Shown: positions 1 to 64,000 of the stretch, piece by piece
How the letters are laid out: each line of letters begins with the position of its first letter
Numbering within the stretch: position 1 is the first letter of the stretch
NCBI RefSeq assembly: GCF_032460525.1
Contig: NZ_CP135963.1
Span: 2,108,001 to 2,172,000, forward strand
Source: Geodermatophilus sp. DSM 44513
Lineage (GTDB): Bacteria > Actinomycetota > Actinomycetes > Mycobacteriales > Geodermatophilaceae
DNA: 64,000 bases
Direction of reading: 5' to 3'
Notes under the pieces: model-generated
Seen by the model: the letters and a program-made list of their open reading frames with translations, nothing else
Database searches by the model: none
Told to the model about the DNA's origin: nothing
Position numbers and translations under genes: made by a program

Positions 1-86
1 ATGCCCCGGCTGGCGCCGGTCACCAGCGCGACCCGGTCGCGCAGCAGGTCACTGCGGCCCAGCCCGCCGTGCGGTGGCGGGCTCAC
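1..86 (-). CDS. SDR family oxidoreductase, N-terminus only (runs off the window edge)
   Basis: Only the first 28 codons are inside the window. After a short polar leader they read DRVALVTGASRG, the TGxxxGxG-type NAD(P)-binding turn that opens Rossmann-fold short-chain dehydrogenases. The GTG start at 86 overlaps the TGA of the LuxC-like gene by 4 nt (GTGA), so it is the fourth gene of the operon that begins at the TPP riboswitch. By family knowledge such enzymes interconvert carbonyls and alcohols with NAD(P)H. The natural guess is reduction of the aldehyde made by the LuxC-like reductase. Substrate and cofactor preference cannot be read from this fragment. Confidence 0.85.
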   Translation of the reverse strand, partial: MSPPPHGGLGRSDLLRDRVALVTGASRG

Positions 87-1615
87 CGCCGTCCGCCGGC
101 GTCCGGAGGGTGCGAGGGCCGGGTCCACTCCGGGTCGTACCGCTCCACCTCGGTCTCCGCGGCGCCCTCGACGTCGGTCCACCGGACCAGGGCGGCGAGG
201 CTGCCCCGGCCGTCGTGGTGCCACCCGGCGGCCGGCTGGGGCATCTGCCCGACGGCGCAGACCCGGTCCACGCCGCACCGGCCGAGCAGCGACGCCCAGG
301 CGTCCAGCCGCTCGGGTGCGCACGCGACGCCGGCGGTCTGCAGGTGGTGGCGCAGCGGCAGCAGCAGCGGGACGACGTCCTCGAGGGCGTCGACCGGGTG
401 CACGCGCACCACCCGGTTCAGCGGTGAGGGCGCGAACCGCTCGGGCCGCTCCTCGACCACCACCGTCCACGCCGTACCCGGGCTGCTGGCGATGACCTGC
501 ACCCCCGGGTCGTCGTAGGAGCGGAGCTCGTACTGGGCGCGGACCGCGGTCACGGCCGCGTCCTCCTCCAGCCTCAGCCGGGCCCGGGGCCGGGCCTGCT
601 CGTAGCGGTCCATCTCCGCGGCCAGGGCCGCGGCGAAGGCCCGTGGGTCGACGGCTCCGCCGCGCTCGACGAACACCACGTGCGGGGACAGGCAGCCCTG
701 CTGGTCGTACTGGGACACGTCGCGGGCGACGCGGCGGGCCGTCTCGGCGTAGCGGGTCAACGCCAGCGCCTCGGAGCCGACGACGGCGAAGCTGACCTTG
801 TGCCCGTAGGGCACGAACGGCACGCCCACCGGCACCCGCCGGGCCAGGCTCTCGGTGGCCCGCAGGCCGGCGGTGGCCGTGACCGCGTCGGAGCGGGCGA
901 AGGCGGCCTGCTCGACGTCCTCGGCCCCGCCGGGCCAGTGGACGACGGCCAGGCACCGTCCCAGCCCCGGGTCCTCCTCGGCGACGGTCTGGGCGAACAG
1001 CACGGGGAACAGCGGCTCGGCGCCGGCGGACTTGCCGAGCGTCGCGGACTTGACGAGGAGGGCGCAGACCAGGTTCCAGGCGGGCAGGCCGGGCACGTTG
1101 CCGGCGAAGACCTGGGTGGTCAGCCGGGGCCCGTAGGCCCGGGAGAGGCCCCCCGCCCGGTTGGGCTGGAAGCCGTCGAGCACCAGCGGGTTGTCGAAGT
1201 CCTGGGCGAGGAAGCGCAGCAGCCGGTCCCGGCGGAAGGTCCTCAGGTGGTCCCTCAACCCGCGGCGGACCATGTCCGGGGCGTACCCGGTGATCCGCGG
1301 CAGCAGCTGCTCGGCGGTGCGGCGCTGTGGCAGGTCGGGGTCGGACCAGCGGGCCACCACGCGGCCCACCGTCTCCAGCACTTCCATCACCGGGCGGTCG
1401 GCCAGCACCTCGGCCTGGGCCCGCAGCAGCCGCTCGCACAGCACCTCGACGAGCGCCGGCGTCACCACCGGCCCGCGCAGCGGCACGTCGCCCACGCGGC
1501 GCGTCGTCCACTCCAGCGCGGCCAGCTCGGCGTCGTCCAGCTGCGGCAGGAAGCAGGCGTCCACCGCCTCGACCGGCTCCGCCCCCTCGAGCGCCCGCGG
1601 GTCCAGCAGGGTCAC
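83..1615 (-). CDS. LuxC-like acyl-CoA/acyl-protein reductase
   Basis: A 510-residue member of the LuxC branch of the aldehyde dehydrogenase superfamily, which reduces an activated acyl thioester to an aldehyde with NADPH. The diagnostic LuxC stretch GNVPGLPAW lies near residues 172-180 and is followed by LLVKSATLGKSA. GHKVSF is near 271-276. The likely catalytic cysteine is C308 in DQQGCLSPH. The GTG start at 1615 overlaps the stop of the LuxE-like gene by 4 nt; a much longer open frame continues upstream but only antisense-like Arg/Pro-rich sequence lies there. Adjacent genes supply acyl activation (upstream) and an SDR (downstream). LuxA/LuxB are absent, so this is not a light-producing system. 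The substrate is unknown; the TPP riboswitch at the operon head suggests a thiamine-related acid (inference). Confidence 0.85.
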   Translation of the reverse strand: MTLLDPRALEGAEPVEAVDACFLPQLDDAELAALEWTTRRVGDVPLRGPVVTPALVEVLCERLLRAQAEVLADRPVMEVLETVGRVVARWSDPDLPQRRTAEQLLPRITGYAPDMVRRGLRDHLRTFRRDRLLRFLAQDFDNPLVLDGFQPNRAGGLSRAYGPRLTTQVFAGNVPGLPAWNLVCALLVKSATLGKSAGAEPLFPVLFAQTVAEEDPGLGRCLAVVHWPGGAEDVEQAAFARSDAVTATAGLRATESLARRVPVGVPFVPYGHKVSFAVVGSEALALTRYAETARRVARDVSQYDQQGCLSPHVVFVERGGAVDPRAFAAALAAEMDRYEQARPRARLRLEEDAAVTAVRAQYELRSYDDPGVQVIASSPGTAWTVVVEERPERFAPSPLNRVVRVHPVDALEDVVPLLLPLRHHLQTAGVACAPERLDAWASLLGRCGVDRVCAVGQMPQPAAGWHHDGRGSLAALVRWTDVEGAAETEVERYDPEWTRPSHPPDAGGRR

Positions 1616-2787
1616 GACCGGCCTCCCTCGTTCGCCGCGAGCAGCTCGTCCAGGGCGAGCGAGCACCCCCGGGCCGCGCTGCCCTGCGCCCGGCCCAGCA
1701 GCACGAACCCGCCTGCCGGGCCGCCCTCCGCGAGGTGACCGACGTCCTCGGCCAGGACGGCCAGGACCGAACCGCGGTTGGCCAGGTCGTGGTGCACCAG
1801 CAACCCGCGCTGCCCCGGCGGCACCGGCCGGCCGGTGCCGGCATCCACCGCCTGCACGCGGGCCCACGGCGGCACGGCCTTGACCCGTGGTGCCGGGTCC
1901 CGCCCGAGCCACGCCCGCCGCAGGGACGTGTCGTAGTACTGGGTGCTGATCTCGGTCATCCCGTAGTAGTTGACGCACCACGCGTCCGGGACGCCCAGCC
2001 GCTGGCCGAGTGCCGTCCGCAGCGCCTCGGCCGGGACCTCCCGGGACCGGCCCTTGAAACCGCCGGTGTCCAGCACCCGGCTGCCGGGCGGCAGCCGGAA
2101 CGCGGTGCCTGCCGCCTCCAGCGCGTCGAGCAGGTGCACGTAGGCGAAGGAGGTCCCCAGCAGCCCCACCGGGACGCCGTCGCGCTCGGCCGCCGCCAGG
2201 GCGGCGAGGAGCCCGTCGAGGTCCAGCCCCTCGGCGCCGACGAAGGTGCCGCTGCCGGCGGCACCGAAGGAGTCGACCAGTCGCTGCAGGAAGTACGCCA
2301 GTGAGGAGTGCGGCTGCTGCTCCGGCGGCGGGTTGAGGACCAGCAGCCGCAACTGCGCCCGGTCCGGCAGGAACCACTGCCGGAAGCCGGTGCGCAGCGA
2401 GGCGTCGTACAGGTGCAGGTGCGGGTGGTGGTTGCGCCCCCGCCGGCCCGGGTCGGTGCTGCCGCTGGTCGTGAACACCGCCGCAGCCTGCTCCGGTGGT
2501 GCGCACGACAGCGTCAGCTCCCGGAAGGCGCTCAGCGGCACCGGCGGGATCTCCCGCCAGCCGCGCACCTGCCCGGGCTCTGCGCCGCGCGCCCGGCAGT
2601 AGCGCCGGTAGGGGCGGTTGCGCTCGTACTGGTCGGCGAACAGGTCCAGTGCGAGCCGGTCGAACTCCGCCTCCTGGGCCTGCGTCGGGCCGCCGTCGTC
2701 CCGGGTCTGCGCCGACGCCTCGATCCAGGCGAGCAGCCGCCGGTCCAGCTCACCGAGCTCGGGGACCGTGGGGGACCGGCCGTTCAC
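1612..2787 (-). CDS. LuxE-like acyl-protein synthetase (acyl-adenylating)
   Basis: A 391-residue protein of the LuxE/PaaK-like branch of the adenylate-forming superfamily. These proteins activate a carboxylic acid with ATP and pass the acyl group to a thiol, feeding a LuxC-type reductase. Visible motifs are the phosphate-binding TTSGSTDPG (about 106-114), TGGFKGRSRE (241-250) and YYGMTEISTQYYD (274-286), all typical of this family. The GTG start at 2787 overlaps the stop of the symporter gene, and its own stop overlaps the LuxC-like start, so the three genes are translationally coupled. The order LuxE-LuxC-SDR gives a complete acid to aldehyde to alcohol route. The acid cannot be read from the sequence. 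A long-chain fatty acid is the default for the family; a thiamine-related acid is suggested by the riboswitch. Confidence 0.85.
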   Translation of the reverse strand: MNGRSPTVPELGELDRRLLAWIEASAQTRDDGGPTQAQEAEFDRLALDLFADQYERNRPYRRYCRARGAEPGQVRGWREIPPVPLSAFRELTLSCAPPEQAAAVFTTSGSTDPGRRGRNHHPHLHLYDASLRTGFRQWFLPDRAQLRLLVLNPPPEQQPHSSLAYFLQRLVDSFGAAGSGTFVGAEGLDLDGLLAALAAAERDGVPVGLLGTSFAYVHLLDALEAAGTAFRLPPGSRVLDTGGFKGRSREVPAEALRTALGQRLGVPDAWCVNYYGMTEISTQYYDTSLRRAWLGRDPAPRVKAVPPWARVQAVDAGTGRPVPPGQRGLLVHHDLANRGSVLAVLAEDVGHLAEGGPAGGFVLLGRAQGSAARGCSLALDELLAANEGGRS

Positions 2788-4223
2788 CGGGCCACCCGCT
2801 CGTCCACGGGCCCGTCCAGCGGCCGGACCCGGCGCGGGAGTTCCCGCAGGTCGGTGCTGCGCCGGCCGAGGAGGGAGACCAGCACCGTCACCGCGGTGGA
2901 CGCCGCCAGGGCCGCGGCGAAGGGCGGCAGCGACAGGCCGTCGGCGAACGTGGCGACGTCGACCGCGGCGGCGAGGGACCCGCCGGCGACCAGACCGTGC
3001 GCCAGGGCGCCGAGGAGGCCGGCCACGGCTCCGGCGACCGCGGCGGCCGGGGTGGTGCGGCGCCACAGCCCGAGGAAGGCCGGCGCGATCGTCGCCGCGC
3101 ACAGCAGGTCGGCGACCAGGAACAGCCGGAGCACCGAGATTCCCTGGAAGGCCACGAGTGCCGGCACCACGGTGAGCAGCACCACGAGCAGCCGGGCGCC
3201 GCGCAGCCCCCACCGCGGCGCCTCGGTGACCACGGCCGCGGCGAGACCGCCCTGCAGCGTGTCGACGGTGGAGGTCACCAGGGCCACCGTGAAGACCAGG
3301 ACGACGACCAGCACCCACTGCTCGGCCCCGGCCAGCAGCGCGAAGAAGGGCACCGGCGGGTTGCCGAGGTCCACCGCCGAGGCCGCGGCCAGCAGGCCGA
3401 CCACCCCCGCGGGCAGCACCACGAGGACGCGCATCGCGGCACCCAGCAGCGCCCCGCGGGTCAGGGCCCGCTCGTCGCGCGCGGACCACACCCGCTGCCA
3501 GTAACCGTTGTGGAACAGGCTGGTGGCCAGGACGGCGACGACCAGGGTAGCCGCCCCCTCCAGCCCCGCGCCGTCGACGGCGAGCAGCCGCCCGGCGTCC
3601 TGGGGCCCCGAGTCCGGCAGCGCGCGGACGACGGCGATACCGACCACGCCGAGCAGCAGCAGGAGCAGCCAGCCCTGCCACGCGTCGGTGCGGATGGAGG
3701 CCCGCAGTCCCCCGTGGGCGGTGTACAGCGTGGTGACCGCGGCGACGGCGACCACGCCCACCCGCGGGTCCAGGCCGGACAGGCGCCCCAGCACCGCCCC
3801 GATGGCGGTCAACTCCGCGGCCAGCGCGACGAGCATGTACCCCAGGGAGATGCCCAGCACGTACGCGTGCATGACGCGTCCGAGGCGCAGCCGCACGAAC
3901 TCCACGAGGTTGTGCCCGCGGGGGAGCAGCGCCCGCAGGCGGCGGCCGAGCAGCACCAGCGCCAGCAGGGGCAGGGTGATGGCCACCGCGTAGCCCACCA
4001 CTCCAGCCAGGCCCACCGAGGCGCCCACCTCCGGCGGCGCGAACAACACCCACGCGCCGACGCCGGAGGCGAAGAAGGACAGCCCGAGGGCGCCGCCGCC
4101 CTGGGTGCCCCGGGCGACGGCGAACTCCTCCAGGTCCCGGTCGCGGCCGACCCCGAGGCCCACGCCGGCGAACAACAGCAGCACGGCGGCCACGGCCACC
4201 GCGGTCAGGGCGGTGCCCACCAC
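2784..4223 (-). CDS. sodium:solute symporter family transporter, TPP-riboswitch controlled
   Basis: A 479-residue polytopic protein with about 13 hydrophobic segments, resembling the SSS family (sodium-coupled uptake of vitamins, sugars and carboxylates). An ATG at 4244 lies inside the conserved GGGTAATGCC of the THI box and has no ribosome-binding site, so I reject it as the start. The GTG at 4221-4223 follows GGAGGG (4231-4236) at 7 nt and is preferred. SSS members under THI boxes have been proposed in comparative-genomics work as HMP/thiamine-precursor transporters (ThiV); that name would fit but I cannot prove orthology. It is the first gene of a four-gene overlapped operon, which suggests that it imports the substrate of the LuxE/LuxC/SDR enzymes. 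Confidence 0.85.
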   Translation of the reverse strand: MVGTALTAVAVAAVLLLFAGVGLGVGRDRDLEEFAVARGTQGGGALGLSFFASGVGAWVLFAPPEVGASVGLAGVVGYAVAITLPLLALVLLGRRLRALLPRGHNLVEFVRLRLGRVMHAYVLGISLGYMLVALAAELTAIGAVLGRLSGLDPRVGVVAVAAVTTLYTAHGGLRASIRTDAWQGWLLLLLLGVVGIAVVRALPDSGPQDAGRLLAVDGAGLEGAATLVVAVLATSLFHNGYWQRVWSARDERALTRGALLGAAMRVLVVLPAGVVGLLAAASAVDLGNPPVPFFALLAGAEQWVLVVVLVFTVALVTSTVDTLQGGLAAAVVTEAPRWGLRGARLLVVLLTVVPALVAFQGISVLRLFLVADLLCAATIAPAFLGLWRRTTPAAAVAGAVAGLLGALAHGLVAGGSLAAAVDVATFADGLSLPPFAAALAASTAVTVLVSLLGRRSTDLRELPRRVRPLDGPVDERVAR

Positions 4224-4227
4224 GTCG

Positions 4228-4327
4228 AGTCCCTCCGCCGGCATTACCCGGTCAGGTTCCTGCGGTCGGCGACGCGTCCAGCCGCCCTCTCAGCCCGGTC
4301 CGCCCGAGCTCCCGTGTCTGCAGGACT
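4228..4327 (-). promoter_or_regulatory. TPP (THI-box) riboswitch
   Basis: Read on the minus strand, the leader contains ACGGGAGC, then GGGCTGAGAGGG, then GAACCTGACCGGGTAATGCC followed by GGCGGAGGGACT. These match the conserved cores of thiamine pyrophosphate riboswitches. The outer P1 helix can form between AGTCCT (4322-4327) and GGGACT (4228-4233). The 3' strand of P1 contains part of the GGAGGG ribosome-binding site of the symporter gene. Ligand-stabilised P1 would therefore hide the RBS, which implies repression of translation by TPP. The ligand class is established for this motif; the mechanism here is inferred from the overlap. Confidence 0.92.
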
Positions 4328-4400
4328 AACACTACCCAGGCACCGCGCGGTCGCACCGGGCGGAGGGCGCCTGCCGCGCCGGCGGGCGACCGATCAGCGG

Positions 4401-4690
4401 TCACCACGCGGGGGAGGGGAGCCACCCGCCGGCGGCGGCGCGGAAGTGCTCCGGGGGCAGCCGGCCGGCTCCGGCCGGGACCGACCCGAGCAGCGGGACG
4501 CCCACCCGTGGCAGGTCCGCGAGGTTGCAGCGCTCGGCCATGCCCGGCTCGGCCGGCCAGGATCCGACGACCAGGCCGGCGGGTTCCAGGCCGCGGGCGC
4601 GCAGCGCCTCGACGGTCAGTCCGGTGTGGTTCAGCGTGCCGAGCCCGGCAGCCACCACGACACCGGATGGGGTCTGGCCGTGTCGTCGCT
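4401..4690 (-). pseudogene. bioD: dethiobiotin synthetase remnant (C-terminal third)
   Basis: The reading frame VVAAGLGTLNHTGLTVEALR followed by GLEPAGLVVGSW is the characteristic C-terminal part of BioD, the ATP-dependent dethiobiotin synthetase of biotin synthesis. Only about 90 of the usual 220-240 residues remain. In-frame sequence upstream meets a TAG near 4690 and the N-terminal P-loop (GTDTxVGKT) is absent. It sits directly upstream of the TPP riboswitch on the same strand, with no other biotin genes nearby. I read it as a decayed fragment. A small expressed protein is possible but would lack the nucleotide-binding site. Confidence 0.7.
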
Positions 4691-4772
4691 AGACGCCGAC
4701 CGACTGCCGGCGGGCCCGCCAGGTCCGGCTCCGTCCCGTCGCCCGGCCGCACCCCCCGGGCAACGGCGGCGG

Positions 4773-4862
4773 AGCCTGGACAGCCCCCTCGTCCCGGGGG
4801 AGGCTGGCGTGCGCGGCGTCGTCCTGGACGTCGCGACCGGCCGGCTGAGCCGGGTCCGGTGA
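4773..4862 (+). pseudogene. possible beta-carbonic anhydrase C-terminal remnant
   Basis: Thirty codons reading DSPLVPGEAGVRGVVLDVATG and ending GRLSRVR-stop resemble the C-terminal strand and tail of actinobacterial beta-carbonic anhydrases (typically VRGAVxDVxTGRLxEV). The zinc-binding Cys/His/Cys region is not present upstream. The segment ends just before the RBS of the DUF427 gene. The match is short, so the call is tentative, but it fits the surrounding group of gene fragments. Confidence 0.35.
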
Positions 4863-4893
4863 GCCGGCGCCCGAGCAGGAGAGGAGAGGGACC

Positions 4894-5688
4894 GTGTCGC
4901 TGACCCTAGGCACCGGGCCGCTCGCGCGGCCGTCGGCGGGGCAGCTGAACGCCGACCTGTGGTCGGTCGCGCCCGCGCACGCGCTGTTCCTCCACCCCGT
5001 GCAGGAGCGCATCCGGGGCATCCTCGGCGGGGAGACGGTGGTGGACACAACCGGCGCGGTGATGCTGCACGAGACGGGGCTGCTGCCACGCTGGTACCTG
5101 CCAGAGGCTCACGTGGCACCGGGCGTCTTGGAGCCGAGCGACACCCGCACCACCTGCCCGTTCAAGGGCGAGGCCGTGTACTGGCACCTGGCGGTCGACG
5201 GCCGGCGCGTGGCCGACGCGGCGTGGTCCTACCCCGACCCGGTGGAGGGCTGCCCGCCGCTGGCCGGCCTGGTCTCCTTCCCCTTCGAGGCCCTGGACAC
5301 CTGGCTGGTCGAGGACGACGTGCAGATCGGCCACCCGCGCGACCCGTTCCACCGGGTCGACGTCCGCCGCTCGTCCCGGCACGTGGTGGTCCGCGTGGGC
5401 GGGCAGGTGGTCGCCGAGACCGGCAGCCCGTTCGCCGTGGTCGAGACCGGCCTGCCGGTGCGCTGGTACGTGCCGGGGTCCGACGTCCGGCCCGGCGTGC
5501 TGGAGCCGAGTGCCACGACGACGGTCTGCGCGTACAAGGGCGTGGCCACCTACGAGCACGTCGTGGTCGACGGGCACCGGTACGACGACGTCGTGTGGTG
5601 CTACCGCGAGCCGCTGCCGGAGGCGCTGCCGATCGCGGGACACCGGTCCTTCCACGGGGACGGCGTGGAAGTCGCGGTCACCACCTGA
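4894..5688 (+). CDS. tandem DUF427-domain protein
   Basis: A 264-residue protein with two copies of the small DUF427 fold. The first covers roughly residues 35-110 ([31 protein letters not shown]). The second covers roughly 160-245 ([32 protein letters not shown]). The repeated pattern of W-Y-x-P, C-x-(F/Y)-K-G and a closing W-x-Y is typical of the family, whose biochemical function is not established. The GTG start at 4894 follows a strong purine-rich RBS (AGGAGAGGAGAGGG). It is the only intact gene between the TPP-riboswitch operon and the iron-uptake island, flanked on both sides by gene remnants. No signal peptide or membrane segment is visible, so it is probably cytoplasmic. Confidence 0.85.
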
Positions 5689-5760
5689 GCCGCCGGTCGG
5701 GCGAGCCGAGGCAGCTCTGCAGCGGGTCCGCGACGCCCGAGGTCGGCCCGGCCCGGTCGG

Positions 5761-5985
5761 TCAGGACACGCCGCGCTCCTGCTCGAGCAGGCGCAGCCAA
5801 ACCTCGCTGAGGGTCGGGAACTCCGGTACCGCGTGCCAGCGGGTGTCGACGGGCACCTGGCCGACGATCGCGATGGTGGCCGCGTGCAGCAGCTCGCCGA
5901 CCCCAGGGCCGACGAACGTCGCACCGACGAGCAGGCGGCTGTCAGCGTCGATGACCAGCTGGGCGGTGGCGTGCACACCCTGGCC
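5761..5985 (-). pseudogene. NAD(P)H-quinone dehydrogenase (LpdA-like) C-terminal remnant
   Basis: The frame ending at 5761 reads [20 protein letters not shown] and then [19 protein letters not shown]. This is the dimerisation domain of pyridine nucleotide-disulfide oxidoreductases, most like the actinobacterial LpdA/FAD-dependent quinone reductase group. About 75 residues of a normal 460-470 remain. Sequence upstream in this frame loses similarity, and no FAD or NAD dinucleotide-binding motifs are found. In mycobacteria lpdA lies near deoD (purine nucleoside phosphorylase), and a damaged deoD-like gene lies just upstream here, so this looks like a decayed copy of that neighbourhood. Confidence 0.7.
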
Positions 5986-6183
5986 CTCCCCTGACTGCTG
6001 AGCACCGGGTGCTCGTGCTCCGCCGGGAGACCCAGACGACGGGCGGCGCCCGATGAGCGCGGCCAGCCGGGGCGGTCGGCCGGAGCCGACGCCGGCCACC
6101 CGAGCCGCGCAGACCGGTCCGACGACCGCACCCGCAGCCCGTGACGCGACGGCCCAGGAGGGCCTTGGCGACGGCACGGCCGC

Positions 6184-6960
6184 TCAGGGCAGCCGCTCCA
6201 GCAGCCGCACGAGGAGGCTGCCGAGACCGCTGGCCGCGGCTCTGCCGGCGGAGACGACCTCGCCGGCGTCCAGCGGCTCGCCCGTGACACCGGCTGCGGC
6301 GTTGGTGACCAGCGACAGGCCGACCACCTCCAGCCCGGCGGCGCGGGCCGCGATCGCCTCCAGTGCGGTGGACATGCCGACCAGGTCGGCGCCCATCGTG
6401 CGCAGCATGCGGATCTCGGGGTCTCGAAGTGCGGTCCCGGCAGCGCGGCGTAGACGCCCTCGGTCAGCGACGGGTCGAGCTCGCGGGCCAGGGCGCGCAG
6501 CCGCGGGGAGTACAGCGCGGTCAGGTCCAGGTGGTCGGCGATGAGGACGACCTGTCCCACCCGGTGGTCGGGACGCAGCCGCCTGCGGCGTTGGTCAGCA
6601 CGACGGTGCGTACGCCGGCCGTGGGTGCCGTCCGCACTCCGTGCACGACCGGTTCCACGCCGCGACCCTCGTAGAGGTGCGTACGCCCCAGGAAGAGCAG
6701 CACCTTGCGCTCACCGACCCGCACCGACCGGATCTGTCCGCCGTGCCCGAGCGCGGTCGGAGCGCTGAAGCCGGCGAGGTCGCCGATCGCCACCGAGGAG
6801 GCCGCCTCGCCGAAGGTCCCGGCAGCGGGTGCCCAGCCCGAACCCATCACGATGGCGACGTCGTGGTCACTCCCGAGGGCGTCCTCGAGCTGCTCGGCGG
6901 CCCGGTCGGCGAGGCGGAGGGCGTCTGCGGGACGTGGAGGTGTCGGCCCGGCACAGCCGC
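6184..6960 (-). pseudogene. purine nucleoside phosphorylase, frameshifted and start-less
   Basis: Three successive frames together give one trimeric-type purine nucleoside phosphorylase. Frame 1 holds [32 protein letters not shown] and VLTNAAGG. Frame 2 holds [12 protein letters not shown] and [10 protein letters not shown]. Frame 3 holds [29 protein letters not shown] and a typical C-terminus. The breaks lie near 6562 and 6420; at the second, about four bases are missing compared with the usual ETPAEIRML coding sequence. No ATG, GTG or TTG precedes the homologous N-terminus before an upstream TAG. Two frame breaks plus a missing start make decay more likely than a single sequencing error. 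The active enzyme would cleave purine nucleosides with phosphate. Confidence 0.85.
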
Positions 6961-7261
6961 CACGCTAGGTGCCGACCTGGGAAGTGGTTCCACGCCGGTC
7001 GACGGCACGACCGTCCCAGCGCCGTGCTGGTCGCCTGACGACCACACCCGGCGCCCACCCATGGCCTCCGGAGCGCGCGTGGCCGGGGACACGCCACGTG
7101 ATCGGGTGCTCCGGGCGCGCTTCTTGTCGCGGGTGGGCCCGAGGACGGTCGGGGACGACCGGAGGGTTCCGCGGCGGTTGGCGATCAGCACCGGTCCCCG
7201 CGGACGGTCGACCCCCCTGGCTGCGGCCGCTGACGGGGAGGATTTGACACGGCGCAACAGG

Positions 7262-7280
7262 TTAGGCAAGCCTCACCTCA
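7262..7280 (+). promoter_or_regulatory. iron box (DtxR/IdeR-type operator)
   Basis: TTAGGCAAGCCTCACCTCA matches the 19-bp IdeR/DtxR consensus TTAGGTTAGGCTAACCTAA at about 14 positions and keeps the TTAGG and ACCT half-site cores. It lies 43 nt before the start of the first iron-transporter permease gene and overlaps the start of a tiny upstream reading frame. Iron-loaded repressor would be expected to shut off the 7.3-12 kb transcription unit. Confidence 0.75.
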
Positions 7281-7324
7281 TGCGAGGCTGGATGTCCCGC
7301 GATCGCCCCCGGTCCGGGCACTGA
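7280..7324 (+). CDS. 14-residue leader ORF coupled to the permease gene
   Basis: ATG at 7280 opens MRGWMSRDRPRSGH and its TGA overlaps the ATG of the permease gene as TGATG. The permease ATG has no visible Shine-Dalgarno sequence of its own, so coupling through this short frame is plausible. The ATG sits at the last base of the iron box, so a transcript starting there would be nearly leaderless. The evidence is positional only; the peptide has no recognised similarity. Confidence 0.3.
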   Translation: MRGWMSRDRPRSGH

Positions 7325-8391
7325 TGGCGGTGCTCGTCGCCCGCCCGGCGGCCGTGCGCCCGGACGGGGGGGACCGCCGCCGCGGGCTCCTCTGCCGCGC
7401 GGGCTCCCGTGCGGGGGGCCTGGTGCTGTTGCTGGTGCTGCTGCTGGGCGTGTGTCTGCTCAGCCTGCGGGTCGGCTCGGTGGAGCTGTCCGCGCAGACG
7501 GTGTGGCGGGCGTTCACCGATTTCGATGGCTCCAACGAGCACCTGATCGTCACCTCGCTGCGGCTGCCGCGCACGCTGATCGGCCTCGGCGTCGGGGCGG
7601 CGCTGGCGGTGGCCGGCGCGGTCATGCAGGCGGTCACCCGCAACCCGCTGGCCGGGCCGGACATCCTGGGTGTCAACGCCGGCGCCGCCTTCGCCATCGT
7701 GACCGCGGTCTTCCTGCTCGGCGTGGTGAGCCCGTCGATGTACGTGTGGTTCGCCTTCGCCGGGGCGGCGGTCACCACGGTGCTGGTGTACGGCATCGGC
7801 TCGGTGGGGCGGACCGGCCCGAGCCCGGTCAAGCTGGCGCTGGCCGGCGTCGTGGTGACCTCGCTGCTGGGCTCCTGGACGTCGGGGGTGCTGGTTTTCA
7901 ACGAGCGGACCCTCGACGAGGTGCGGTTCTGGCTGGCCGGGTCGCTGGCGGGGCGCGACCTGGGGGTGTTCTGGCAGGTCAGTCCGTTCCTGGTCGGCGG
8001 TACGGTGGTCGGGCTGCTGCTGACCCGGCAGCTCAACGCGCTCGCCCTGGGCGAGGACGTGTCCCGCTCGCTGGGCCAGCGGACGGCGCTGGTGCGGGCC
8101 GGTTGCGCCGTCCTGGTGGTGCTGCTGGCCGGGGGCGCGGTGGCCGCGGCCGGGCCGATCGGCTTCGTCGGCCTGGCGGTGCCGCACGTCGCCCGCGCGC
8201 TGGTCGGACCCGACCACCGCTGGCTGGTGCCCTACGCGGCCGTGCTCGGCCCCGTGCTGCTCATCGCCGCCGACGTCGTCGGCCGCGTCGTGGCCCGCCC
8301 CGCGGAGCTGCAGGCCGGGATCGTCACCGCGATCGTCGGCGCCCCGTTCCGCATCCATCTCGCCCGCCGGCGCAAGCTGGCCGGCCTGTAG
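7324..8391 (+). CDS. FecCD-type iron-siderophore ABC permease 1
   Basis: A 355-residue integral membrane permease with about 9-10 hydrophobic segments. Family landmarks include SLRLPRTLIGLGVGAALAVA (about 78-97), MQAVTRNPLAGPDILGVNAG (101-120) and AAAGPIGFVGLAVPHVARALVG toward the C-terminus, which holds the loop that contacts the ATPase. Family members form the channel for ferric-siderophore or vitamin B12 uptake. It is the first full gene of the island after the iron box and is followed after 13 nt by a second, different FecCD permease, so the pair probably makes a heterodimer as in FepD/FepG. The Arg-rich N-terminal 35 residues are cytoplasmic. The exact siderophore is unknown. Confidence 0.93.
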   Translation: MAVLVARPAAVRPDGGDRRRGLLCRAGSRAGGLVLLLVLLLGVCLLSLRVGSVELSAQTVWRAFTDFDGSNEHLIVTSLRLPRTLIGLGVGAALAVAGAVMQAVTRNPLAGPDILGVNAGAAFAIVTAVFLLGVVSPSMYVWFAFAGAAVTTVLVYGIGSVGRTGPSPVKLALAGVVVTSLLGSWTSGVLVFNERTLDEVRFWLAGSLAGRDLGVFWQVSPFLVGGTVVGLLLTRQLNALALGEDVSRSLGQRTALVRAGCAVLVVLLAGGAVAAAGPIGFVGLAVPHVARALVGPDHRWLVPYAAVLGPVLLIAADVVGRVVARPAELQAGIVTAIVGAPFRIHLARRRKLAGL

Positions 8392-8404
8392 CGGACGCCG
8401 CCCC

Positions 8405-9490
8405 GTGGCCACCCCACCCGTCGAGCACGCCCGGCCGCGGCCGGACGCCGGACCTCGCCGGCTGACCGTCCGCAGCCGGCGGGTGCCGGTGTCGGCGCGG
8501 CTGAGCGTGCGCACCGCGGCCCTCGGCGCGGTCGTCGCCGCGCTGGCCCTGGCGGCGGCGGCCTGGACGATGACGCTGGGGGAGTTCCCGGTACCGCTGT
8601 CGGACGTGCTGGCCAGCACGTTCGGCGTCGGCACCGCCGACCCGGCGCACGACTTCGTCGTCCGCACGCTGCGCCTGCCGCGGGTGCTGGCGGCGCTGCT
8701 GGCCGGCGCTGCGCTGGCCGCGAGCGGGGCGGTGTTCCAGGGGCTGGTGCGCAACCCGCTGGTCGCCCCGGACGTCATCGGGGTCAACGCCGGCGCCTCG
8801 CTGGTGGCCGTCTACCTGATCGTGGTCACCGGCTCGGCGCTGCTGCTGCCGGCCGGGGCGTTCGCCGGCGCGCTGGTCACCGCGTTCGCCGTGTACGCCT
8901 TCACCTGGCGCCGGGGCATCAGCGGCAGCCGGCTGGTGCTGGTGGGCATCGGCGTCAACGCGGTGCTGGGCAGCCTGACCACCCTGATCCTGGTCCGCTA
9001 CCCGGTCGAGGAGATCGCCCCGGCGGTGCTGTGGACCACCGGCACCCTCTACGGCGCCGACTGGCGCGACGTCACGGTGCTGGTGGTCGGGCTGGGCGTG
9101 CTGCTGCCCCCGGCCTTCTGGCTCACCCGCCACCTCACCGCGCTGCAGCTGGGCGACGACACCGCGCGCAGCCTCGGCGTGCGCGCCGAGCCGGCCCGGG
9201 CGGCGCTGATCACCGTCGGAGCCGGCCTGGCGGCGACCGCGGTGGCGGTCGCGGGGCCCATCGGCTTCGTCGCCCTCATCGCCCCGCACATCGCCCGCAT
9301 GCTCGCCGGCCCGCTCACCGGCGGGGTGCTGCTGCTCTCCGCGTCTGTCGGTGCGCTGCTGCTCGCCGCCTCCGACCTGGTCGCCCAGCACGCCTTCGCC
9401 GCCGTCAGCCTGCCGGCCGGGCTGGTCACCGCCGCCGTCGGCGCCCCGTACTTCCTGTTCCTGCTGTACCGCAGCAACCGACTCAGCTGA
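8405..9490 (+). CDS. FecCD-type iron-siderophore ABC permease 2
   Basis: A 361-residue permease of the same family as the preceding gene but only moderately similar to it. Landmarks are LRLPRVLAALLAGAALAASG, FQGLVRNPLVAPDVIGVNAG and AVAGPIGFVALIAPHIARML, where the last is the ATPase-coupling loop. GTG at 8405 gives about 35 basic N-terminal residues before the first membrane segment. It is the FepG-like partner of the preceding permease. Both are followed by a binding lipoprotein and an ATPase, giving a complete ABC importer in four consecutive genes. Iron repression via the upstream box would apply to the whole unit. Confidence 0.93.
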   Translation: MATPPVEHARPRPDAGPRRLTVRSRRVPVSARLSVRTAALGAVVAALALAAAAWTMTLGEFPVPLSDVLASTFGVGTADPAHDFVVRTLRLPRVLAALLAGAALAASGAVFQGLVRNPLVAPDVIGVNAGASLVAVYLIVVTGSALLLPAGAFAGALVTAFAVYAFTWRRGISGSRLVLVGIGVNAVLGSLTTLILVRYPVEEIAPAVLWTTGTLYGADWRDVTVLVVGLGVLLPPAFWLTRHLTALQLGDDTARSLGVRAEPARAALITVGAGLAATAVAVAGPIGFVALIAPHIARMLAGPLTGGVLLLSASVGALLLAASDLVAQHAFAAVSLPAGLVTAAVGAPYFLFLLYRSNRLS

Positions 9491-9501
9491 GAGGCCCCAC
9501 C

Positions 9502-10500
9502 GTGCTCCCCCCACCCCTCACCAGGCAGCCCCCCCGTCGGACGCTCGCCCGTGCCGCCGTGGCGGCCGTGCTCGGCTGCGCGCTCGCGGCCTGCGGCGCC
9601 GACACCGCCGATCCCCAGGACACCGCGGACGCCGGCCGGCAGACCCGCACCGTCGAGCACGCCGGCGGGTCCACCGAGGTGCCCCTCGCGCCCGAGCGGG
9701 TGGCCACGACCAGCGAGGTCCTGGCCGGCCACCTCGCGTCGGTCGGGGTGCAGCCGCTGGCCGGTCCCACCGACGTGGCGGAGTGGCTGGCCCCCTACGC
9801 CGACGCCGGCCTCATCCCCGGCGTCGACCCCGCCCGGATCGAGGAGGTCGGGGCCGAGGAGACCGACGTCGAGCGGTTGGCCGGGCTGGCCCCCGACCTG
9901 ATCCTCATCGAGGAGTTCGCGCTGGACCAGTACGCCACCTTCACCGAGATCGCCCCGACCGTGGTCGTGTCCCGGCCGACCAACGCCGACTGGGCGAACG
10001 CCTTCGACCAGACCGTCGCCGCGGTCGGCGCCGAGGAGCGGGCCGGGGAGGTCCGGGAGCGCTACACGCGGCTGCTCGAGCAGGTGCCGGCCTCGGCCGG
10101 CGAGACGGTGGTGACCTTCCTCCGGGGCTCGGGGCCCGGGCAGTTCCGCCTCGACGTGCTCGGCGGCTTCGGCGGCTCGGTGGCGGCCGAGGCCGGCTAC
10201 CGCGTCGACACCGGGGACGCTCCCGCCGAGCAGGCCCAGGAGAGCGTCATCGAGTACAGCAACGAGCAGCTCGAGGTGGCCACCGGCGACCTGTTGGTGA
10301 CCACGACCCAGGCCGAGGGCGGGCCGAGCAGCATCGCCGAGCTCCAGGCCGGCCCCCTGTGGACGAACATCCCGGCCGTCCGGGACGGCCGGGTGGTCGA
10401 GTTGCCCCAGCCGGTCTACAACGGCGGCACGTACGTCGCGGCGGAGCTGCTCCTGCAGGCCCTCCTCGACGCCACCGGCGAGGAAGGGCCCGCGTCATGA
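9502..10500 (+). CDS. iron-siderophore ABC transporter binding lipoprotein
   Basis: A 332-residue lipoprotein of the FepB/FhuD periplasmic-binding family (type III fold, two lobes joined by a long helix). The signal peptide ends in the lipobox LAAC near residue 32. VPLAPERVATTSEVLAGHLA (N-lobe) and LAGLAPDLILIEEFALDQYA match the usual pattern of these proteins. It starts at GTG 9502, 11 nt after the second permease, and its last codons overlap the ATPase start (ATGA). It lacks the long pre-Tat leader shared by the four binding proteins at 17.0-20.7 kb, so it belongs to a different sub-lineage. It probably captures the ferric siderophore for the adjacent permeases. Confidence 0.92.
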   Translation: MLPPPLTRQPPRRTLARAAVAAVLGCALAACGADTADPQDTADAGRQTRTVEHAGGSTEVPLAPERVATTSEVLAGHLASVGVQPLAGPTDVAEWLAPYADAGLIPGVDPARIEEVGAEETDVERLAGLAPDLILIEEFALDQYATFTEIAPTVVVSRPTNADWANAFDQTVAAVGAEERAGEVRERYTRLLEQVPASAGETVVTFLRGSGPGQFRLDVLGGFGGSVAAEAGYRVDTGDAPAEQAQESVIEYSNEQLEVATGDLLVTTTQAEGGPSSIAELQAGPLWTNIPAVRDGRVVELPQPVYNGGTYVAAELLLQALLDATGEEGPAS

Positions 10501-11354
10501 CCGACCTGCGCGCCGAGCACCTGCAGCTGGCCTACGACGGCGACCCGGTGGTGCGCGACCTGTCGGTGGCGATCCCCGAGGGACAGGTCACCGTCATCTG
10601 CGGGCCCAACGCCTGCGGCAAGTCCACCCTGCTGCGGGCACTGGCGCGGCTGCTCAAGCCGCGCCATGGGGTGGTCTACCTGGACGGGCAGGCGATCACC
10701 CGGATGCCGACCCGGCAGGTCGCCGTCCGGCTGGGTCTGTTGCCGCAGAGCGCCAGCGCCCCGGACGGGCTGACCGTGGAGGACCTGGTCGGCCGCGGCC
10801 GGTTCCCGCACCACCGCTGGTTCCAGCAGTGGACGGCGGAGGACGAGTGGGCCGTTGAACAGGCGCTGGCCCTCACCGACACCGCCGGCCTGCGGCACCG
10901 CCCGGTCGACGAGCTCTCCGGCGGCCAGCGCCAGCGGGCCTGGCTGGCGATGGCGCTCGCCCAGGACACCCCGATCCTGCTCCTCGACGAGCCGACCACC
11001 TACCTCGACCTGGCCCACCAGGTGGAGCTGCTGGACCTGCTGGCCGAGCTCAACGAGACGCAGGGCCGCACGATCGTGATGGTGCTGCACGACCTCAACA
11101 AGGCCTGCCGCTACGCCTCCCACGTCGTGGCCATGTCCGCGGGGCGGATCGCGGCGCAGGGCCCGCCGCGCGAGGTCATCACCGCCGACGTCGTCCGCGA
11201 GGTGTTCGGCCTGCAGGCCACCGTCATCGACGACCCGGTCACCGGCACGCCGCTGGTGGTGCCGGTCGGCCGCCGTCGGCGCACCCTCCCGGCCCGACCG
11301 CGGCCCACCCCGGCGCCCGCCGCCCGGCCGGCCGCCGCTGTCGGGCGCCGGTGA
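10497..11354 (+). CDS. iron-siderophore ABC transporter ATPase
   Basis: A 285-residue nucleotide-binding subunit of the FepC/FhuC type. Walker A is CGPNACGKSTLLRALARLL (about residues 38-56). The Q-loop follows in LGLLPQSASAP, the signature is ELSGGQRQRAWLAMALAQ, and Walker B with the D-loop is ILLLDEPTTYLDLAHQ. The H-loop is VLHDLNKACRYASH. The Pro/Arg/Ala-rich last 35 residues are an unusual tail. ATG 10497 overlaps the stop of the binding protein. It powers the two permeases upstream. Confidence 0.95.
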   Translation: MTDLRAEHLQLAYDGDPVVRDLSVAIPEGQVTVICGPNACGKSTLLRALARLLKPRHGVVYLDGQAITRMPTRQVAVRLGLLPQSASAPDGLTVEDLVGRGRFPHHRWFQQWTAEDEWAVEQALALTDTAGLRHRPVDELSGGQRQRAWLAMALAQDTPILLLDEPTTYLDLAHQVELLDLLAELNETQGRTIVMVLHDLNKACRYASHVVAMSAGRIAAQGPPREVITADVVREVFGLQATVIDDPVTGTPLVVPVGRRRRTLPARPRPTPAPAARPAAAVGRR

Positions 11355-11371
11355 CGACCAGGAGGGCGACG

Positions 11372-12055
11372 GTGCCCGGTGGCGTGCTCGTCGACGCCCC
11401 GCTGGCCGGCACGCTGGCGGCCATCGACGCCGACGACGAGTGGGTCAGCTGGCGCCTGGTCCCGGGCCGGCCCGACGAGGACTGGGTGCGCTGCGCCGAC
11501 GTCGACGCCGCCTTCGTCACCGCCTGGGAGCGGGCGGCGGCCGCCCACCAGGCGGCCGAGCACCGCCGCAGCGACCCGCGCGCGGCCGCGGCTCACGTGC
11601 TCGGCTGGTACGCCGAGCTGCCCGGTACCGTGGGCGGGCGGCTGTTCGCCGCCGCCCGCCGCGTGCCCCGGGTGGACGCCGGCTCACTCGCCTTCCGGCA
11701 GCACCCGGCCGAGTCCTGGGCCGACGGCGTCGTCCTGCTCGACGATCGGTTCTGGTGCCTGCCCGGGGACGCCGCCGCGGACCACCCCTCGGCCACCGTG
11801 GTCGCGAGCGAGGAGGAGCTGTCCGCGCTGCTGCGGCGGCAGGTGCGCGCGCACGCCGACGCCTTCCTGCGCTGGTACCGTCCGGGCGCCCGGCTGGCCC
11901 GGCGCAACCTGCTGGGCGCCTTCGTCGACGGGCTGGACTGCGGCGTGTGGCACGGCGAGGACCCGGGCCCCGCCGGACGCGCGGCGGTGCAGGCCGCAGC
12001 CTCCCGCGTGCTGCCCGGGGGGACGCCGGAGTTCGCTGAGGCCTCGACGCTGTGA
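11372..12055 (+). CDS. FhuF-like (siderophore-iron reductase type) protein lacking C-terminal cysteines
   Basis: A protein of about 227 residues. The core YAELPGTVGGRLFAAARRVP followed by SLAFRQHPAESWADGVVLLD and DRFWCLPGD resembles the middle domain of FhuF-type ferric-siderophore reductases. FhuF proteins normally end in a CCx(10-11)CxxC-type cluster that binds a [2Fe-2S] centre. Here the C-terminus (LDCGVWHGEDP, then FAEASTL) has one cysteine and no cluster, so reductase activity is doubtful. GTG 11372 has GGAGGG 5 nt upstream and is preferred over GTG 11351, which overlaps the ATPase stop. Its place at the end of the importer operon supports a role in iron release or handling. Confidence 0.7.
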   Translation: MPGGVLVDAPLAGTLAAIDADDEWVSWRLVPGRPDEDWVRCADVDAAFVTAWERAAAAHQAAEHRRSDPRAAAAHVLGWYAELPGTVGGRLFAAARRVPRVDAGSLAFRQHPAESWADGVVLLDDRFWCLPGDAAADHPSATVVASEEELSALLRRQVRAHADAFLRWYRPGARLARRNLLGAFVDGLDCGVWHGEDPGPAGRAAVQAAASRVLPGGTPEFAEASTL

Positions 12056-12155
12056 CGCCAGGTCCGCCCGCACCCGTGGCCGCCCCGCCGGCGATCCGAC
12101 GGCGAGCGTCGCACCGGCTGGACAGACCGCGCCGTGAGGGGTGAGTCGCGGCCGG

Positions 12156-12380
12156 CCAACCATCGGGAGCGTCCTCGACCGCACCTTCCTCGGCCACGGG
12201 AGTGAGCGGCACCCCGTAGGCGGTCTCCCTCAGGAGGACCTCGCCGGGTGCGGTGATGAGGCGACGCCGCAGCCGTTGCGGCAGCACCATGCGACCTTGC
12301 CCGTCTACGGCGACCCGGGTGACGTGCCCCGTGGATGGAGGTCCCAGGGCATCGAGGGTGACCCACGTCGTCGTGGTCAC
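12156..12380 (-). pseudogene. AbrB/SpoVT-type swapped-hairpin DNA-binding domain with no nearby stop
   Basis: From GTG 12380, which overlaps the stop of the exporter gene (GTGA), the frame reads VAVDGQGRMVLPQRLRRRL, then APGEVLLRETAYGVPLTPV. This matches the AbrB/MazE/SpoVT domain pattern (DxxGRVxLPxxLRxxL...GDxVxxxxxxxGxxLxP). Similarity ends after about 75 residues. The frame then stays open antisense through the FhuF-like gene to about 11517 with composition typical of non-coding frames, so the original stop appears to be lost. The coordinates cover only the recognisable domain. It could be a transcription factor or an orphan antitoxin; no toxin is adjacent. Confidence 0.5.
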
Positions 12381-14182
12381 CCTCGGCGACTGGCCGGGCC
12401 GCCGCGGGCGCCGTGCCAGGCGTGCCACAGCTCGGCGTAGCCGCCGCCGGCGGCGAGCAGCTCGGTGTGGCTGCCGACCTCGGTCACGCGGCCGTCCTCG
12501 ACCACGGCGATCCGGTCGGCGCCGGCGGCCACGTCGAGCCGGTGGCTGACCGCCAGCACGGTGCGCCCGCGCAGCGCCGCCTCCAGCGCGCGCTCCAGGC
12601 CGCGGGCGGCGGTGGGGTCCAGCGCGGCGGTGGCCTCGTCGAGGACGACCACCCGCGGGTCGCGCAGCAGCAGCCGGGCCAGCGCCACCTGCTGGGCCTG
12701 GGTGGGTGACAGCCGCAGGCCGCCGTCCCCGATGCGGGTGGCCGGCCCGGCCGGCAGGGCGGCCACCCAGCCCGACGCGCCGACCGCGGCCAGCGCCCGG
12801 TCCAGGTCGGCGTCGCCGGCGTCCGGGGCGGCCAGCCGCAGGTCCTCGACGAGCGTGCCGCGGAAGACGTGGGTCTCCTGGGTGACCAGGACGACGGTGG
12901 CCGGCAGCGCGTTTCCCAGGTCGGTCACCGGCACGCCGCCGACGAGCACCCGGCCGGCGTCGGGTCGGTGCACGCCGGCGACCAGCGCGCCCAGCGTCGT
13001 CTTGCCCGCCCCGCTGGGGCCGACCACGGCCAGCCGCTCGCCCGGCGCGACGGCGAGGTCGACCCCGTGCAGCACCTCCGGACCGCCGGCGTAGCCGAAC
13101 CGCACGCCCTCCACGAGGATCGCGGAGCCGGCCGGTGTGCCCGCGGCCGGCCCCGGCGGGACGGCGGCGTCCTCGATGCCGACCAGCCGGCGCAGCGCGG
13201 CGGAGGCCGACTGCAGCTCGTCGAGCAGCTCCAGCAGCGTGCCGACCGGGTCCAGCAGCCGGATCTGGTAGAGCGCGGCCGCGGTGACCACCCCGACGGT
13301 GGCGGCGTCCCGGCCGACCAGCACCGTCCCCAGCGCCAGCGTGGTGACCAGGGCGACGACCTGCCCGGCGGTCACCGCCGGGCGAAGCACGTTGCGCGCC
13401 CGGGCGGTGGACATGGCCGCGTCGTAGACGGCGTCGGCGTCCGCGCCGATGCGGACCCGCTGCGCGGCCGAGCGGCGGAAGGCCAGCACGGTGCGCAGCC
13501 CGGCGGCCGACTCGTGCAGCCCGCCCATCAGCCGGCCGACCCGCGCCCGCTCCTCGCGGTAGCGGGCCGGTGCGTGCCGGGCGTACCAGCGGCCCCCGAG
13601 GACGACGACCGGCGCGCCGGCCAGCACCGCGGGCAGCAGCGGCGGTGACAGCAGGGCCAGGGCGCCCAGGGTCAGCGCGATCTCCAGGGTGGCGAGCACG
13701 GACGACGGTCCGGCCGTGCGCACCGTGCTGCTCAGCACGGCGACGTCGGCGGTGACCCGGCTGACCAGGTCGCCGGTGCCGGCCCGCTCCAGCGTGGACA
13801 GCGGCACCTGCAGCGCCCGGGTGAGGGTGTGCCGGCGCAGGTCGGCGAGCACCCGCTCGGCGGCGGTGGCCATGCGCACCGTGCCCCACCAGGACAGCGC
13901 CGCGCCGGCCACGGTGGCCGCGAGGAACGCCGCGGCCAGCGGCCCGAGCAGCTCGCCCCGCCCGGCGACCGCCGCGTCGACGATGCGGCCGAGCAGCGCC
14001 GGGCCGGCCAGGGTGACCCCGGTGGCGGCCACGAGGACGACGGTCGCCACGCCCAGCGCCCCGCGGTGGGGGCGGAGCAGCCGGCCGGCGGCGGCGCGGG
14101 TGCGGGGGCCGTCGGCGACCGGCAGCGGGTGAGCGGCCGGTTCCGGGGCCTGCGGTCCGGGGGCGGTCGGGGGAGCGCTCAC
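12377..14182 (-). CDS. ABC exporter half-transporter with canonical Walker motifs
   Basis: A 601-residue fused membrane/ATPase half-exporter. Six membrane segments occupy roughly residues 35-310. The ATPase domain starts near 355, with Walker A VVGPSGAGKTTLGALVAG and Walker B VVVLDEATAALDPTAA. The signature is altered to LRLSPTQAQQVALAR, with SPT-Q in place of SGGQ. GTG 14182 overlaps the stop of the partner gene. In the head-to-tail dimer its intact Walker motifs face the partner's good LSGGQ, while its own poor signature faces the partner's broken Walker A. It is divergent from the siderophore-interacting protein gene across an iron box, so siderophore export or import of the IrtAB kind is possible. 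Confidence 0.9.
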   Translation of the reverse strand: MSAPPTAPGPQAPEPAAHPLPVADGPRTRAAAGRLLRPHRGALGVATVVLVAATGVTLAGPALLGRIVDAAVAGRGELLGPLAAAFLAATVAGAALSWWGTVRMATAAERVLADLRRHTLTRALQVPLSTLERAGTGDLVSRVTADVAVLSSTVRTAGPSSVLATLEIALTLGALALLSPPLLPAVLAGAPVVVLGGRWYARHAPARYREERARVGRLMGGLHESAAGLRTVLAFRRSAAQRVRIGADADAVYDAAMSTARARNVLRPAVTAGQVVALVTTLALGTVLVGRDAATVGVVTAAALYQIRLLDPVGTLLELLDELQSASAALRRLVGIEDAAVPPGPAAGTPAGSAILVEGVRFGYAGGPEVLHGVDLAVAPGERLAVVGPSGAGKTTLGALVAGVHRPDAGRVLVGGVPVTDLGNALPATVVLVTQETHVFRGTLVEDLRLAAPDAGDADLDRALAAVGASGWVAALPAGPATRIGDGGLRLSPTQAQQVALARLLLRDPRVVVLDEATAALDPTAARGLERALEAALRGRTVLAVSHRLDVAAGADRIAVVEDGRVTEVGSHTELLAAGGGYAELWHAWHGARGGPASRRG

Positions 14183-15843
14183 CGGCCGGCCACCTCGGCG
14201 GCCGGGTCGACCAGGTCGCGGTAGGCGGGCGCGGCGGCCAGCAGGTCCGCGTGCGGGCCCTCGGCGGTGACCCGCCCGTCCTCGACGAGCAGCACCCGGT
14301 CGGTCGCGGCCAGCAGGGCGGGGCTGGTGGTGAGCGCCACCGTGGTGCGCCCGGCCCGTGCCCGCACCAGGCCGGCCACCACCTGCTGCTCGGTGTGCGC
14401 GTCGACGGCGCTGGTGGGCTCGGCCAGCACGAGCACCGGCGGGTCGGCCAGCAGCGCGCGGGCCAGTGCGACCCGCTGCCGCTGACCGCCCGACAGCGAG
14501 CGGCCGGCGGCGGTCACCTCGCCGTCCAGACCGATCCGGTCGACGACGTCCTCGGCGGCGGCGTCGCCCAGCACCCGGCGCAGCGCGGCGTCGTCGGTGG
14601 CACCGCCGGCAGGGCCGGCGAGGGCGAGGTTGTGCCGCAGGGTGCCGGCGAACAGGACGGCGTCGTGCTCGGCAACCAGCAGCCGCGCGCGGACGGCCTC
14701 CGGGGGCAGCTGCGCGGCGTCGCACCCGTCGAGCAGCACCCGGCCGGCGTCGGGGTCACGGTGCGCGGCCAGCACGTCCAGCAGGGCCGCGGCCGCCGCG
14801 GGGTCGGTGACGACGACGCCCACGTGCTCGCCGGGCGCAACCTCGAGGTCCAACCCATCGAGCAGCTCGCGGCCGGCACCGGCGACGGCCACCCCGGCCA
14901 GCCGCAACCCGCCACGAGCGGGTCCCTCGGCCGGAGCCCGCGCGCCGGCGGGGCGGTCGACAGCGGTGCGGTCGAGGGCGGGCGGCAGGTCGAGGGTGCG
15001 GGCCAGCCGGGCGGCCGCAGCCGCGGCGCGCGCCCACTTGCGGCCGAGCTCGCCGAACGTGGCGATCGGCTCGACGAGGAAGGTGGCCAGCCCGAAGGCG
15101 GTCACCAGCTGGCCGGCGGTGAGCGAGCCGGTGAGCACCTGCTGCCCACCGATCCACACCAGGACGGCGACCAGCGCGCCGGGCACCACGATGCGCAGCG
15201 CCTCCCAGACCGCGTCGAGCCGGGCGACGTCGACCGCCGCGCCGCGCACCGCGGCGACCCGGGCGGTGAACCGGCGCAGCGCCGCGGCCTCGCCGCCGAA
15301 CCCGCGCAGCACCCGCACGCCGGCGACGGTGTCGGCGGCGGTGGCCGCGGCGTCGGACAGCCGGTCCTGCTCGGCGGCCGCGCGCTGCTCCAGCGGTCGC
15401 CACAGCGGCACCATCGCCAGCAGCGCGGGCACCAGGCCGAGCACGACGACCAGGCCGAGCGGCACCGAGGTGCCCAGCAGCACCGCGGCGACGCCGGCGA
15501 AGACCACGACCGAGGCGCTGCCGCGTAGCAGCACGTCCATGGCCGCGGCGATCCGGACGGCGTCGGCCTCGGCGTGGCTGATCAGCTCGCCGGAGGAGCG
15601 CCGGTCGACCACGCCGCCGTCGGGGCGCAGCAGCCGGTCGGCGACGCGCTCGGTGACCAGCCGCTCGGTGTCGCTGAACAGCCGGCAGGCCAGCCAGTGC
15701 CGGACCGCGCCCGCGCCGGCCTGGACCGCGCCGGCGAGGGCGATCCCGGCCAGCCAAGGGAGCAGCGCGCGCAGGTCCCCGCTGGTGACGCCGGCGTCGA
15801 CGGCCCGGCCGAGCAGCACCGGCAGCGCGGCCAGCGACCCCAT
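14179..15843 (-). CDS. ABC exporter half-transporter with degenerate Walker A/B
   Basis: At least 554 residues, the partner of the next gene. The membrane domain is followed by an ATPase domain in which the P-loop reads VTDPAAAAALLDVLAAH, with no GxxGxGK(S/T), and Walker B reads VLVLAEPTSAVD, with Asp replaced by Ala. The signature LSGGQRQRVALARALL is intact. Such asymmetric pairs have one catalytic and one non-hydrolysing site. The ATG at 15843 falls inside the first membrane segment. Homologous sequence (LLRWTAAAHRW) continues about 60 codons upstream to a TAG near 16027, but no ATG, GTG or TTG occurs there. Either an unusual start codon or a small indel at the 5' end is likely. Confidence 0.88.
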   Translation of the reverse strand: MGSLAALPVLLGRAVDAGVTSGDLRALLPWLAGIALAGAVQAGAGAVRHWLACRLFSDTERLVTERVADRLLRPDGGVVDRRSSGELISHAEADAVRIAAAMDVLLRGSASVVVFAGVAAVLLGTSVPLGLVVVLGLVPALLAMVPLWRPLEQRAAAEQDRLSDAAATAADTVAGVRVLRGFGGEAAALRRFTARVAAVRGAAVDVARLDAVWEALRIVVPGALVAVLVWIGGQQVLTGSLTAGQLVTAFGLATFLVEPIATFGELGRKWARAAAAAARLARTLDLPPALDRTAVDRPAGARAPAEGPARGGLRLAGVAVAGAGRELLDGLDLEVAPGEHVGVVVTDPAAAAALLDVLAAHRDPDAGRVLLDGCDAAQLPPEAVRARLLVAEHDAVLFAGTLRHNLALAGPAGGATDDAALRRVLGDAAAEDVVDRIGLDGEVTAAGRSLSGGQRQRVALARALLADPPVLVLAEPTSAVDAHTEQQVVAGLVRARAGRTTVALTTSPALLAATDRVLLVEDGRVTAEGPHADLLAAAPAYRDLVDPAAEVAGR

Positions 15844-16047
15844 CCACAGCAGGGCGGCTCCCGCGCCGAGGGCGATGACCCAGCGGTGGGCGGCCGCGGT
15901 CCAGCGCAGCAGCGCCGGCCCGGTCAGCGGCGCGGGCAGCGGGCGCTCGACCCGCGGCAGGCGGCGGGGTGCCGGTGCGATGCGCGGGCCGGCGGCCCGT
16001 CCCCCGGTCGTCCCAGCCGCCGGCTGAGGCTACCGTCCGTTGACCAC

Positions 16048-16066
16048 ATAGGTAAGGCTGCCCTAA
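16048..16066. promoter_or_regulatory. iron box between divergent genes (DtxR/IdeR-type operator)
   Basis: ATAGGTAAGGCTGCCCTAA matches 15 of 19 positions of the IdeR/DtxR consensus and keeps the central GGCT and outer TAGG/CCTAA. It lies between the ABC exporter genes (leftward) and the siderophore-interacting protein gene (rightward), 41 nt before the latter's start. It could therefore repress both transcription units when iron is plentiful. Confidence 0.8.
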
Positions 16067-16107
16067 GTTTGTCCCGTCACCCGTCCCACCCTGACCGGAG
16101 GTCCCCC

Positions 16108-16908
16108 GTGCACGGACGCGTCGTCACCACCGAACGGCTGACGCCCGGGATGGTCCGCGTGGTCCTGGGTGGTGACGGGCTGGCCGGCTTTACCTGCGAC
16201 GGCTGCACCGACGCCTACGTCAACGTGGCGATCCCGCCGGCCGGTGCGCCGTACGCCGCCCCGTTCGACGTCGCCGAGGTGACCGCCGGCCGGCCGCGGG
16301 GGGAGTGGCCGGCTCGCCGCCGGTACACCGTCCGGTCCTGGGATGCCGACCGGCGGCTGCTCACCCTGGACGTCGTCGTCCACGGCGACGCCGGCGTCGG
16401 CGGGCCGTGGGCGGCGAACGCGCGGCCGGGTGACGTGTTGGTGTTCACCGGGCCCGGCGGCGGCTACCGGCCCGACCCGGCCGCCGACTGGCACCTGCTG
16501 GCCGGCGACGAGTCGGCGCTGCCGGCCATCGCCGCCTCGCTGGAGGCCGTGCCCGCCGGGGCGCCGGTCGTCGTCCGCGTCGTCGTCGACGGACCCGAGC
16601 ACGAGATCCCGCTGCCCTCGTCCGGCGCGCTGGACCTTGTCTGGTTGCACCGCTCCGGCACACCACAGGATGCCGACCTGCTCCCCGCCGCCGTCCGCGC
16701 GCTGCCGGCCTGGCGCGGACGACTGCAGGCGTTCGTGCACGGCGAGGCCGGCGAGGTGCGCGAGGTCCGCCGGCACCTGCTCACCGAGCGCGGCGCCACC
16801 CGCGCGGACCTGTCCTGCTCCCCGTACTGGCGGCGCACGATGACCGACGAGGCCTGGCGGCAGGTCAAGGCAGCCTGGACCGCTGAGGTCGAACGGGACG
16901 TCGCCTGA
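16108..16908 (+). CDS. siderophore-interacting flavoprotein (SIP/ViuB family)
   Basis: A 266-residue cytoplasmic protein. The N-terminal FAD-binding barrel contains the family motif RRYTVRSWD near residue 72 and GPGGGYRPDP near 115. The C-terminal NAD(P)H-binding part shows LLAGDESALPAIAASLEAVP and SCSPYWRRTMTDEAW at the end. Family members use NAD(P)H or ferredoxin to reduce ferric siderophores and free the iron. GTG 16108 is preceded by GGAGG and an iron box. The gene is followed, with TGATG overlap, by a 33-codon ORF and then the tandem binding lipoproteins, so iron delivered by them is probably released by this enzyme. Confidence 0.93.
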   Translation: MHGRVVTTERLTPGMVRVVLGGDGLAGFTCDGCTDAYVNVAIPPAGAPYAAPFDVAEVTAGRPRGEWPARRRYTVRSWDADRRLLTLDVVVHGDAGVGGPWAANARPGDVLVFTGPGGGYRPDPAADWHLLAGDESALPAIAASLEAVPAGAPVVVRVVVDGPEHEIPLPSSGALDLVWLHRSGTPQDADLLPAAVRALPAWRGRLQAFVHGEAGEVREVRRHLLTERGATRADLSCSPYWRRTMTDEAWRQVKAAWTAEVERDVA

Positions 16909-17009
16909 TGGCCCGTCCACCGCGACCGGCCACCGCGCCGGCCGGCGTCGCCCACCGGCTCCTCGACGAGGTCGAGGCCGGGGTCATCGCCGCCCGCGAC
17001 GTCCGCTGA
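16908..17009 (+). CDS. small ORF coupled to the SIP gene
   Basis: A 33-residue frame (MARPPRPATAPAGVAHRLLD, then EVEAGVIAARDVR) begins at an ATG that overlaps the TGA of the SIP gene as TGATG and ends 22 nt before the first binding lipoprotein. Third codon positions are strongly G/C. No membrane segment or known motif is seen. Its position suggests translation by re-initiation; the function is unknown. Confidence 0.4.
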   Translation: MARPPRPATAPAGVAHRLLDEVEAGVIAARDVR

Positions 17010-17031
17010 CCCGACCACCGGAAGGACCCGC

Positions 17032-18072
17032 GTGCCCGCCCTGCTCGCCCCGCCGTCCCCACCCTGTTTCCTGCCGCCGGCCGACCTCCTCGTCGACCAG
17101 GCCACCCGCCGCGACCTGCTCCGGGGAGCAGGCGTCCTCGGGCTGGGCGCGTTGCTGACCGCCTGCGGCGGCTCGTCCGCCGGCCAGGGGGAGCAGCGAT
17201 CGGCGTCCGGCGGCTCCGGCGCCGCGGGGGAGGGGGCTACGCCACAGCGCGTCGTGGCCCTGGAGCACAACACGTTGGCCTACCTGCTCGACCTGGGCGT
17301 GGTGCCCGTGGCGGCCGGCACCTTCGCCGCGGGCTTCTTCGGCCCGGACGTCGCCTTCCACCCCTCGCTCTACGAGTACGGCGCGGCCGAGGTCGACCCG
17401 CTGCCGCAGGTCGAGCTCGACCTGGAATCGCTGGTCGCGCTGGCCGCCGACCTGCTGATCGGCTCGGAGAGCGCGGTGGACGCCGTCGGTCGCGACCCGC
17501 TGGCCGCCATCGCCCCCACCACGAGCTATGCGCGGCCGGGGACGAGCACTTCCTACCGCGACGAGCTGCGCGCGGTTGCCCGGTCGCTCGGCCGGGAACG
17601 GCGGGCCGACGAGCTGCTGGCCGAACTGGACGCCGAGCTGGCCGACCTGGCGTCGACCCGCGCCCTCCCGGGGGTCTCCACCGCCTCGGTGGTGCGTCCG
17701 ATTGACGACCAGAGCTTCTACCTGTTCACCGCCGACTCGACCGCGGGCGCCCTGCTCGCCAGCGTCGGTCTCGACCCGGCAGCCGCCCTGGACGCGCCCG
17801 CTGTCGACCGCGGCTTCGGCCGGATCGAGCTGTCGGCCGAGCGCCTCGGTGAGCTGCGGGGTGACGTGCTGGTCGTGCTGGCCCGCGAGGAGGGTGACTT
17901 CGACGCCGGGGTGCTCGCGGGCCTGCGCGCCAACCCCCTGTACGCCGGCCTCCCGGCGGTCCGCGCCGGCCGGGTCGCCGTCGGGGACAACTTCGTGCTG
18001 CTCGGCGTCGCCGGCGTCCGGAGCATCGCGCCTGAGCTGGGCCGGGTGGTCGACCGGCTGCGGCCGGCCTGA
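17032..18072 (+). CDS. Tat-dependent siderophore-binding lipoprotein, array member 1
   Basis: A 346-residue FepB/FhuD-type binding protein. A 27-residue proline-rich leader (LLAPPSPPCFLPPADLLVDQ) precedes the twin-arginine motif ATRRDLLRGAG and a lipobox LLTAC near residue 46, so export is by Tat followed by lipidation. The mature part begins with a Gly/Ser linker. The N-lobe motif PQRVVALEHNTLAYLLDLGV and the VALAADLLIGSES segment fit the family. GTG 17032 has a GGAAGG RBS. The nucleotide sequence of the leader is nearly the same as in the next gene, while the mature domains differ strongly. It probably recognises one of several siderophores. Confidence 0.9.
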   Translation: MPALLAPPSPPCFLPPADLLVDQATRRDLLRGAGVLGLGALLTACGGSSAGQGEQRSASGGSGAAGEGATPQRVVALEHNTLAYLLDLGVVPVAAGTFAAGFFGPDVAFHPSLYEYGAAEVDPLPQVELDLESLVALAADLLIGSESAVDAVGRDPLAAIAPTTSYARPGTSTSYRDELRAVARSLGRERRADELLAELDAELADLASTRALPGVSTASVVRPIDDQSFYLFTADSTAGALLASVGLDPAAALDAPAVDRGFGRIELSAERLGELRGDVLVVLAREEGDFDAGVLAGLRANPLYAGLPAVRAGRVAVGDNFVLLGVAGVRSIAPELGRVVDRLRPA

Positions 18073-18106
18073 GCCCCGCCCCTGCCCCTGCCGAGGAGTG
18101 ATCGCC

Positions 18107-19171
18107 GTGCCCACCCTGCTGCTTCCGCCGTCCCCGCCCGGCTTCCTGCCGCCGGCCGACCTGCTCGTCGACCAGGTCACCCGCCGCGACCTGCTCCGGG
18201 GTGCCGGCCTGCTCACCGTGGCCGGTGTCCTCGCCGCCTGCGGCGGCTCGGGGAGCGGGGAGACCACGCCGGCCGCCGGCGACGGCGGTACCCGCGGCTA
18301 CACCGACGACGCCGGGCGGGACGTCGATATCCCCGTGCGCCCGCAGCGCATCGTCGCCACCCACGGCCGCAACGCCGGCGGCCTGGTGCTCGCCCTCGGC
18401 GGGCCGGTGGTCGGCATCGCCACCCGCGACGGGGGGCTGGAGCTGGCGATCACCCGCTACTTCAACGCGGCCGGCATCGAGACGGTCGGTGAGTACAGCG
18501 AGCCCGACGTGAAGAAGATCGCCACGCTGCGCCCCGACTTGATCGTGCACCAGGCCGCCGACGGGCAGGTGAGCCTGGAACCGGAGGTGGTGCAGCGCCT
18601 GGAGCAGCTGGCCCCGGTGGTCGGCTTCGACGTCTTCCAGCCGGTCGAGACGGTGACGGCCAAGGTGGTTGAGCTGCTCGGCACCCCGGAGGCCGAGCAG
18701 GCCGCCGCCGAGCAGCGCGCCCGGTACGAGGAGGCCCTCGGGGAGCTGCGCGCCGTGCTCGGCGACCGGTGGGCCGACGTCACCGCGTCCTCGCTGTTCT
18801 TCTACGGCGCCGACGCCGGGTACGTCGCCGCGGGCGGGCCGCAGATCAACGCCGGCAACAACATCCTGACTTCGCTGGGCGTGTCCTGGACGCCGCTGGT
18901 GCAGCAGGCCGCGGCCAACGGGCAGTTCCTCGGCGACATCAGCGTCGAGCGGCTGCCGGAGTTCGACGCCGACCTGCTGATGGTCAGCACGTTCGAGGAC
19001 CCGGACGTCGAGGCGCTGCCCCTCTACGGCGGCCTGGCCGCCGTCCGCGCCGGCCAGGTCGTCGCCGTCCCCGACAACCTGGTCGGCACCCACTACCTCA
19101 ACTACACCGCGGTGGCCGAGTACCTGCGCGACCAGCTCGTCGGCCGCGAGCTGCGCACCGACCTGGTCTGA
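18107..19171 (+). CDS. Tat-dependent siderophore-binding lipoprotein, array member 2
   Basis: A 354-residue binding lipoprotein. It has the same leader architecture as the previous gene (LLLPPSPPGFLPPADLLVDQ, then VTRRDLLRGAGLL and lipobox LAAC). The mature domain carries RGYTDDAGRDVDIPVRPQRI, the classic entry to the FepB/FecB N-lobe, and KKIATLRPDLIVHQAADGQV. Near the C-terminus AVRAGQVVAVPDNL is typical of the second lobe. GTG 18107 follows GAGGAG at 8 nt. No permease or ATPase lies in this cluster, so it presumably feeds the importer at 7.3-11.4 kb or one elsewhere. Confidence 0.92.
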   Translation: MPTLLLPPSPPGFLPPADLLVDQVTRRDLLRGAGLLTVAGVLAACGGSGSGETTPAAGDGGTRGYTDDAGRDVDIPVRPQRIVATHGRNAGGLVLALGGPVVGIATRDGGLELAITRYFNAAGIETVGEYSEPDVKKIATLRPDLIVHQAADGQVSLEPEVVQRLEQLAPVVGFDVFQPVETVTAKVVELLGTPEAEQAAAEQRARYEEALGELRAVLGDRWADVTASSLFFYGADAGYVAAGGPQINAGNNILTSLGVSWTPLVQQAAANGQFLGDISVERLPEFDADLLMVSTFEDPDVEALPLYGGLAAVRAGQVVAVPDNLVGTHYLNYTAVAEYLRDQLVGRELRTDLV

Positions 19172-19185
19172 CCCGAGGAGTACCG

Positions 19186-19728
19186 ATGCCCACGCTGCTC
19201 GCCCCGCCTGCGTCCACCCCACCGGCCGACGACGCCACCCGCCGCGACCTGCTCAAGGGAGCCGGCCTGCTCACCGTCGCTGGGTTCCTCGCCGCCTGCG
19301 GCGGCGGCGATGTCGGCGGACCGACCGGTCGGCGGACCCGCACGGTGGAGCACACCGCCGGCACCACCGAGGTGCCGGTCGACCCGCAGCGGGTGGTCGC
19401 GCTGGACGGCACGCTGGAGTTCGGCCTGATCGCCCTGGACCTGGCCCCGGTGGCGGTGGATGCCAAGCACGACGCGTGGCGGGAGGGCGTCGCCGACCTG
19501 CTGCCCGCGGACCTCGACCTCACCGCTGTGCCCCGGTTCGGGGCGGGCTACGAACCCGACCTGGAGGCCGTCGCCGGCGCCGCCCCGGAGGTGGTCGTCG
19601 GCACCGATGTGAACCACACCGAAAGCTACGACCGGCTGTCCCAGATCGCGCCCACGGAGCTGCTCCACCGCGGCGCCCTGACCTGGACCGCCGACGACGA
19701 CGACGACAAGGAGCCCATCCCGTGCTGA
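19186..19728 (+). CDS. siderophore-binding lipoprotein, N-lobe only (array member 3, truncated)
   Basis: A 180-residue lipoprotein with the array leader (MPTLLAPPASTPPADDATRR, DLLKGAG, lipobox LAAC). RTRTVEHTAGTTEVPVDPQR and PEVVVGTDVNHTESYDRLSQ define the first lobe of a FepB-type binding domain. It then ends after a DDDDDKEPIPC tail. Binding proteins of this family are normally 310-350 residues, so the linking helix and second lobe are missing. The stop overlaps the next gene's start region, consistent with a deletion that joined it to the following copy. It may be a non-functional remnant, or a single-lobe protein with another role. Confidence 0.75.
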   Translation: MPTLLAPPASTPPADDATRRDLLKGAGLLTVAGFLAACGGGDVGGPTGRRTRTVEHTAGTTEVPVDPQRVVALDGTLEFGLIALDLAPVAVDAKHDAWREGVADLLPADLDLTAVPRFGAGYEPDLEAVAGAAPEVVVGTDVNHTESYDRLSQIAPTELLHRGALTWTADDDDDKEPIPC

Positions 19729-20738
19729 TGACCGTCCTCGACCGCTGCCTCCCGCCGGCCCCCATGCCCCTCTCCGACGATGTGACCCGCCGCCGGTTCA
19801 TCCAGGGCGTCGGCGCCGTAGGTCTGACCTGGGTGCTCGCCGGCTGCGGCGGCGCTACCCCGGTGGCCGGCGAGCAGGCACCCGCCGAGGGCGACACGGT
19901 CACCGTCGACAACCGGTTCGGGTCCTTCCAGGTGCCCCGCGAGCCGCAGCGCGTCGTCGGCTGGGAAGGTCGCCGGGACCTGGAGACGGCGCTGGCGCTC
20001 GGCCTCACGCCGATCGCCGTCGGCTCCAACGCGCTGGGGGACGACAGGCAGCCGGCGCCGTTCGTGCCGGTCGACCTCACCGGCGTCGAGGTCATCGAGC
20101 AGACCGAACCGGACCTGGAGCTCATCGCGACGCTGACACCGGACCTGATCCTCACCCGGGACAGCAACATCGAAGAGCTGCTCGACCGGATCCGCACCCT
20201 GGCCCCGCTGGTCCCCGTCGGAGGGGACGGCCCGTGGCGACCGGAACTGGAGTCGATCGCTGCCGCGCTGCGCCGTGAGGAGCAGCTGTCCGGGCCGCTG
20301 GGCGAGTACGACCGGCGCAGGGCCGAGATCCAGCAGCGGCACGCCGACCGCATCGACAGCGCCGTGCTGGCCGTCGTCCAGTACCAGGAGGGCACGTTCT
20401 ACTCGTCGGCCACCGACGGTTTCTACCTGCAGGCCAACACGCTGGCCGACCTGGGCGGCACCCACCTGCCGTTCCTCGAGGAGGGCGGCGAGGCGTTCAC
20501 CGGCGACGGGTTCTCCGCCGAGCGCACCAGCGAGCTGGCCGGCGCCGACGCGATCGTGCTGATCACCAACACGCCGGACGAGCGCAGCCTGCTGGATGCC
20601 TCCCCGCTGTGGCAGCAGCTGCCCGCCGTGGCCGCCGGCCGGGTGGTGGAGTCGGACTTCCGCACCAACTACGGGTCGGTCTACGCGGCCGGGGCCTGCC
20701 TGGACCTGCTCGACCGCACCTACGCCACGCTCGCCTGA
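19722..20738 (+). CDS. Tat-dependent siderophore-binding lipoprotein, array member 4
   Basis: A 338-residue binding lipoprotein. GTG 19722 lies 8 nt after AAGGAG, while an in-frame ATG at 19728 overlaps the previous stop; the GTG is preferred on spacing. The leader is shorter than in the other copies (PPAPMPLSDDVTRRRFIQGV), followed by lipobox LAGC. The mature domain shows FGSFQVPREPQRVVGWEGRR, LIATLTPDLILTRDSNIEEL and a C-lobe ending LPAVAAGRVVESDFRTNYGS. This is complete in length. It is the most divergent of the array and lies just before a decayed fifth leader. Confidence 0.9.
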   Translation: MLMTVLDRCLPPAPMPLSDDVTRRRFIQGVGAVGLTWVLAGCGGATPVAGEQAPAEGDTVTVDNRFGSFQVPREPQRVVGWEGRRDLETALALGLTPIAVGSNALGDDRQPAPFVPVDLTGVEVIEQTEPDLELIATLTPDLILTRDSNIEELLDRIRTLAPLVPVGGDGPWRPELESIAAALRREEQLSGPLGEYDRRRAEIQQRHADRIDSAVLAVVQYQEGTFYSSATDGFYLQANTLADLGGTHLPFLEEGGEAFTGDGFSAERTSELAGADAIVLITNTPDERSLLDASPLWQQLPAVAAGRVVESDFRTNYGSVYAAGACLDLLDRTYATLA

Positions 20739-20759
20739 ACCCGTCCCGAGGAGCGCTCC

Positions 20760-20861
20760 GTGCTCGCCGTCCCCGACCGACCCCCGCCACCGGCGCCGGA
20801 CGACGCCACCGGCCGTCACCCTGTCGCCGCCCGTGGCGGCGGGCAGCGGCGGCCGACGTGA
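20760..20861 (+). pseudogene. decayed leader of a fifth binding lipoprotein
   Basis: GTG 20760, with the same GAGGAG spacing as the preceding genes, opens VLAVPDRPPPPAPDDATGRH. It aligns with the array leaders (PPADDATRRDLLKG) but the twin-arginine pair is broken (GRH) and the frame stops after 33 codons without a lipobox. It is best read as the 5' remnant of another copy. Confidence 0.5.
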
Positions 20862-21010
20862 GCATCCCCGTGACCACCGCCCTGCGGGGCATGCCCAACC
20901 CGGCGCGGTAGTCCCGGACCAGCCGGCCCAGGCCAGGTGGCGGTGGCCGTGGCCTGCGCGGCCGGGGCCGCCGTGGTGGTGTGGCGGGTACCCACCCGGG
21001 AGACCGTGCT

Positions 21011-21065
21011 GGCCCGCCAGGGTCCCCCCGCGGGGGAGGACGGGGCGGGGTGACCCTGGCGGGCC
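21011..21065. repeat. perfect 14-bp inverted repeat with GC-rich core
   Basis: GGCCCGCCAGGGTC at 21011-21024 is exactly complementary to GACCCTGGCGGGCC at 21052-21065, with a 27-nt core that itself contains CCCCCGCGGGGG. It overlaps the 5' edge of the ABC-ATPase remnant. It could act as a bidirectional terminator for the binding-protein array or mark a rearrangement junction. There is no T-run. Confidence 0.6.
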
Positions 21066-21413
21066 TCCCTGCCGGCCGGCCTGCACACCCCGGTCGCCGA
21101 CCGCGGCGCAGACCTGTCCGCCGGCGAGCGGCAGCTGGTCGCGCTGGCCCGAGCGGCGCTCGCCGACCCCGATGTCCTCGTCCTCGACGAGGCCACCGCC
21201 GACGTCGACCCGGTCACCGAGGAGCTGGTGGCCGCCGGCCTGCGCAGCCTCGGGGCGGGCCGCACCGTGGTTGTGGTGGCGCACCGGCCGGAGACCGCCT
21301 CCCGCGCCGACCGCGTGCTGCGGGTCGCCGACGGCACCGTGCAGGAGCTCCGCCACACCGCGCACCACCCACTGACGGACGCGACCTCGGGGCGGGGCAT
21401 CGGACACGGCTGA
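21053..21413 (+). pseudogene. ABC exporter ATPase, C-terminal remnant
   Basis: The frame SLPAGLHTPVADRGADLSAG continues into the signature region (LSAGERQLVALARAALA), Walker B (VLVLDEATADVDP) and H-loop (VVVVAHRPETASRADRVLRV), then ends GIGHG. Walker A, the Q-loop and the whole membrane domain are missing. An in-frame TGA (21050-21052) lies just upstream of the similarity. About 115 of roughly 580 residues remain. It follows the siderophore binding-protein array on the same strand and is probably what is left of another exporter of the kind found at 12.4-15.8 kb. Confidence 0.75.
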
Positions 21414-22019
21414 CCGCCGACGGCAGGAGCCCTGCCTCGGCGGCAACACGGCGACCGGTGGCCGGAGCGACGCGCACGTCGGCGGCGGGCGACGTCGACG
21501 ACGATCACCGTGTCGACGTCGTCGACGAGGGAGGAGGAACGACCCGGTGGGTGCGTCGGCGCGTGCTCTGCCGATCGTCCCGTGGGGACGAACTGCTCGC
21601 CGAGCACTGGATGCCGTGTGAGCTCGCGTCGGCGACCGCCACGGCGCCCCTGGCTGTCCCTCGTGCCACAGAGGTCGCCTCACGATGCCGTCCGGGATCG
21701 TCCGCGGGGGCCGAATGACGGCGCGGCTTCCTGGACTGCACAGGTGACTCCGGGGCAGTGTGACGATCCATCGGCGCTCGATGCGGGGAGCGGTCGGTCA
21801 CGACCCACGGGGGAGGGGCCACGCCGCCGGGACGGACAGGTCGAGAGCAGGAGGTCACGGCTGTCGGCGTACGTCCTCCCGAACGGTGCTGCGTGACCAC
21901 CGTTCTGACCACCATTGGTCCCGATCCGCAGTGGTCCGCCGCAGTCCGTTCCGGTCGCGTACAACACCTGAGCTGCGCAGATGGCTGCGAGCGGACCTCG
22001 GCGGACCTGCCGCCGACGG
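21414..22019. other. intergenic stretch without a convincing gene
   Basis: About 600 nt between the ABC-ATPase remnant and the tRNA fragment. Reading frames exist on both strands but have Arg/Ser-rich composition, no RBS and no recognisable motif. It has more A/T than neighbouring genes and probably contains decayed sequence. Confidence 0.5.
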
Positions 22020-22061
22020 CTGGGGGTCAAGGGGTCGCAGGTTCAAATCCTGTCAGCCCGA
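22020..22061 (+). other. 3' half of a tRNA-Pro(GGG) gene (probable attachment-site remnant)
   Basis: The sequence starts with the anticodon loop CTGGGGG (anticodon GGG) and the 3' anticodon stem TCAAG. It continues through the variable loop to the T-arm GCAGG-TTCAAAT-CCTGT, the acceptor 3' strand CAGCCCG and a discriminator A. This is the typical actinobacterial tRNA-Pro 3' half. Upstream of the loop the sequence does not form a 5' stem, D-arm or acceptor. A break exactly at the anticodon loop is what tyrosine-recombinase integration into tRNA genes leaves behind. No functional tRNA can be made from it. Confidence 0.75.
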
Positions 22062-22111
22062 CAGCGAGACCGCAGGTCAGAGGCGGGTCGGCCGAGGAGG
22101 CCGGCCCGCCT
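22031..22111 (+). repeat. direct repeat copy A (tRNA-Pro 3' end plus downstream hairpin)
   Basis: Aligned without gaps to 53520-53600, this copy agrees at 69 of 81 positions, including an uninterrupted 25-nt identity (GACCGCAGGTCAGAGGCGGG plus TCGGC). It covers the T-arm and acceptor of the tRNA fragment and a downstream hairpin (AGGCGGGTCGGCC / GGCCGGCCCGCCT) that looks like the tRNA's terminator. The second copy lies 31.5 kb away in the same orientation. Confidence 0.8.
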
Positions 22112-22340
22112 CCTTCGTGCGTACGGCCACCGGTACAGCAACGCGGTCGGAGCACAGCAACAGCCATCCCTGCCCGTTCGCCCAGCCGCTGGTGCCGACC
22201 TGCGTGTGGCCGGTGGGGTCCTGCAGGGAGTGGTACTCGGCCCCGCTGACGCAGGTGGCACCACGGCAGCTGGGTGCGGGGGAGCGCAGGCGGCGGGCGG
22301 CGGCCCAGGTGGCCAGCTGGGCCTGACCGTCGATCGCCAC
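22077..22340 (-). CDS. hypothetical small cysteine-containing protein
   Basis: A frame of up to 87 residues with strongly G/C-biased third positions. It reads CRGATCVSGAEYHSLQDPTG and then QVGTSGWANGQGWLLLCSDR. The spacing of three cysteines and the aromatic-rich centre look protein-like, but I recognise no family. The GTG at 22340 has no clear RBS and the true start could lie upstream. The 3' end runs into the tRNA-terminator hairpin of repeat copy A. It may be a fragment of a gene cut by the rearrangement that created the tRNA remnant. Confidence 0.3.
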   Translation of the reverse strand: MAIDGQAQLATWAAARRLRSPAPSCRGATCVSGAEYHSLQDPTGHTQVGTSGWANGQGWLLLCSDRVAVPVAVRTKEAGRPPRPTRL

Positions 22341-22626
22341 CGCTGGGGCCGTTGCCGGCCGGGGTCGGCGTCTCGTACGCCCGCGCCCAGCTCGGGGAGA
22401 GCCGCGCTTCCCCGGCAAGCCCGGGTACGGCGGCGAGGTCTTCTCCGGCCGGCCCACCTGACGTGACCTCACCGTCGGCCCCGAGAGCTGCCGGGTCGCG
22501 TGAGCAGTCGTCTCGGAGCCGGTGAGGGAGCCCGGACACCGGGCGGGACATCGGTGCGCCGTCGGCGCGGGTGCGGTGCGGTGACCTGTGCTCGCATGAC
22601 GATGGTGCGTCTTTGCGACGCCGCTC

Positions 22627-24303
22627 GTGTCCCGGCGGCTGCCGCCGGACACGGCATCCCGTGTGACGCGCACAGGAGAGCAGTCGCAGTTGCGAGACGC
22701 CGGCCCCGCCCCGGTGCGCCGCGGTACCGGAGCGATCGCCGGCGTCGCGGCCGTGGCCGCGGCGCTGGGCACGGCGGAGTTCCTCGCCGGTGTGTTCGAG
22801 CGTGCGCCGTCGTTGGTCATCGCCGTCGGGGACGCGGTCGTCGACGGCGTCCCGGGCTGGCTCGAACGGGCGGCCATCGCGACGCTCGGCCGTGCCGACA
22901 AGCCGGTCCTCGTCGGCGGAATCCTGCTGGTCTCCGCCCTGCTCGGCGCAGCACTCGGCGTGCTCGCCCGGCGCAGGTTCCTCCCGGCAGCCGCGGGGTT
23001 CGCCGCCTTCGCCGCCGTCGGTGTCGCGGCCGCTCTCGCCGACTCCCGCACCACGGTCCCCGGCGCCGTGCTCGTCGGCGCGGCCGGGGCTGCGGTCGGT
23101 GTCGGCGTGCTCCTCCTGCTGCTCCGCGCGGCGCGGGCGGACCGGCCGGCCGGCGCGGCCACGACGTCGCCGGACACGCCCACCGCACCGGCCACAGCCC
23201 CCGGAGGGAGCACGGTCCGGCCGGGTGCGGGACCGCCGGCGGACCGGCGTCGCTTCCTCGCGCTGGCCGGCGCCACGACCGCGCTCGCCGTCCTGGCCGG
23301 GGTCGGCGGGTCCCTGCTCTCCGGGCGCGAGGCGTTGGGTCGGCTGCGCGCAGCCATCCGGCTCCCGGTACCGGCCCGGCAGGCCGGGCCGGTACCACCG
23401 GGCGCGGACCTCGAGGTCCCCGGCCTGACCCCGCTGTTCACACCGAACGAGGAGTTCTACCGGATCGACACCGCGCTGCGGGTCCCGGTGGTGGAACCCG
23501 ACGGCTGGCGGCTCGAGGTGCGGGGGATGGTCGACGAGCCGTTCACCCTGACCTACGCCGAGCTCATGGAGCTGCCGCACGTCGAGGCCGACATCACCCT
23601 GGTCTGCGTCTCCAACGAGGTGGGTGGTGACCTGGTCGGCAACGCCCGCTGGCAGGGGGTGCCGCTGCGGACCCTCCTCGATCGCGCCGGGCTGCAGGAG
23701 GGCGCGACCCAGCTCGTCGGCCGGTCCGTCGACGGCTTCACGGCGGGGTTCCCCGTCCTCAGCGCCCTGGACCTGGAAGAGGCGATGGTCGCCGTCGCCA
23801 TGAACGGCGAGCCGCTCCCGGCCGAGCACGGGTTCCCTGCACGACTGGTCGTCCCCGGCCTGTACGGCTACGTCTCCGCGACCAAGTGGCTCTCGGCGAT
23901 CGAACTCACCGACTGGGACGTCGAGGGCTACTGGATCCCGCGCGGCTGGGCACGGGAGGGGCCGATCAAGACCCAGGCCCGGATCGACGTCCCCCGGCCC
24001 GGCGGCACCGTCGCGGCCGGGCGGCAGCCGATCGCCGGTGTCGCCTGGGCGCCCACGCGCGGGATCGAGGGTGTCGAGGTGCGCATCGACGACGGCCCCT
24101 GGCAGTCAGCGCGACTGGCCGAGCGCCTCGACGTCGACTGCTGGCGGCAGTGGTACCTGCCGTGGGACGCGACACCGGGCCGGCACGCGATCACCGCACG
24201 GGCCACCGACGGACTCGGCGAGGTCCAGACCGACGAGCGCACCCCGGTCGCTCCCGACGGCGCCTCCGGCTACCCGGTCGTCGAGGTCGCGGTCGAGGGC
24301 TGA
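22627..24303 (+). CDS. membrane-anchored sulfite-oxidase-like molybdopterin oxidoreductase
   Basis: 558 residues from GTG 22627; GTG 22663 or TTG 22690 are possible later starts. About five membrane segments (roughly 35-170) precede a linker and a Tat-like motif DRRRFLALAGAT near 207. The catalytic domain (about 270-450) has the family pattern NEEFYRIDTALRVP and ITLVCVSNEVGG, with C327 the expected molybdenum ligand, then GARLVVPGLYGY-like ARLVVPGLYGYVSATKWLS. A C-terminal Ig-like dimerisation domain follows (GVEVRIDDGPWQSARL). Such enzymes oxidise sulfite or reduce other oxyanions outside the membrane and pass electrons to a membrane partner. No cofactor or partner genes are adjacent, so the substrate is open. 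Confidence 0.88.
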   Translation: MSRRLPPDTASRVTRTGEQSQLRDAGPAPVRRGTGAIAGVAAVAAALGTAEFLAGVFERAPSLVIAVGDAVVDGVPGWLERAAIATLGRADKPVLVGGILLVSALLGAALGVLARRRFLPAAAGFAAFAAVGVAAALADSRTTVPGAVLVGAAGAAVGVGVLLLLLRAARADRPAGAATTSPDTPTAPATAPGGSTVRPGAGPPADRRRFLALAGATTALAVLAGVGGSLLSGREALGRLRAAIRLPVPARQAGPVPPGADLEVPGLTPLFTPNEEFYRIDTALRVPVVEPDGWRLEVRGMVDEPFTLTYAELMELPHVEADITLVCVSNEVGGDLVGNARWQGVPLRTLLDRAGLQEGATQLVGRSVDGFTAGFPVLSALDLEEAMVAVAMNGEPLPAEHGFPARLVVPGLYGYVSATKWLSAIELTDWDVEGYWIPRGWAREGPIKTQARIDVPRPGGTVAAGRQPIAGVAWAPTRGIEGVEVRIDDGPWQSARLAERLDVDCWRQWYLPWDATPGRHAITARATDGLGEVQTDERTPVAPDGASGYPVVEVAVEG

Positions 24304-24445
24304 GCGGACGTCGGTTCGTCGCCGACAGGGATCCGTCACCGTCCCCGGCACGCCCCTCGGGTGGGCCGCAGGTCGATGCCGTGACCGCGCCACGGGGTGG
24401 TGCTCGCCCACCACGGTCCCGGGCAGCCACCCCGGAGCGGCCGAC

Positions 24446-24796
24446 TCACCAGTGCGGCCACACCGCCCAGCTCCGTCCCGGCACCTCCAGCACCTCCAGA
24501 GGCCCTGGGGTCCTCGCGGCCGCATCCGCCCGGAGCGGCCGCGGCTCGTCGGCTGTGGCGGTGTCCCGTGAGGGGTCGGCGGCGTCGGTGACGGCGTGCA
24601 ACCGCTCGTCGAGGAGCCGGTCAGCGCGACGGCAGCGCACCTCGATGGCAACGAGGAGCTGCACCTCGAGCTCGGCGAGTTCTGCCTGGCGTCGTCTGAT
24701 CTCGGCGAGCTCGACCTGGGCGGCCCGTCTGGCGGAGGAGCACACGCGGAGCTGGGCATCGATGTCGGACGTGAGCCGGTCGGGAGGACGGGTCAT
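24446..24796 (-). CDS. hypothetical coiled-coil protein
   Basis: A 116-residue protein. The ATG at 24796 has GGAG six nt upstream. Residues about 20-70 (VCSSARRAAQVELAEIRRRQ, AELAELEVQLLVAIEVRCRR) show heptad spacing of Leu/Ala/Val and alternating charges, predicting one long amphipathic coiled coil. The C-terminus is Ala/Pro-rich. No membrane segment or known domain is present. It is convergent with the molybdoenzyme gene and stands alone. Function unknown. Confidence 0.6.
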   Translation of the reverse strand: MTRPPDRLTSDIDAQLRVCSSARRAAQVELAEIRRRQAELAELEVQLLVAIEVRCRRADRLLDERLHAVTDAADPSRDTATADEPRPLRADAAARTPGPLEVLEVPGRSWAVWPHW

Positions 24797-25370
24797 GGCG
24801 CTCTCCGTTCGGAGACGTGAGCTCGGAGGGGATGTCCCGGATCGGCGTCTCGGCGAGACACCCTCGATCCGGGCGGTCGTGCCCGGGCACCTCCCTCTTC
24901 CCCGCACCAGGCCTCGCCAGCTGACCTGCCTCCCACTCGACAGCGAGACGTAAGGCGTCTGCAACACAGCACCGACGACCATGTCCCCGGTCGGCGCCCG
25001 TGGGTGGGGGGGCTGAGCAACTCGGTGGTGGTGCGGCACGTCACCGTTCCCACGGGAGGCGACCGGAGACCGTCGAACCCGTGGGCGCCGTGAGCGGTGT
25101 GGACCGCTGGCCGCGGGTGCTGTACCCACCGGCTCTCCGGGTGTCGGTGTCGGCCACGCTGCCCGCCTTACGGTCGTCCGTGGACCGGGCGACCGGCCCG
25201 GCGGGGGTCCGGACCGGTCGCGACTCCACGGTGGGCCGGGTGCCCGCACGGGGACCACGTCCGGCTGGACTCGTCAGCGGGTCGTCACACCTCCGCGTGC
25301 TCGGGCCGGGGGACGTGACGGTGGCGTGACCGACGACGTCAGCCGGTACGACGGGAGCCGCGTGCCACGC
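24797..25370. other. intergenic stretch without a convincing gene
   Basis: About 570 nt between the coiled-coil gene and the end of the phosphatase gene. Frames on both strands are rich in Arg/Pro/Ser, without RBS, motif or clear codon bias. I see no repeat or RNA-like element. Confidence 0.5.
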
Positions 25371-26786
25371 TCACCTCCACCGTCGGTCCAGTTCCACCGT
25401 GAGCGGCACCTCGACGAGGCGCCCGTCCGGTCTCCGGGGCGTCACGGGCTCCAGCTCGCCGTTCCGGCCGACCGCGGCGACCGGTGTGAGCGCCATCGCC
25501 GTCCCGTCGATGCGGGCCAGCAGCAGGTGGGCCTGCCCGGACCAGGCCAGGGTGCCGGCCGCGGCGAACCCGGCCGGGCGCTCCTCGCGCACCTGGCCCC
25601 CGGCGCCGGAGACGACGTAGTCGATGCCGTTGACGCGGGCGACCTGGAAGTTGTGCTCGTGCCCGGCGAAGGCCACCCGCACCCCGGCCCGCCGGAACAC
25701 CGGCACGAGGTGCTCGATCATCGCGGCGGTGTTGGCGTGGTGCGGCCCGGCGCAGTAGACGGGGTGGTGGGAGAAGGGGATGCGCCACCGCGGCCCGGCG
25801 GCATCCGTCAGGGTCTCGTGGAGGAACCGCTGGTGCCGGGGGTGCTCGAAGAAGTGCTCGGTGGGCAGGTCACGGGACAGGGAGGTGTCGAGGCAGACGA
25901 ACTCCACGTCGGCGCCGAAGGCCAGCCGGTAGAACATGCCCGGGTCCACCGAGGCCCGCGACCCGGCGACCTCGGGGGTGAACCGGGCGTCGGTGTGGAA
26001 GTTGTCCCGGATCTGCGTCCGGTCGTCACTGGACTCCTCGTCCGCGGTGTCGTGGTTGCCCACCGTCGGGTAGACCGGCACCCGGGCCAGGACGTAGCGG
26101 TAGGGCTGGTAGAAGCTGCCGTACCAGTCACAGTCGGAGGCCCCGCTCCCCTCCGAACCCCGCCGGCCGGGGGTGGCGTAGACGTTGTCCCCGACGGTGA
26201 GCACCAGCCGGACGCCCGGTGAGTCGGCGACCCGCTCGAGCACCTCGGCGATCCGCCGCTGCCGCCGGCCGGCCTCGGTGTCGGCCACCACCCCGACGCC
26301 GAAGTCGCCGAGGACGGCGAAGTCCAGCGGAGTCGACCGGTCCGGCGCCGGGTGGGTGCGGAAGGCCAGGGTGTAGGACCGGCCCGCAGGCCTCAGGTCC
26401 AGCCCACCCCGGCTCACCGGCCCCCAGTCCCAGCGCTCGCCCTCGTCCCACGGGCAGCCGTCGACGGTGATGCGGTAGGAGTAGGCGGTGTCCGGGGACA
26501 GGCCCGTGACCCAGACGTGGTTGACATCGGCGGTCCGGGCCCGGCCCACCACCTGACCCACGGCGTCGAGCACCTCGACCTCCGCACGGCCGTAGGGTGC
26601 CGAACTCGCGCCGATGCCGGCCGTGCGACCGGGATCCACCTCGTCGAGGTCCCCGTCGGCGAGGACCCGCCAGCGGCCGCCCGGGTCGTCGCAGCGGAAC
26701 CAGAAGCCGCCCCAGGCGACCAGCACCCGGTCGGGACCGACGTCGACCAGGTGGACGAACGGCTCGAAGTGCGTCCGGGGCCGCAT
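25371..26786 (-). CDS. metallophosphoesterase with N-terminal fibronectin-like domain (purple acid phosphatase-like)
   Basis: A 471-residue protein. The N-terminal 140 residues contain NHVWVTGLSPDTAYSYRITV, the fibronectin-III-like entry of purple-acid-phosphatase-type enzymes. The catalytic domain carries the metallophosphoesterase series LGDFGVG (D), TVGDNVYATPG (D), VGNHDTADEE (NH), FSHHPVYCAG (H) and FAGHEHNFQ (GHxH), which bind a dinuclear metal centre. No signal peptide is visible. It is the last gene of a three-gene unit with a lipoprotein and an alpha/beta hydrolase. Its ATG overlaps the hydrolase stop as TGATG. The substrate (phosphomonoester or diester) cannot be read from the sequence. 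Confidence 0.85.
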   Translation of the reverse strand: MRPRTHFEPFVHLVDVGPDRVLVAWGGFWFRCDDPGGRWRVLADGDLDEVDPGRTAGIGASSAPYGRAEVEVLDAVGQVVGRARTADVNHVWVTGLSPDTAYSYRITVDGCPWDEGERWDWGPVSRGGLDLRPAGRSYTLAFRTHPAPDRSTPLDFAVLGDFGVGVVADTEAGRRQRRIAEVLERVADSPGVRLVLTVGDNVYATPGRRGSEGSGASDCDWYGSFYQPYRYVLARVPVYPTVGNHDTADEESSDDRTQIRDNFHTDARFTPEVAGSRASVDPGMFYRLAFGADVEFVCLDTSLSRDLPTEHFFEHPRHQRFLHETLTDAAGPRWRIPFSHHPVYCAGPHHANTAAMIEHLVPVFRRAGVRVAFAGHEHNFQVARVNGIDYVVSGAGGQVREERPAGFAAAGTLAWSGQAHLLLARIDGTAMALTPVAAVGRNGELEPVTPRRPDGRLVEVPLTVELDRRWR

Positions 26787-27694
26787 CAGCCGCGGGTCCT
26801 GGTCACCCAGCGGGCGATGTGCTCGGCGACGACGTCGGGGTGCAGCAGCGGCAGCATGTGCCCGGCGCCGGGCAGCTGCACCACCTCGCCGTCGGGGAGC
26901 GCGGCCATGAGCTCGCGGAGGTCGTCGGGCGGCACCTCCGGGTCGTCCTCGCCGTGCAGCACCAGGGTGGGGACGTCGAGGTGGGGGGCCAGCTCGGTGC
27001 CGTCGTGGCTGACGCTGGCCAGGGTGGTGCCGGCGAGCGCCAGGGGCCGGGTGGTCAGGAAGCTGTCGCGCACCCGGGCCACCGCGTCCTCGGGGGCGTC
27101 GTCGGTGAAGGCCGCCCGGCGGACCAGCCGGTCGGACACCGCCTGCACCGGGCGTAGCCGCCGGCCGATCAGGGCCGTGGTCCGCAGGACCCGGAACCAG
27201 CCCTCCTGCAGCGCGTCCTGCACCGGCCGGGGCAGGCCGCGGGCGGGCAGGCCCGGCGCGGTCACCCCCGAGCCACCCGAGCCGGCGAAGACGACCCCGG
27301 CGATGCGCCCGGTGCCGGCCAGGGCGGCGGCGGCCAGGATGATCCCGCCACCCAGGCTGTGGCCGGCCACCACCGCCCGCCGGCCGGCGGGGAGGCAGGC
27401 ACCGAGCACGGCGGCCAGGTCGCGGGCGTGGGCCTCCAGGTCGTAGCCGCCGGAGCGGGCGTCGCCGCTGTCCGCGTGCCCGCGCAGGTCGTAGCCGACC
27501 ACCCGGTGCCGGTCGGCCAGCGACTCGGGTACGTCACCCCAGGAGCCGGTCGACAGCCCGAGCCCGTGCACGAGGACGACGACCGGCGCGTCCGGCGGAC
27601 CCCACGTCCTCAGTGCCAGCCGGGTGCCGTCGAAGGAGCGGACGTCGTTCGACAGGGTGCCGACTGGTGTGTCCGGCGAGGCGAGGTCGCTCAC
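26786..27694 (-). CDS. alpha/beta hydrolase
   Basis: A 302-residue alpha/beta hydrolase. VVVLVHGLGLSTGSWG gives the oxyanion-hole HG, VVAGHSLGGGII the nucleophile elbow (GHSLGG), VLHGEDDPEVPP the acid residue and LPGAGHMLPLLHP the catalytic histidine. An inserted lid region lies at about 155-225. The family covers esterases, lipases, epoxide hydrolases and haloperoxidases, and no feature narrows the substrate. The GTG start at 27694 overlaps the lipoprotein stop (GTGA). The stop overlaps the phosphatase start, so the three products are probably made together. Confidence 0.9.
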   Translation of the reverse strand: MSDLASPDTPVGTLSNDVRSFDGTRLALRTWGPPDAPVVVLVHGLGLSTGSWGDVPESLADRHRVVGYDLRGHADSGDARSGGYDLEAHARDLAAVLGACLPAGRRAVVAGHSLGGGIILAAAALAGTGRIAGVVFAGSGGSGVTAPGLPARGLPRPVQDALQEGWFRVLRTTALIGRRLRPVQAVSDRLVRRAAFTDDAPEDAVARVRDSFLTTRPLALAGTTLASVSHDGTELAPHLDVPTLVLHGEDDPEVPPDDLRELMAALPDGEVVQLPGAGHMLPLLHPDVVAEHIARWVTRTRG

Positions 27695-28203
27695 GGCGCC
27701 GGCTCCAGCACGGTGGCGACGAGGAACACCTCGTCGGCCCAGGCCGCGAGCTGCTCGGGGGCGACGTCCAGGCCCAGTTCGTCGACCACGACCTCCGCGT
27801 CGAAACCGTCGACCGGCGTCGCCGCCATGTACAGCTGGTCCCCGGCCGCGGGCTCGGTGTCCTCGGCGTCCTCGGCGGCGACGACGAGCACCGGGTCGAA
27901 CTCCTCCCCCTGGGGGGAGGTCACGGTGAAGGCCCCCGGGGAGATGGTCTCGGCCACCTCGGCGAGCAGGGTGACCTCGATGCCCGTGTAGGCGTCCAGG
28001 TCCTCGGCCACGTCCGCATCGAGCACGCCGGTGTAGGGGTCCTGCAGGTCGTCCTCACCCCGGAGGTCGGGCACCTCGACGGGGCTGGTCGGTTCCTCCG
28101 CCTCCTCCTCCGTCACCGAACAGCCCGACAGACCGGCACCGACCAGCGCCAGGGCGGCGGCCAGCGTGCTCCTGGCCAGCGGCCGATGACGGTAGGCAGA
28201 CAT
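27691..28203 (-). CDS. secreted lipoprotein, member of a three-copy local family
   Basis: A 170-residue lipoprotein. ATG 28203 has GGAGAT 7 nt upstream. The signal peptide ends with the lipobox LSGC near residue 28. The mature part is very acidic and contains GIEVTLLAEVAETISPGAFT, FDPVLVVAAEDA and LGLDVAPEQLAAWADE. The same segment order (strand V-x-(L/A)-x-A-x-V-x-E-x-I, then (E/D)P(L/I)xVV, then a DLGI/FGIA helix) recurs in the lipoproteins at 38810 and 39918. The fold may be OB-like; the function is unknown. It heads a unit with the alpha/beta hydrolase and metallophosphoesterase. Confidence 0.8.
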   Translation of the reverse strand: MSAYRHRPLARSTLAAALALVGAGLSGCSVTEEEAEEPTSPVEVPDLRGEDDLQDPYTGVLDADVAEDLDAYTGIEVTLLAEVAETISPGAFTVTSPQGEEFDPVLVVAAEDAEDTEPAAGDQLYMAATPVDGFDAEVVVDELGLDVAPEQLAAWADEVFLVATVLEPAP

Positions 28204-28370
28204 GACGGGATCTCCTTTCGACCGGTCGGGCCGGGTGCCGGTCCGATCACGCACCCCTCCTGCCCGGCATCCCCGAGCGGACCTGCCGCCGGGCGACTTC
28301 GTCACAGGACCGTCATCCCCTGGTGTCGCGCCCTCCGTGGAGCGCAGCGCTCCTGGGCAGACTGGCGGGC

Positions 28371-29336
28371 ATGACGATCGAGGTCTTCGGCCAGGAGATC
28401 CGGCTGCTGTTCCTGACCGAGGAGAACGGGCTCAAGCTGCTGCTCACGGCGGCGCTGGTGTTCGCGCTGCTGTTGCTGCGGTGGATGGCCCGCGGGCTGT
28501 CCCGCCTGGTGCTGCGCGGACTGCACAACGAACGTGCCCGCTTCTGGACCCGACAGGGGATCAACCTGGTCGTCGCCGTCCTGCTGCTGCTGGGGGTGCT
28601 GTCCATCTGGTTCGACGACCCGGCCCGGCTGGCGACCGGCATCGGGTTGGTCACCGCGGGCCTGGCCTTCGCCCTGCAGAAGGTGATCACCGCGTTCGCC
28701 GGCTACGTGGTGATCCTGCGCGGGGACACCTTCAACGTCGGCGACCGGATCACCATGGGCGGCGTGCGCGGCGACGTGATCGCCCTCGGGTTCATCCGCA
28801 CCACGATCATGGAGATGGGTCAGCCGCCGGCCGTGCAGCCCGCCGATCCGGCGCAGTGGGTGCGCAGCCGGCAGTACACGGGGCGGGTCGTCACGGTCAC
28901 CAACGACAAGGTCTTCGACGAGGCGGTCTACAACTACACCCGCGACTTCCCCTACCTGTGGGAGGAGCTGACCCTGCCGGTCAAGTACACCGACGACCGG
29001 GAGCGCGCCGAGCAGATCCTGCTGGCCGCCGCCCGGCGGCACACCGTCGCCGCCGACGAGATGCCGACCGCAGCCCTGGAGCGGATGCAGCACCGCTACT
29101 TCGTGCGCGGCGCCGACCTGGAGCCGCGGGTGTACTGGCGGCTGACCGACAACTGGCTGGAGCTCACCGTCCGGTTCCTGACCGGCGTGTACGGCGTTCG
29201 CGACGTCAAGGACGCGATGTCCCGGGAGGTGCTCGCCGAGCTGGACGCCGCCGGCATCGGCCTGGCCTCGGCCACCTTCGAGGTGGTCGGACTGCCGCCG
29301 CTGCGGGTCAGGCCCGACGCCGGCCGGCCCGCGTGA
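28371..29336 (+). CDS. MscS-family mechanosensitive ion channel
   Basis: A 321-residue small MscS-type protein. There are two or three membrane segments in the first 115 residues, and the pore-lining helix ends LVTAGLAFALQKVITAFAGY near 95-115. The beta-domain follows with GDTFNVGDRITMGGVRGDVI and YNYTRDFPYLWEEL. A C-terminal alpha/beta domain closes the protein. MscS channels open under membrane tension to release solutes on osmotic downshock. ATG 28371 is chosen because it begins the amphipathic N-terminal helix; an upstream in-frame GTG would add unrelated residues. It converges with the metallophosphoesterase gene with no gap. Confidence 0.9.
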   Translation: MTIEVFGQEIRLLFLTEENGLKLLLTAALVFALLLLRWMARGLSRLVLRGLHNERARFWTRQGINLVVAVLLLLGVLSIWFDDPARLATGIGLVTAGLAFALQKVITAFAGYVVILRGDTFNVGDRITMGGVRGDVIALGFIRTTIMEMGQPPAVQPADPAQWVRSRQYTGRVVTVTNDKVFDEAVYNYTRDFPYLWEELTLPVKYTDDRERAEQILLAAARRHTVAADEMPTAALERMQHRYFVRGADLEPRVYWRLTDNWLELTVRFLTGVYGVRDVKDAMSREVLAELDAAGIGLASATFEVVGLPPLRVRPDAGRPA

Positions 29337-30218
29337 TCAGCCGCCCGGCTGCAGCTCGAAGAACGCGACCTGCGGCGGGGCGTTGATGCGGACCGGGGCG
29401 AGGCTGAACCCGATGCCGCAGGTGACGAACAGCCGGTTCCCCTCGGCGCCGAAGCCCTCCGGCGCCCACCCGTCGGCGACCATCCGTTCCTCGGCGGTGA
29501 GCGCCAGGTACGACCAGCGCGGGCTGCCCGGCAGGGTCACCTGTCCGCAGTGGGTGTGCCCGGCCAGGGTGAGCGGCGCGCTGCCGGCCGGCAGCCGGTC
29601 GAAGACCGTCGGGTTGTGCGTGAGCACCACCCGCGGCGCGTCCTCGGGCAGGCCGGCCAGCGCCGCGTCGACGTCCGCCCGCCCGGCCGTCTCGGCGCCG
29701 ATCCCCACGACGTGCAGCTGCCGCGCCGGGTCCTCGACCGGACCGGGAACGGCGGCCACCTCGTTGACCAGCACGGGGATCCCGGCGTCCTCCAGTGCGG
29801 TGGTGAGCTCCTCGGCCGCGCCGACGGCGTGGTCGTGGTTGCCGAGGACGGCGTAGGCCGGGATCCCGGAGTCCAGCAGCGGGTCGAGGAGGTCGAGCAG
29901 CGTGTCGATCTGGGTGTCGACGCTCGGGTCGGTGCTGTACAGGAAGTCGCCACCGAGCAGGACGGCGTCGGGCTCGGCGGCGACCAGCGTCTCCACCGCG
30001 CGCGCCACCATGCCGGTGTTGGCGAACCACATGCCCAGCTGGAAGTCGCTGACCACCCCGACCTCGGTGCCGGCCAGCTCCTCGCCCAGCTGCGGGATCG
30101 GGACCTCGGCGCGTTCCTCGTCCAGGACCAGCCGCGGCTCGACCAGCACGCCGTAGCCCAGCAGCAGCACGAGCAGGACCCCGAGGGCGATGCCGACCCG
30201 GGCCAGCCAGCGCTTCAC
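29337..30218 (-). CDS. membrane-anchored metallophosphoesterase (YkuE-like)
   Basis: A 293-residue protein with an N-terminal membrane anchor (residues 8-28) followed by an extracytoplasmic calcineurin-like phosphoesterase domain. The motifs are VVSDFQLGMW, LGGDFLYSTD, LGNHDHAVG, VLTHNP and LAGHTHCGQV, the last (GHTHxGQ) being typical of the YkuE/UDP-2,3-diacylglucosamine hydrolase-like group. These enzymes often act on lipid or envelope phosphoesters; the substrate here is unknown. The GTG start overlaps the stop of the short hydrolase fragment upstream (GTGA). The gene ends one base from the end of the convergent MscS gene. Confidence 0.88.
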   Translation of the reverse strand: MKRWLARVGIALGVLLVLLLGYGVLVEPRLVLDEERAEVPIPQLGEELAGTEVGVVSDFQLGMWFANTGMVARAVETLVAAEPDAVLLGGDFLYSTDPSVDTQIDTLLDLLDPLLDSGIPAYAVLGNHDHAVGAAEELTTALEDAGIPVLVNEVAAVPGPVEDPARQLHVVGIGAETAGRADVDAALAGLPEDAPRVVLTHNPTVFDRLPAGSAPLTLAGHTHCGQVTLPGSPRWSYLALTAEERMVADGWAPEGFGAEGNRLFVTCGIGFSLAPVRINAPPQVAFFELQPGG

Positions 30219-30463
30219 GGGGTCCTCCGTTCCTGGGGCGCCGGCCGGGTCCTGGCCAGCAGGCCCCGCAGGGGGGCGTCGACGGCCGTGGCGTGGGTCA
30301 GGGTGACCACGTGCCCGGCGCCGGGGACGAGCACGAGCCGGGCCGTCGGGCCGATCAGCCGGGCGGGTCGCTCCACGGCGGCTGCCGACAGAGCCCGCAG
30401 CCCGAACCGGCCGATCCCGGCGGTGTCGACGCCGGCAGCCCGGTCGTGGACGTGGCTCCTCAC
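30215..30463 (-). pseudogene. alpha/beta hydrolase C-terminal fragment
   Basis: An 82-codon frame whose second half reads LVLVPGAGHVVTLTHATAVD, the strand-loop holding the catalytic histidine at the C-terminus of alpha/beta hydrolases. The nucleophile elbow and HG motif are missing, and upstream sequence does not restore them. The 4-nt overlap with the downstream phosphoesterase suggests that the gene was once complete and coupled to it. The GTG at 30463 lacks a convincing RBS. Confidence 0.45.
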
Positions 30464-30567
30464 AGCGGACACGGCTACCCCGGCCCCGCAGGCTCGACCG
30501 TGGGGTCCCGTGCGGTCCCGTGACGACTCCCGTGGCGGCGGGGCCCCGGTGCGGGACCGTGTCGGCC

Positions 30568-31245
30568 TCACTCGGGCAGGCGGTAACCCATGCCGCGCAC
30601 CGTCACCACCACGGTCGGGTTGGCCGGGTCGATCTCGACCTTCTTGCGCAGCCGGCGCACGTGGACGTCGACCAGGCGGGAGTCGCCGAAGTAGTCGTAG
30701 CCCCACACCCGCTCGAGCAGCTCCTCGCGGCTGAGCACCCGGCCGCGCTCGGCGGCCAGCTCGACCAGCAGCTTGAACTCGGTCTTCGTCAGCGGCACGA
30801 CCACGCCGTCGCGGGTCACCACACCGTCCTGCGGGGCGATCTCCAGGTCGCCGACGCTGACCCGTGGCCGGACGCCAGTCGCGCGGGTGCGGCGGGCCAG
30901 TGCGCGGATGCGGGCGGAGAGTTCCTTGGCGACGAAGGGCTTGGTGACGTAGTCGTCAGCCCCGGCTTCCAGGCCCGCAACCACGTCGTGGCTGTCCGCG
31001 CGGGCGGTCACCATGATCACCGGGGTGGCGGACACGCGGCGGATCTCCCGGCAGACGTCGAAGCCGTCCCGGCCGGGCAGCATGAGGTCGAGCAGGATGA
31101 TGTCGAAGGACCGTTCGGCGAGTCGGGCCAGGCCCTCCTCACCGGAGCCCGCCTCGATGACCTCCAGGCCCTCGCGCTGGAGGGTGATCGAGACGATCCG
31201 GCGGATGCGGTCGTCGTCCTCGATGACCAGCACCGAGCGTGCCAC
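30568..31245 (-). CDS. OmpR/PhoB-family response regulator (MtrA-like)
   Basis: A 225-residue two-domain regulator. The receiver domain has acidic pocket residues D10/D11, the phospho-acceptor D53 in LLDLMLPGRDG and the conserved lysine in DDYVTKPF. The C-terminal winged helix shows LTKTEFKLLVELAAERGRVL and VDVHVRRLRKKVE. GTG 31245 follows GGAG at 5 nt. Receiver and DNA-binding domains are complete. No histidine kinase is adjacent; the nearest are an unusual GAF kinase at 37.3 kb and a HAMP kinase with GerMN lipoproteins at 43.9 kb. The latter resembles the MtrB-LpqB arrangement, so pairing is possible but unproven. Confidence 0.93.
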   Translation of the reverse strand: MARSVLVIEDDDRIRRIVSITLQREGLEVIEAGSGEEGLARLAERSFDIILLDLMLPGRDGFDVCREIRRVSATPVIMVTARADSHDVVAGLEAGADDYVTKPFVAKELSARIRALARRTRATGVRPRVSVGDLEIAPQDGVVTRDGVVVPLTKTEFKLLVELAAERGRVLSREELLERVWGYDYFGDSRLVDVHVRRLRKKVEIDPANPTVVVTVRGMGYRLPE

Positions 31246-31630
31246 GGGAGCTCCTCTCCGGATCGGGCCCAGGTGCGGCGATCCCGGGCCGGGAGGTCCC
31301 TGACCACTGCTGTGGCCGGGACCCACGCCGGTCACGGACTCCACCACGCCATGAGCCGCGGTGCGGCGGCGCGGGGTGGCTGGCTCCTCGCGACCCCACC
31401 TCGGCAGGGTAGAGAGCCGTGCCGGTGTGTGGCCGGGTCGGCCTGCCGGCTGTCACACCCTCGTCACATCGACTCGGCGTCCCGCCGATCCACGACGCCC
31501 GAGCGCCGCGGTCGCGATCGACGGCTGAGCTGACCTGACGCATGGATGACGGATGGCCTCTCCGCGGGTCGTCGGAGCACCGAGGAACACCCACCCGAGG
31601 TCGGACGACTTCGTCGGCGGCGGCCCTGGC
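31246..31630. other. intergenic region, probable response-regulator promoter
   Basis: About 385 nt upstream of the response regulator and downstream of a membrane-protein gene. No coding-like frame, repeat or clear operator was recognised. It presumably contains the regulator's promoter. Confidence 0.4.
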
Positions 31631-32107
31631 TCAACGACCTGCGCGTGACCGGCGGTCGTGCGCCGCAGGGGTCAGCCACCGGCGGACCGCCCGGTGCACG
31701 CCCACCCAGCCGAGGACGGCGAGCCCCAGGCTCGCGCCCCACACGGCGGGGGTGGTCCACGGGCGGGTCGCTGCCTCCGCGGGAAGCCAGGCGGCGGTGC
31801 GCAGGGCGAGTGCCGGCAGCGCGGCGGCCAGCGGGGCCAGGACCCCCAGCGCCGCCAGCGCCGCACTCCACCGGCCGACCAGGGGCAGAGCCGCGTCATC
31901 GGCGTACGCCCGGCGCCAGGCGAGGACGGCGGCGACTCCCGCGACGGCGGCGCTGACCGCGACGACGTCGGCGGTGCCGGCCCCGGACACGCCACCCCGG
32001 TCGCCGGCCGAGGAGACCACGAGCGCCGGCGCGACGAGCAGGCCTCCGACCGCCGCGGCGTACCCGCCGGCGGCCACCGCGCCCGCCGTTCCGGTGCCCA
32101 CCGTCAC
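31631..32107 (-). CDS. hypothetical integral membrane protein
   Basis: A 158-residue hydrophobic protein with about four membrane segments (roughly 5-33, 43-63, 77-105 and 115-140) and a basic cytoplasmic tail (HDRRSRAGR). The GTG at 32107 overlaps the stop of the upstream Tat-exported phosphoesterase gene by 4 nt, so the two are co-translated. The product may be a membrane partner of that enzyme. No family is recognised. Confidence 0.7.
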   Translation of the reverse strand: MTVGTGTAGAVAAGGYAAAVGGLLVAPALVVSSAGDRGGVSGAGTADVVAVSAAVAGVAAVLAWRRAYADDAALPLVGRWSAALAALGVLAPLAAALPALALRTAAWLPAEAATRPWTTPAVWGASLGLAVLGWVGVHRAVRRWLTPAAHDRRSRAGR

Positions 32108-33072
32108 CGTCCCTCCCGGGCCCGGAGCTCGAACCGGTCGAGGACGATCCCGTCGGCCCGCACCGAGCGACCCGTGAGCCGGTCACCGACGACGTCGACG
32201 TGCAGGTACTGCAGCGCCGACGCGGCGGCCACGGTGTGCCGGCTGCGGCCCACCGGGGTGGTCTTGCAGCCGCCGCCGCTGACCACGTGGGTGACTCCCT
32301 CGACGGGGCGGGTCCGCTCGTAGTGGTGGTCGTGCCCGGTGAGGACCAGGTCGACGGCGCGCCGGGCGAAGACGGGGGCCAGCACGTCCTCCGCTCCCGG
32401 CGTCGGCCCGTGCGAGCCGGCCGAGTACACCGGGTGGTGCATGCAGACGACCTTCCACTGGTTGACCGAGCTGGCCAGGGCGTCGTCGAGCCACTCCAGC
32501 TGGGCCGACGACTCCTCGCCCAGCAGCCCCGGGGCACTGGAGTCGAGGTAGAAGAAGTCCACCGGGCCGTGGCTGGTCGTGTAGGTGCGGGCCGGGGTGC
32601 CCAGCAGCCGCAGCTCGGCGTCGATCTCGGCCAGGCTCTCGTCGCTGTGGTGCAGGGCCCCGTCGTGGTTGCCGATGGCGAGCTCGAAGCGGACGCCGGC
32701 GTCGATCAGCGGGCGCATCGGGCGGACGAAGACGTCGTCGAAGCGGTCCTCCACCCGGCCGTAGTAGCAGAGGTCGCCCAGGTGCGTGACCAGGCCGTAG
32801 GGCGACTGCCGGTAGCCACGGGCCATGCGCTCGGCCACCGCCATGGCCTGCCGCCCGCCGCTGCCGGTGTCGCCCACCGCGGCGAAGGTCAGCCGGTCGG
32901 CGGCCTGCGGCCACGCTCGCGCGGGCAGGGTCAGCCGGGTCTCGGCACCGGGCAGCAGGTCCTCCCGGCCGAGCAGCGGCCACAGCTGGCCGGTCAGCCC
33001 ACCTCCGGCGGCGAGGGTGCCGACCGCACCGAGGCCGGCGGCGAGCAGCTGTCTGCGGTTGAGCGGGGGCAC
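32104..33072 (-). CDS. Tat-exported metallophosphoesterase
   Basis: A 322-residue protein with a twin-arginine signal (LNRRQLLAAGLGAVG) at the N-terminus. The phosphoesterase core shows AAVGDTGSGG, THLGDLCYYGR, AIGNHDGALHH, CMHHPVYSAG and LTGHDHHYERT, a complete metal-ligand set of the purple acid phosphatase/calcineurin superfamily. It is distinct from the other two phosphoesterases in the window. Export by Tat implies folding and metal loading in the cytoplasm before secretion. GTG 33072 is the start. The coupled downstream gene is a small membrane protein. Confidence 0.88.
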   Translation of the reverse strand: MPPLNRRQLLAAGLGAVGTLAAGGGLTGQLWPLLGREDLLPGAETRLTLPARAWPQAADRLTFAAVGDTGSGGRQAMAVAERMARGYRQSPYGLVTHLGDLCYYGRVEDRFDDVFVRPMRPLIDAGVRFELAIGNHDGALHHSDESLAEIDAELRLLGTPARTYTTSHGPVDFFYLDSSAPGLLGEESSAQLEWLDDALASSVNQWKVVCMHHPVYSAGSHGPTPGAEDVLAPVFARRAVDLVLTGHDHHYERTRPVEGVTHVVSGGGCKTTPVGRSRHTVAAASALQYLHVDVVGDRLTGRSVRADGIVLDRFELRAREGR

Positions 33073-33153
33073 GACCGAGAGGACCTCCGGGAACTGGGCG
33101 CCGTCCCCAGGTGGAACGCCGCCTGGCCGCCGGTGTTCCGGCGGGCCTCCCGC

Positions 33154-33564
33154 TCATGCCGCGGCGCGGGCGCGCTCGGGGTCGGCCGGTGTCGCGGTCT
33201 CCAGCACGCGCACGTCGGCCCGCAGGTGCTGCACCCGCAGGTCCGACAGGCAACCGCGCAGCTCCCGCCGGTCGAACTCGTCGATCCCCGGCCGCAGCCG
33301 GAAGGCGAACACCCCCGGCTCGACCGTGCGGAAGGACTCCGCCACGACGTCGGCGTTGACCAGCAGCCGGCAGGTGCTCACCAGGCCGCGCACCATCTCC
33401 TCCCGCACCCCGGGGTCCTCCCCCCGGACGTACGCGGCGACGACGACGTCGGTGTAGGACCCCTCGGGCTGCTCGACCTCGACGGTCATCAGCTCGGCCC
33501 GCAGCAGCAGCATCCCGGGGACGACGACCACCGCGGCCAGCAGCGCCAGCAGTCCCCGCCTCAT
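33154..33564 (-). CDS. hypothetical secreted or membrane-anchored protein
   Basis: A 136-residue protein with a single N-terminal hydrophobic segment (LLALLAAVVVVPGMLLL) and an extracytoplasmic domain (VVVAAYVRGEDPGVREEMVR, TCRLLVNADVVAESFR, ELRGCLSDLRVQHLRADVRV). Two cysteines about 55 residues apart may form a disulfide. The ATG at 33564 overlaps the stop of the preceding membrane-protein gene (ATGA). It is the third gene of the PEP-synthase-like unit. No known family. Confidence 0.7.
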   Translation of the reverse strand: MRRGLLALLAAVVVVPGMLLLRAELMTVEVEQPEGSYTDVVVAAYVRGEDPGVREEMVRGLVSTCRLLVNADVVAESFRTVEPGVFAFRLRPGIDEFDRRELRGCLSDLRVQHLRADVRVLETATPADPERARAAA

Positions 33565-34106
33565 CCCGCCGCCCCGTGCCCGGAGGGCCCGAGCAGCACG
33601 CGCAGCGCCGGGTCGTCGGCGCGGCCGTCCCCGGCGAGCACCTCGCCCTCGGTGGGCACGAGCCGGCCGGCGGGGAAGGCGACGTCCCGCAACTGGCGGG
33701 CCAGCTCCTCCTCGACGCCGCTGCGCGCCGACGCGCCGGCCAGCCGCTCCACCAGCCACGCCGCTCCCGACACCAGGACCCCGCCCCCGAGCAGGATCGG
33801 GATGAAGACCGACGTCCGGTCGAACGCCTCGGGCCGCAACCAGGGGAACGGACGCACGTCGACCGGTGCCGCCCGCAGCCGGTCCAGCGGGTCGGGGGAG
33901 GGCCGGTCCCGCGCCGTCCCGACGCGTTGTTCCAGGCCGGCCAGCCGGCGGAGCACCAGGGCGGTGCAGACCCCCACCAGGCCGGCGAGGAACAGCACGC
34001 CGACGAGCAGGGCGCGGTGCCACTCCCAGCGGTAGACGTAGACGACCAGGTACGCGCCCGAGGCGACCAGGGCGACGATCCCGGTGATCCAGCTCAGCGT
34101 CCTCAT
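33561..34106 (-). CDS. hypothetical membrane protein
   Basis: A 181-residue protein with two N-terminal membrane segments (about 8-26 and 35-53) and a third near 104-120 (FIPILLGGGVLVSGAAWLVE). The last 60 residues are predicted cytoplasmic or extracytoplasmic and include EEELARQLRDVAFPAGRLVP. ATG 34106 overlaps the stop of the PEP-synthase-like gene, and its own stop overlaps the next gene, which makes a strictly coupled triplet. No family recognised. It may anchor the phosphotransferase at the membrane. Confidence 0.75.
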   Translation of the reverse strand: MRTLSWITGIVALVASGAYLVVYVYRWEWHRALLVGVLFLAGLVGVCTALVLRRLAGLEQRVGTARDRPSPDPLDRLRAAPVDVRPFPWLRPEAFDRTSVFIPILLGGGVLVSGAAWLVERLAGASARSGVEEELARQLRDVAFPAGRLVPTEGEVLAGDGRADDPALRVLLGPSGHGAAG

Positions 34107-36187
34107 GCGCCGTCCTGCTCCTCGACCTCGCCGGTCGTCCCGTCCACCCGGACGACCGTGCCCGGTGCGAACCGCTCGAGCGCCCCGGCGGCGCCGACCA
34201 CCGTCGGGACGCCGGCCTCGCGGGCCAGGATCGCCAGGTGCGCCAGCACGCTGCCGGTCTCGGCGACCAGGCCGGCCAGCCGCGGCAGCACCGGCGCCAG
34301 CGCCGGGTCCAGCGTCCGGACGACGAGCACCGCACCGGCGGGCGGGTCGTCGCCGTGGTGCACCGGGCCGCTCCCGGTCCCGCCACCGGCGCCGGTCGCT
34401 CCCGCTCCGCCGCCGACCGGCACGGGCCGGCCGGTGTCGCTCATCCGGAAGCGGGCCGGCAGCGGGTCTCCGGGGACGACCGGCCGGGGCGACGCGACGG
34501 CGGTCGGGTCGTCGACCAGCGCGGCGAGGTCGGCCAGCCGCAGACCGCCGACCTCCTCCGCCCGTGCCAGCCGACCGTCCGCCGCGAGGCGTCCACCGAG
34601 GGTCCAGGCGGCGCGGGCCCCCACCTCCTGCAGCCAACGGACCCGCAGCCGCAGCGCCTCGCGCAGCAGGCCCGGGTCGTCCGCGTCCGTCGCCGGCCGG
34701 TCGTCGGCCCCGGGCCCGGTCGCCGGGACGGCGACGTCCGCGGGCAGCGAGGGGGCCGCCCGCACCCCGGGCGGGGCGAGCGCCAGGACCACCGGCTGGG
34801 CGGCGACGGTCTCGGCGTCGGACCGGCCGGCCGCACGGGCGCGGGCCAGCACCTCCAGGGCGGTGCCGGTGCCGGTGGCCCGCGGCACGCCGGGGTCGGC
34901 CAGCAGGCCGACGAGCAGTTCGTGGGCGTGCACCGACAGCAGCGCGGGCCGCAGCCGGTGCAGGACGGCGACCAGCCGACGCTCGTCGAGGTCGTCCAGC
35001 GGCGGGACCCCGGCCAGCGCGGTGTCCGCGGCGGCCAGCACGTCGCGGGCCAGTGACGGCAGCGCCGAGCGCAGCCGGCCCACCCGCCACGAGGTGTGCA
35101 GGCGCCGCAGCCGAGGGCGCGGGTCCAGCCACTCGCGCGCCGTGGGCGACCGGTGCCGGGGCTCCAGCAGGTCGAGGTCGACCGCCGCCCGGCCGTCGAG
35201 CACGGTGATCAGCGGAGAGGCCTCGACATCGGCGGCGGAGGCCGCGCCGGCGAGCAGCAGCGCCCGGCCGAGCGCGGTCCGCAGCGGCTCGACCCACAGG
35301 TCGGCCTCCAGCGGCTGCAGGGGAGCGGGGAAGGTCTCGGCCACCGGACCGGGGCCGAGCACCGGACCCCGGGGGCGGCCGCGGCGCTCGGCGGTCACGG
35401 GCCGGCTCTGCAGCAGCCGCAGCCGCCCGCCCTCGTCGTGGGCCCACTCCACGTCCTGCGGGCCGCCGAAGACCTCCGCCGTCCGCGCCGCCAGGCCGGC
35501 CAGCTCCCTCAGGTGCCGCCGGCCCAGCCGTGCGCCGCCCTCGCCGCGGGTCGCCTCGACCAGCCGGCCGGAACGCTCCAGCTCGTAGCGGCTGCCGTCG
35601 ACCTCCCCGCTGACCAGCCGGTCCGGGCCGCCCCGCACGGCGGCGGCCACCAGCCGGTCCTCCCGCCCCGACACCGGGTCGATGCCGAACAGCACGCCGC
35701 CGCAGCGCGCCGCCAGCAGCGGCTGCACGAGGACGGCCAGCGGCTCCCTCCCGGTCAGGACGTCCGACCCGGTTGCGGCGCGTCCACGGGAGGCGATGAC
35801 CAGGTCGACCGCTCGCCGGAGACCATCGAGGCCGTGGACGCCCACCACCGACTCGAACCGGCCGGCCATCGACGAGGTCCCGAGGTCCTCGACCGTGGAG
35901 CTGCTGCGCACCACGAGCGGCCGCGAGTCGTCCCGGGTCAGCGTCCGCCAGGCATCCAGCACCTCGGGCGGCAGGGAGGCCCCAGCGGCGATCGCCTCGA
36001 CCGCCTCGGTGGTGATCACGAAGCCGGGCACCACGGGGAGTCCCGCGCGGGAGGCGGTGACCAGCGCGGCTGCCTTCGCGCCGGCCACCTCGTGGTCGGC
36101 CGCCCGCTCGTCGTCCAGCCAGAGGACGCACGGGCGGTCGGCGGCGAGCGGCGGACCTCCCGGGTCCGCGGACGGCAGCGGTTGCAC
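34103..36187 (-). CDS. PEP-synthase-like ATP-grasp/phosphohistidine phosphotransferase
   Basis: About 694 residues. The N-terminal PPDK/PEP-synthase ATP-binding domain shows GAKAAALVTASRAGLPVVPG, VRSSSTVEDLGTSSMAGRFE, AVLVQPLLAARCGGVLFGID and LQSRPVT. A variable middle region of about 300 residues follows. The C-terminal swivelling domain has GSVLAHLAILAREAGVPTVV, with the phospho-carrier histidine in AHLAI. The PEP/pyruvate barrel of true PEP synthase is absent. This domain order matches rifampin-phosphotransferase-type enzymes, which pass a phosphate from ATP via His to a small molecule. The start is uncertain: GTG 36187 lies only 2-3 nt after AGGAG. It heads a unit with two membrane proteins. 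The acceptor is unknown. Confidence 0.8.
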   Translation of the reverse strand: MQPLPSADPGGPPLAADRPCVLWLDDERAADHEVAGAKAAALVTASRAGLPVVPGFVITTEAVEAIAAGASLPPEVLDAWRTLTRDDSRPLVVRSSSTVEDLGTSSMAGRFESVVGVHGLDGLRRAVDLVIASRGRAATGSDVLTGREPLAVLVQPLLAARCGGVLFGIDPVSGREDRLVAAAVRGGPDRLVSGEVDGSRYELERSGRLVEATRGEGGARLGRRHLRELAGLAARTAEVFGGPQDVEWAHDEGGRLRLLQSRPVTAERRGRPRGPVLGPGPVAETFPAPLQPLEADLWVEPLRTALGRALLLAGAASAADVEASPLITVLDGRAAVDLDLLEPRHRSPTAREWLDPRPRLRRLHTSWRVGRLRSALPSLARDVLAAADTALAGVPPLDDLDERRLVAVLHRLRPALLSVHAHELLVGLLADPGVPRATGTGTALEVLARARAAGRSDAETVAAQPVVLALAPPGVRAAPSLPADVAVPATGPGADDRPATDADDPGLLREALRLRVRWLQEVGARAAWTLGGRLAADGRLARAEEVGGLRLADLAALVDDPTAVASPRPVVPGDPLPARFRMSDTGRPVPVGGGAGATGAGGGTGSGPVHHGDDPPAGAVLVVRTLDPALAPVLPRLAGLVAETGSVLAHLAILAREAGVPTVVGAAGALERFAPGTVVRVDGTTGEVEEQDGA

Positions 36188-36625
36188 GTCTCCTGGTTGC
36201 CCGGTCGGGTCCCGCGGATGCGCGCCGGTCGCCCCTCGTGGCGGTTTCGACCCGGAACCGTCACGGGACCGCAACACCCGACGGTGCCCCGGGAGGACCT
36301 CCGCTGCCCTGTGCCCCACCGCGCCACGCGCAGCTCCGCCCGGACTCGACCGGGGCCCATCCGACCGCCGGCAGCGGCGCCCTCGCTGTCCGCTGCCGCG
36401 GCGGTCACCGTGGACGGGTCGCGGTGCACCGGCCTGACACGGCCTCGTCATGCAGGGCCGGGGTGGCGTGACAGCTCCGTGACGTCGATCGGTGGCCCGG
36501 GTTGCCGCCAGTGACCGGGGGCCATGACGGGTGGGCGGTACCCGACCGCGGCCCCACACGTCGGGGCCCGGTCCGCTGCGGCCGGCCCGCGGCCGCAGCG
36601 CCCACGAGCCGAGGCGGAGGGGATC
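36188..36625. other. divergent promoter region
   Basis: About 440 nt between the leftward PEP-synthase-like gene and the rightward small membrane-protein gene. It should contain both promoters. No operator, repeat or convincing small gene was recognised. Confidence 0.4.
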
Positions 36626-36955
36626 ATGCAGTGGGTCGTCGCCGGCGCCCTGTTCGTGCTCTGTGCCGTGCTCGCCACCCGGGGAGCGACGCTGATGGCC
36701 GCCGACGGCCGCGGCCGCCCGGCGGACACGGAGGCACCGACCGACGAGGTGGCCGATCGACGCGCCATCCGAGGTCTCGTCCTCACGGCGACGGCGACTG
36801 CCTGCGGTGCCGTCGGCGCCACCGTGCTGTCCGCCGGCGCCGGCCCCGGGTGGGGGCCGCTGGTGGCTGCCCTCTGCCGCGCCGCGCTGTTCGTCGTGGG
36901 CCCCGTGGCCGTGGTGCTCTCCTGCGAGAGGTCCGGCCGCCGGACGGAACACTGA
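36626..36955 (+). CDS. hypothetical small membrane protein
   Basis: A 109-residue protein with ATG 36626 after GGAGGGG. There are three hydrophobic segments: residues 3-20, about 52-70 and about 80-98 (VAALCRAALFVVGPVAVVL). A charged loop (DGRGRPADTEAPTDEVADRR) separates the first two. No family is recognised. It stands alone between the PEP-synthase-like operon and the histidine kinase gene. Confidence 0.65.
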   Translation: MQWVVAGALFVLCAVLATRGATLMAADGRGRPADTEAPTDEVADRRAIRGLVLTATATACGAVGATVLSAGAGPGWGPLVAALCRAALFVVGPVAVVLSCERSGRRTEH

Positions 36956-37326
36956 CCCGGGCCGCTCGGGACGTGGTGGAGCTGTCGACCGCCCACGGCG
37001 TCGTGCGCGCTGGACAGCGGTCGACCCGTTGGCCGGAGCACCTCGGACTCGCGGCGGGTGACCCTCCCGGCCCTGTCCCGGAGTAGGCGTACGCACACGG
37101 AACGACGGGCCTCTCAGGTGGCACCGGGATCCGGGAGGCCACGGTGCCCAGCGCACCCCGGCTGGACCTACTGTCGGTGCTGGGTCGAAGCGAGGCTCCA
37201 GGGTCGGTGACCACGCGGTCGGCGACGGCTGAGCGGGGCCCGCCAGCAGACGGCCGGCCCGGTGCGGGCTGCGTCCGGGTCCGTTCGCGAGGATCGCGCG
37301 CTGCAGGGAGGTCGAGGACTCGGGTC
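36956..37326. other. intergenic region upstream of the GAF histidine kinase
   Basis: About 370 nt with an in-frame extension of the kinase reading frame (from GTG 37144) that is Arg/Gly/Pro-rich and has no RBS. I regard it as non-coding leader. No operator was recognised. Confidence 0.4.
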
Positions 37327-38565
37327 ATGTCCGAAGTCGAGGGGCTCCTGACCCCGGCGGCGTTGGTCGAGGCCGCCCAGCAGATGGGCGGGGAGCGGAC
37401 CCGCGCCGGTGCCCTGGCCCGCGTCGTGTCACTGACCGCGTCGCTGGTGCCCGGCGCCGAACAGACGTCCGTCACGGTCCTCGTCGGCGATCGGTTGATC
37501 ACCCTGGCGGCCAGCGGACCGGTGGCCCGGCAACTCGACGAGGTCCAGGACGAGGCCGGGGAGGGGCCCTGCCTGACCGCAGCTCGAGACGGCGACCCGG
37601 TCCTGGTCGAGGACACGGCGGTCGAGCGCCGCTGGCCCCGGTACGCCTCCCGCGCCCAGGTGCTGCGGGTGGGGAGCACGCTGTCGCTGCCCATGCCCCT
37701 GCCGATGCCCGCAGGATCCCGGATGACCGGTTCGCTCAACATCTGCTCGTCGGAGGCGGCCGCGTTCACCCCCGCTGCCCGGACGGTCGCCTCGGTGCTG
37801 CTCGGCCAGGCCACGCTGGCGCTCATCTCCGCCACCGAGCGGGAGCGTGCGGCCGACCGGGTGGCGCAGGTCGAGTCCGTGCTCGGGCTGCTGGTCCACG
37901 ACCTGCGCTCGGGGATGACCGTGGCGCTGTCGGGCCAGGACCACCTGGCCAGCCAGCGCGACCAGCTCGACCCGACCGGTCGGGAGGCGCTGGACCTGCT
38001 CGGCGACGAGCTGCACCGGCAGCAGCACCTCCTGACCGAGTTGGTGGAGCTCGTCCGCGCCGAACTCCCCTCCACCCGCGCCACCGCACTGCTGCCCGTG
38101 GTCCGGGCGGCGGCGGATCTGCACCGCCGCCCGGTGCCGGTGCTCCACGGCCCCGACGCCGAGTCGGTGGTGGTCCGGATCCACCCGCTGCGGTTGCGCC
38201 GCATCCTGGCCAACCTGCTGGACCACGCCGAGCGGCACGCCGACGGTGCGACCGCACTCCGGGTCTCCGGCGCGGAGGTGGTGGCCTGGGTGGCCGTCGA
38301 GGACGCCGGCCCCGGGGTGCCGGTCGAGCGACGGGAGGGCATCTTCACCCGCCTCGTGAACTCCCCGGTCCCCGCGGACGTCCGCGAGGGCAGCCACCTG
38401 GGTCTGGCATTGAGCCGGCTCCATGCCCGTCTGGCCGGTGGTGACCTCATCGTCGAGGACCGCCCCGGCGGTGGCGCACGCTTCGTCCTGGCGTTGCCCA
38501 CGGCCAGCTCACCCGTCCCGATCGCCTCGACCGCCGATCGACAGCTCCGGGTCGACGCCGAGTAG
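37327..38565 (+). CDS. GAF-domain sensor histidine kinase
   Basis: A 412-residue soluble sensor kinase. The N-terminal GAF domain (about 20-170) shows SVTVLVGDRLITLAASGPVA and EGPCLTAARDGDPVLVEDT. The dimerisation/phospho-acceptor helix has LLVHDLRSGMTVAL, an HDLR-type H-box near residue 195. The ATPase domain shows ILANLLDHAERHA (N-box with His where Asn is usual), VEDAGPGVP (G1) and SHLGLALSRLHARLAGG (G2). No transmembrane segment is present, so a cytoplasmic signal is likely. There is no response regulator next to it. The N-box change is tolerated in some actinobacterial kinases, but activity is uncertain. Confidence 0.8.
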   Translation: MSEVEGLLTPAALVEAAQQMGGERTRAGALARVVSLTASLVPGAEQTSVTVLVGDRLITLAASGPVARQLDEVQDEAGEGPCLTAARDGDPVLVEDTAVERRWPRYASRAQVLRVGSTLSLPMPLPMPAGSRMTGSLNICSSEAAAFTPAARTVASVLLGQATLALISATERERAADRVAQVESVLGLLVHDLRSGMTVALSGQDHLASQRDQLDPTGREALDLLGDELHRQQHLLTELVELVRAELPSTRATALLPVVRAAADLHRRPVPVLHGPDAESVVVRIHPLRLRRILANLLDHAERHADGATALRVSGAEVVAWVAVEDAGPGVPVERREGIFTRLVNSPVPADVREGSHLGLALSRLHARLAGGDLIVEDRPGGGARFVLALPTASSPVPIASTADRQLRVDAE

Positions 38566-38768
38566 AGCAGCGCCGGCGACGCCGCAGACGGCGGCCACCA
38601 CGTCCGGTGGCAGTGCACCGTCACCCGTGGACAGCCTGTCGGGTCCCGCCTCCGCCGTCGACGCGGGGCGCCGTGAGCAGCACGAGCTCGGCTCCGGTCC
38701 GGGAGGACTCACCGCCCCGGAGCTCGTCCGGGACCTCGACCACGGTTCGTGATCCGGAGCTGCGCCGA

Positions 38769-38801
38769 CCGTCCGGCCGGGACGCGGCCCCGGCCGGACG
38801 G
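38769..38801 (-). terminator. GC-rich terminator hairpin
   Basis: CCGTCCGGCCGGG and CCCGGCCGGACGG are complementary arms separated by a 6-7 nt loop. It lies 9 nt beyond the stop of the leftward lipoprotein gene (38810). It has no T-run, as is common in high-GC actinobacteria. Confidence 0.7.
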
Positions 38802-38809
38802 CAGTGGCG

Positions 38810-39325
38810 TCAGCCCTGTGCGTTCTGGAGCACCTCGACGCTGTCGGCGACGACGTAGTTCTCGTCGGCGTACTCCTCGAACAGCGCGTCGTCGAGGTCG
38901 ATGCCGAGGTCCTGCTCGACGTCGGTGACGGTGAAGCCCTCCATGACGGTGCCGGTCACCTCGACGGTGGTCTCGGGGGAGAGCTGGTCGTCGCCCGTCG
39001 CGCCGACCACCAACAGCGGCTCGACGGTGGTGTCGTCGGCGCCGGCGATGGTGAACGCCTCGGGGGTGATCACCTCGTTGACGTCGGCGGAGAGGGTGAC
39101 CTGCTCGTCGACGTAGGAGGTGACGTCTCCGTAGAAGGCGCTGTCGTAGGCGCCGTCGTAGGGGCCGGCGGCCGCCGCGTCGTCCTCGGTGACCTCCTCG
39201 ACGTCGGCGCCGGCCTCGTCGCCGGCGGTGTCGCCGCAGGCGGCCAGCCCCACGGTTGCGAACGCCGCAACGGTCGCCACGGTGGCCCGGGCGGTGCGGG
39301 AGCGAGGGGTCGGGGTGGAGCGCAT
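38810..39325 (-). CDS. secreted lipoprotein, member of a three-copy local family
   Basis: A 171-residue lipoprotein. The signal peptide ends in lipobox LAAC near residue 30. The mature part is acidic with VDEQVTLSADVNEVITPEAF, VEPLLVVGATGDDQL and VEQDLGIDLDDALFEEYADE, ending DSVEVLQNAQG. It aligns along its length with the lipoprotein at 39918 (DEVEVLQ versus DRVEVLQEQ ends, VSEVIT versus VNEVIT) and more weakly with 27691. It is transcribed away from the 39918 copy, with about 590 nt between them. Function is unknown; a strand-rich OB-like domain is my guess from the pattern. Confidence 0.8.
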   Translation of the reverse strand: MRSTPTPRSRTARATVATVAAFATVGLAACGDTAGDEAGADVEEVTEDDAAAAGPYDGAYDSAFYGDVTSYVDEQVTLSADVNEVITPEAFTIAGADDTTVEPLLVVGATGDDQLSPETTVEVTGTVMEGFTVTDVEQDLGIDLDDALFEEYADENYVVADSVEVLQNAQG

Positions 39326-39917
39326 GGGCGTCCTCTCGGTGCGCCGGGGAGTCCCCGGTGTCGGTCAGGTCCTCCCCACCGTCTCCGCGGGGCCGGCGGC
39401 GCAGCCACCCACGGGCACCTTCGTCACCCAGCTGACACCCGAGAGCGCCGGGAGCGACGCAGAGCATGACGGCTGCATGACCACCGGACCGCTGAGGCCG
39501 TCGAGCGCGCGGCCGGTGTTCCTGCTCTCCCGTTCCGCCTCCACCACCGGGCGCCGGGCTCCGACCGCGTGGTCACGCCTGCGCAGGACTCTCCCGCCAC
39601 CGGCGCGACCATGACCGACGACCACGTCGTCGACCGCGAGCCGGCCGACCGCACGCCGGAGGTCACGGTCACCACGGAGGAGCCCGCGAGCCGCCGCTGC
39701 GCGCAGCGCGGACCCCCTCGACGGTGGCCCCCGACACGGGTTCCCACGGCGGACCGCCGATCAGATGACAGGTCCTCCGGGTGTGTTGCGCGGGCCTTGC
39801 GGAACGGTGTCGGAACCACCTCGGTCAGCGTCCCCACGCTGGGGCCGGGCACGCAGACGGCGTCAGAGAACGAGCGGCGCTGCGCGAGACAGCCCGCGAT
39901 CGAGCAGAGGAGTGACC
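39326..39917. other. divergent promoter region between two paralogous lipoprotein genes
   Basis: About 590 nt. Reading frames are present on the plus strand (from about 39611) but show mixed third positions and no motif. No operator or RNA element was recognised. It should hold the promoters of both lipoproteins. Confidence 0.4.
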
Positions 39918-40550
39918 ATGAGCACGAGTCGGCGCTTGACGTCCCGGGGCACGCGACGGGCCAGCCGTACCGCCACCGCTGTCGTGGCAGCGGCCATCGG
40001 CATGGGCGGTCTGGCCGCCTGTGGCGACTCGGCCGGCCCGGAGGCCGGGGGTGTCACCACCGAGGACCTGCAGGGCATCGAGGACGACCTGGGTGCGCTC
40101 GAGGAGCGCGTCGGCGTCCTGGAGGACGCGCCGGCGGATGCCGGCGCGTCGGTCGACCCGACTGCCGAGGGCGAGGCCGGCGTCGTCGAGGACGAGGCCG
40201 GCGTCTTCGACGACGCCCAGTCCCTGATCGGTCAGGACGCCACGGTGAGCGCGGCGGTGTCCGAGGTGATCACCAGCAGCGACGTCGGCAGCGCCTTCCG
40301 GATCGGCAACGAGACCGGTGAGCCGATCGCCGTGGTCAGTGCCAGCCCGCCGGCCCAGCTGGAGACCGATGACGTCGTCCGGGTGTCCGGCACAGTGGTA
40401 CAGGTCCAGCGGGACACCTTCGAGCAGGACTTCGGCATCGCTGCCGACGAGCTGTTCGACGACCCGGACGTCTTCTTCGACACGTTCGACGGCGAGGTCG
40501 CCATGGCTGCCGACCGCGTGGAGGTGCTGCAGGAGCAGACCGGGAACTGA
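39918..40550 (+). CDS. secreted lipoprotein, member of a three-copy local family
   Basis: A 210-residue lipoprotein with ATG 39918 after GAGGAG. A basic n-region (SRRLTSRGTRRASR) precedes the signal core and lipobox LAAC near residue 35. A short helical, heptad-like segment (DLQGIEDDLGALEERVGVLE) comes before the conserved domain ATVSAAVSEVITSSD, EPIAVVSASPPAQL, TFEQDFGIAADELF and ADRVEVLQEQTGN. The extra coiled segment is not present in the other two copies and may mediate oligomerisation. Function unknown; the domain is shared with 38810 and 27691. Confidence 0.85.
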   Translation: MSTSRRLTSRGTRRASRTATAVVAAAIGMGGLAACGDSAGPEAGGVTTEDLQGIEDDLGALEERVGVLEDAPADAGASVDPTAEGEAGVVEDEAGVFDDAQSLIGQDATVSAAVSEVITSSDVGSAFRIGNETGEPIAVVSASPPAQLETDDVVRVSGTVVQVQRDTFEQDFGIAADELFDDPDVFFDTFDGEVAMAADRVEVLQEQTGN

Positions 40551-40650
40551 TCGGCCCCACGGTCCGCGGCGCCTCGCGGCCGGCCCGGTCCCCAGGACCG
40601 TGTGCCGGCGGCGGGGCGCCGTCGCGTGCGGGTGCCCTCGAGGCCGTCGG

Positions 40651-41973
40651 TCAGGCGGGACGGTGCGGGTGTGGCGGCCAGACGTCGTCGACGGCTCCGA
40701 CGGGGGTGGCGCCGGAGGCCGCAACCAGGTCCGGACGGTCGGCCGGCACGGCCCCCGGCGCCGCATCGGACCGTTCCACGGACGCGGGAGGGTGCGTGCG
40801 CAGGTGGTCGGCGACCCGGTACGCGACGGCCATGGACGGTGTGGCCAGCAGGGCCCCGGCCAGCCCCCACAGCAGGGTGCCGGCGGTGACCGCGACGAGA
40901 ACGGCCACGGGGTGCAGGTGCAGGGTGCGCCCGACGATGAGCGGCTGCAGCAGGTTGCCCTCGACCTGCTGCACCACCAGGACGATGACGAGCACGATGA
41001 CCGCGTCGGTGGGGCCGTTGGTCACCAGGGTGACGAGCACGGCGACGGCGCCGCTGACCGTGGCCCCGATGAGCGGGACGAAGGCGCCGACGAAGGTGAG
41101 CAGGGTCAGGGAGACCCACAGCGGCACGCCGAGGAGGAACAGGCCGATCCCGATGCCCACCGCGTCGATCAGGGCCACCACGGTGACCCCGCGCACGTAC
41201 AGGGACAGCACCTCCCACGCGGCGTGCCCGGCCCCGTCGACCTGCGCACGCCGCCGGTCGGGCACCCAGGACACCGCCCAGGCCCACATCCGCGCGCCGT
41301 CCTTGAGCATGAAGAAGAGCAGGAAGACGGCGAGGACCACCGCGGCCAGCACGGACAGGGCCATCTGCGCCACGGCCGACGGCGCGGGCGCCAGCTGGTA
41401 GAGCTGGTCCACCGCCGCGTTGCGGATGCCGGTGACCTGTTGCGGATCCAGCCCCAGCGGCCCCTCGATCAGCCACACCCGGATCCGGTCGATGCCGGCG
41501 GCCAGCGGCGCGGTCAGGTCGCCGAGCCTCGCGGTGACGCGGAAGCCCACCAGGGAACCGACGCCGCCGAGCACCGTGAGGAGGAGGAGCACCGACAGGA
41601 GGGCAGCCAGCGCCTGCGGCGTCCCCAGCCGGTGCAGCAGCCGCGCCACCGGATGGACCAGGGCGGCGAGCAGCAGCGCCACGGCGGCGGTCACGGTGAC
41701 CAGCGGGACCAGGAGGAGGAACCAGAACAGCAGCCACCCCACGGCGGCGAACGCCAGTAGCGCGGCACCGGTGAGCAGGGTCCGCACGGCCCAGGACGGC
41801 ACGTCGCGGTGCGCCAGGTGTGCCGGGGGAGGGGCGCCGGTCCTGGCCGGTGCGTCGGCTGCCCTGCCGGCCACGCCGTCCGGAGCCGCGCCCTCCCCGC
41901 CTGGAGCGCGTGGGTGTGCCGGCGGTCGCCGCACGGGTCCCTGCTCCGGGGCCGGGTCGGTCCACTGACTCAT
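40651..41973 (-). CDS. AI-2E family transporter (PF01594-type membrane protein)
   Basis: A 440-residue polytopic protein. About 60 N-terminal and 50 C-terminal residues are polar and Pro/Ala-rich, with seven to eight membrane segments between them. Family marks are LALLLLA-type helices, the conserved FFMLKDGARMWAWAVSWVPD, FVGAFVPLIGATVSGAVAVL and VVQQVEGNLLQPLIVGRTLH followed by HPVAVLVAV. The family name comes from E. coli TqsA; most members have no proven substrate and some are Na+/H+ antiporters. It appears monocistronic, with about 300 nt of non-coding sequence upstream. Confidence 0.88.
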   Translation of the reverse strand: MSQWTDPAPEQGPVRRPPAHPRAPGGEGAAPDGVAGRAADAPARTGAPPPAHLAHRDVPSWAVRTLLTGAALLAFAAVGWLLFWFLLLVPLVTVTAAVALLLAALVHPVARLLHRLGTPQALAALLSVLLLLTVLGGVGSLVGFRVTARLGDLTAPLAAGIDRIRVWLIEGPLGLDPQQVTGIRNAAVDQLYQLAPAPSAVAQMALSVLAAVVLAVFLLFFMLKDGARMWAWAVSWVPDRRRAQVDGAGHAAWEVLSLYVRGVTVVALIDAVGIGIGLFLLGVPLWVSLTLLTFVGAFVPLIGATVSGAVAVLVTLVTNGPTDAVIVLVIVLVVQQVEGNLLQPLIVGRTLHLHPVAVLVAVTAGTLLWGLAGALLATPSMAVAYRVADHLRTHPPASVERSDAAPGAVPADRPDLVAASGATPVGAVDDVWPPHPHRPA

Positions 41974-42271
41974 CGCTGCACATCCGCGGGTCGGTCGGGG
42001 CGCGCCCGACGGGTGGACGGGGCGGACCCGGCGCGTCCTGGGACGGCACGGCGGCCAGGTCCGCGTCCCGACTGTGCCGGCGGTGTGCCCGGCCCGGGAG
42101 CTGCCGACCGGTTGGCCGCCCGGGCGTCAGAGGATCGTCATCCTCGACGGACGGTTGTGACGCGCTGGTGACACCCGCCCCTCGGCTGCCCGGTCACGTG
42201 CCTGGCCCCGTAGCCGTCCAGCAGCATCGGTGGAGCAGGTCCGGCACCAGGATCTCCCCGTCTGCTCGCGG

Positions 42272-43084
42272 TCATGGCGGTGGGGAAGCGGGATCGCCGG
42301 TCCCGCGGGGGACGGACCCGGTCATCCGGCCCGGTGGATCGGTCGGAGGAGGGTCCGGCGCCGGCGCCGGCGCCGGCGTCATCGGCGACGGAGGGGCGAC
42401 CTCGACCGGACGCGAGGCGACCGACCCGTAGTCGGCCCGGCTCACCGGTCGGTCGGTCAGCCCCCGGTCCGTCGGTACCTCCAGGAGTACGCCGTCCAGG
42501 CTGACGCGCACCCGGTCGACCTCGGGGAACTGGGTCACCGTCCACACCAGCTGGGCCACGGCCAGCAGCTGGTTGCCGCCGCCCAGGCCGGCGAACTCCC
42601 GGCTGACCGCCACGACGGCGGTCCCGCTCCCGTCGGGTCCGGACAGCACCGCCACGTCCTGCGGACCCAGTGCGGTGCGCAGGCCCGACACCACCTCGGC
42701 CTGCGTCGGACCCGCCAGCAGGAGGTCCACCGCCGTCTGCGGCCGCCACTCCGCGACCTGGCGGGGGACCGCCTCGAGGCGCACGTCCCGCACGAAGAAG
42801 ACGGCGACCTCGCGCCACCCCGGCCGAGGGCCGGCATCGGCCGGTCCGGGCGGGACACTCGGCACGGCGACCTCCTGGACCGGCCCGCCGGCCCGGAGAC
42901 CGCATCCGGCCACCACGGCCACCAGGAGCAGCGCCAGGAGCCGGGAGATCGCGCGGATCCCCACGCCGCCGGGAGCCCGACGCCGGGGACCGCACTCTCT
43001 GGCAGCGGGGTCCACCTGCTCGCGGGCGGTGCGGTCGCGGTGGAGCAGGACGCGCGATGCGGTGGTGCGCGGACGGTCCGCCAT
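42272..43084 (-). CDS. GerMN-domain lipoprotein 1
   Basis: A 270-residue protein from ATG 43084 (GGAGG 5 nt upstream). The lipoprotein signal (ISRLLALLLVAVVAGC) lies at residues 46-61, which is unusually far from the start. GTG 42964 just before it would give a normal signal but lacks an RBS. The GerMN domain covers about 75-225 and contains VAVFFVRDVRLEAVPRQV, AVDLLLAGPTQAEVVSGLRT and LLAVAQLVWTVTQFPEVDRV. The Pro/Ala-rich C-terminus is probably disordered. GerMN domains occur in sporulation GerM and in LpqB. It lies downstream of the kinase/GerMN-2 operon. Confidence 0.8.
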   Translation of the reverse strand: MADRPRTTASRVLLHRDRTAREQVDPAARECGPRRRAPGGVGIRAISRLLALLLVAVVAGCGLRAGGPVQEVAVPSVPPGPADAGPRPGWREVAVFFVRDVRLEAVPRQVAEWRPQTAVDLLLAGPTQAEVVSGLRTALGPQDVAVLSGPDGSGTAVVAVSREFAGLGGGNQLLAVAQLVWTVTQFPEVDRVRVSLDGVLLEVPTDRGLTDRPVSRADYGSVASRPVEVAPPSPMTPAPAPAPDPPPTDPPGRMTGSVPRGTGDPASPPP

Positions 43085-43269
43085 CGGGTCCTCCGGCTGT
43101 GGCGGGCTGTACGGGACCGCCGTCCGGGAACGACGGTGTGGGCGCCCACCGGTGTGCCCCGGTGTGGCTGCCCGGGGAACGGGTGTGGGGTACACCGCCA
43201 TGGACCTGTCACAGCGGCCCGAGCGGGCGTGACGCTCCTGTGACGCGGACGGGCCCCGTCCAGCCGTGG

Positions 43270-43944
43270 TCACGCCAGCGGAGGTCGGCGCGTGGTCGCG
43301 TCACCGCGGTGGCGAACTGGTGGCCGGTCCCACTCCGTCCGCACCGCCGGGGGGCGGTGTGGTCGGCGTCGGCTCCGCCGGGGCCACGACCGGTAGTCGT
43401 CGCGGTCGACCGGCTGGTCGGTCAGGCCGTCGTCGGCCGGCACCTCGACCGGTTGGTCCTCCACCACGAAGCGGACCTCGGTGACCCTGGGGAACTCGGT
43501 GAGCGTCCAGACCACCTGGGCCACGGCGAGGAGCTGGTCGCCGCCGGCGAGCCCGGTGAACCCACGGGTCACCGAGACGGTGGTCAGACCCTCGGGGAGG
43601 TCCTCGTCGACCTCGATGACCTCCGGGGGGAGCGCCGTCCGGATGCCGCCGTCCGCCTCCCTCGGCGTCGGCCCGGACACCAGGTGCTCCAGTGCTGCGG
43701 CGGTGGTGGCCGCACCGGCGGGCCGTTCGACCGGGGCCAGGACGGCACCCCGCACGAAGTAGACGGTCAGCCGTGGGCCGCTGGAGCGCGCGTCGATGCC
43801 GGTCCCCGTCGGTGTCCGGGCCGCGGTCGTCACCGGCTCCGGCCGGTCCTGCGGACCAACCCCGCACCCTGCGAGGAGCAGGGACAGGAGCAGCCCGGCA
43901 GACGCGGCCGGCAGGAGCCGCCGCCCGCCCCGTGCGCCGGTCAC
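43270..43944 (-). CDS. GerMN-domain lipoprotein 2
   Basis: A 224-residue lipoprotein whose GTG at 43944 overlaps the stop of the histidine kinase gene (GTGA). The lipobox LAGC is at residues 24-27. The GerMN domain shows LTVYFVRGAVLAPVERPAGA, LEHLVSGPTPREADGGIRTA and QLLAVAQVVWTLTEFPRVTE, clearly paralogous to the next gene. The last 30 residues (RSRRRPHRPPAVRTEW and onward) are Arg/Pro-rich and unlike the first paralogue, so a late frameshift is possible. Kinase-plus-GerMN-lipoprotein pairs recall MtrB-LpqB, where the lipoprotein modulates the kinase outside the membrane. Confidence 0.8.
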   Translation of the reverse strand: MTGARGGRRLLPAASAGLLLSLLLAGCGVGPQDRPEPVTTAARTPTGTGIDARSSGPRLTVYFVRGAVLAPVERPAGAATTAAALEHLVSGPTPREADGGIRTALPPEVIEVDEDLPEGLTTVSVTRGFTGLAGGDQLLAVAQVVWTLTEFPRVTEVRFVVEDQPVEVPADDGLTDQPVDRDDYRSWPRRSRRRPHRPPAVRTEWDRPPVRHRGDATTRRPPLA

Positions 43945-45407
43945 GGCACCGGGTGCAACGGCAGCCCGACGACGAACCGAGCGCCGCCCGACGGGCTGTC
44001 GTGGACGGTCACCGTCCCGCCCATCGCCTGCACGTGCCGGGCCACGAGAGCCAGGCCGAGCCCCGCTCCCTCGGTCCGGGTGCGCGTGCTGCCGCTGCCC
44101 CGGGCGAACCGTTCGAGGACCCTGTTCCGCTCCGCCGGTGGGATCCCCGGACCGTCGTCGTCCACCAGGACGCACGCGGTGTCCCCGCTGCACGTGACGG
44201 TGATGCCGGTCAGGCCCCCGCCGTGCGCGTCGGCGTTGTCCATCAGGTTGTTCAGCACGCGCTCGAGCCGGCGCTTGTCCGCCCGGATGACCACCTCAGC
44301 GGCCTCCGCCGGGACCTCGAGCCGCGCGGTCGGTCGTCCCGCCAGCCGTCGCCGTGTCAGGGCCTCGCGGACCAGGGCGGCGAGACGGACCTCTTCGACG
44401 GCGAGGTCGGCGCTGCCCGCGTCGGCGCGGGAAATCTCCAGGAGGTCGGCGACGAGGCGCTCGAAGCGCAGCACCTCGTCACGCAGCAGCGTCAGGGCCT
44501 CCCGGCCGTCGGGGGCCAGCCCGTCGGCGGCGCCCTCCACCAGGTCCACCGCGCCCATCATCGCCGTCAGCGGGCTGCGCAGCTCGTGGCTCACGTCGGC
44601 CGCGAAGCGCGCGTCCGCGCGCACCCGTGTCTCCAGCGCGGCCGCCGTCCGGTTGAAGGACGACGCGATGGGGACGAGCGAGGGATCCCCCCGGGGGTCG
44701 ATGCGGGCGGAGAGGTCACCACCGGCGATCGCCTCGGCCGCCGCCGCGACCCGGTGGAGGGGACGGAGCGCCGGGCCGGTCACCCACCAGCCGATGACGA
44801 GCAGCAGAGGCACCAGACCGGCGATCGCCAGGGCGAGCACCGTGCTCAGGACGCGGTACGTGCGGTCCAGCTCCGTCAGCGGGAAGACCTCGAAGTAGGC
44901 CCGGTCCGCGCCGGGGAACGGGATACCGACGGCCATCACCGTGGTGCCCTCCACCGCGATCCGCTGCCGCGCGGGGGTGCCGCCCAGCACGGTCTCGGCC
45001 AGCTCGGTGGGGACGTCGTCCCGGCCGAGGAGCAGGGACGTCGTCTGCCAGGCGCCGTCGTCCACGAACAGCGAGACGGATCCGGACTCGCGCGGGAGCT
45101 GGGCGAGCACCTGGGGGACGGGCAGGCCCTCCGTGGTCAGCGCACGCTCCACCTGCGCGGCGTTGTCGGTGGTCTGGAGCAGCGTGGTCCGTTCGCGCTG
45201 CAGGAGCAGGTACTGCGAGACCGCGACCCAGACGGCGACCGTGAGGACACCGCACACCACCACGGTCACCACGGTGAAGGCGAGGGTGGCTCGCCCACGG
45301 AGAGTCCGGGGCAGCGGGGCCCGGGGTGAGCGGGGGAGCGCCGCGCCGACGTCGGGCTGTGCGTCTGCCGGGCGGAACGGCTCCCGGCGGGACCGGGTGG
45401 CGGTCAT
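43941..45407 (-). CDS. HAMP-domain sensor histidine kinase
   Basis: A 488-residue transmembrane sensor kinase. Membrane segments lie at about 40-65 and 185-210 and enclose an extracytoplasmic sensor of about 120 residues. HAMP (about 210-262) precedes the H-box DVSHELRSPL with H274. The ATPase domain shows VLNNLMDNADAHGGG (N), VDDDGPGIPPAERNRVLERF (G1/F) and EGAGLGLALVARHVQAMGG (G2). All catalytic motifs are intact. ATG 45407 overlaps the stop of a small secreted protein upstream. The GerMN lipoprotein gene overlaps its own stop, so the three are co-expressed. The cognate regulator may be the MtrA-like gene at 30.6 kb. Confidence 0.92.
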   Translation of the reverse strand: MTATRSRREPFRPADAQPDVGAALPRSPRAPLPRTLRGRATLAFTVVTVVVCGVLTVAVWVAVSQYLLLQRERTTLLQTTDNAAQVERALTTEGLPVPQVLAQLPRESGSVSLFVDDGAWQTTSLLLGRDDVPTELAETVLGGTPARQRIAVEGTTVMAVGIPFPGADRAYFEVFPLTELDRTYRVLSTVLALAIAGLVPLLLVIGWWVTGPALRPLHRVAAAAEAIAGGDLSARIDPRGDPSLVPIASSFNRTAAALETRVRADARFAADVSHELRSPLTAMMGAVDLVEGAADGLAPDGREALTLLRDEVLRFERLVADLLEISRADAGSADLAVEEVRLAALVREALTRRRLAGRPTARLEVPAEAAEVVIRADKRRLERVLNNLMDNADAHGGGLTGITVTCSGDTACVLVDDDGPGIPPAERNRVLERFARGSGSTRTRTEGAGLGLALVARHVQAMGGTVTVHDSPSGGARFVVGLPLHPVP

Positions 45408-45856
45408 CCGGGAACGCGGTGTCCCCTGCGCCGCGCCGTGGTCGTCCCGGGCGGGACGTCGAGGTGCGGGAGGGCGTCCACCTCCCCGGTCCTCGCGCGC
45501 AGCGGAGCCGGCCGGACGCACCCGGCGACGGGTCCGCGGGGCGCCCGGGTGACGAGCACGGGCCGGACCACAGGGTCGAGTCCGCCCACCCGGACCACGG
45601 TGCACCACCGCTCGTGGCGTGCTCCGTGCTGCACCGATGCCCAGGTGGCCAGCAGGAGGCAGTCGCTGAGGCCGCGGCGGAGGACGGCGGCACGTCGGAC
45701 GCGCGGGGCGCGTTCGTGAGAGCCGTCGGGGGAGCCGACGTCTCCACACCCGGTCGGCGCCGGGTCGGTGCTCGCGGTCTCGGCGTCACTCCAGCCGGTC
45801 AGCCCGAGCCCCACGGCCAGCACCGCACCGGACAGCGGCCGTCCCGTCCTGCGCAT
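45404..45856 (-). CDS. hypothetical secreted protein of the kinase operon
   Basis: A 150-residue protein. ATG 45856 has GGGAG 5 nt upstream and third positions are strongly G/C. The N-terminus (RPLSGAVLAVGLGLTGWSDA) looks like a lipoprotein signal in which the lipobox cysteine is replaced by Trp (LTGW instead of LTGC). The remainder has four cysteines and an Arg-rich C-terminus (TTTARRRGHRVPG), with no recognised domain. The 4-nt overlap with the kinase start suggests that it works with that kinase, perhaps as a secreted or membrane-tethered sensor component. Confidence 0.6.
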   Translation of the reverse strand: MRRTGRPLSGAVLAVGLGLTGWSDAETASTDPAPTGCGDVGSPDGSHERAPRVRRAAVLRRGLSDCLLLATWASVQHGARHERWCTVVRVGGLDPVVRPVLVTRAPRGPVAGCVRPAPLRARTGEVDALPHLDVPPGTTTARRRGHRVPG

Positions 45857-46033
45857 GTCGTCTCCCGTCCTCGCTGTCGTCCCCCGTCGGCGCCCACGGC
45901 TGGGTCCCGCAGGGCAGGCAGCCGCGGTCGACCGCCGGACCGTGCCGGCGGAGGCGTCATCCGCTCACCGACCGCTGGCGGTGCCTGGCCACCATCGACG
46001 GTCGCGGCTCCGGCGTCGTCCCACAGACCCGGG

Positions 46034-46657
46034 TCACCCGGTGGGGGAGGTCGGGCTGGGTGCCGGGGAGTCGTCGTCGGTGGGGTCCTGGTCGGGGTCG
46101 TCGTCTGGGAAGTCGAACGGTGGAACGGCCGGGTCCTCCTCCGCGGAGACCATGGCGTCGACGGTGATCTCTCCGGCCTCGGCGAAGGTGAAGGTGACCG
46201 GGATCGACTGCGAGGAGCGCAGGGACCGGTCGAGGTCGAGCAGGGTCACGTCCGGCGGGCCCTCGGCGCCGACGTAGAGGTTGTCGTCGGCGTCGACCTG
46301 CAACGGCAGGCCCTGGCCGTCGGTCTTCTCCACCTGGACGCCGGAGAAGTCCGGACCGCTGATGTCGGTGATCGTGGCCGGCTCGCTGCCGGTGTTGCTC
46401 ACCGCGAAGAACAGGCGGGCGGCCTCGCCCTCCTCGTACGTGCCGTCGAGGGGGTACGCCAGCTGGACCTGCAGCAGCTCGAGGTCGTCGTTGACCATGA
46501 CGTCAGGGCCGACCGCGCCACCCTGTACCTCGACTTCGTCGTCCTGCAGTGGGTTGTCCTCGTCCTCGCCACAGGCCCCGAGCACGAGGGTGGCGCCGAC
46601 GAGGGCGGCGGCCAGCCGGCGGGAGCGTGGCGGCGGTGACATCGGGTGGGCGGTCAT
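46034..46657 (-). CDS. secreted lipoprotein, PCuAC/LpqE-like
   Basis: A 207-residue lipoprotein with lipobox LGAC near residue 29. The middle domain (LAYPLDGTYEEGEAARLFFA, VSNTGSEPATITDISGPDFS, then SLRSSQSIPVTFTFAEAGEI) follows the beta-sandwich pattern of PCuAC/DUF461-type and mycobacterial LpqE lipoproteins. The H-M-x10-M-x21-H-x-M copper motif of true PCuAC is not present, so copper binding is not supported. The C-terminal 45 residues are Asp/Pro-rich and probably disordered. ATG 46657 is used; ATG 46642 is also possible. Confidence 0.75.
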   Translation of the reverse strand: MTAHPMSPPPRSRRLAAALVGATLVLGACGEDEDNPLQDDEVEVQGGAVGPDVMVNDDLELLQVQLAYPLDGTYEEGEAARLFFAVSNTGSEPATITDISGPDFSGVQVEKTDGQGLPLQVDADDNLYVGAEGPPDVTLLDLDRSLRSSQSIPVTFTFAEAGEITVDAMVSAEEDPAVPPFDFPDDDPDQDPTDDDSPAPSPTSPTG

Positions 46658-46918
46658 CTGCGCTCCTGGGGTGCGCTCTGTAGGCGTCGGTCCGGGCTGC
46701 TCGACGGGGGCCGTGCGGCGACGGCCGGGATCCGTGGGTCGCGGTGGGAACGGGATGTCGCACCGCGTGGCGTCGTCGCCGAGGTGTCATCCCGGGACGG
46801 TTCGGGGGGTGACCGGAGAGGCTCGCCCGCGGTGGTGGGTGTCGTGGGGGTACCGGTCTCGGGGCCTTCTCGCGGGTGTGAACTGCCACGCACACCCCGC
46901 ACTCGACGAGGGCGATGG

Positions 46919-47101
46919 TCAGCGCAGGGCGAGGCCGCCGCCCTGTGCGCGGCTGTCCGGGTCGATGCCGAGATCGCGGAGCTGGTCGGCGTCCCGGACG
47001 TTGTCGACGAGCACGTCGAGCACCTCCTGGGCGCGGCGGGCCTGGTCATCGCGGCCGCCGGCGCGCAGCGTCTGGACCACGTGGCTGCGGTCGATCTGCA
47101 C
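46919..47101 (-). CDS. small conserved-looking hypothetical protein
   Basis: A 60-residue protein. GTG 47101 lies 4 nt after GGGGGAG. It reads VQIDRSHVVQTLRAGGRDDQ and RRAQEVLDVLVDNVRDADQL, ending with a flexible Gly-rich tail. The helix-rich, charged N-terminal part has regular hydrophobic spacing. It is a soluble cytoplasmic protein with no known family. A longer frame upstream lacks an RBS. Confidence 0.6.
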   Translation of the reverse strand: MQIDRSHVVQTLRAGGRDDQARRAQEVLDVLVDNVRDADQLRDLGIDPDSRAQGGGLALR

Positions 47102-47199
47102 GGAGCTCCCCCTCGGAGTGTCCGCCGGGTCCGTGCACCGTCCGAGCACGGTGACCGGTCCGGTCCACCCGGGGTCCCTGGCGGGTCAGCTCGCACGGC

Positions 47200-47790
47200 T
47201 CAGCCTGTGAAGGCGGCGCAGGCCATGCGGGAACCGACCGGAGGAGCCTGCGCGGCGGCGAGGTCGACTGCGGCGTCGCCGATGACCACGGCCGTCCCGT
47301 TGCCCACGAGCAGCTCCTCCACGACGGGGGCCGAGTCGACCAGCGCGGTGGTGACCCCGACGCCGTTGTCCAGGACCAGGACCGGGGGGAGGGGGGTGAG
47401 CAGCTCGCCGACGGAGGAGAACGCCTCGGCCGGCGCGCCGGCTGCGTCGCATGCCCCGACGTCGTAGAGCCCCACCCCGTGGAACCCGGGGGTCATGCCC
47501 ATGACCTCGACCTCGACCTCGGTGCCCCGTTGCTCGTCGCGCAGGTAGGCCGTGCCGATCACGCTGCCCTCGGGGTCGACCAGGTCGGTGGGGACCTCCG
47601 CCGGCTCCAGCACCGCCCGGTCGTCCTGCTCCTCCTCGGGTCCCTCGCCCTCTCCGCTGTCGGGTACCCGCGGCGCTGCCTCCGCCGCCGTCACCGCGGC
47701 CAGGTCCTCGCGCAACTGCTCGCCGTCGTCGGCCGCGCAGGCGGTCAGGGCGAGCAGGACGGCGGCTGCCGGCAGCAGCGTGCGGTGCAT
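47200..47790 (-). CDS. SodC-like lipoprotein with altered metal ligands
   Basis: A 196-residue lipoprotein with lipobox LTAC (C18). The mature domain follows the Cu,Zn-superoxide dismutase fold: MTPGFHGVGLYDVGACD (residues 98-114) aligns with the family GxHGxHxHxxGxC, and GSRMACAAFTG (185-195) matches the C-terminal disulfide partner (C113-C190). However the H-x-H copper ligands are replaced by G-L-Y, and the zinc-loop histidines are not seen. Dismutase activity is therefore unlikely. It may be a structural relative such as a copper-site-free SodC homologue. Preceding residues 20-65 are an acidic linker. Confidence 0.8.
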   Translation of the reverse strand: MHRTLLPAAAVLLALTACAADDGEQLREDLAAVTAAEAAPRVPDSGEGEGPEEEQDDRAVLEPAEVPTDLVDPEGSVIGTAYLRDEQRGTEVEVEVMGMTPGFHGVGLYDVGACDAAGAPAEAFSSVGELLTPLPPVLVLDNGVGVTTALVDSAPVVEELLVGNGTAVVIGDAAVDLAAAQAPPVGSRMACAAFTG

Positions 47791-48578
47791 GGCGCAGTTC
47801 CTCTCGAGGAGGCGGACGGTCGTCTGAGCCCATGCCCGCGTCGCGGTGCCGACCTACGCCGACAGGACCAGGTGTCACGCAGTCGTAACGGGCCCGGCCC
47901 TCAGGACGACGGGTACGGAGCAGCTCCCGCCGTCCAGCCCGGGCTCCCGGTCGGAGGTCTCGGGAGCCGAGCACCGCGGCGACGTCTCCGACCTCGTCGG
48001 AGCACGTCGGACCTCGGAGTCCGCAGATGGTCGAGCGGGACGTGGTCGTCTCAGCCGAGCGGGCGGGTACGGGCAGTCGGTCGAGTCCTGGACCGACCGG
48101 GTGGCCGGCGGGCCACCCGGCACGACGACGTGTCCAGCTCCCCGTACCAGGTCGGCCGGTGGAGCCGGCGTCGACCGACAGAGCGGCACCGGTGGTGGCC
48201 GAGGCCGCGGGCGACAGAGCCGTCGGGATGTGTTGCGGTCTCGTGACAGCTCGCCGATCCGCCCTCCGGGCGTCGGTCGGCGGGGTAGGGCCACGTCGTC
48301 CCGGGATCCATGCAGCAGCGCGTGGGAACGGGCGGAGGTCGCACTGGCGCGGACGCGCACAGGAGGACGTCTTCCGACACCCCCGGGGCGGCGGCCCGGG
48401 ATCAGGACCACCGGATCGCCAGGCGGCGTCATGCCAGGACGGCTCCAGGAGTTGCCGTCCGCCGACGGCCGCCTGCCCGTGGCCATCGGGCCGCACCGCG
48501 CATCGGCGCCCTGTTCACCGCCGACGTCGATCGCTCATCGCCCTGCAGATCGCGTACCACAGGAGAGGAACGACGGAC
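47791..48578. other. long intergenic region without a convincing gene
   Basis: About 790 nt between the leftward SodC-like gene and the rightward membrane-protein gene. Frames on both strands are Arg/Ser/Pro-rich, with no RBS or motif, and third-position bias is weak. It should include two divergent promoters. No repeat or RNA-like feature was recognised. Confidence 0.45.
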
Positions 48579-49244
48579 ATGACGGAGAGTCGCACACAGA
48601 CCGAGACCACCTTCCACGGCAACGTCGCGGACGAGCGGCCGCTGGTGACCACCGAGGGGGCGACCCGGGCCGCCGGTGTGGAGCCGGACGGCTCCACACC
48701 GTGGACGCCACCGGCGCGGCGGGACCGAGTCCGGTGGGGGCCGGTGTGGGCCGGGCTGGTCGTCGCCGTCCCGACGTTCCTCCTGCTCCAGCTGGCGACG
48801 CTGGCGGTGGGGTGGTGGGACGTCGGCCCTGGCGCAGGAGGGAACAACGCCGACTGGATCAGTGGGGTCAACGGGCTGGTCGCCCTGTTCCTCGGCGGCC
48901 TGACGGCGAGCGCCACCGCCCTGTGGCGGGGTCTCAGCGAGGGCCTCCTGCACGGGATCCTCGTGTGGGCGCTCACCGTGGTGACGCTGGTCTTCCTGAC
49001 GCTCTTCGGTGGCGGTGCCCTCTTCGGCTCGCTGGCCGGCGCGCTCACCGACGTCGCGAGCATCCAGCAGGCCGACGTCCCGGACGTCGCGGCCGGTCAG
49101 GCCGCCGACGTGGCACGCTCGGGCGCCAGCTGGGCGGTGCTCGGTCTCGGCCTGTCGGTCGTCGCCGCGGCCATCGGCGGGGTGCTCGGCGCCAAGACGT
49201 GGCCCGGCAAGGAGCCCGAGGCCGACCGGACGGGCGTCCGGTGA
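48579..49244 (+). CDS. hypothetical membrane protein (four membrane segments)
   Basis: A 221-residue protein with ATG 48579 after AGGAGAGG. A polar N-terminus of about 48 residues is followed by hydrophobic segments near 52-75, 92-115, 122-145 and 183-205. The segments contain small-residue pairs (GGLTASATALWRGLSEGLLH, GGGALFGSLAGAL) typical of packed helices. The region between segments 3 and 4 is helical (IQQADVPDVAAGQAADVARS). No family is certain; it resembles actinobacterial TIGR-type hypothetical membrane proteins. It ends before a strong hairpin shared with the convergent htrA-like gene. Confidence 0.7.
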   Translation: MTESRTQTETTFHGNVADERPLVTTEGATRAAGVEPDGSTPWTPPARRDRVRWGPVWAGLVVAVPTFLLLQLATLAVGWWDVGPGAGGNNADWISGVNGLVALFLGGLTASATALWRGLSEGLLHGILVWALTVVTLVFLTLFGGGALFGSLAGALTDVASIQQADVPDVAAGQAADVARSGASWAVLGLGLSVVAAAIGGVLGAKTWPGKEPEADRTGVR

Positions 49245-49428
49245 GGGTCGCGCACGGCACGCCGAACGGCACCGGCTCGGGGAGATCGAACGCGCGCTGA
49301 TGCGTGAGTCGCCCGAACTGGTCCGCCTCCTCGCGCGGGGAGGCGTCGTCGACGTGCGGAGCGGAACCGGTCCGCCGGGATGCGTCCTCGACCGGAGCGA
49401 GCCCCTCGCTGAACCGCACGACAGATGT

Positions 49429-49470
49429 CGAGGCGGGGGCCGGTGCACGTGTGCGCCGGCCCCCGCCTCG
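49429..49470. terminator. bidirectional terminator hairpin
   Basis: CGAGGCGGGGGCCGG (49429-49443) is the exact reverse complement of CCGGCCCCCGCCTCG (49456-49470), giving a 15-bp stem with a 12-nt loop. It lies between the convergent membrane-protein and HtrA-like genes and can serve both. Confidence 0.85.
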
Positions 49471-49492
49471 ACGTGCCCGGAGGTCCAGCCCG

Positions 49493-50773
49493 TCAGGTCG
49501 TGGTGCCGCCGAGGGTGACCTCGACCTCGTTGGTCGTGTCCCCACGCTCGACGTCGAGGGTGACCTCGCTGCCGGGCGCCGTGCCGCGCACTGCGGCGGT
49601 CAACTCCGTCGAGGTGGTGACGGGGCGGTCGCCGATGGCGGTGACCACATCCCCGGCCTGCAGGCCAGCATCGGCGCCCGAGCTGCCAGGTTGCACCTGG
49701 ACGATCTCGGCGCCCGTGCCGATGGTGGGGTTGCCGTCGGCGGCGGCGGTCTGGACGTTGACGCCCAACAACGCCGTGCTGGCCGAGCCGTCGGCGATGA
49801 TCTCCCCGGCGATGCGCTGCGCGGTGTTGCTGGGGATGGCGAAGCCGACTCCGATGTTGCCGCCGGAGGCCTGTCCGCCCGGGCCGGCGGGCACGGTGGC
49901 GATGGCGGTGTTGATGCCGATCACCTCACCGGCGGCGTCGACCAGGGCGCCACCGGAGTTGCCCGGGTTGATCGCGGCGTCGGTCTGCAGGGCGTCGATG
50001 ACGGTTGCCTCGCCGCCGCCCCCGCCGGCGGTCACCGGCCGGTGGAGGGCGCTGACGATCCCGTTGGTGACCGTGTCGGACAGCCCGAGCGGTGCGCCGA
50101 TGGCCACGGCGAGGTCACCCACCCGCACCTGGGCCGAGTTCGCGAAGGTCGCCGGGGTCAGGTCGCCCGCACCGGACAGGCGCAGGACGGCGAGGTCCAC
50201 GGACGGTTCGGTGCCGACGACGGTGGCCTCGTACAGCGTTCCGTCGGCGGTGCGTACCTGGACGTCGGCTGGGCCACCACCGCCGGCGGCGACCACGTGG
50301 TCGTTGGTCAGCACGTAGCCGTCCTCGGTCAGGACGACGCCCGAGCCGCTGCCGGCACCTGCGGAGGTGGTGACGTAGACGGTGACCACGCTCGGGCTGG
50401 CCGTGGCAGCAGCCGTGCTCACCGCGGTCGCCGTCTCCGGGTCCTCGACCACCACGCTCTGCGTGCTGCTCGCCCCGGTCGCCGCCCCGCTGGCGTCGTC
50501 GAGGAGGACGGCCGCCCCGGCACCGGTGCCGGCGCCGATGAAGGCGCCGGCGAGCAGACCGGCGACCCCCATCCGGAGGCGTCCGGTCGAGCGGGGTGGC
50601 CCGGGGTGGCTCGTTGCTCCGGCCGGTACCGGTCCCCACGCGGGAGGCGGCGTGCTCCGGGAGTGCCCTGTTGCCGGGTACCACAGCGGGTGAGGCGAGG
50701 TCGTCCGGCGGAGGTCGGATGCGACCGGCTGTGGGTGGCCGCCGGGGGCACGCGGGGGTCCGTAGGAAGTCAC
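49493..50773 (-). CDS. HtrA/DegP-family trypsin-like serine protease with PDZ domain
   Basis: A 426-residue membrane-anchored S1C protease. The start GTG 50773 lies after GGAG; an upstream in-frame ATG (50815) adds residues without an RBS. A proline-rich cytoplasmic tail of about 65 residues precedes one membrane segment (69-90). The catalytic triad is H159 (LTNDHVV), D193 (SVDLAVL) and S273 (NPGNSGGALV). The C-terminal PDZ domain (about 320-415) includes IVQVQPGSSGADAGLQAGDV and VTTSTELTAAVRG. The protease domain is outside the membrane and should degrade or refold damaged envelope proteins under stress. Confidence 0.95.
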   Translation of the reverse strand: MTSYGPPRAPGGHPQPVASDLRRTTSPHPLWYPATGHSRSTPPPAWGPVPAGATSHPGPPRSTGRLRMGVAGLLAGAFIGAGTGAGAAVLLDDASGAATGASSTQSVVVEDPETATAVSTAAATASPSVVTVYVTTSAGAGSGSGVVLTEDGYVLTNDHVVAAGGGGPADVQVRTADGTLYEATVVGTEPSVDLAVLRLSGAGDLTPATFANSAQVRVGDLAVAIGAPLGLSDTVTNGIVSALHRPVTAGGGGGEATVIDALQTDAAINPGNSGGALVDAAGEVIGINTAIATVPAGPGGQASGGNIGVGFAIPSNTAQRIAGEIIADGSASTALLGVNVQTAAADGNPTIGTGAEIVQVQPGSSGADAGLQAGDVVTAIGDRPVTTSTELTAAVRGTAPGSEVTLDVERGDTTNEVEVTLGGTTT

Positions 50774-51777
50774 TGCTCTCCAGTCCTCGATCCGTGCGGC
50801 CGTCCGCCGCGACATCTCGACGGTGCGTCGGAGGACTGACGGCTCACTGGACGGTCGCTGGGAGATCGCTGGACGTCACGGCTCGCAGCCCGAGGATCCT
50901 GCCGCGCCGGAGGGTGCACGCCGACGGGAGACGGTGCGCTTCGTCGTGCCGTGTCGGGCGGCGATGTCCCGTGTCGAGCTTCCTCGGCCGATGGGACAGC
51001 GGACGACTTCCCGTCGCTCTCCTGGCGTGAGGTCGTGGTGGGCGATGTCGTCGCCGGCGCGGCGCGTTCGACGGCGGTCTCATCGGCATCGCCCGGCTCC
51101 CGGGACTGAGGGCTCGGCTTCGGCACGTCCGGCTGCGCTCGCGACGATGCGGGGACCGGCTGGAGGAGAACCGGAGTGTCCTCCGGCCGCTGGTGTTGAT
51201 CCACCTCTCACCGCGTCCTGCGCTGGTCGGGGCGGACTGGCGTCCGCGGAGGACAGGTCGAGGCCGGAGCGATGGGGAGGATCGCGTTCCAGGGCGTTGT
51301 GCAGCTCGTCGCGTGTTGCTTCGCGGTGGTCGTGACCATGCCGGCTGACGTGCGGGCTGGTCCATCACCTCGCTGGGGGCGTCGCAGCGGGGCTCGAGTG
51401 CTCACGGTCGGGGAGCCACCGTCGCACCGGCGGCGGCAGGTGCCTCTGCTGGGCTGGTCTCGGGGCGTGACCAGGTGACGCGCCGGCGCGGGCAGTCCGA
51501 CCCGGCAACAGTGCCGCCGGCGCCCCGAGCAGCAGCCACCTGGGCGTCGGCGGGCGGCATCCCGTCGCGCCGCTCCGCGGCGAGGCGGAGCGTCAGGTGG
51601 GGCCGCTGGAGTGCACGTCAGCACGCGGAGCGGACTCCGGCACGCACGGCGGCGGCGGCGCCGGGAAGATCTTGGAGGAAATCCAGGCCTGGCTGTCGAT
51701 CCGGCGGCAGGGTGTTCGTCGTCACTGATGACGGAGCCGGACAGGCCGGCCCGCGACCCAGTGCAGGAGGCAGCTCC
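50774..51777. other. 1-kb region without a convincing gene
   Basis: This lies between the HtrA-like and DGPF-protein genes. It has more A/T and weaker codon bias than its neighbours, and candidate frames on either strand lack RBS and motifs. Near 51270-51310 a minus-strand frame (HREATRDELHNALERD) is mildly protein-like, which suggests a decayed gene. It must hold the promoter of the DGPF/sigma pair. Confidence 0.45.
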
Positions 51778-52137
51778 ATGGCCAAGTACGCGATCCTCAT
51801 CTACGACGACCCGGCTGGCTACGCGAACATGTCGCCCGAGGCGTGGGGCGCGGTGATCGACGCGCACAGCTCGTTCGTCAAGGGGGTCTTCGAGCTCGGC
51901 GGGTCCATGGACAGCGGGGCGGCGCTCGCGGCCACGACGTCGGCCACCTCGATCAGGGGTGGCAACACCGTGACGGACGGCCCGTTCGTCGAGACCAAGG
52001 AGGCCCTCGGCGGCTTCTACGTCGTCGAGGCGCGCGACCTCGACCACGCCGTCGAGATCGCCAAGCTGTGCCCGGCCCCCTTCGGCGGCGTCGAGGTCCG
52101 CCCGGTCGTGGACCCGACGCAGGCGAACCCGTTCTGA
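51778..52137 (+). CDS. DGPF-domain (YCII-related) protein
   Basis: A 119-residue protein. ATG 51778 has CAGGAGG upstream. It begins AKYAILIYDDPAGYANMSPE and contains VTDGPFVETKEALGGFYVVE, the DGPF motif after which the family is named, within a YCII/ferredoxin-like fold. DGPF genes are regularly found next to ECF42 sigma-factor genes, as here, and are thought to act in the same signalling or antibiotic-response pathway. The stop is followed immediately by the sigma-factor reading frame. The protein is small, soluble and cytoplasmic. Confidence 0.92.
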   Translation: MAKYAILIYDDPAGYANMSPEAWGAVIDAHSSFVKGVFELGGSMDSGAALAATTSATSIRGGNTVTDGPFVETKEALGGFYVVEARDLDHAVEIAKLCPAPFGGVEVRPVVDPTQANPF

Positions 52138-52172
52138 CCGCTCCCCGCGACGCCCAGCCGACCGCGTCCGCC

Positions 52173-53453
52173 GTGCAGGCGGACGCGGTCGCTGCCGCGC
52201 TGGCGCAGGCCCACCGCTCCGAGTGGGCCTTCGTGCTGTCCGCCACGGTGCGCGTCGCGGGTGACCTGGACCTCGCGGAGGAGTGCGCGCAGGAGGCGTA
52301 CGTCAGCGCGCTGCAGGCCTGGACCCGGGACGGCGTCCCGGAGCGGCCCGGCGCGTGGCTGACCACGGCGGCGCGGAACCAGGCGCTGGACCGGTTGCGT
52401 CGCGAGGTCACCCTCCGGCGCAAGCTCCCGCTGCTCGTGGAGCCGGCGACCGTCGATCCGCACGACCCGGCCGACCCGGACGGGCCCGACGCCGCGGTGC
52501 CGGACGACCGGCTCCGGCTGGTGTTCACCTGCTGCCACCCCACCCTCGCCCCCGAGGCCCGCGTCGCCCTCACCCTGCGCCTGGTCTGCGGCGTTCCCAC
52601 GCCCGACGTCGCCCGGGCCTTCCTGGTGTCCGAGCCGACGATGGCGGCACGGATCACCCGGGCCAAGAAGAAGATCACCGAAGCGCGGATCCCCTACCGG
52701 GTTCCGGGCCGGGCGGAGCTGCCCGAGCGCCTGGACAGCGTGCTCACCGCCGTCCACCTGCTCTTCAGCACCGGCCACACGGCCGGCGAGGGGGACGCGC
52801 TCGTCCGTGAGGAGCTCTGCGACCGGGCCCTGCACCTCGCGCGCACCCTCGCCGCGCTGCTCCCCGAGCAGGCCGAGACCCGCGGCCTGCTGGGCCTGCT
52901 GCTCCTCACCGACGCGCGCCGGGCCACCCGGACCGACGAGCAGGGCCGGCTGCTCCTGCTCGCCGACCAGGACCGGACGCGCTGGGACCAGCGCGCGATC
53001 CTGGAGGGGCTCACGGTGACGGCCGGGGCCCTGGCGTCCGGCCCACCGGGGCGGTTCACCCTGCAGGCGGCGATCGCCGGCGTGCACGCGATGGCGCCGT
53101 CCCTGGAGCAGACCGACTGGCCGCGCGTCGTGCACCTCTACGACCGGTTGCTGGCGGTGTGGAACACCCCGGTGGTCGCGCTCAACCGGGCCGCCGCCGT
53201 GGCGTTCGCCGACGGTCCGGCCGCCGCCCTGCCGCTCCTCGACGAGCTGGCGACCGATCCCCGGCTCGCCGACTACCCCTACCTCCCCGCCACCCGCGCC
53301 GACCTGCTGCGCCGCCTCGGCGACGCCGCCGGCGCGGCTCAGTCGTACCGGCGCGCGATGGAGCTCACCGCGAACGCCGCGGAGCGCGCCTTCCTGGAGC
53401 AGCGCCTGGCCGAGGTCAGCCGCGCCGCCGGCGCCGAGCCCGCGCCCGGCTGA
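52173..53453 (+). CDS. ECF42-type RNA polymerase sigma factor with C-terminal TPR-like extension
   Basis: About 426 residues. Region sigma-2 (AGDLDLAEECAQEAYVSALQ, WLTTAARNQALDRLRRE) and sigma-4 (RVALTLRLVCGVPTPDVARA, MAARITRAKKKITEAR) are followed by a C-terminal helical extension of about 230 residues (VHLLFSTGHTAGEGD, LNRAAAVAFADGPAAALPLL). The extension is typical of ECF42 and required for its activity. The frame is open from the stop of the DGPF gene, where a CTG overlaps that stop; the first ordinary start codon is GTG 52173, with only a weak RBS. Translation may begin upstream at the coupled CTG. No anti-sigma factor is present, as usual for this group. Confidence 0.93.
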   Translation: MQADAVAAALAQAHRSEWAFVLSATVRVAGDLDLAEECAQEAYVSALQAWTRDGVPERPGAWLTTAARNQALDRLRREVTLRRKLPLLVEPATVDPHDPADPDGPDAAVPDDRLRLVFTCCHPTLAPEARVALTLRLVCGVPTPDVARAFLVSEPTMAARITRAKKKITEARIPYRVPGRAELPERLDSVLTAVHLLFSTGHTAGEGDALVREELCDRALHLARTLAALLPEQAETRGLLGLLLLTDARRATRTDEQGRLLLLADQDRTRWDQRAILEGLTVTAGALASGPPGRFTLQAAIAGVHAMAPSLEQTDWPRVVHLYDRLLAVWNTPVVALNRAAAVAFADGPAAALPLLDELATDPRLADYPYLPATRADLLRRLGDAAGAAQSYRRAMELTANAAERAFLEQRLAEVSRAAGAEPAPG

Positions 53454-53519
53454 GGACGGCGGGCTCGGCGGTCACCGCTCCGAGGCCTCGCCCGGGGCTC
53501 CCGCGTCGCGCCCCTGGCA

Positions 53520-53600
53520 GGGGTCGCAGGTCCACGTCCCGTCGGCCCGACAGTGGGACCGCAGGTCAGAGGCGGGTCGGCTGGACGGGCCGGCCCGCCT
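53520..53600 (+). repeat. direct repeat copy B (decayed tRNA-Pro 3' end plus hairpin)
   Basis: This is a gap-free partner of 22031-22111 (69 of 81 positions alike). The T-loop is altered (TTCAAAT to TCCACGT), so the tRNA half is no longer functional. The downstream 25 nt and the hairpin arms (AGGCGGGTCGGC / GCCGGCCCGCCT) are conserved. Only a partial, deleted anticodon-loop remnant (CCTGGCAG) lies upstream. It sits between the sigma-factor gene and the PAS/SpoIIE phosphatase gene. Confidence 0.8.
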
Positions 53601-53825
53601 CTCGCACGAGCCCAGCTCGTGGCGGGCCCTGTCCGGTGACGGCCGACGACCCGCCAGCGACGTTGCCGTCACCCCTCAGGCACCGGACGGTCCGCCTCGT
53701 GTGCTGCCCGCACGCGGCGGTGCACCCCGGGGTCGTTCCGCGCGGTGCCCGCGGGCCGGGTCGTCCACAATGGGGAGCCCGGCACCATCGGGCGAGCCGA
53801 GCTGGCTGACGGGGGACGGGACCGG

Positions 53826-55958
53826 ATGAGCGCCGAGGGCACGAGCAGCGCCGAGCCGTTGCCCGACGTCGTCGACGATCCCGCGGACGCCCGGCGTGCC
53901 CTGCTGGACCTGGCGATCACCGCCGCCGGCGTGGGCACCTTCGACTGGGACCTGACCACCGGCGGCCTGAGCTGGGACGACCGGCTGATCGAGATGTTCG
54001 GGTACACGCCGGCCGACTTCGAGGGCACCATCGAGGCGTTCCGCCGTCGGTTGCACCCCGCGGACCTGCCCCGGATCACCGGCCTGCTGCAGCAGGCCAT
54101 CGACACCCGTGGCGACTTCGCCACCGAGTACCGCGTCCGGCTCCCGGACGGGGGGCTGCGGTGGGTGGCCGCCCGCGGGCGGGCGCTGGGGAGCGAGCAG
54201 GGCGCGACCGTCCGCCTGCTGGGTGCGGCCTGGGACATCACCGAGCGGCGGGCCGGCCAGGAGCGCGTCGCGCAGCTGATCGAGGGCATGGCCGTCGGCT
54301 TCGCCACGCTGGACCGCGACTGGGTGATCACCCACGTCAACGCCGAGGCCGAGCGGATCATCGGTGCCCCGCGCGAGGACCTGCTGGGCCGCGACATCTG
54401 GGAGCGGTTCCCCGAGGCGGTCGACAGCGAGTTCGAGGTGAACTTCCGGCGCGCGGCCGGGACCGGGCGGCCGGTCGTCTTCGACGCCTACTACCCCGCG
54501 CCGCTCGACATCTGGGTCGAGGTGCGCGCCACGCCCACCCCCGACGGGCTGGCGTTGTACTTCCTGGACGTCTCCGCCCGGCGCGCCGTCCAGCAGCAGG
54601 CCGAGCGGGCCGCGGCGCGGGAGGGGCTGCTCAACCGGATCACCGAGGAGCTGGTGGGCACCCTGGACGCCGAGGAGGCCATCGGCCGGCTCGCGCGGAT
54701 GGTGCTGCCCGCCGTCGCCGACCTCGCCATCGTCACCCTCATCGACGACGACCGCGCGGCCGGGACGCGCCGCGGGCTGCGCACCACCGCGACCTGGCAC
54801 GTCGACCCGGCGCTGCGGCCGGTGGTCGAGGCCTACGCCCAGGCGCGGCTGGCCGCGCTCACCGACGACGCGCTCATCCTGCGCGCCGTGCGCGGCGGGC
54901 AGGTGCAGCTGGTGGCCCGCGACGCCGCGGCCGAGGTACGGCGCGTGCTGCCGCCCGGACCGCTGCACGACATGGTCACCACCCTGGCCCCGGAGGCCAT
55001 CGTGGTGCTGCCGCTGCCCGGGCGCACCGGCCCGGTCGGGATGCTCACCCTGGCCAACGGCGCCGACCGCGGCCCCTTCACCCCGGAGGACCTCCTCACC
55101 GCCCGGCACGTCGCCACCCGCGCGGGTCTGGTGCTGGACAACGCCCGCCTCTACCGGCAGCAGCGCGACCTGGCCGAGGGCTTCCAGCGGTCCCTGCTCA
55201 CCCCGCCGCCGCAGCCCGAGCACGGGCAGGTCGTCGTGCGCTACGTGCCGGCGGCCCAGGCGGCCGAGGTCGGCGGCGACTGGTACGACGCGTTCCTGCA
55301 GCCCTCGGGTGCCACGGTGCTGGTCATCGGGGACGTCGTCGGTCACGACGTGCAGGCCGCCGCCGCGATGGGCCAGGCCCGCACCATCGTGCGGACGCTG
55401 GCCGCCCGCGGCCACGCCGGGCCGGCGGCGGTCCTCACCGAGGCCGAGCAGGTCCTGCAGACGCTGCAGTCGGGGATCCTGGCGACCGCGGTGGTGGCCC
55501 GCCTGGAGCAGACCGACGCCGAGCGGGCGAGCGGGCTGGCCCGGCTGCGCTGGTCGAACGCCGGGCACCCGCCGCCGATGGTGGTCTCCCCCGACGGGCG
55601 GGTGACCGTCCTCGACGGCGGCCGCCCGGACCGGCTGCTCGGCGTCCGCCGCGCCGGGCCGCGCCGGGAGGCCGAGGTGAGCCTGCCGCCGGACGGCGTG
55701 GTGCTGCTCTACACCGACGGTCTGGTGGAGAACCGGGTCGAGGACATCGACCACGGCCTGCACCGGCTGCAGACCGTCCTCGGCGAGGTGGCCGGTCGCG
55801 ACCTCGACGACCTGTGCGACGAGGTGCTCGCGCGGATGCTGCCGACCAACCCGGGTGACGACGTCGCGCTCATCGCGATCCAGCTGCACCCGCAGGACCG
55901 GCCCCGCCCGCCCGGGGCCGGCCCCGGCCGGGTGCCGCCGGACGTGCCCGCGGACTGA
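53826..55958 (+). CDS. PAS-PAS-GAF SpoIIE-type serine phosphatase
   Basis: A 710-residue cytoplasmic regulator. PAS domain 1 covers about 25-145 (GVGTFDWDLTTGGLSWDDRL, FRRRLHPADLPRI, GAAWDITERR). PAS domain 2 covers about 150-265 (GFATLDRDWVITHVNAEAER). A GAF domain covers about 280-445 (LPAVADLAIVTLIDDD). The C-terminal PP2C/SpoIIE phosphatase domain covers about 465-690 and has VGGDWYDAF, VIGDVVGHDV, WSNAGHPPPM, LLYTDGLVE and NPGDDVALIAI as metal-binding motifs. Such proteins dephosphorylate anti-anti-sigma factors in response to light, redox or small-molecule signals. It converges with an HATPase anti-sigma-type gene only 9 nt away. ATG 53826 is chosen; an upstream GTG would add unrelated residues. 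Confidence 0.93.
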   Translation: MSAEGTSSAEPLPDVVDDPADARRALLDLAITAAGVGTFDWDLTTGGLSWDDRLIEMFGYTPADFEGTIEAFRRRLHPADLPRITGLLQQAIDTRGDFATEYRVRLPDGGLRWVAARGRALGSEQGATVRLLGAAWDITERRAGQERVAQLIEGMAVGFATLDRDWVITHVNAEAERIIGAPREDLLGRDIWERFPEAVDSEFEVNFRRAAGTGRPVVFDAYYPAPLDIWVEVRATPTPDGLALYFLDVSARRAVQQQAERAAAREGLLNRITEELVGTLDAEEAIGRLARMVLPAVADLAIVTLIDDDRAAGTRRGLRTTATWHVDPALRPVVEAYAQARLAALTDDALILRAVRGGQVQLVARDAAAEVRRVLPPGPLHDMVTTLAPEAIVVLPLPGRTGPVGMLTLANGADRGPFTPEDLLTARHVATRAGLVLDNARLYRQQRDLAEGFQRSLLTPPPQPEHGQVVVRYVPAAQAAEVGGDWYDAFLQPSGATVLVIGDVVGHDVQAAAAMGQARTIVRTLAARGHAGPAAVLTEAEQVLQTLQSGILATAVVARLEQTDAERASGLARLRWSNAGHPPPMVVSPDGRVTVLDGGRPDRLLGVRRAGPRREAEVSLPPDGVVLLYTDGLVENRVEDIDHGLHRLQTVLGEVAGRDLDDLCDEVLARMLPTNPGDDVALIAIQLHPQDRPRPPGAGPGRVPPDVPAD

Positions 55959-55967
55959 CGGGGACCG

Positions 55968-56957
55968 TCAGCTCCAGCTGGTGCTCAGCCGGACACTGAC
56001 ACCGTCGGCGCCGCGCCGGATGGCGACGTGGTCGCACAGCTGCCGGGCCAACCACAGGCCCATGCCCCCGTGGGAGAGGTCGTCCCCGTGCGCGGGCCCG
56101 TAGCCGGCGAAGGGGTCGTCGAGGCCGGACCCGGAGTCGCGGATGGTGGCCACCAGCCGGCCCGGCGCGGTCCACAGCCGCAGGCCCGCGGGCAGCGACC
56201 CGTGCCGCACGGCGTTGGAGGTCATCTCGTCGACCGCCATGAGGAAGTCCTCGAGCACGTCGTCCGGCCCGTCGACGGTGCCCAGCAGGCCGCGCACGGC
56301 GTGGCGGAGGCGGGTGTGGTCGCTGACGTCGTCGTCCAGGGCCGGCTCGGTGGCCTCCAGCGGGTCGTCGGGCACCGGCAGCGTGCGCAGGTAGGTGGCC
56401 GGATCGAGGAAGTCGGCGTTGACCGTCCGCCCGGCGGCGGTGACCAGCTGCGGGTGGGTCCGCCGGACCGAGTCCAGGATGGGCGCCGGCAGCGCGGCGT
56501 CGAACACGCACAGGCCCCACAGCGGCCAGCGGGCCAGGGCGGCGTTGATCACCGACTCGTAGGCCTGCCACTCCCGCCAGTCGGCGGCCGTGGTGCCGTA
56601 GTCGGTCTCCCCGACGACCCGCAGCCGGCGGCCGGGTGCGGCGTGTTCCTCGGCGAACCGGCGGAACGCGGTGATCGCGCTGGGGGTGCGGGCCCGGTAG
56701 AGGGTGTGCCGCTCGACGACGACCACCCGCGGGTCGCGCCCGACGGCCTCGCGCAGCGGCCCGGTGGTCGCCGGCCCGGCGGCGATGAGCGCGGCGTCCC
56801 CGGCGGCGAGCCCCTCGAGCAGCCACGGCGCGGCGATGGCGGTGAGCTGGTCGACGTCGTCGTAGACCAGGGCGTCGTGCCGGTAGCCCGGCGAGCCGCC
56901 CCCGCCGGTGGCGGAGTCCCCGCCGTCGTGCGGTCGCTCCGTGTCCTCGCCGTGCAC
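55968..56957 (-). CDS. MEDS-domain/anti-sigma-factor-type ATPase
   Basis: A 329-residue protein. The N-terminal MEDS-like sensor region (about 25-175) contains HDALVYDDVDQLTAIAAPWL, VVVVERHTLYRARTPSAI and LRVVGETDYGTTAADWREW. The C-terminal RsbW/SpoIIAB-type HATPase domain (about 200-325) has AVDEMTSNAVRHGS (N-box), IRDSGSGLDDP (G1) and GGMGLWLARQLCDHV (G2). GTG 56957 follows GGGGAG. Proteins of this kind bind sigma or anti-anti-sigma factors and phosphorylate the latter. The neighbouring SpoIIE phosphatase would provide the opposing activity. No STAS partner gene lies in the window. Confidence 0.85.
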   Translation of the reverse strand: MHGEDTERPHDGGDSATGGGGSPGYRHDALVYDDVDQLTAIAAPWLLEGLAAGDAALIAAGPATTGPLREAVGRDPRVVVVERHTLYRARTPSAITAFRRFAEEHAAPGRRLRVVGETDYGTTAADWREWQAYESVINAALARWPLWGLCVFDAALPAPILDSVRRTHPQLVTAAGRTVNADFLDPATYLRTLPVPDDPLEATEPALDDDVSDHTRLRHAVRGLLGTVDGPDDVLEDFLMAVDEMTSNAVRHGSLPAGLRLWTAPGRLVATIRDSGSGLDDPFAGYGPAHGDDLSHGGMGLWLARQLCDHVAIRRGADGVSVRLSTSWS

Positions 56958-57186
56958 CGTGGCTGTCTCCCCGTCGTACCGGCAGCTGCACCGAGAGCCG
57001 ACGCGCACGCGACGGCGTTCCCCGCCTGTGTACCCCACACAGGTCGACCCACGCCCGCTGCCGGGGTCGACGCGGCCCTCTCCGACCTCGCCGCGCACGG
57101 ACGAGCACGGGGTGCCCGCGCTCCGGGCGACCGCCGGACACCCAGCCGCTATGGTCGGCGCCCGTCCCGATCGAAGGAGCCTCCGG

Positions 57187-58443
57187 ATGACCCAGGTCGA
57201 CGCCCAGCTCACGTCTCCGGAGTCGGTGGGGATGAGCGCCCGGCGCCTCGAGCGCATCGCGCCCGCGCTGCAGGAGTACGTCGACGAGCGCGGCTACCCG
57301 GGCTTCACGACGCTCGTGTCGCGCCGCGGCCGGCTCGTGCACGCGGGGCGGATCGGCTGGCAGGACCGGGAAGCCGAGGTGCCCCTGGCGGAGGACACGA
57401 TCTACCGCTTGTACTCGATGACCAAGCCGATCGTCTGCACGGCGCTGATGACGCTGTTCGAGGAGGGCAGGTTCCGGCTCGTCGACCCGGTGGCGAAGTG
57501 GATCCCGGCGTTCGGGGCGACGAAGATCGCCGGTCCGGGCGGGACGCTGGAGGACCAGTCACCGCTGCGCCCGATGCAGATCCGCGACGTGATGAGCCAC
57601 ACGAGCGGGCTGACCTACGACTTCCTCGAGGACTTCCCGGTCGCGGAGCAGTACCGCGCCAAGCGGCTCATGCACGACCCGACGCGCACGCTGGAGCAGC
57701 TCGTCGACGAGCTCGCCACGATCCCGCTCGCCTTCGCGCCCGGGACGATGTGGCACTACAGCCTGGGCACCGACGTCACGGCACGCCTGATCGAGGTCAT
57801 CTCGGGCCAGCGGCTGGGGGACTTCCTCCAGGAGCGCCTCTTCGCACCGCTCGGGATGACCGACACGGCCTTCGGTGTGCCGGAGTCCGCGCGCGGCCGG
57901 CTGTCCGCCATGTACGGCCTGCCGGACATCATCGCCCAGGACATGACCTTCAGCGCCCTGGCGGGCGCGTTCGCCGCCGGCGACTTGGGCCGCCGCGACG
58001 TGGAGCCGACCTACCCCAGCGACGCCCCCGACGTCTTCCAGCGCGGCGGCCTCGGCCTCTTCGGGACCGGGTCGGACTACCTGCGCTTCGCGACCATGCT
58101 GCTCACGGGCAAGGCGGAGGACGGCACGCGCATCCTCGGCCGCAAGACGCTCGAGCTGATGCACACCAACCACCTCGCACCGGCCCTGCGCCCGTACGCC
58201 CTCGCCGGCGTACCGGCGCTCGGCTACGGGTTCGGCCTGGGCTCCCGCGTGGCCATGGACATCGGCCAGAGCGCACTGGCCGGCTCCCCCGGGGAGTTCG
58301 GCTGGGCCGGTGCGGCGAAGACCTACTACTGGGTCGACCCGGTCGAGGAGCTCGTCGGCGTACTGCTGACCCAGCACATGGTCGGCTTCGACCTGCCCGA
58401 GGCCGACTTCCGGGCGGTCGTGTACCAGTCGATCGAGGACTGA
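57187..58443 (+). CDS. class C beta-lactamase-like serine hydrolase
   Basis: A 418-residue cytoplasmic (no signal peptide) member of the beta-lactamase/penicillin-binding superfamily, esterase EstB-like branch. The nucleophile motif is S77-M-T-K80 in RLYSMTKPIV. The second motif is the Y-S-L triad in WHYSLGTDVTARLI. FGWAGAAKTYYWVDP resembles the third motif region (W/H-x-G). Most such actinobacterial proteins are esterases or D-amino-acid-amide hydrolases rather than true beta-lactamases. ATG 57187 is preceded by GGAG. It is a single-gene unit. Confidence 0.9.
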   Translation: MTQVDAQLTSPESVGMSARRLERIAPALQEYVDERGYPGFTTLVSRRGRLVHAGRIGWQDREAEVPLAEDTIYRLYSMTKPIVCTALMTLFEEGRFRLVDPVAKWIPAFGATKIAGPGGTLEDQSPLRPMQIRDVMSHTSGLTYDFLEDFPVAEQYRAKRLMHDPTRTLEQLVDELATIPLAFAPGTMWHYSLGTDVTARLIEVISGQRLGDFLQERLFAPLGMTDTAFGVPESARGRLSAMYGLPDIIAQDMTFSALAGAFAAGDLGRRDVEPTYPSDAPDVFQRGGLGLFGTGSDYLRFATMLLTGKAEDGTRILGRKTLELMHTNHLAPALRPYALAGVPALGYGFGLGSRVAMDIGQSALAGSPGEFGWAGAAKTYYWVDPVEELVGVLLTQHMVGFDLPEADFRAVVYQSIED

Positions 58444-58500
58444 CGGCGGGCCCGGGCGGCGGCGGTCCCCGTCGGCTGCAGCCGGGTCGGCCGCGGCGCG

Positions 58501-59667
58501 TCAGGTGTGCAGGGCCCGGAGCACCTCGTGGAAGGCGGCCTTGCCCTCGAAGCCGATCCCGGGGATCTCGGTGAGCCCGACGCGGCTGTCCGCCACGACC
58601 GCGTCGTCGGCGAAGCCCCCGGTGGGCTGGAACTCGCCGGGGTAGGACTCGTTGCCGCCCAGGTGCAGGGCCGCGGCGATGTGCAGGGAGAACTGGTGCC
58701 CGCCGTGCGGGATGCAGCGCCGCGAGGACCACCCGTGCTGGGCGAGCATCTCTTGGATCCGCAGGTACTCCGTCAGGCCGTAGCTCAGGGCCGGGTCGAC
58801 CTGGACGTAGTCGCGGTCGGGACGCATGCCGCCGTAGCGGATGAGGTTGCGGGCGTCCTGCAGCGAGAACAGGTTCTCGCCGGTCGCGATCGGGCCGCGG
58901 TACCGCTCGGCCAGCACCGCGTTGAGCCGGTAGTCCAGCGGGTCGCCGACCTCCTCGTACCAGAACAGACCGTAGGGCTCGATGGCCTCCCCGTAGCGGA
59001 GTGCGGTGTCGAGGTCGAACCGGCCGTTGACGTCGACGGCCAGGCGCGAGCCGTCACCGTCGAGCACCTCCAGGACGGCCTCGATCCGCTGCAGGTCCTC
59101 GGGGAGGTCCGCGCCGCCGATCTTCATCTTGACCACGCGGTACCCCTGGTCGAGGAAGCGCCGCATCTCGTCCTGCAGGTCGCCCAGGGTCTTGCCGGGC
59201 GCGTAGTAGCCGCCCGCGGCGTAGACGAAGACCTCCTCGTCGGGCTCGCCGTCGCCGTGGCGGTCGGACAGCCACCGGTACAGCGGTTGACCGGCGACCT
59301 TGGCGGCGAGGTCGAACAGCGCCATGTCCACCACGCCGACCGCGACCGAGCGCTCGCCGTGCCCGCCCGGCTTCTCGTTGGTCATCACCACGTCCCAGGC
59401 GCGGGTGGGGTCCAGCTGGCCGTCCTCGGCGAGCAGCGACTCCGGGTCCGCGTCGAGCAGCCGCGGCACGACCCTCCGCCGGATGATCTCCCCGGCGCTG
59501 TAGCGGCCGTTGGAGTTGAACCCGTACCCGACCACCGGCTCGCCGTCGCGCACGACGTCGGAGACCACCGCCACGATCGAGCTCTCCATCGCGCTGAAGT
59601 CGATCCAGGCGTTGCGGATGGACGAGCTGATCGGGACGACGCCCTCGTGCACGGAGACGATCCTCAT
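58501..59667 (-). CDS. D(-)-tartrate dehydratase-like enolase-superfamily enzyme
   Basis: A 388-residue mandelate-racemase-group enzyme with near end-to-end resemblance to bacterial D(-)-tartrate dehydratase. Shared marks are VGYGFNSNGRYSAGEIIRRR, NEKPGGHGERSVAVG and VYAAGGYYAPGK. The active-site set is K180-x-K182 (VVKMKIGG), D212/N214 (VDVNGRF), E238 or E239 (WYEEVGDP), E264 (ATGENLF) and H321 (IPHGGHQ). The reaction would be dehydration of D-tartrate to oxaloacetate via a Mg2+-stabilised enolate. Length equals the family norm. No transporter or regulator for tartrate is adjacent. Confidence 0.9.
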   Translation of the reverse strand: MRIVSVHEGVVPISSSIRNAWIDFSAMESSIVAVVSDVVRDGEPVVGYGFNSNGRYSAGEIIRRRVVPRLLDADPESLLAEDGQLDPTRAWDVVMTNEKPGGHGERSVAVGVVDMALFDLAAKVAGQPLYRWLSDRHGDGEPDEEVFVYAAGGYYAPGKTLGDLQDEMRRFLDQGYRVVKMKIGGADLPEDLQRIEAVLEVLDGDGSRLAVDVNGRFDLDTALRYGEAIEPYGLFWYEEVGDPLDYRLNAVLAERYRGPIATGENLFSLQDARNLIRYGGMRPDRDYVQVDPALSYGLTEYLRIQEMLAQHGWSSRRCIPHGGHQFSLHIAAALHLGGNESYPGEFQPTGGFADDAVVADSRVGLTEIPGIGFEGKAAFHEVLRALHT

Positions 59668-59886
59668 CGAGACTTCCCTTCCGTGGGGCGAGTGGGGGCG
59701 CGCACCTCGTGAGCACGAGACGTGAGCACACCGTAGGGACGACGACGGCGGCCCCGCGAGGACCGGCCCACGGGCAGGACCCGGCCGGGTCCGGCCTCCC
59801 GTCCCCGGACCGGCAGGGACGTCTCGATGGGAGCAGGCGAGACGCGTGCAGCGCCGCTGCGGCGCCCTCGGGCGTGGGGCTCGCCC

Positions 59887-60615
59887 TCAGCGCCGGGCCA
59901 GCGCCGCGAGTGCGGCCCCGATCCGCGACCGGGTGTCGTCGGAGGTCCAGCCCGCGAGGACGGCCGCGTCCCCACCGGTGGTCGCCTCGATCGCGGCGTT
60001 CGCGGGACGGTGGAGCTGGGCCTTGGCCAGCCGGTAGGACGCCGGCGACCGGGACGCCTGCTCCGTGGCCAGCGCGACCGCCCGGGGGAGCAGCCCGCCG
60101 GGCTCGGTGAGTTCGTCGACCATCCCGAGGGCGAGCGCCTGCTCGCGGTCCCCGGCCTGCGCGCCGAGGAGCACCCGGCCGGCACGCGGGCCCAGCGCGT
60201 GCCGGACGATCTCCAGGGCGGACGTCGGGAAGGGGACGCCGACCGCCAGCTCGGTCAGGCCCATCCGTCCGCCCGACATCAGCCGCAGGTCGCAGGCCAG
60301 GGCCAGCACGCAGCCGCCGGCGATGGCGTGCCCGTTGACCGCCGCGACCGTCGGCCGCGGGTGGTCGAACACGGCGCGGAACGTGCGGGACAGCGCCGCC
60401 AGGAGCTCCTCGGTGTACGGCCGGCCGCCGTCGAGGACCCGGCGCAGGTCCACCCCGGCGGAGAAGGACGACCCGCTGCCGGTGACGACCACGGCCCGGT
60501 CGGTCGCGGTCACGGCCTCGGTGAGGGCGTCCAGCAGCTCCACGTCGAGGGCGCCGACCCGACCGTGCTCGATGCGCAGGACGGCGACGTCCCCCCGGTT
60601 CTCGGTGGTCAGCAC
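59887..60615 (-). CDS. enoyl-CoA hydratase/isomerase family protein
   Basis: A protein of about 242 residues of the crotonase fold. The oxyanion-hole motifs are GSGSSFSAGVDLRRVLDGG and VNGHAIAGGCVLALACDLRL. The position equivalent to the first catalytic Glu lies near LTELAVGVPFP (E in MGLTELAVG), and the second acidic residue is not clear. It may catalyse hydration or isomerisation of a CoA thioester. GTG 60615 is preferred by length; GTG 60630 would add five residues. It stands alone and convergent to the DUF305 region. Confidence 0.88.
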   Translation of the reverse strand: MLTTENRGDVAVLRIEHGRVGALDVELLDALTEAVTATDRAVVVTGSGSSFSAGVDLRRVLDGGRPYTEELLAALSRTFRAVFDHPRPTVAAVNGHAIAGGCVLALACDLRLMSGGRMGLTELAVGVPFPTSALEIVRHALGPRAGRVLLGAQAGDREQALALGMVDELTEPGGLLPRAVALATEQASRSPASYRLAKAQLHRPANAAIEATTGGDAAVLAGWTSDDTRSRIGAALAALARR

Positions 60616-60865
60616 CGGGCCATCATCCACGCGCCGGGGTGCGGCGGTCGTCGGAGGAGGCCGACCGGTCAGCCAGCCATCGAGCTCCACGACCTCGCGT
60701 CGTGGCGACAGCGGGCAGTGACGACCCGCGACGAGCCTCGTGGACGACCGTGTCGCGTGCCATCGACGACATCCGTACGGGTATGCGGGCGTCGCGGCCG
60801 AGCAGCGGCCTCCCGCGTGCGGCTGCGCGATGGCCCAGCCCGCCGCAGACCCCCAGGAGTGATCT

Positions 60866-61660
60866 GTGTCCTCGTACCCCACCCGCTCGACCCCGGTGCG
60901 GCGCGCGCACCGGCTGACCGTGGCGACGGTCGGCGCCGCTGCGTGGACGGGCCTGCTGATCGGTGGCGGGGCGCTGCCGCACGCAGCGGCCGACAGCCAC
61001 GAGACCCCGGCACCGTCGTCGTCGCCTGCGTCGGGCGCGGCCGCGCCGGTGCAGGACGCCAGCCCCACCGACGTCCGGTTCGCCACGATGATGGTCCCGC
61101 ACCACCGGACGGGCATCGAGATGACCCGGATGGCGATCGAGAAGGCCGCCACCCCCGGGGTCCGGGAGGTCGCCCAGGCCGCGCAGCAGTCGCAGCAGTC
61201 GCAGCTCCCCGTCCTGGAGGCCGTCGCGGCGTCGGGGTCGGCTCCGCACCAGACGGAGGAGCCCCTGATGACCTCCACCGAGCAGGAGATGGCCGAGCTG
61301 CGCAGCCTGAGCGGCGTGGCGTTCGACGCGAAGTGGCTGGACACCTTCAGCAGTCACCACGTGTCGGCGGTCATGATGGCCGACACGGCGCTGCCCGGCG
61401 CCACCAGTGACCAGGCCCGGGCGATCGAGCAGCAGATCCACGACGGGCAGCTGGAGCAGCTGTCGACGATGAACCGGCTGCGCGAGCAGGTGGGCGGCCA
61501 GGTGACGCAGGTGCCCGTCGGGGCGGCCGAGACCGGTGGTGGCAGCACCGCCGGGGACTCCGTCGACGTGACGCTCATCGCCGCAGGCGGCGGCCTGGCC
61601 GCCATCGGTCTGGCCACCGGGGTGGTCGCGCTCCGTCGCCGCCCCGCCGCCGAGAGCTGA
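60866..61660 (+). CDS. DUF305 secreted/membrane protein
   Basis: A 264-residue protein with an N-terminal signal (residues about 18-42). The DUF305 domain (ferritin-like helical bundle) is at about 68-190, with the family motifs FATMMVPHHRTGIEMTRMAI and FSSHHVSAVMMADTAL. These histidine/methionine pairs are thought to bind metal, and the domain often occurs in copper-handling loci. A C-terminal hydrophobic segment followed by VVALRRRPAAES resembles a cell-surface anchor, but no LPxTG motif precedes it. A class F sortase gene follows after 17 nt. The GTG start follows AGGAG. Confidence 0.9.
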   Translation: MSSYPTRSTPVRRAHRLTVATVGAAAWTGLLIGGGALPHAAADSHETPAPSSSPASGAAAPVQDASPTDVRFATMMVPHHRTGIEMTRMAIEKAATPGVREVAQAAQQSQQSQLPVLEAVAASGSAPHQTEEPLMTSTEQEMAELRSLSGVAFDAKWLDTFSSHHVSAVMMADTALPGATSDQARAIEQQIHDGQLEQLSTMNRLREQVGGQVTQVPVGAAETGGGSTAGDSVDVTLIAAGGGLAAIGLATGVVALRRRPAAES

Positions 61661-61677
61661 CGGCGAGCCCTCGCCGC

Positions 61678-62358
61678 ATGCCCGGGGACGAGCAGCACGG
61701 CACGGTCCGGCCCTCGGTGGCCGGGCTGGCCGTGCTGCTCGTCCTGGCCGGTGTCGCCCTCGTCCTCTCCGGGGTCGGCGCGGGCGGTGGTGCACCTCGG
61801 CCGCCGGTCGTGGCGGCGACGGCGCCCCATGCCCCCCTCACCGCCGTCGCGCGGGGCGGGGCGGCCCCCGCGCAGCCGGTGCCCCCGCTGCCTGCCGCCG
61901 TCCCGGTGCGGCTGGAGATCCCGGCGATCGGCGTGACGTCGGACCTCCTGCAGCTCGGGCTGCACCCCGACGGCACGGTCGAGGTCCCGCCGCTGGACGC
62001 CGACGCCCCGGCAGGGTGGTACCGCCACTCGCCCACGCCGGGGGAGGTCGGCCCGGCCGTCGTCCTCGGGCACGTCGACTCCGCCGAGCACGGGCCGGGG
62101 GTCTTCTTCGGGCTCGGCACACTCGTCCCCGGGGACACCGTCGAGGTGACCCGGTCGGACGGCACCGCCGCGGTCTTCACCGTCGAGCGGGTCGAGAGCC
62201 ACCCCAAGACGAGCTTCCCGACGGCCGACGTCTACGGCGACACGGCGCACGCGGCCCTGCGGCTGGTCACCTGTGGTGGTGCCTTCGACGACCGGTCACG
62301 CAGCTACCTCGACAACGTCGTCGTCCACGCGTCCCTGACCGACACCCGCCCCGCATGA
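61678..62358 (+). CDS. class F sortase
   Basis: A 226-residue membrane-anchored cysteine transpeptidase. The N-terminal membrane segment (15-35) is followed by a Pro/Ala-rich linker and the sortase beta-barrel (about 76-224). Catalytic residues are H132 (VVLGHVDSAE), C199 (LRLVTCGGAFD) and an Arg at 206 or 208 (DRSRSYLDN). Class F enzymes are common in actinobacteria, and their surface substrates are mostly unknown. The start is ATG 61678, directly after the DUF305 gene; co-expression suggests that the DUF305 protein, with its hydrophobic C-terminus and basic tail, is a candidate client although it lacks LPxTG. Confidence 0.93.
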   Translation: MPGDEQHGTVRPSVAGLAVLLVLAGVALVLSGVGAGGGAPRPPVVAATAPHAPLTAVARGGAAPAQPVPPLPAAVPVRLEIPAIGVTSDLLQLGLHPDGTVEVPPLDADAPAGWYRHSPTPGEVGPAVVLGHVDSAEHGPGVFFGLGTLVPGDTVEVTRSDGTAAVFTVERVESHPKTSFPTADVYGDTAHAALRLVTCGGAFDDRSRSYLDNVVVHASLTDTRPA

Positions 62359-62362
62359 CCGA

Positions 62363-62396
62363 CCGTCCCCTGCGTCCTCCTGCCCTGTGGGGACGG
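62363..62396. terminator. terminator-like hairpin between convergent genes
   Basis: CCGTCCCC (62363-62370) is complementary to GGGGACGG (62389-62396) across an 18-nt loop. It lies between the ends of the sortase and MFS genes. The loop is long, so the call is moderate. Confidence 0.45.
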
Positions 62397-62407
62397 CCGG
62401 TCCCGGC

Positions 62408-63688
62408 TCATGCGGGGGTCGGCGTCGCCGCGGTCAGCCGGCCCCCTCGGTCCAGGGCACGTACTGCGGCTGCGCTGACCAGGCCCAGCAGGACCAGGAC
62501 CGCCCAGGGCAGGGCCGAGAGCTGGGCCGCTCGGGCTGCGTCGAGGACGGCACCGGTGACCAGGTTGCCGACGGTGATGCCCACCCCGACGACGGTGTTG
62601 TACAGCCCGTAGTGGGTGGCCACCCACCGACCGCCAGCGAGGGCGACGATGGTGTCCATCTCGAACGGGAAGGCGACCATGGTGCCCACCGCGAGCAGCA
62701 CCGCCGCGGCCAGCGCCGGCGCCACCGCCAGCACCGCGCGTCCGGTGGCGCCCTCCGGCACCGGCACGGCGGTCGCTGCCAGCAGCGGCACGAACGCCGT
62801 CCCCATCACCACCAGGCCGACGCGCACCGCCGCCGGCGCGGACAGCCGGCGCCGGCACCAGGCGGTCACCCGGGTCTGGCCGACGATGGTGACCAGGCCC
62901 GACGCGGCGAACAGCAGGCCCACCCCGATGGTGCTGACGCCCCCGTCCCCGCCCAGGCGGCGCACCTCGAGGGGTAGGGCCAGGTACACCTGGAAGGAGA
63001 GCACGTAGGAGCCGGTCATCGCGGCGGCGAACAGGAGGAACGCCCGGTTGCCGAGCACGACGCGCGCCTGCCCCCACAGCGACCGGTCCAGCCCCGGGGC
63101 GGCCTCACCGGTCGCGCCACGGGCCGGGAGCGCGCGCACCTGCAGCACGGTAAGCACGGCGAACACGGCGGCCGACACCAGGCAGGTGAGCCGGAAGTCC
63201 ACCCAGGTCAGCGCCAGACCCAGCAGCGGGCCGAGCAGGATGCCGGCCTGGTAGAAGACGTTGAACAGCGCGAACGCCTCCACCCGACGCTCCCCGGCGT
63301 CCTCGGCGAGGTACGCCCGGACGGCCGGGTTGAACAGCGCGCCGGCGAAGCCCGTGGCCGCCAGGGCGACGACCAGGGCCGGCAGGGACTCCACGGCCGC
63401 CAGGACGCCGAACCCGACGGTGCGCAGGGTGCAGCCCGCGACGATGAGCGGCTTGTAGCCCAGCCGGTCGGCCAGGGCCCCGCCGACCAGGAACATGCCC
63501 TGCTGGCTGAAGTTGCGCACGCCCAGGACCAGGCCCACCGCCCAGGCGGCCAGGCCGAGGGTCCCCGCCAGGTACTGGGCGAGGAACGGCATGAGCATGT
63601 AGAAGCCGAGGTTGATGGTGAACTGGTTGGCCATCAGCAGCTGGACGCTGCGGTCGAAGGAGCGGACTTGGCCCGCGAGGCCCCTCAC
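62408..63688 (-). CDS. MFS transporter
   Basis: A 426-residue major facilitator protein with 12 predicted membrane segments. The N-terminal half contains [20 protein letters not shown] and the motif-A-like loop [37 protein letters not shown] lies in the C-terminal half. GTG 63688 overlaps the stop of the PLP-enzyme gene (GTGA), so it may export or import that enzyme's product or substrate. No residue pattern identifies the substrate. An upstream extension of the frame lacks coding character. Confidence 0.88.
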
Positions 63689-64000
63689 TCGTGCGCTCCT
63701 GCTGACGGGTCGGTCGGGTCGACCACCGTCGTGCAGCGCGTCCACGAGGTCACCTCGCGCGCGGAGGAGTGCTCGATCTGCTCCGGGTCGGTCGCGGGCG
63801 GGCGGTCGAGCAGGTCGTGCTCGGCGCAGTAGCCGTCGTCGTACACAGTCTCGAGGTACCGCTGGGGCCCGTCGCAGAAGACCGCGGCGATCCGCGTCCC
63901 CGGCGGCGAGGTGCGGGCCACCCACCCGGCGACCAGCCCCACCGCGCCCACGCTCCAGCCCCCGGACGCGTAGTGGGACCGGGCGAGGGCGCGGGCCGTC
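63685..64000 (-). CDS. PLP-dependent cysteine-synthase-like enzyme, C-terminus only
   Basis: About 104 C-terminal residues are in the window; the rest lies beyond position 64000. [20 protein letters not shown] corresponds to the Gly-rich late part of the fold-type II barrel, and [20 protein letters not shown] is a hallmark of a group of actinobacterial CysK-like proteins. The lysine that binds PLP would be in the missing part. The stop overlaps the MFS gene start. It could be a cysteine synthase or a related beta-replacement enzyme (such as those of siderophore amino-acid synthesis); this cannot be decided here. Confidence 0.8.

Follow-up and report, generated by a model that had tools for sequence, protein, structure and literature searches.

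Why should genes that probably reduce a carboxylic acid stand behind a sensor of vitamin B1, and on which acid would they act? This question is raised by an operon at the beginning of a 64,000-nucleotide stretch of the Geodermatophilus sp. DSM 44513 genome (hereafter the window), in which genes for an SSS symporter, a LuxE-like protein, a LuxC-like protein and an SDR follow a TPP riboswitch on the minus strand (Table 1).

Organization of the operon and its riboswitch

A first-pass annotation had described the four genes as joined by three 4-nt GTGA overlaps, which was borne out when the coordinates were read on the minus strand. The window holds no more than 86 nt of the SDR gene, whose remainder was located at L006:9283-10086 (G000:C1:2107283-2108086); past it, the first long frame in which a gene can be recognised runs on the opposite strand (L006:7810-8706, +). 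Judged from the sequence, the symporter gene probably starts at GTG 4223, where the related locus L013 has an ATG. The start picked by the ORF finder, ATG 4244, sits inside the aptamer and is the less likely one.

Table 1. Features of the operon, with positions in the window
Feature	Position	Strand	Evidence
TPP riboswitch (THI element)	4213..4325	-	RF00059 44.5 bits, E 1.2e-7 (401-base stretch searched)
SSS-family sodium:solute symporter, GTG start	2784..4223	-	PF00474 E 9.4e-9 (P0004)
LuxE-like acyl-adenylating acyl-protein synthetase, relay Cys375	1612..2787	-	PF04443 E 1.6e-16 (P0006)
LuxC-like acyl-thioester reductase, Cys308	83..1615	-	PF05893 E 1.2e-91 (P0005)
SDR gene, first 86 nt	1..86	-	PF13561 E 2e-56 for whole protein P0003

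The THI box reported by the same annotation stands far above chance in a covariance scan (E 3.1e-7 when the whole 4.6-Mb genome is searched), but its 44.5 bits remain under the Rfam gathering score for RF00059 of 54.3, so that a default Rfam scan of the window lists nothing. The linked riboswitches of six other actinobacterial carriers reach 43.8-51.7 bits, and those of 15 of the 16 plasmid loci described below exceed the Rfam cut-off, the exception being Priestia with 49.0 bits. The letters conserved in two arms, GGGCTGAGAGGG and GAACCTGA-CCGGGTAATGCCGGCGGAGGGA, which we take to be the ligand-binding parts of the TPP riboswitch, are both present. It had also been proposed that the P1 helix holds the ribosome-binding site. 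Indeed, the aptamer includes GGAGGG (4236-4231) in its conserved 3' edge, yet the helix itself is weak: several non-standard pairs are marked in the Rfam alignment, P1 is not formed in minimum-energy folds, and a possible P1 pairing, AGUCC/GGACU, is broken in L012 (judged by eye). We predict that TPP represses the operon via this riboswitch.

Linkage of riboswitch and enzyme genes across three phyla

A same-strand TPP riboswitch was found upstream of the LuxE-LuxC pair in 23/23 near relatives and in 0/16 distant LuxC controls. The near loci comprise seven actinobacterial genomes and 16 of 27 plasmid records (at least 38.7% identity), and they span three phyla (Actinomycetota, Bacilli, Alpha- and Gammaproteobacteria), while the controls consist of 14 of the 36 genomes with a distant LuxC match together with the loci L092 and L093. 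Outside this count stand the remaining 11 nearer plasmid records (Azospirillum and Pantoea dispersa) as well as near-clade proteins of Chloroflexota, Tectomicrobia, TA06, Paenibacillus, Brevibacterium and others. The 23 loci are not all independent, as L057 and L060 share proteins and L088-L090 are nearly alike; Fisher's test gave 2.7e-11, a value that overstates the linkage because the loci are related. Nevertheless, we rejected a chance co-occurrence of riboswitch and genes on this distribution, and the near-homologous operons examined bear out the expectation from the first pass that homologous operons elsewhere would be linked to THI boxes.

The order of the LuxE-LuxC-SDR trio is constant in the near loci, and the SDR is present in 22 of them, with the remaining contig stopping before its position. 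LuxE is the first gene in about 15 of the 23 loci (15-16; Azospirillum, Priestia, Pantoea, Pseudomonas, G104 and G284). Since no transporter lies between switch and LuxE there, the riboswitch controls the enzymes themselves in those loci, which rules out that it serves a transporter only. The operon was also found on Lactobacillaceae plasmids of 10-21 kb.

Enzymes of the trio and neighbouring transporters

The LuxC-like protein matches the LuxC of the luminous fatty acid reductase 7xc6 (7xc6_A) with an E value of 4.2e-20. Its Cys308, already singled out in the first pass, is invariant in 14/14 aligned relatives; in the alignment with that luminescent protein it falls on the Cys of YDQQAC. Likewise, the LuxE-like protein matches 7xc6_E (E 1.1e-10) in an alignment that includes the GCS(L) cysteine, and Cys375, its C-terminal acyl acceptor, is kept in 14/14 aligned relatives. 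In the SDR, the active-site Y and K are kept in 13/13 aligned copies and the third place is Ser or Thr, and we predict that the protein acts as an aldehyde reductase. The operon thus resembles the 7xc6 system in its Pfam families, in the adjacency of LuxE and LuxC and in both relay cysteines; it differs in the added SDR and transporter, in the TPP riboswitch, in its separate LuxC clade and in missing the NCBIfam luminescence equivalogs (LuxC, 90.4 bits vs a cut-off of 750; LuxE, 51.1 vs 550). In the LuxC tree, the clade of the operon is separate from 13 distant control rows (support 94/98); one of the 14 control genomes (G824) dropped out of this tree and two control rows are fragments. Databases name the relatives “acyl-CoA reductase” and “long-chain fatty acid--CoA ligase”. 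Luciferase is not among the annotated gene names in the stretches around the annotated relatives. No relative turned up among viral contigs scanned with the LuxC alignment.

The transporter beside the trio is swapped between lineages: across the 23 loci we counted five SSS proteins, four NCS2 proteins and six ABC systems with an NMT1/THI5-like binding protein. ThiW (TIGR02359, 175 bits) accompanies one of the four NCS2 loci, and in Niallia ThiW, a predicted thiazole importer, precedes the trio under two tandem riboswitches. Altogether, transporters of vitamer-type families, ThiW included, adjoin the trio in 15/23 loci. In the other eight no transporter was recognised; in seven the trio has no neighbour of the transporter kinds queried, and the G284 contig ends too early. 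Among the PDB relatives of the binding proteins are 3ix1, which binds FAMP, and yeast THI5; the Priestia protein is closest in the PDB to 4nmy, one of the thiamine binders among the NMT1-like proteins. NCS2 carriers transport nucleobase-sized substrates. The symporter in the window matches TIGR00813 and TIGR02119 (PanF) under both cut-offs and is presumed to import the substrate of the operon; another SSS protein under a TPP riboswitch, ThiV, is given as the likely HMP transporter of SAR11 in PMC11452348.

Thiamine genes in the carriers

The window genome, assembled in one contig, lacks ThiC and encodes two full copies of ThiG, ThiM and a TenA pair. It can probably obtain HMP by other means, because two CytX-like predicted HMP importers are present (under the equivalog cut-off). 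ThiM exceeds its cut-off in six of the seven actinobacterial carriers, and by gene content six of the seven make thiazole themselves; the draft genome G002 (99% complete) has ThiG, no ThiC and no ThiM over the cut-off. No ThiK over the cut-off was found in any of the seven. The sole TPK-domain match of the window genome lies in a SteA-like protein, while five other carriers show matches that are just as partial, and G085 shows none. A full ThiG is likewise encoded on three operon-bearing Pantoea plasmids. Within the family of the host, ThiC occurs in 3/6 carriers vs 7/106 other genomes (Fisher p 0.009). As carriers have ThiC more often than the other genomes do, the operon is no simple ThiC replacement, and a role as plain ThiC substitute was rejected.

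Proposed function and alternative substrates

Since the LuxE-LuxC set sits under a B1 sensor and often beside importers, it probably converts an oxidised B1 fragment into a usable alcohol. We therefore consider TPP-repressed reductive salvage of a carboxylated B1 vitamer, most likely a pyrimidine acid yielding HMP, to be the probable function of the operon. At low TPP, the riboswitch would free the ribosome-binding site and the symporter would import a small acid with a carboxyl group that stems from vitamin B1. LuxE would use ATP to convert the acid to an acyl-AMP and load the acyl group onto its Cys375, from where it would pass to Cys308 of LuxC and be reduced to the aldehyde at the expense of NAD(P)H; a further reduction by the SDR would give the alcohol, which would feed thiamine synthesis. 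If the acid were 4-amino-2-methylpyrimidine-5-carboxylate, the product of the LuxE-LuxC relay and the SDR would be HMP for ThiD, an assignment that we propose tentatively and with less than even confidence. The first-pass annotation had suggested a thiamine-controlled acid import with two-step reduction. The linkage across the near loci supports this scheme, whereas the substrate, like the direction of the reaction and the identity of the vitamer, we infer.

Among the candidate acids named at that stage, carboxylated HMP is the one to which the transporter families (NCS2, NMT1/THI5-like, SSS) point, rather than to the leading example, thiamine acetic acid. Reduction of this whole molecule, with its oxidised thiazole side chain, back to thiamine is unlikely in our view: NCS2 carriers take nucleobase-sized substrates, and the search for a recognised thiamine kinase came up empty in the seven carriers, their TPK-domain matches being partial or SteA-like, although TenA could still split the thiamine formed and the NMT1-like proteins include thiamine binders such as the relative of the Priestia protein. 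A pool of the acid may nevertheless exist, because rats yielded thiamine acetic acid together with FAMP as thiamine metabolites (title of Amos and Neal 1970, cited in PMC7575681) and FAMP is salvaged by microbes (PMC10470507). The thiazole acid considered in the first pass, 4-methylthiazole-5-acetic acid, would be reduced to HET for ThiM. This acid is a rat thiamine metabolite according to a title cited in PMC11681303, ThiM is common among the carriers, and the pairing of the trio with ThiW favours a thiazole acid in Niallia; however, the idea is hard to square with G002, which has ThiG but no ThiM over the cut-off, most carriers make their own thiazole and nucleobase or NMT1/THI5 types prevail among the transporters, which makes it distinctly improbable as the general substrate.

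Two further explanations dispense with a vitamer. B12 switches control B12-free isozymes, and LuxE/LuxC chemistry yields aldehydes without TPP; by analogy, the operon could supply the aldehyde or alcohol of a TPP-dependent enzyme during TPP shortage. The seven loci with none of the queried transporters beside the trio would agree with such a back-up, but the recurrence of vitamer-type transporters, ThiW among them, in the majority of loci renders it very improbable. We give even less credence to a lux-like fatty-acid reductase operon that acquired its switch by chance or only via the transporter. Its Pfam families and database names would suit this, yet both proteins score far under the luminescence equivalogs, chance does not account for the linkage across phyla, and the switch lies directly before the enzymes where LuxE comes first.

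Compared with known TPP-riboswitch salvage operons (FAMP/ThiXYZ-TenA-YlmB, ThiW-ThiM, CytX, ThiV), the operon shares the riboswitch, precursor-type importers (SSS, NMT1-like ABC, ThiW) and, in its proposed role, enzymes mending a damaged vitamer; what sets it apart is the acid activation and reduction by LuxE, LuxC and SDR, as read from the genes. Carboxylic acid reductase followed by alcohol dehydrogenase converts acid to aldehyde to alcohol, as proposed here, but uses one CAR protein instead of a split LuxE and LuxC relay. In the literature searched for LuxE or LuxC together with a TPP riboswitch or thiamine, we found no relevant title, no description of the operon and no such acid-reduction chemistry in thiamine salvage. 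LuxE and thiW have 0 occurrences in the main text of PMC3766115 (TPP regulons of 255 genomes), whose supplements may hold an unnamed entry. On the pyrimidine-acid reading, the operon might be an undescribed route of B1 salvage that plasmids have carried through three phyla; we advance this with reserve.

If reductive salvage is indeed its function, oxidised thiamine acids, so far treated as excretion products, would be recoverable vitamin B1 for bacteria. With the pyrimidine acid as substrate, the route would reverse an oxidative vitamin breakdown occurring in animals and microbes, and that acid would become a vitamer traded in nature. Proteins now called “acyl-CoA reductase” and “long-chain fatty acid--CoA ligase” would receive a named, testable function. 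The LuxE/LuxC pair would then have a clear role beyond luminescence, in cofactor repair.

Operon organization and protein families

In Geodermatophilus sp. DSM 44513 (G000; genome of one contig), genes for an SSS symporter and LuxE-like, LuxC-like and SDR proteins are linked by three GTGA overlaps behind a THI element (table). This TPP riboswitch scored 44.5 bits against RF00059 (E = 1.2e-7 for the stretch, 3.1e-7 for the whole genome), below the gathering score of 54.3, and a default scan of the window therefore shows nothing. Its P1 is weak, and the ribosome-binding GGAGGG sits within the conserved stretch at the aptamer's 3' edge. The whole-genome search yielded five TPP elements.

Features of the operon, its surroundings and other TPP-linked loci (window, G000:C1:2108001-2172000; L006, adjoining stretch)
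Feature	Position	Strand	Evidence
TPP riboswitch, preceding SSS symporter	4325-4213	-	RF00059
SSS symporter	4223-2784	-	Pfam SSF, 9.4e-9
LuxE-like	2787-1612	-	Pfam LuxE, 1.6e-16
LuxC-like	1615-83	-	Pfam LuxC, 1.2e-91
SDR	86 to L006:9283, beyond window	-	Pfam adh_short_C2, 2e-56
BioD-like frame	4401-4658	-	AAA_26, 24.6 bits (Pfam cut-off 27)
Flanking genes resembling an iron-siderophore island	L006:108-6743; 7324-9490		
Locus of two divergent TPP elements (L009, G000:C1 near 4572000)	L009:4926-5939; L009:6166-6954	-; +	
First CytX-like locus (L007)	G000:C1:4094000-4106000		
Second CytX-like locus (L008)	G000:C1:76000-87000		

Just upstream of the riboswitch, an 85-aa frame resembles the C terminus of BioD (dethiobiotin synthetase), scores below the Pfam cut-off and is perhaps a gene remnant. 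The genes flanking the operon resemble an iron-siderophore island, with Peripla_BP_2, a PLP decarboxylase, a PALP-rhodanese fusion, a class V aminotransferase and ATP-grasp on one flank and two frames that, judged by eye, resemble FecCD permeases on the other.

The proteins fall far short of the luminescence equivalogs (LuxC 90 of 750 bits, LuxE 51 of 550 bits). A PDB sequence search gave 7xc6 as the sole LuxC-LuxE entry, whose cysteines align with LuxC Cys308 and LuxE Cys375, both unchanged in 14/14 aligned relatives. In the SDR active site, Tyr and Lys are kept in 13/13 copies, and the third place is Ser or Thr.

Distribution and riboswitch linkage

The window LuxC is 82-88% identical to that of Geodermatophilus, Blastococcus and Modestobacter records. 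A protein search with 8000 scored candidates returned 1962 relatives; named members among the best 120 belong to Actinomycetota, Paenibacillus, Ammoniphilus, Chloroflexota, Tectomicrobia and TA06. Among genomes this near form is patchy: 6/112 of the family, only G000 and G284 (72%) in a phylum sample of 396 genomes, where the other seven matches reach at most 41% and are partial or distant, and only G000 in a class sample of 394, with 33 distant matches. LuxC also matches 51 plasmid records; 27 of the best 40 show 38.7-48.0% identity and come from Azospirillum, Pantoea, Niallia, Lactiplantibacillus, Levilactobacillus, Priestia and Pseudomonas.

All 23 near-form loci examined, some of them close copies (L057/L060; L088-L090), carry an upstream TPP element on the same strand: 7/7 actinobacterial genomes (43.8-51.7 bits) and 16/16 plasmid loci from the 27 nearer records (15 over the gathering score, Priestia at 49.0). 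Linkage was found at 0/16 distant LuxC controls, comprising 14 of 36 genomes with distant LuxC, searched whole with RF00059, and plasmid loci L092 and L093, which showed no TPP element over cut-off within 6 kb. The 14 genomes have TPP elements, none on the LuxC contig (only 6.3 kb in G729) save in G792, at 16 kb and on the opposite strand. In a tree, 14 riboswitch-linked and 10 context-unknown LuxC rows grouped apart from 13 control rows (94/98, slightly under the program's star).

LuxE and LuxC adjoin in 23/23 near loci, followed in 22 by the SDR, directly or behind ABC genes; the G284 contig stops ahead of the SDR, too early to show a transporter. An SSS transporter comes first in G000, G002, G004, G044 and G085; an NCS2 transporter is first in L057, L058 and L060 and last in G104. 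ABC ATPase, permease and binding protein lie between LuxC and SDR in L055, L059, L063, L086, L087 and L091; the binding proteins are NMT1/THI5-like in the three of six tested, with PDB relatives including the FAMP-binding protein 3ix1 and THI5/THI13. None of these transporter types adjoins the enzyme genes in six Pantoea loci and Pseudomonas. In Niallia, two tandem riboswitches are followed by ThiW, which passes its cut-off at 175 bits, and NCS2, with the enzyme genes behind them.

L057 and L060, plasmids of 10-21 kb from Lactiplantibacillus plantarum and Levilactobacillus brevis, carry the NCS2-bearing module with identical protein accessions, which suggests recent transfer. On Pseudomonas silvicola plasmid p1 (L061), LuxE, LuxC and SDR each match in two pieces despite a 63.8-bit riboswitch, reflecting either a decayed copy or sequence errors.

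Thiamine metabolism of carriers

G000 lacks ThiC and has ThiM, two full ThiG and two tandem TenA-family genes; no ThiK exceeded cut-off, and the only TPK-domain match is SteA-like. TPP elements also precede two CytX-like genes, which score short of the equivalog cut-off. These lie at separate loci, both close to a full ThiG, and the TenA pair adjoins the second. Of the two TPP elements at L009, one faces ThiM. The other faces a zinc alcohol dehydrogenase (ADH_N/ADH_zinc_N), possibly a further alcohol/aldehyde enzyme linked to thiamine.

G002 has no ThiC, one full ThiG, a TenA pair and ThiM at only 24.1 bits (cut-off 27); G004 has ThiG and ThiM without ThiC; G044 and G085 have all three; G104 has ThiG, ThiM and a partial ThiC; G284 (89% complete) has ThiM, no ThiC and no full ThiG. 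Three operon-bearing Pantoea plasmid records carry full ThiG. A role as simple ThiC substitute was rejected: it predicts the opposite of what is seen in this family, where ThiC is rare (10/112) and commoner, not rarer, among carriers (3/6 vs 7/106; Fisher p 0.009).

Proposed function

Because the enzymes themselves, and not just an importer, are linked to TPP control across phyla, their product most likely either contributes to the TPP supply or spares TPP. LuxE and LuxC would convert an acid to an aldehyde, which the SDR would reduce to an alcohol; candidate products are the alcohol groups of HMP and HET (pyrimidine and thiazole precursors) and of thiamine. The carboxyl group of carboxythiazole need not undergo reduction. 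PMC5899164 describes carboxythiazole as a B1 precursor, LuxE is absent from the main text of PMC3766115, and literature searches on LuxE/LuxC with TPP riboswitches or thiamine found no relevant title. We rate this as a probable TPP-controlled salvage operon whose chemistry was not found described for thiamine in the papers searched.

The importers favour a pyrimidine, being of nucleobase (NCS2), pyrimidine-binding (NMT1/THI5) and SSS type, the last as in ThiV, described in PMC11452348 as the likely HMP transporter of SAR11. HET is disfavoured because G002 lacks ThiM over cut-off, and whole thiamine because no thiamine kinase was recognised. Paper titles name thiamine acetic acid, together with FAMP, and also 4-methylthiazole-5-acetic acid as thiamine metabolites; 4-amino-2-methylpyrimidine-5-carboxylate is reportedly one in the rat (Neal and Pearson). 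Importer types and both gene absences therefore favour this pyrimidine acid as a candidate substrate.
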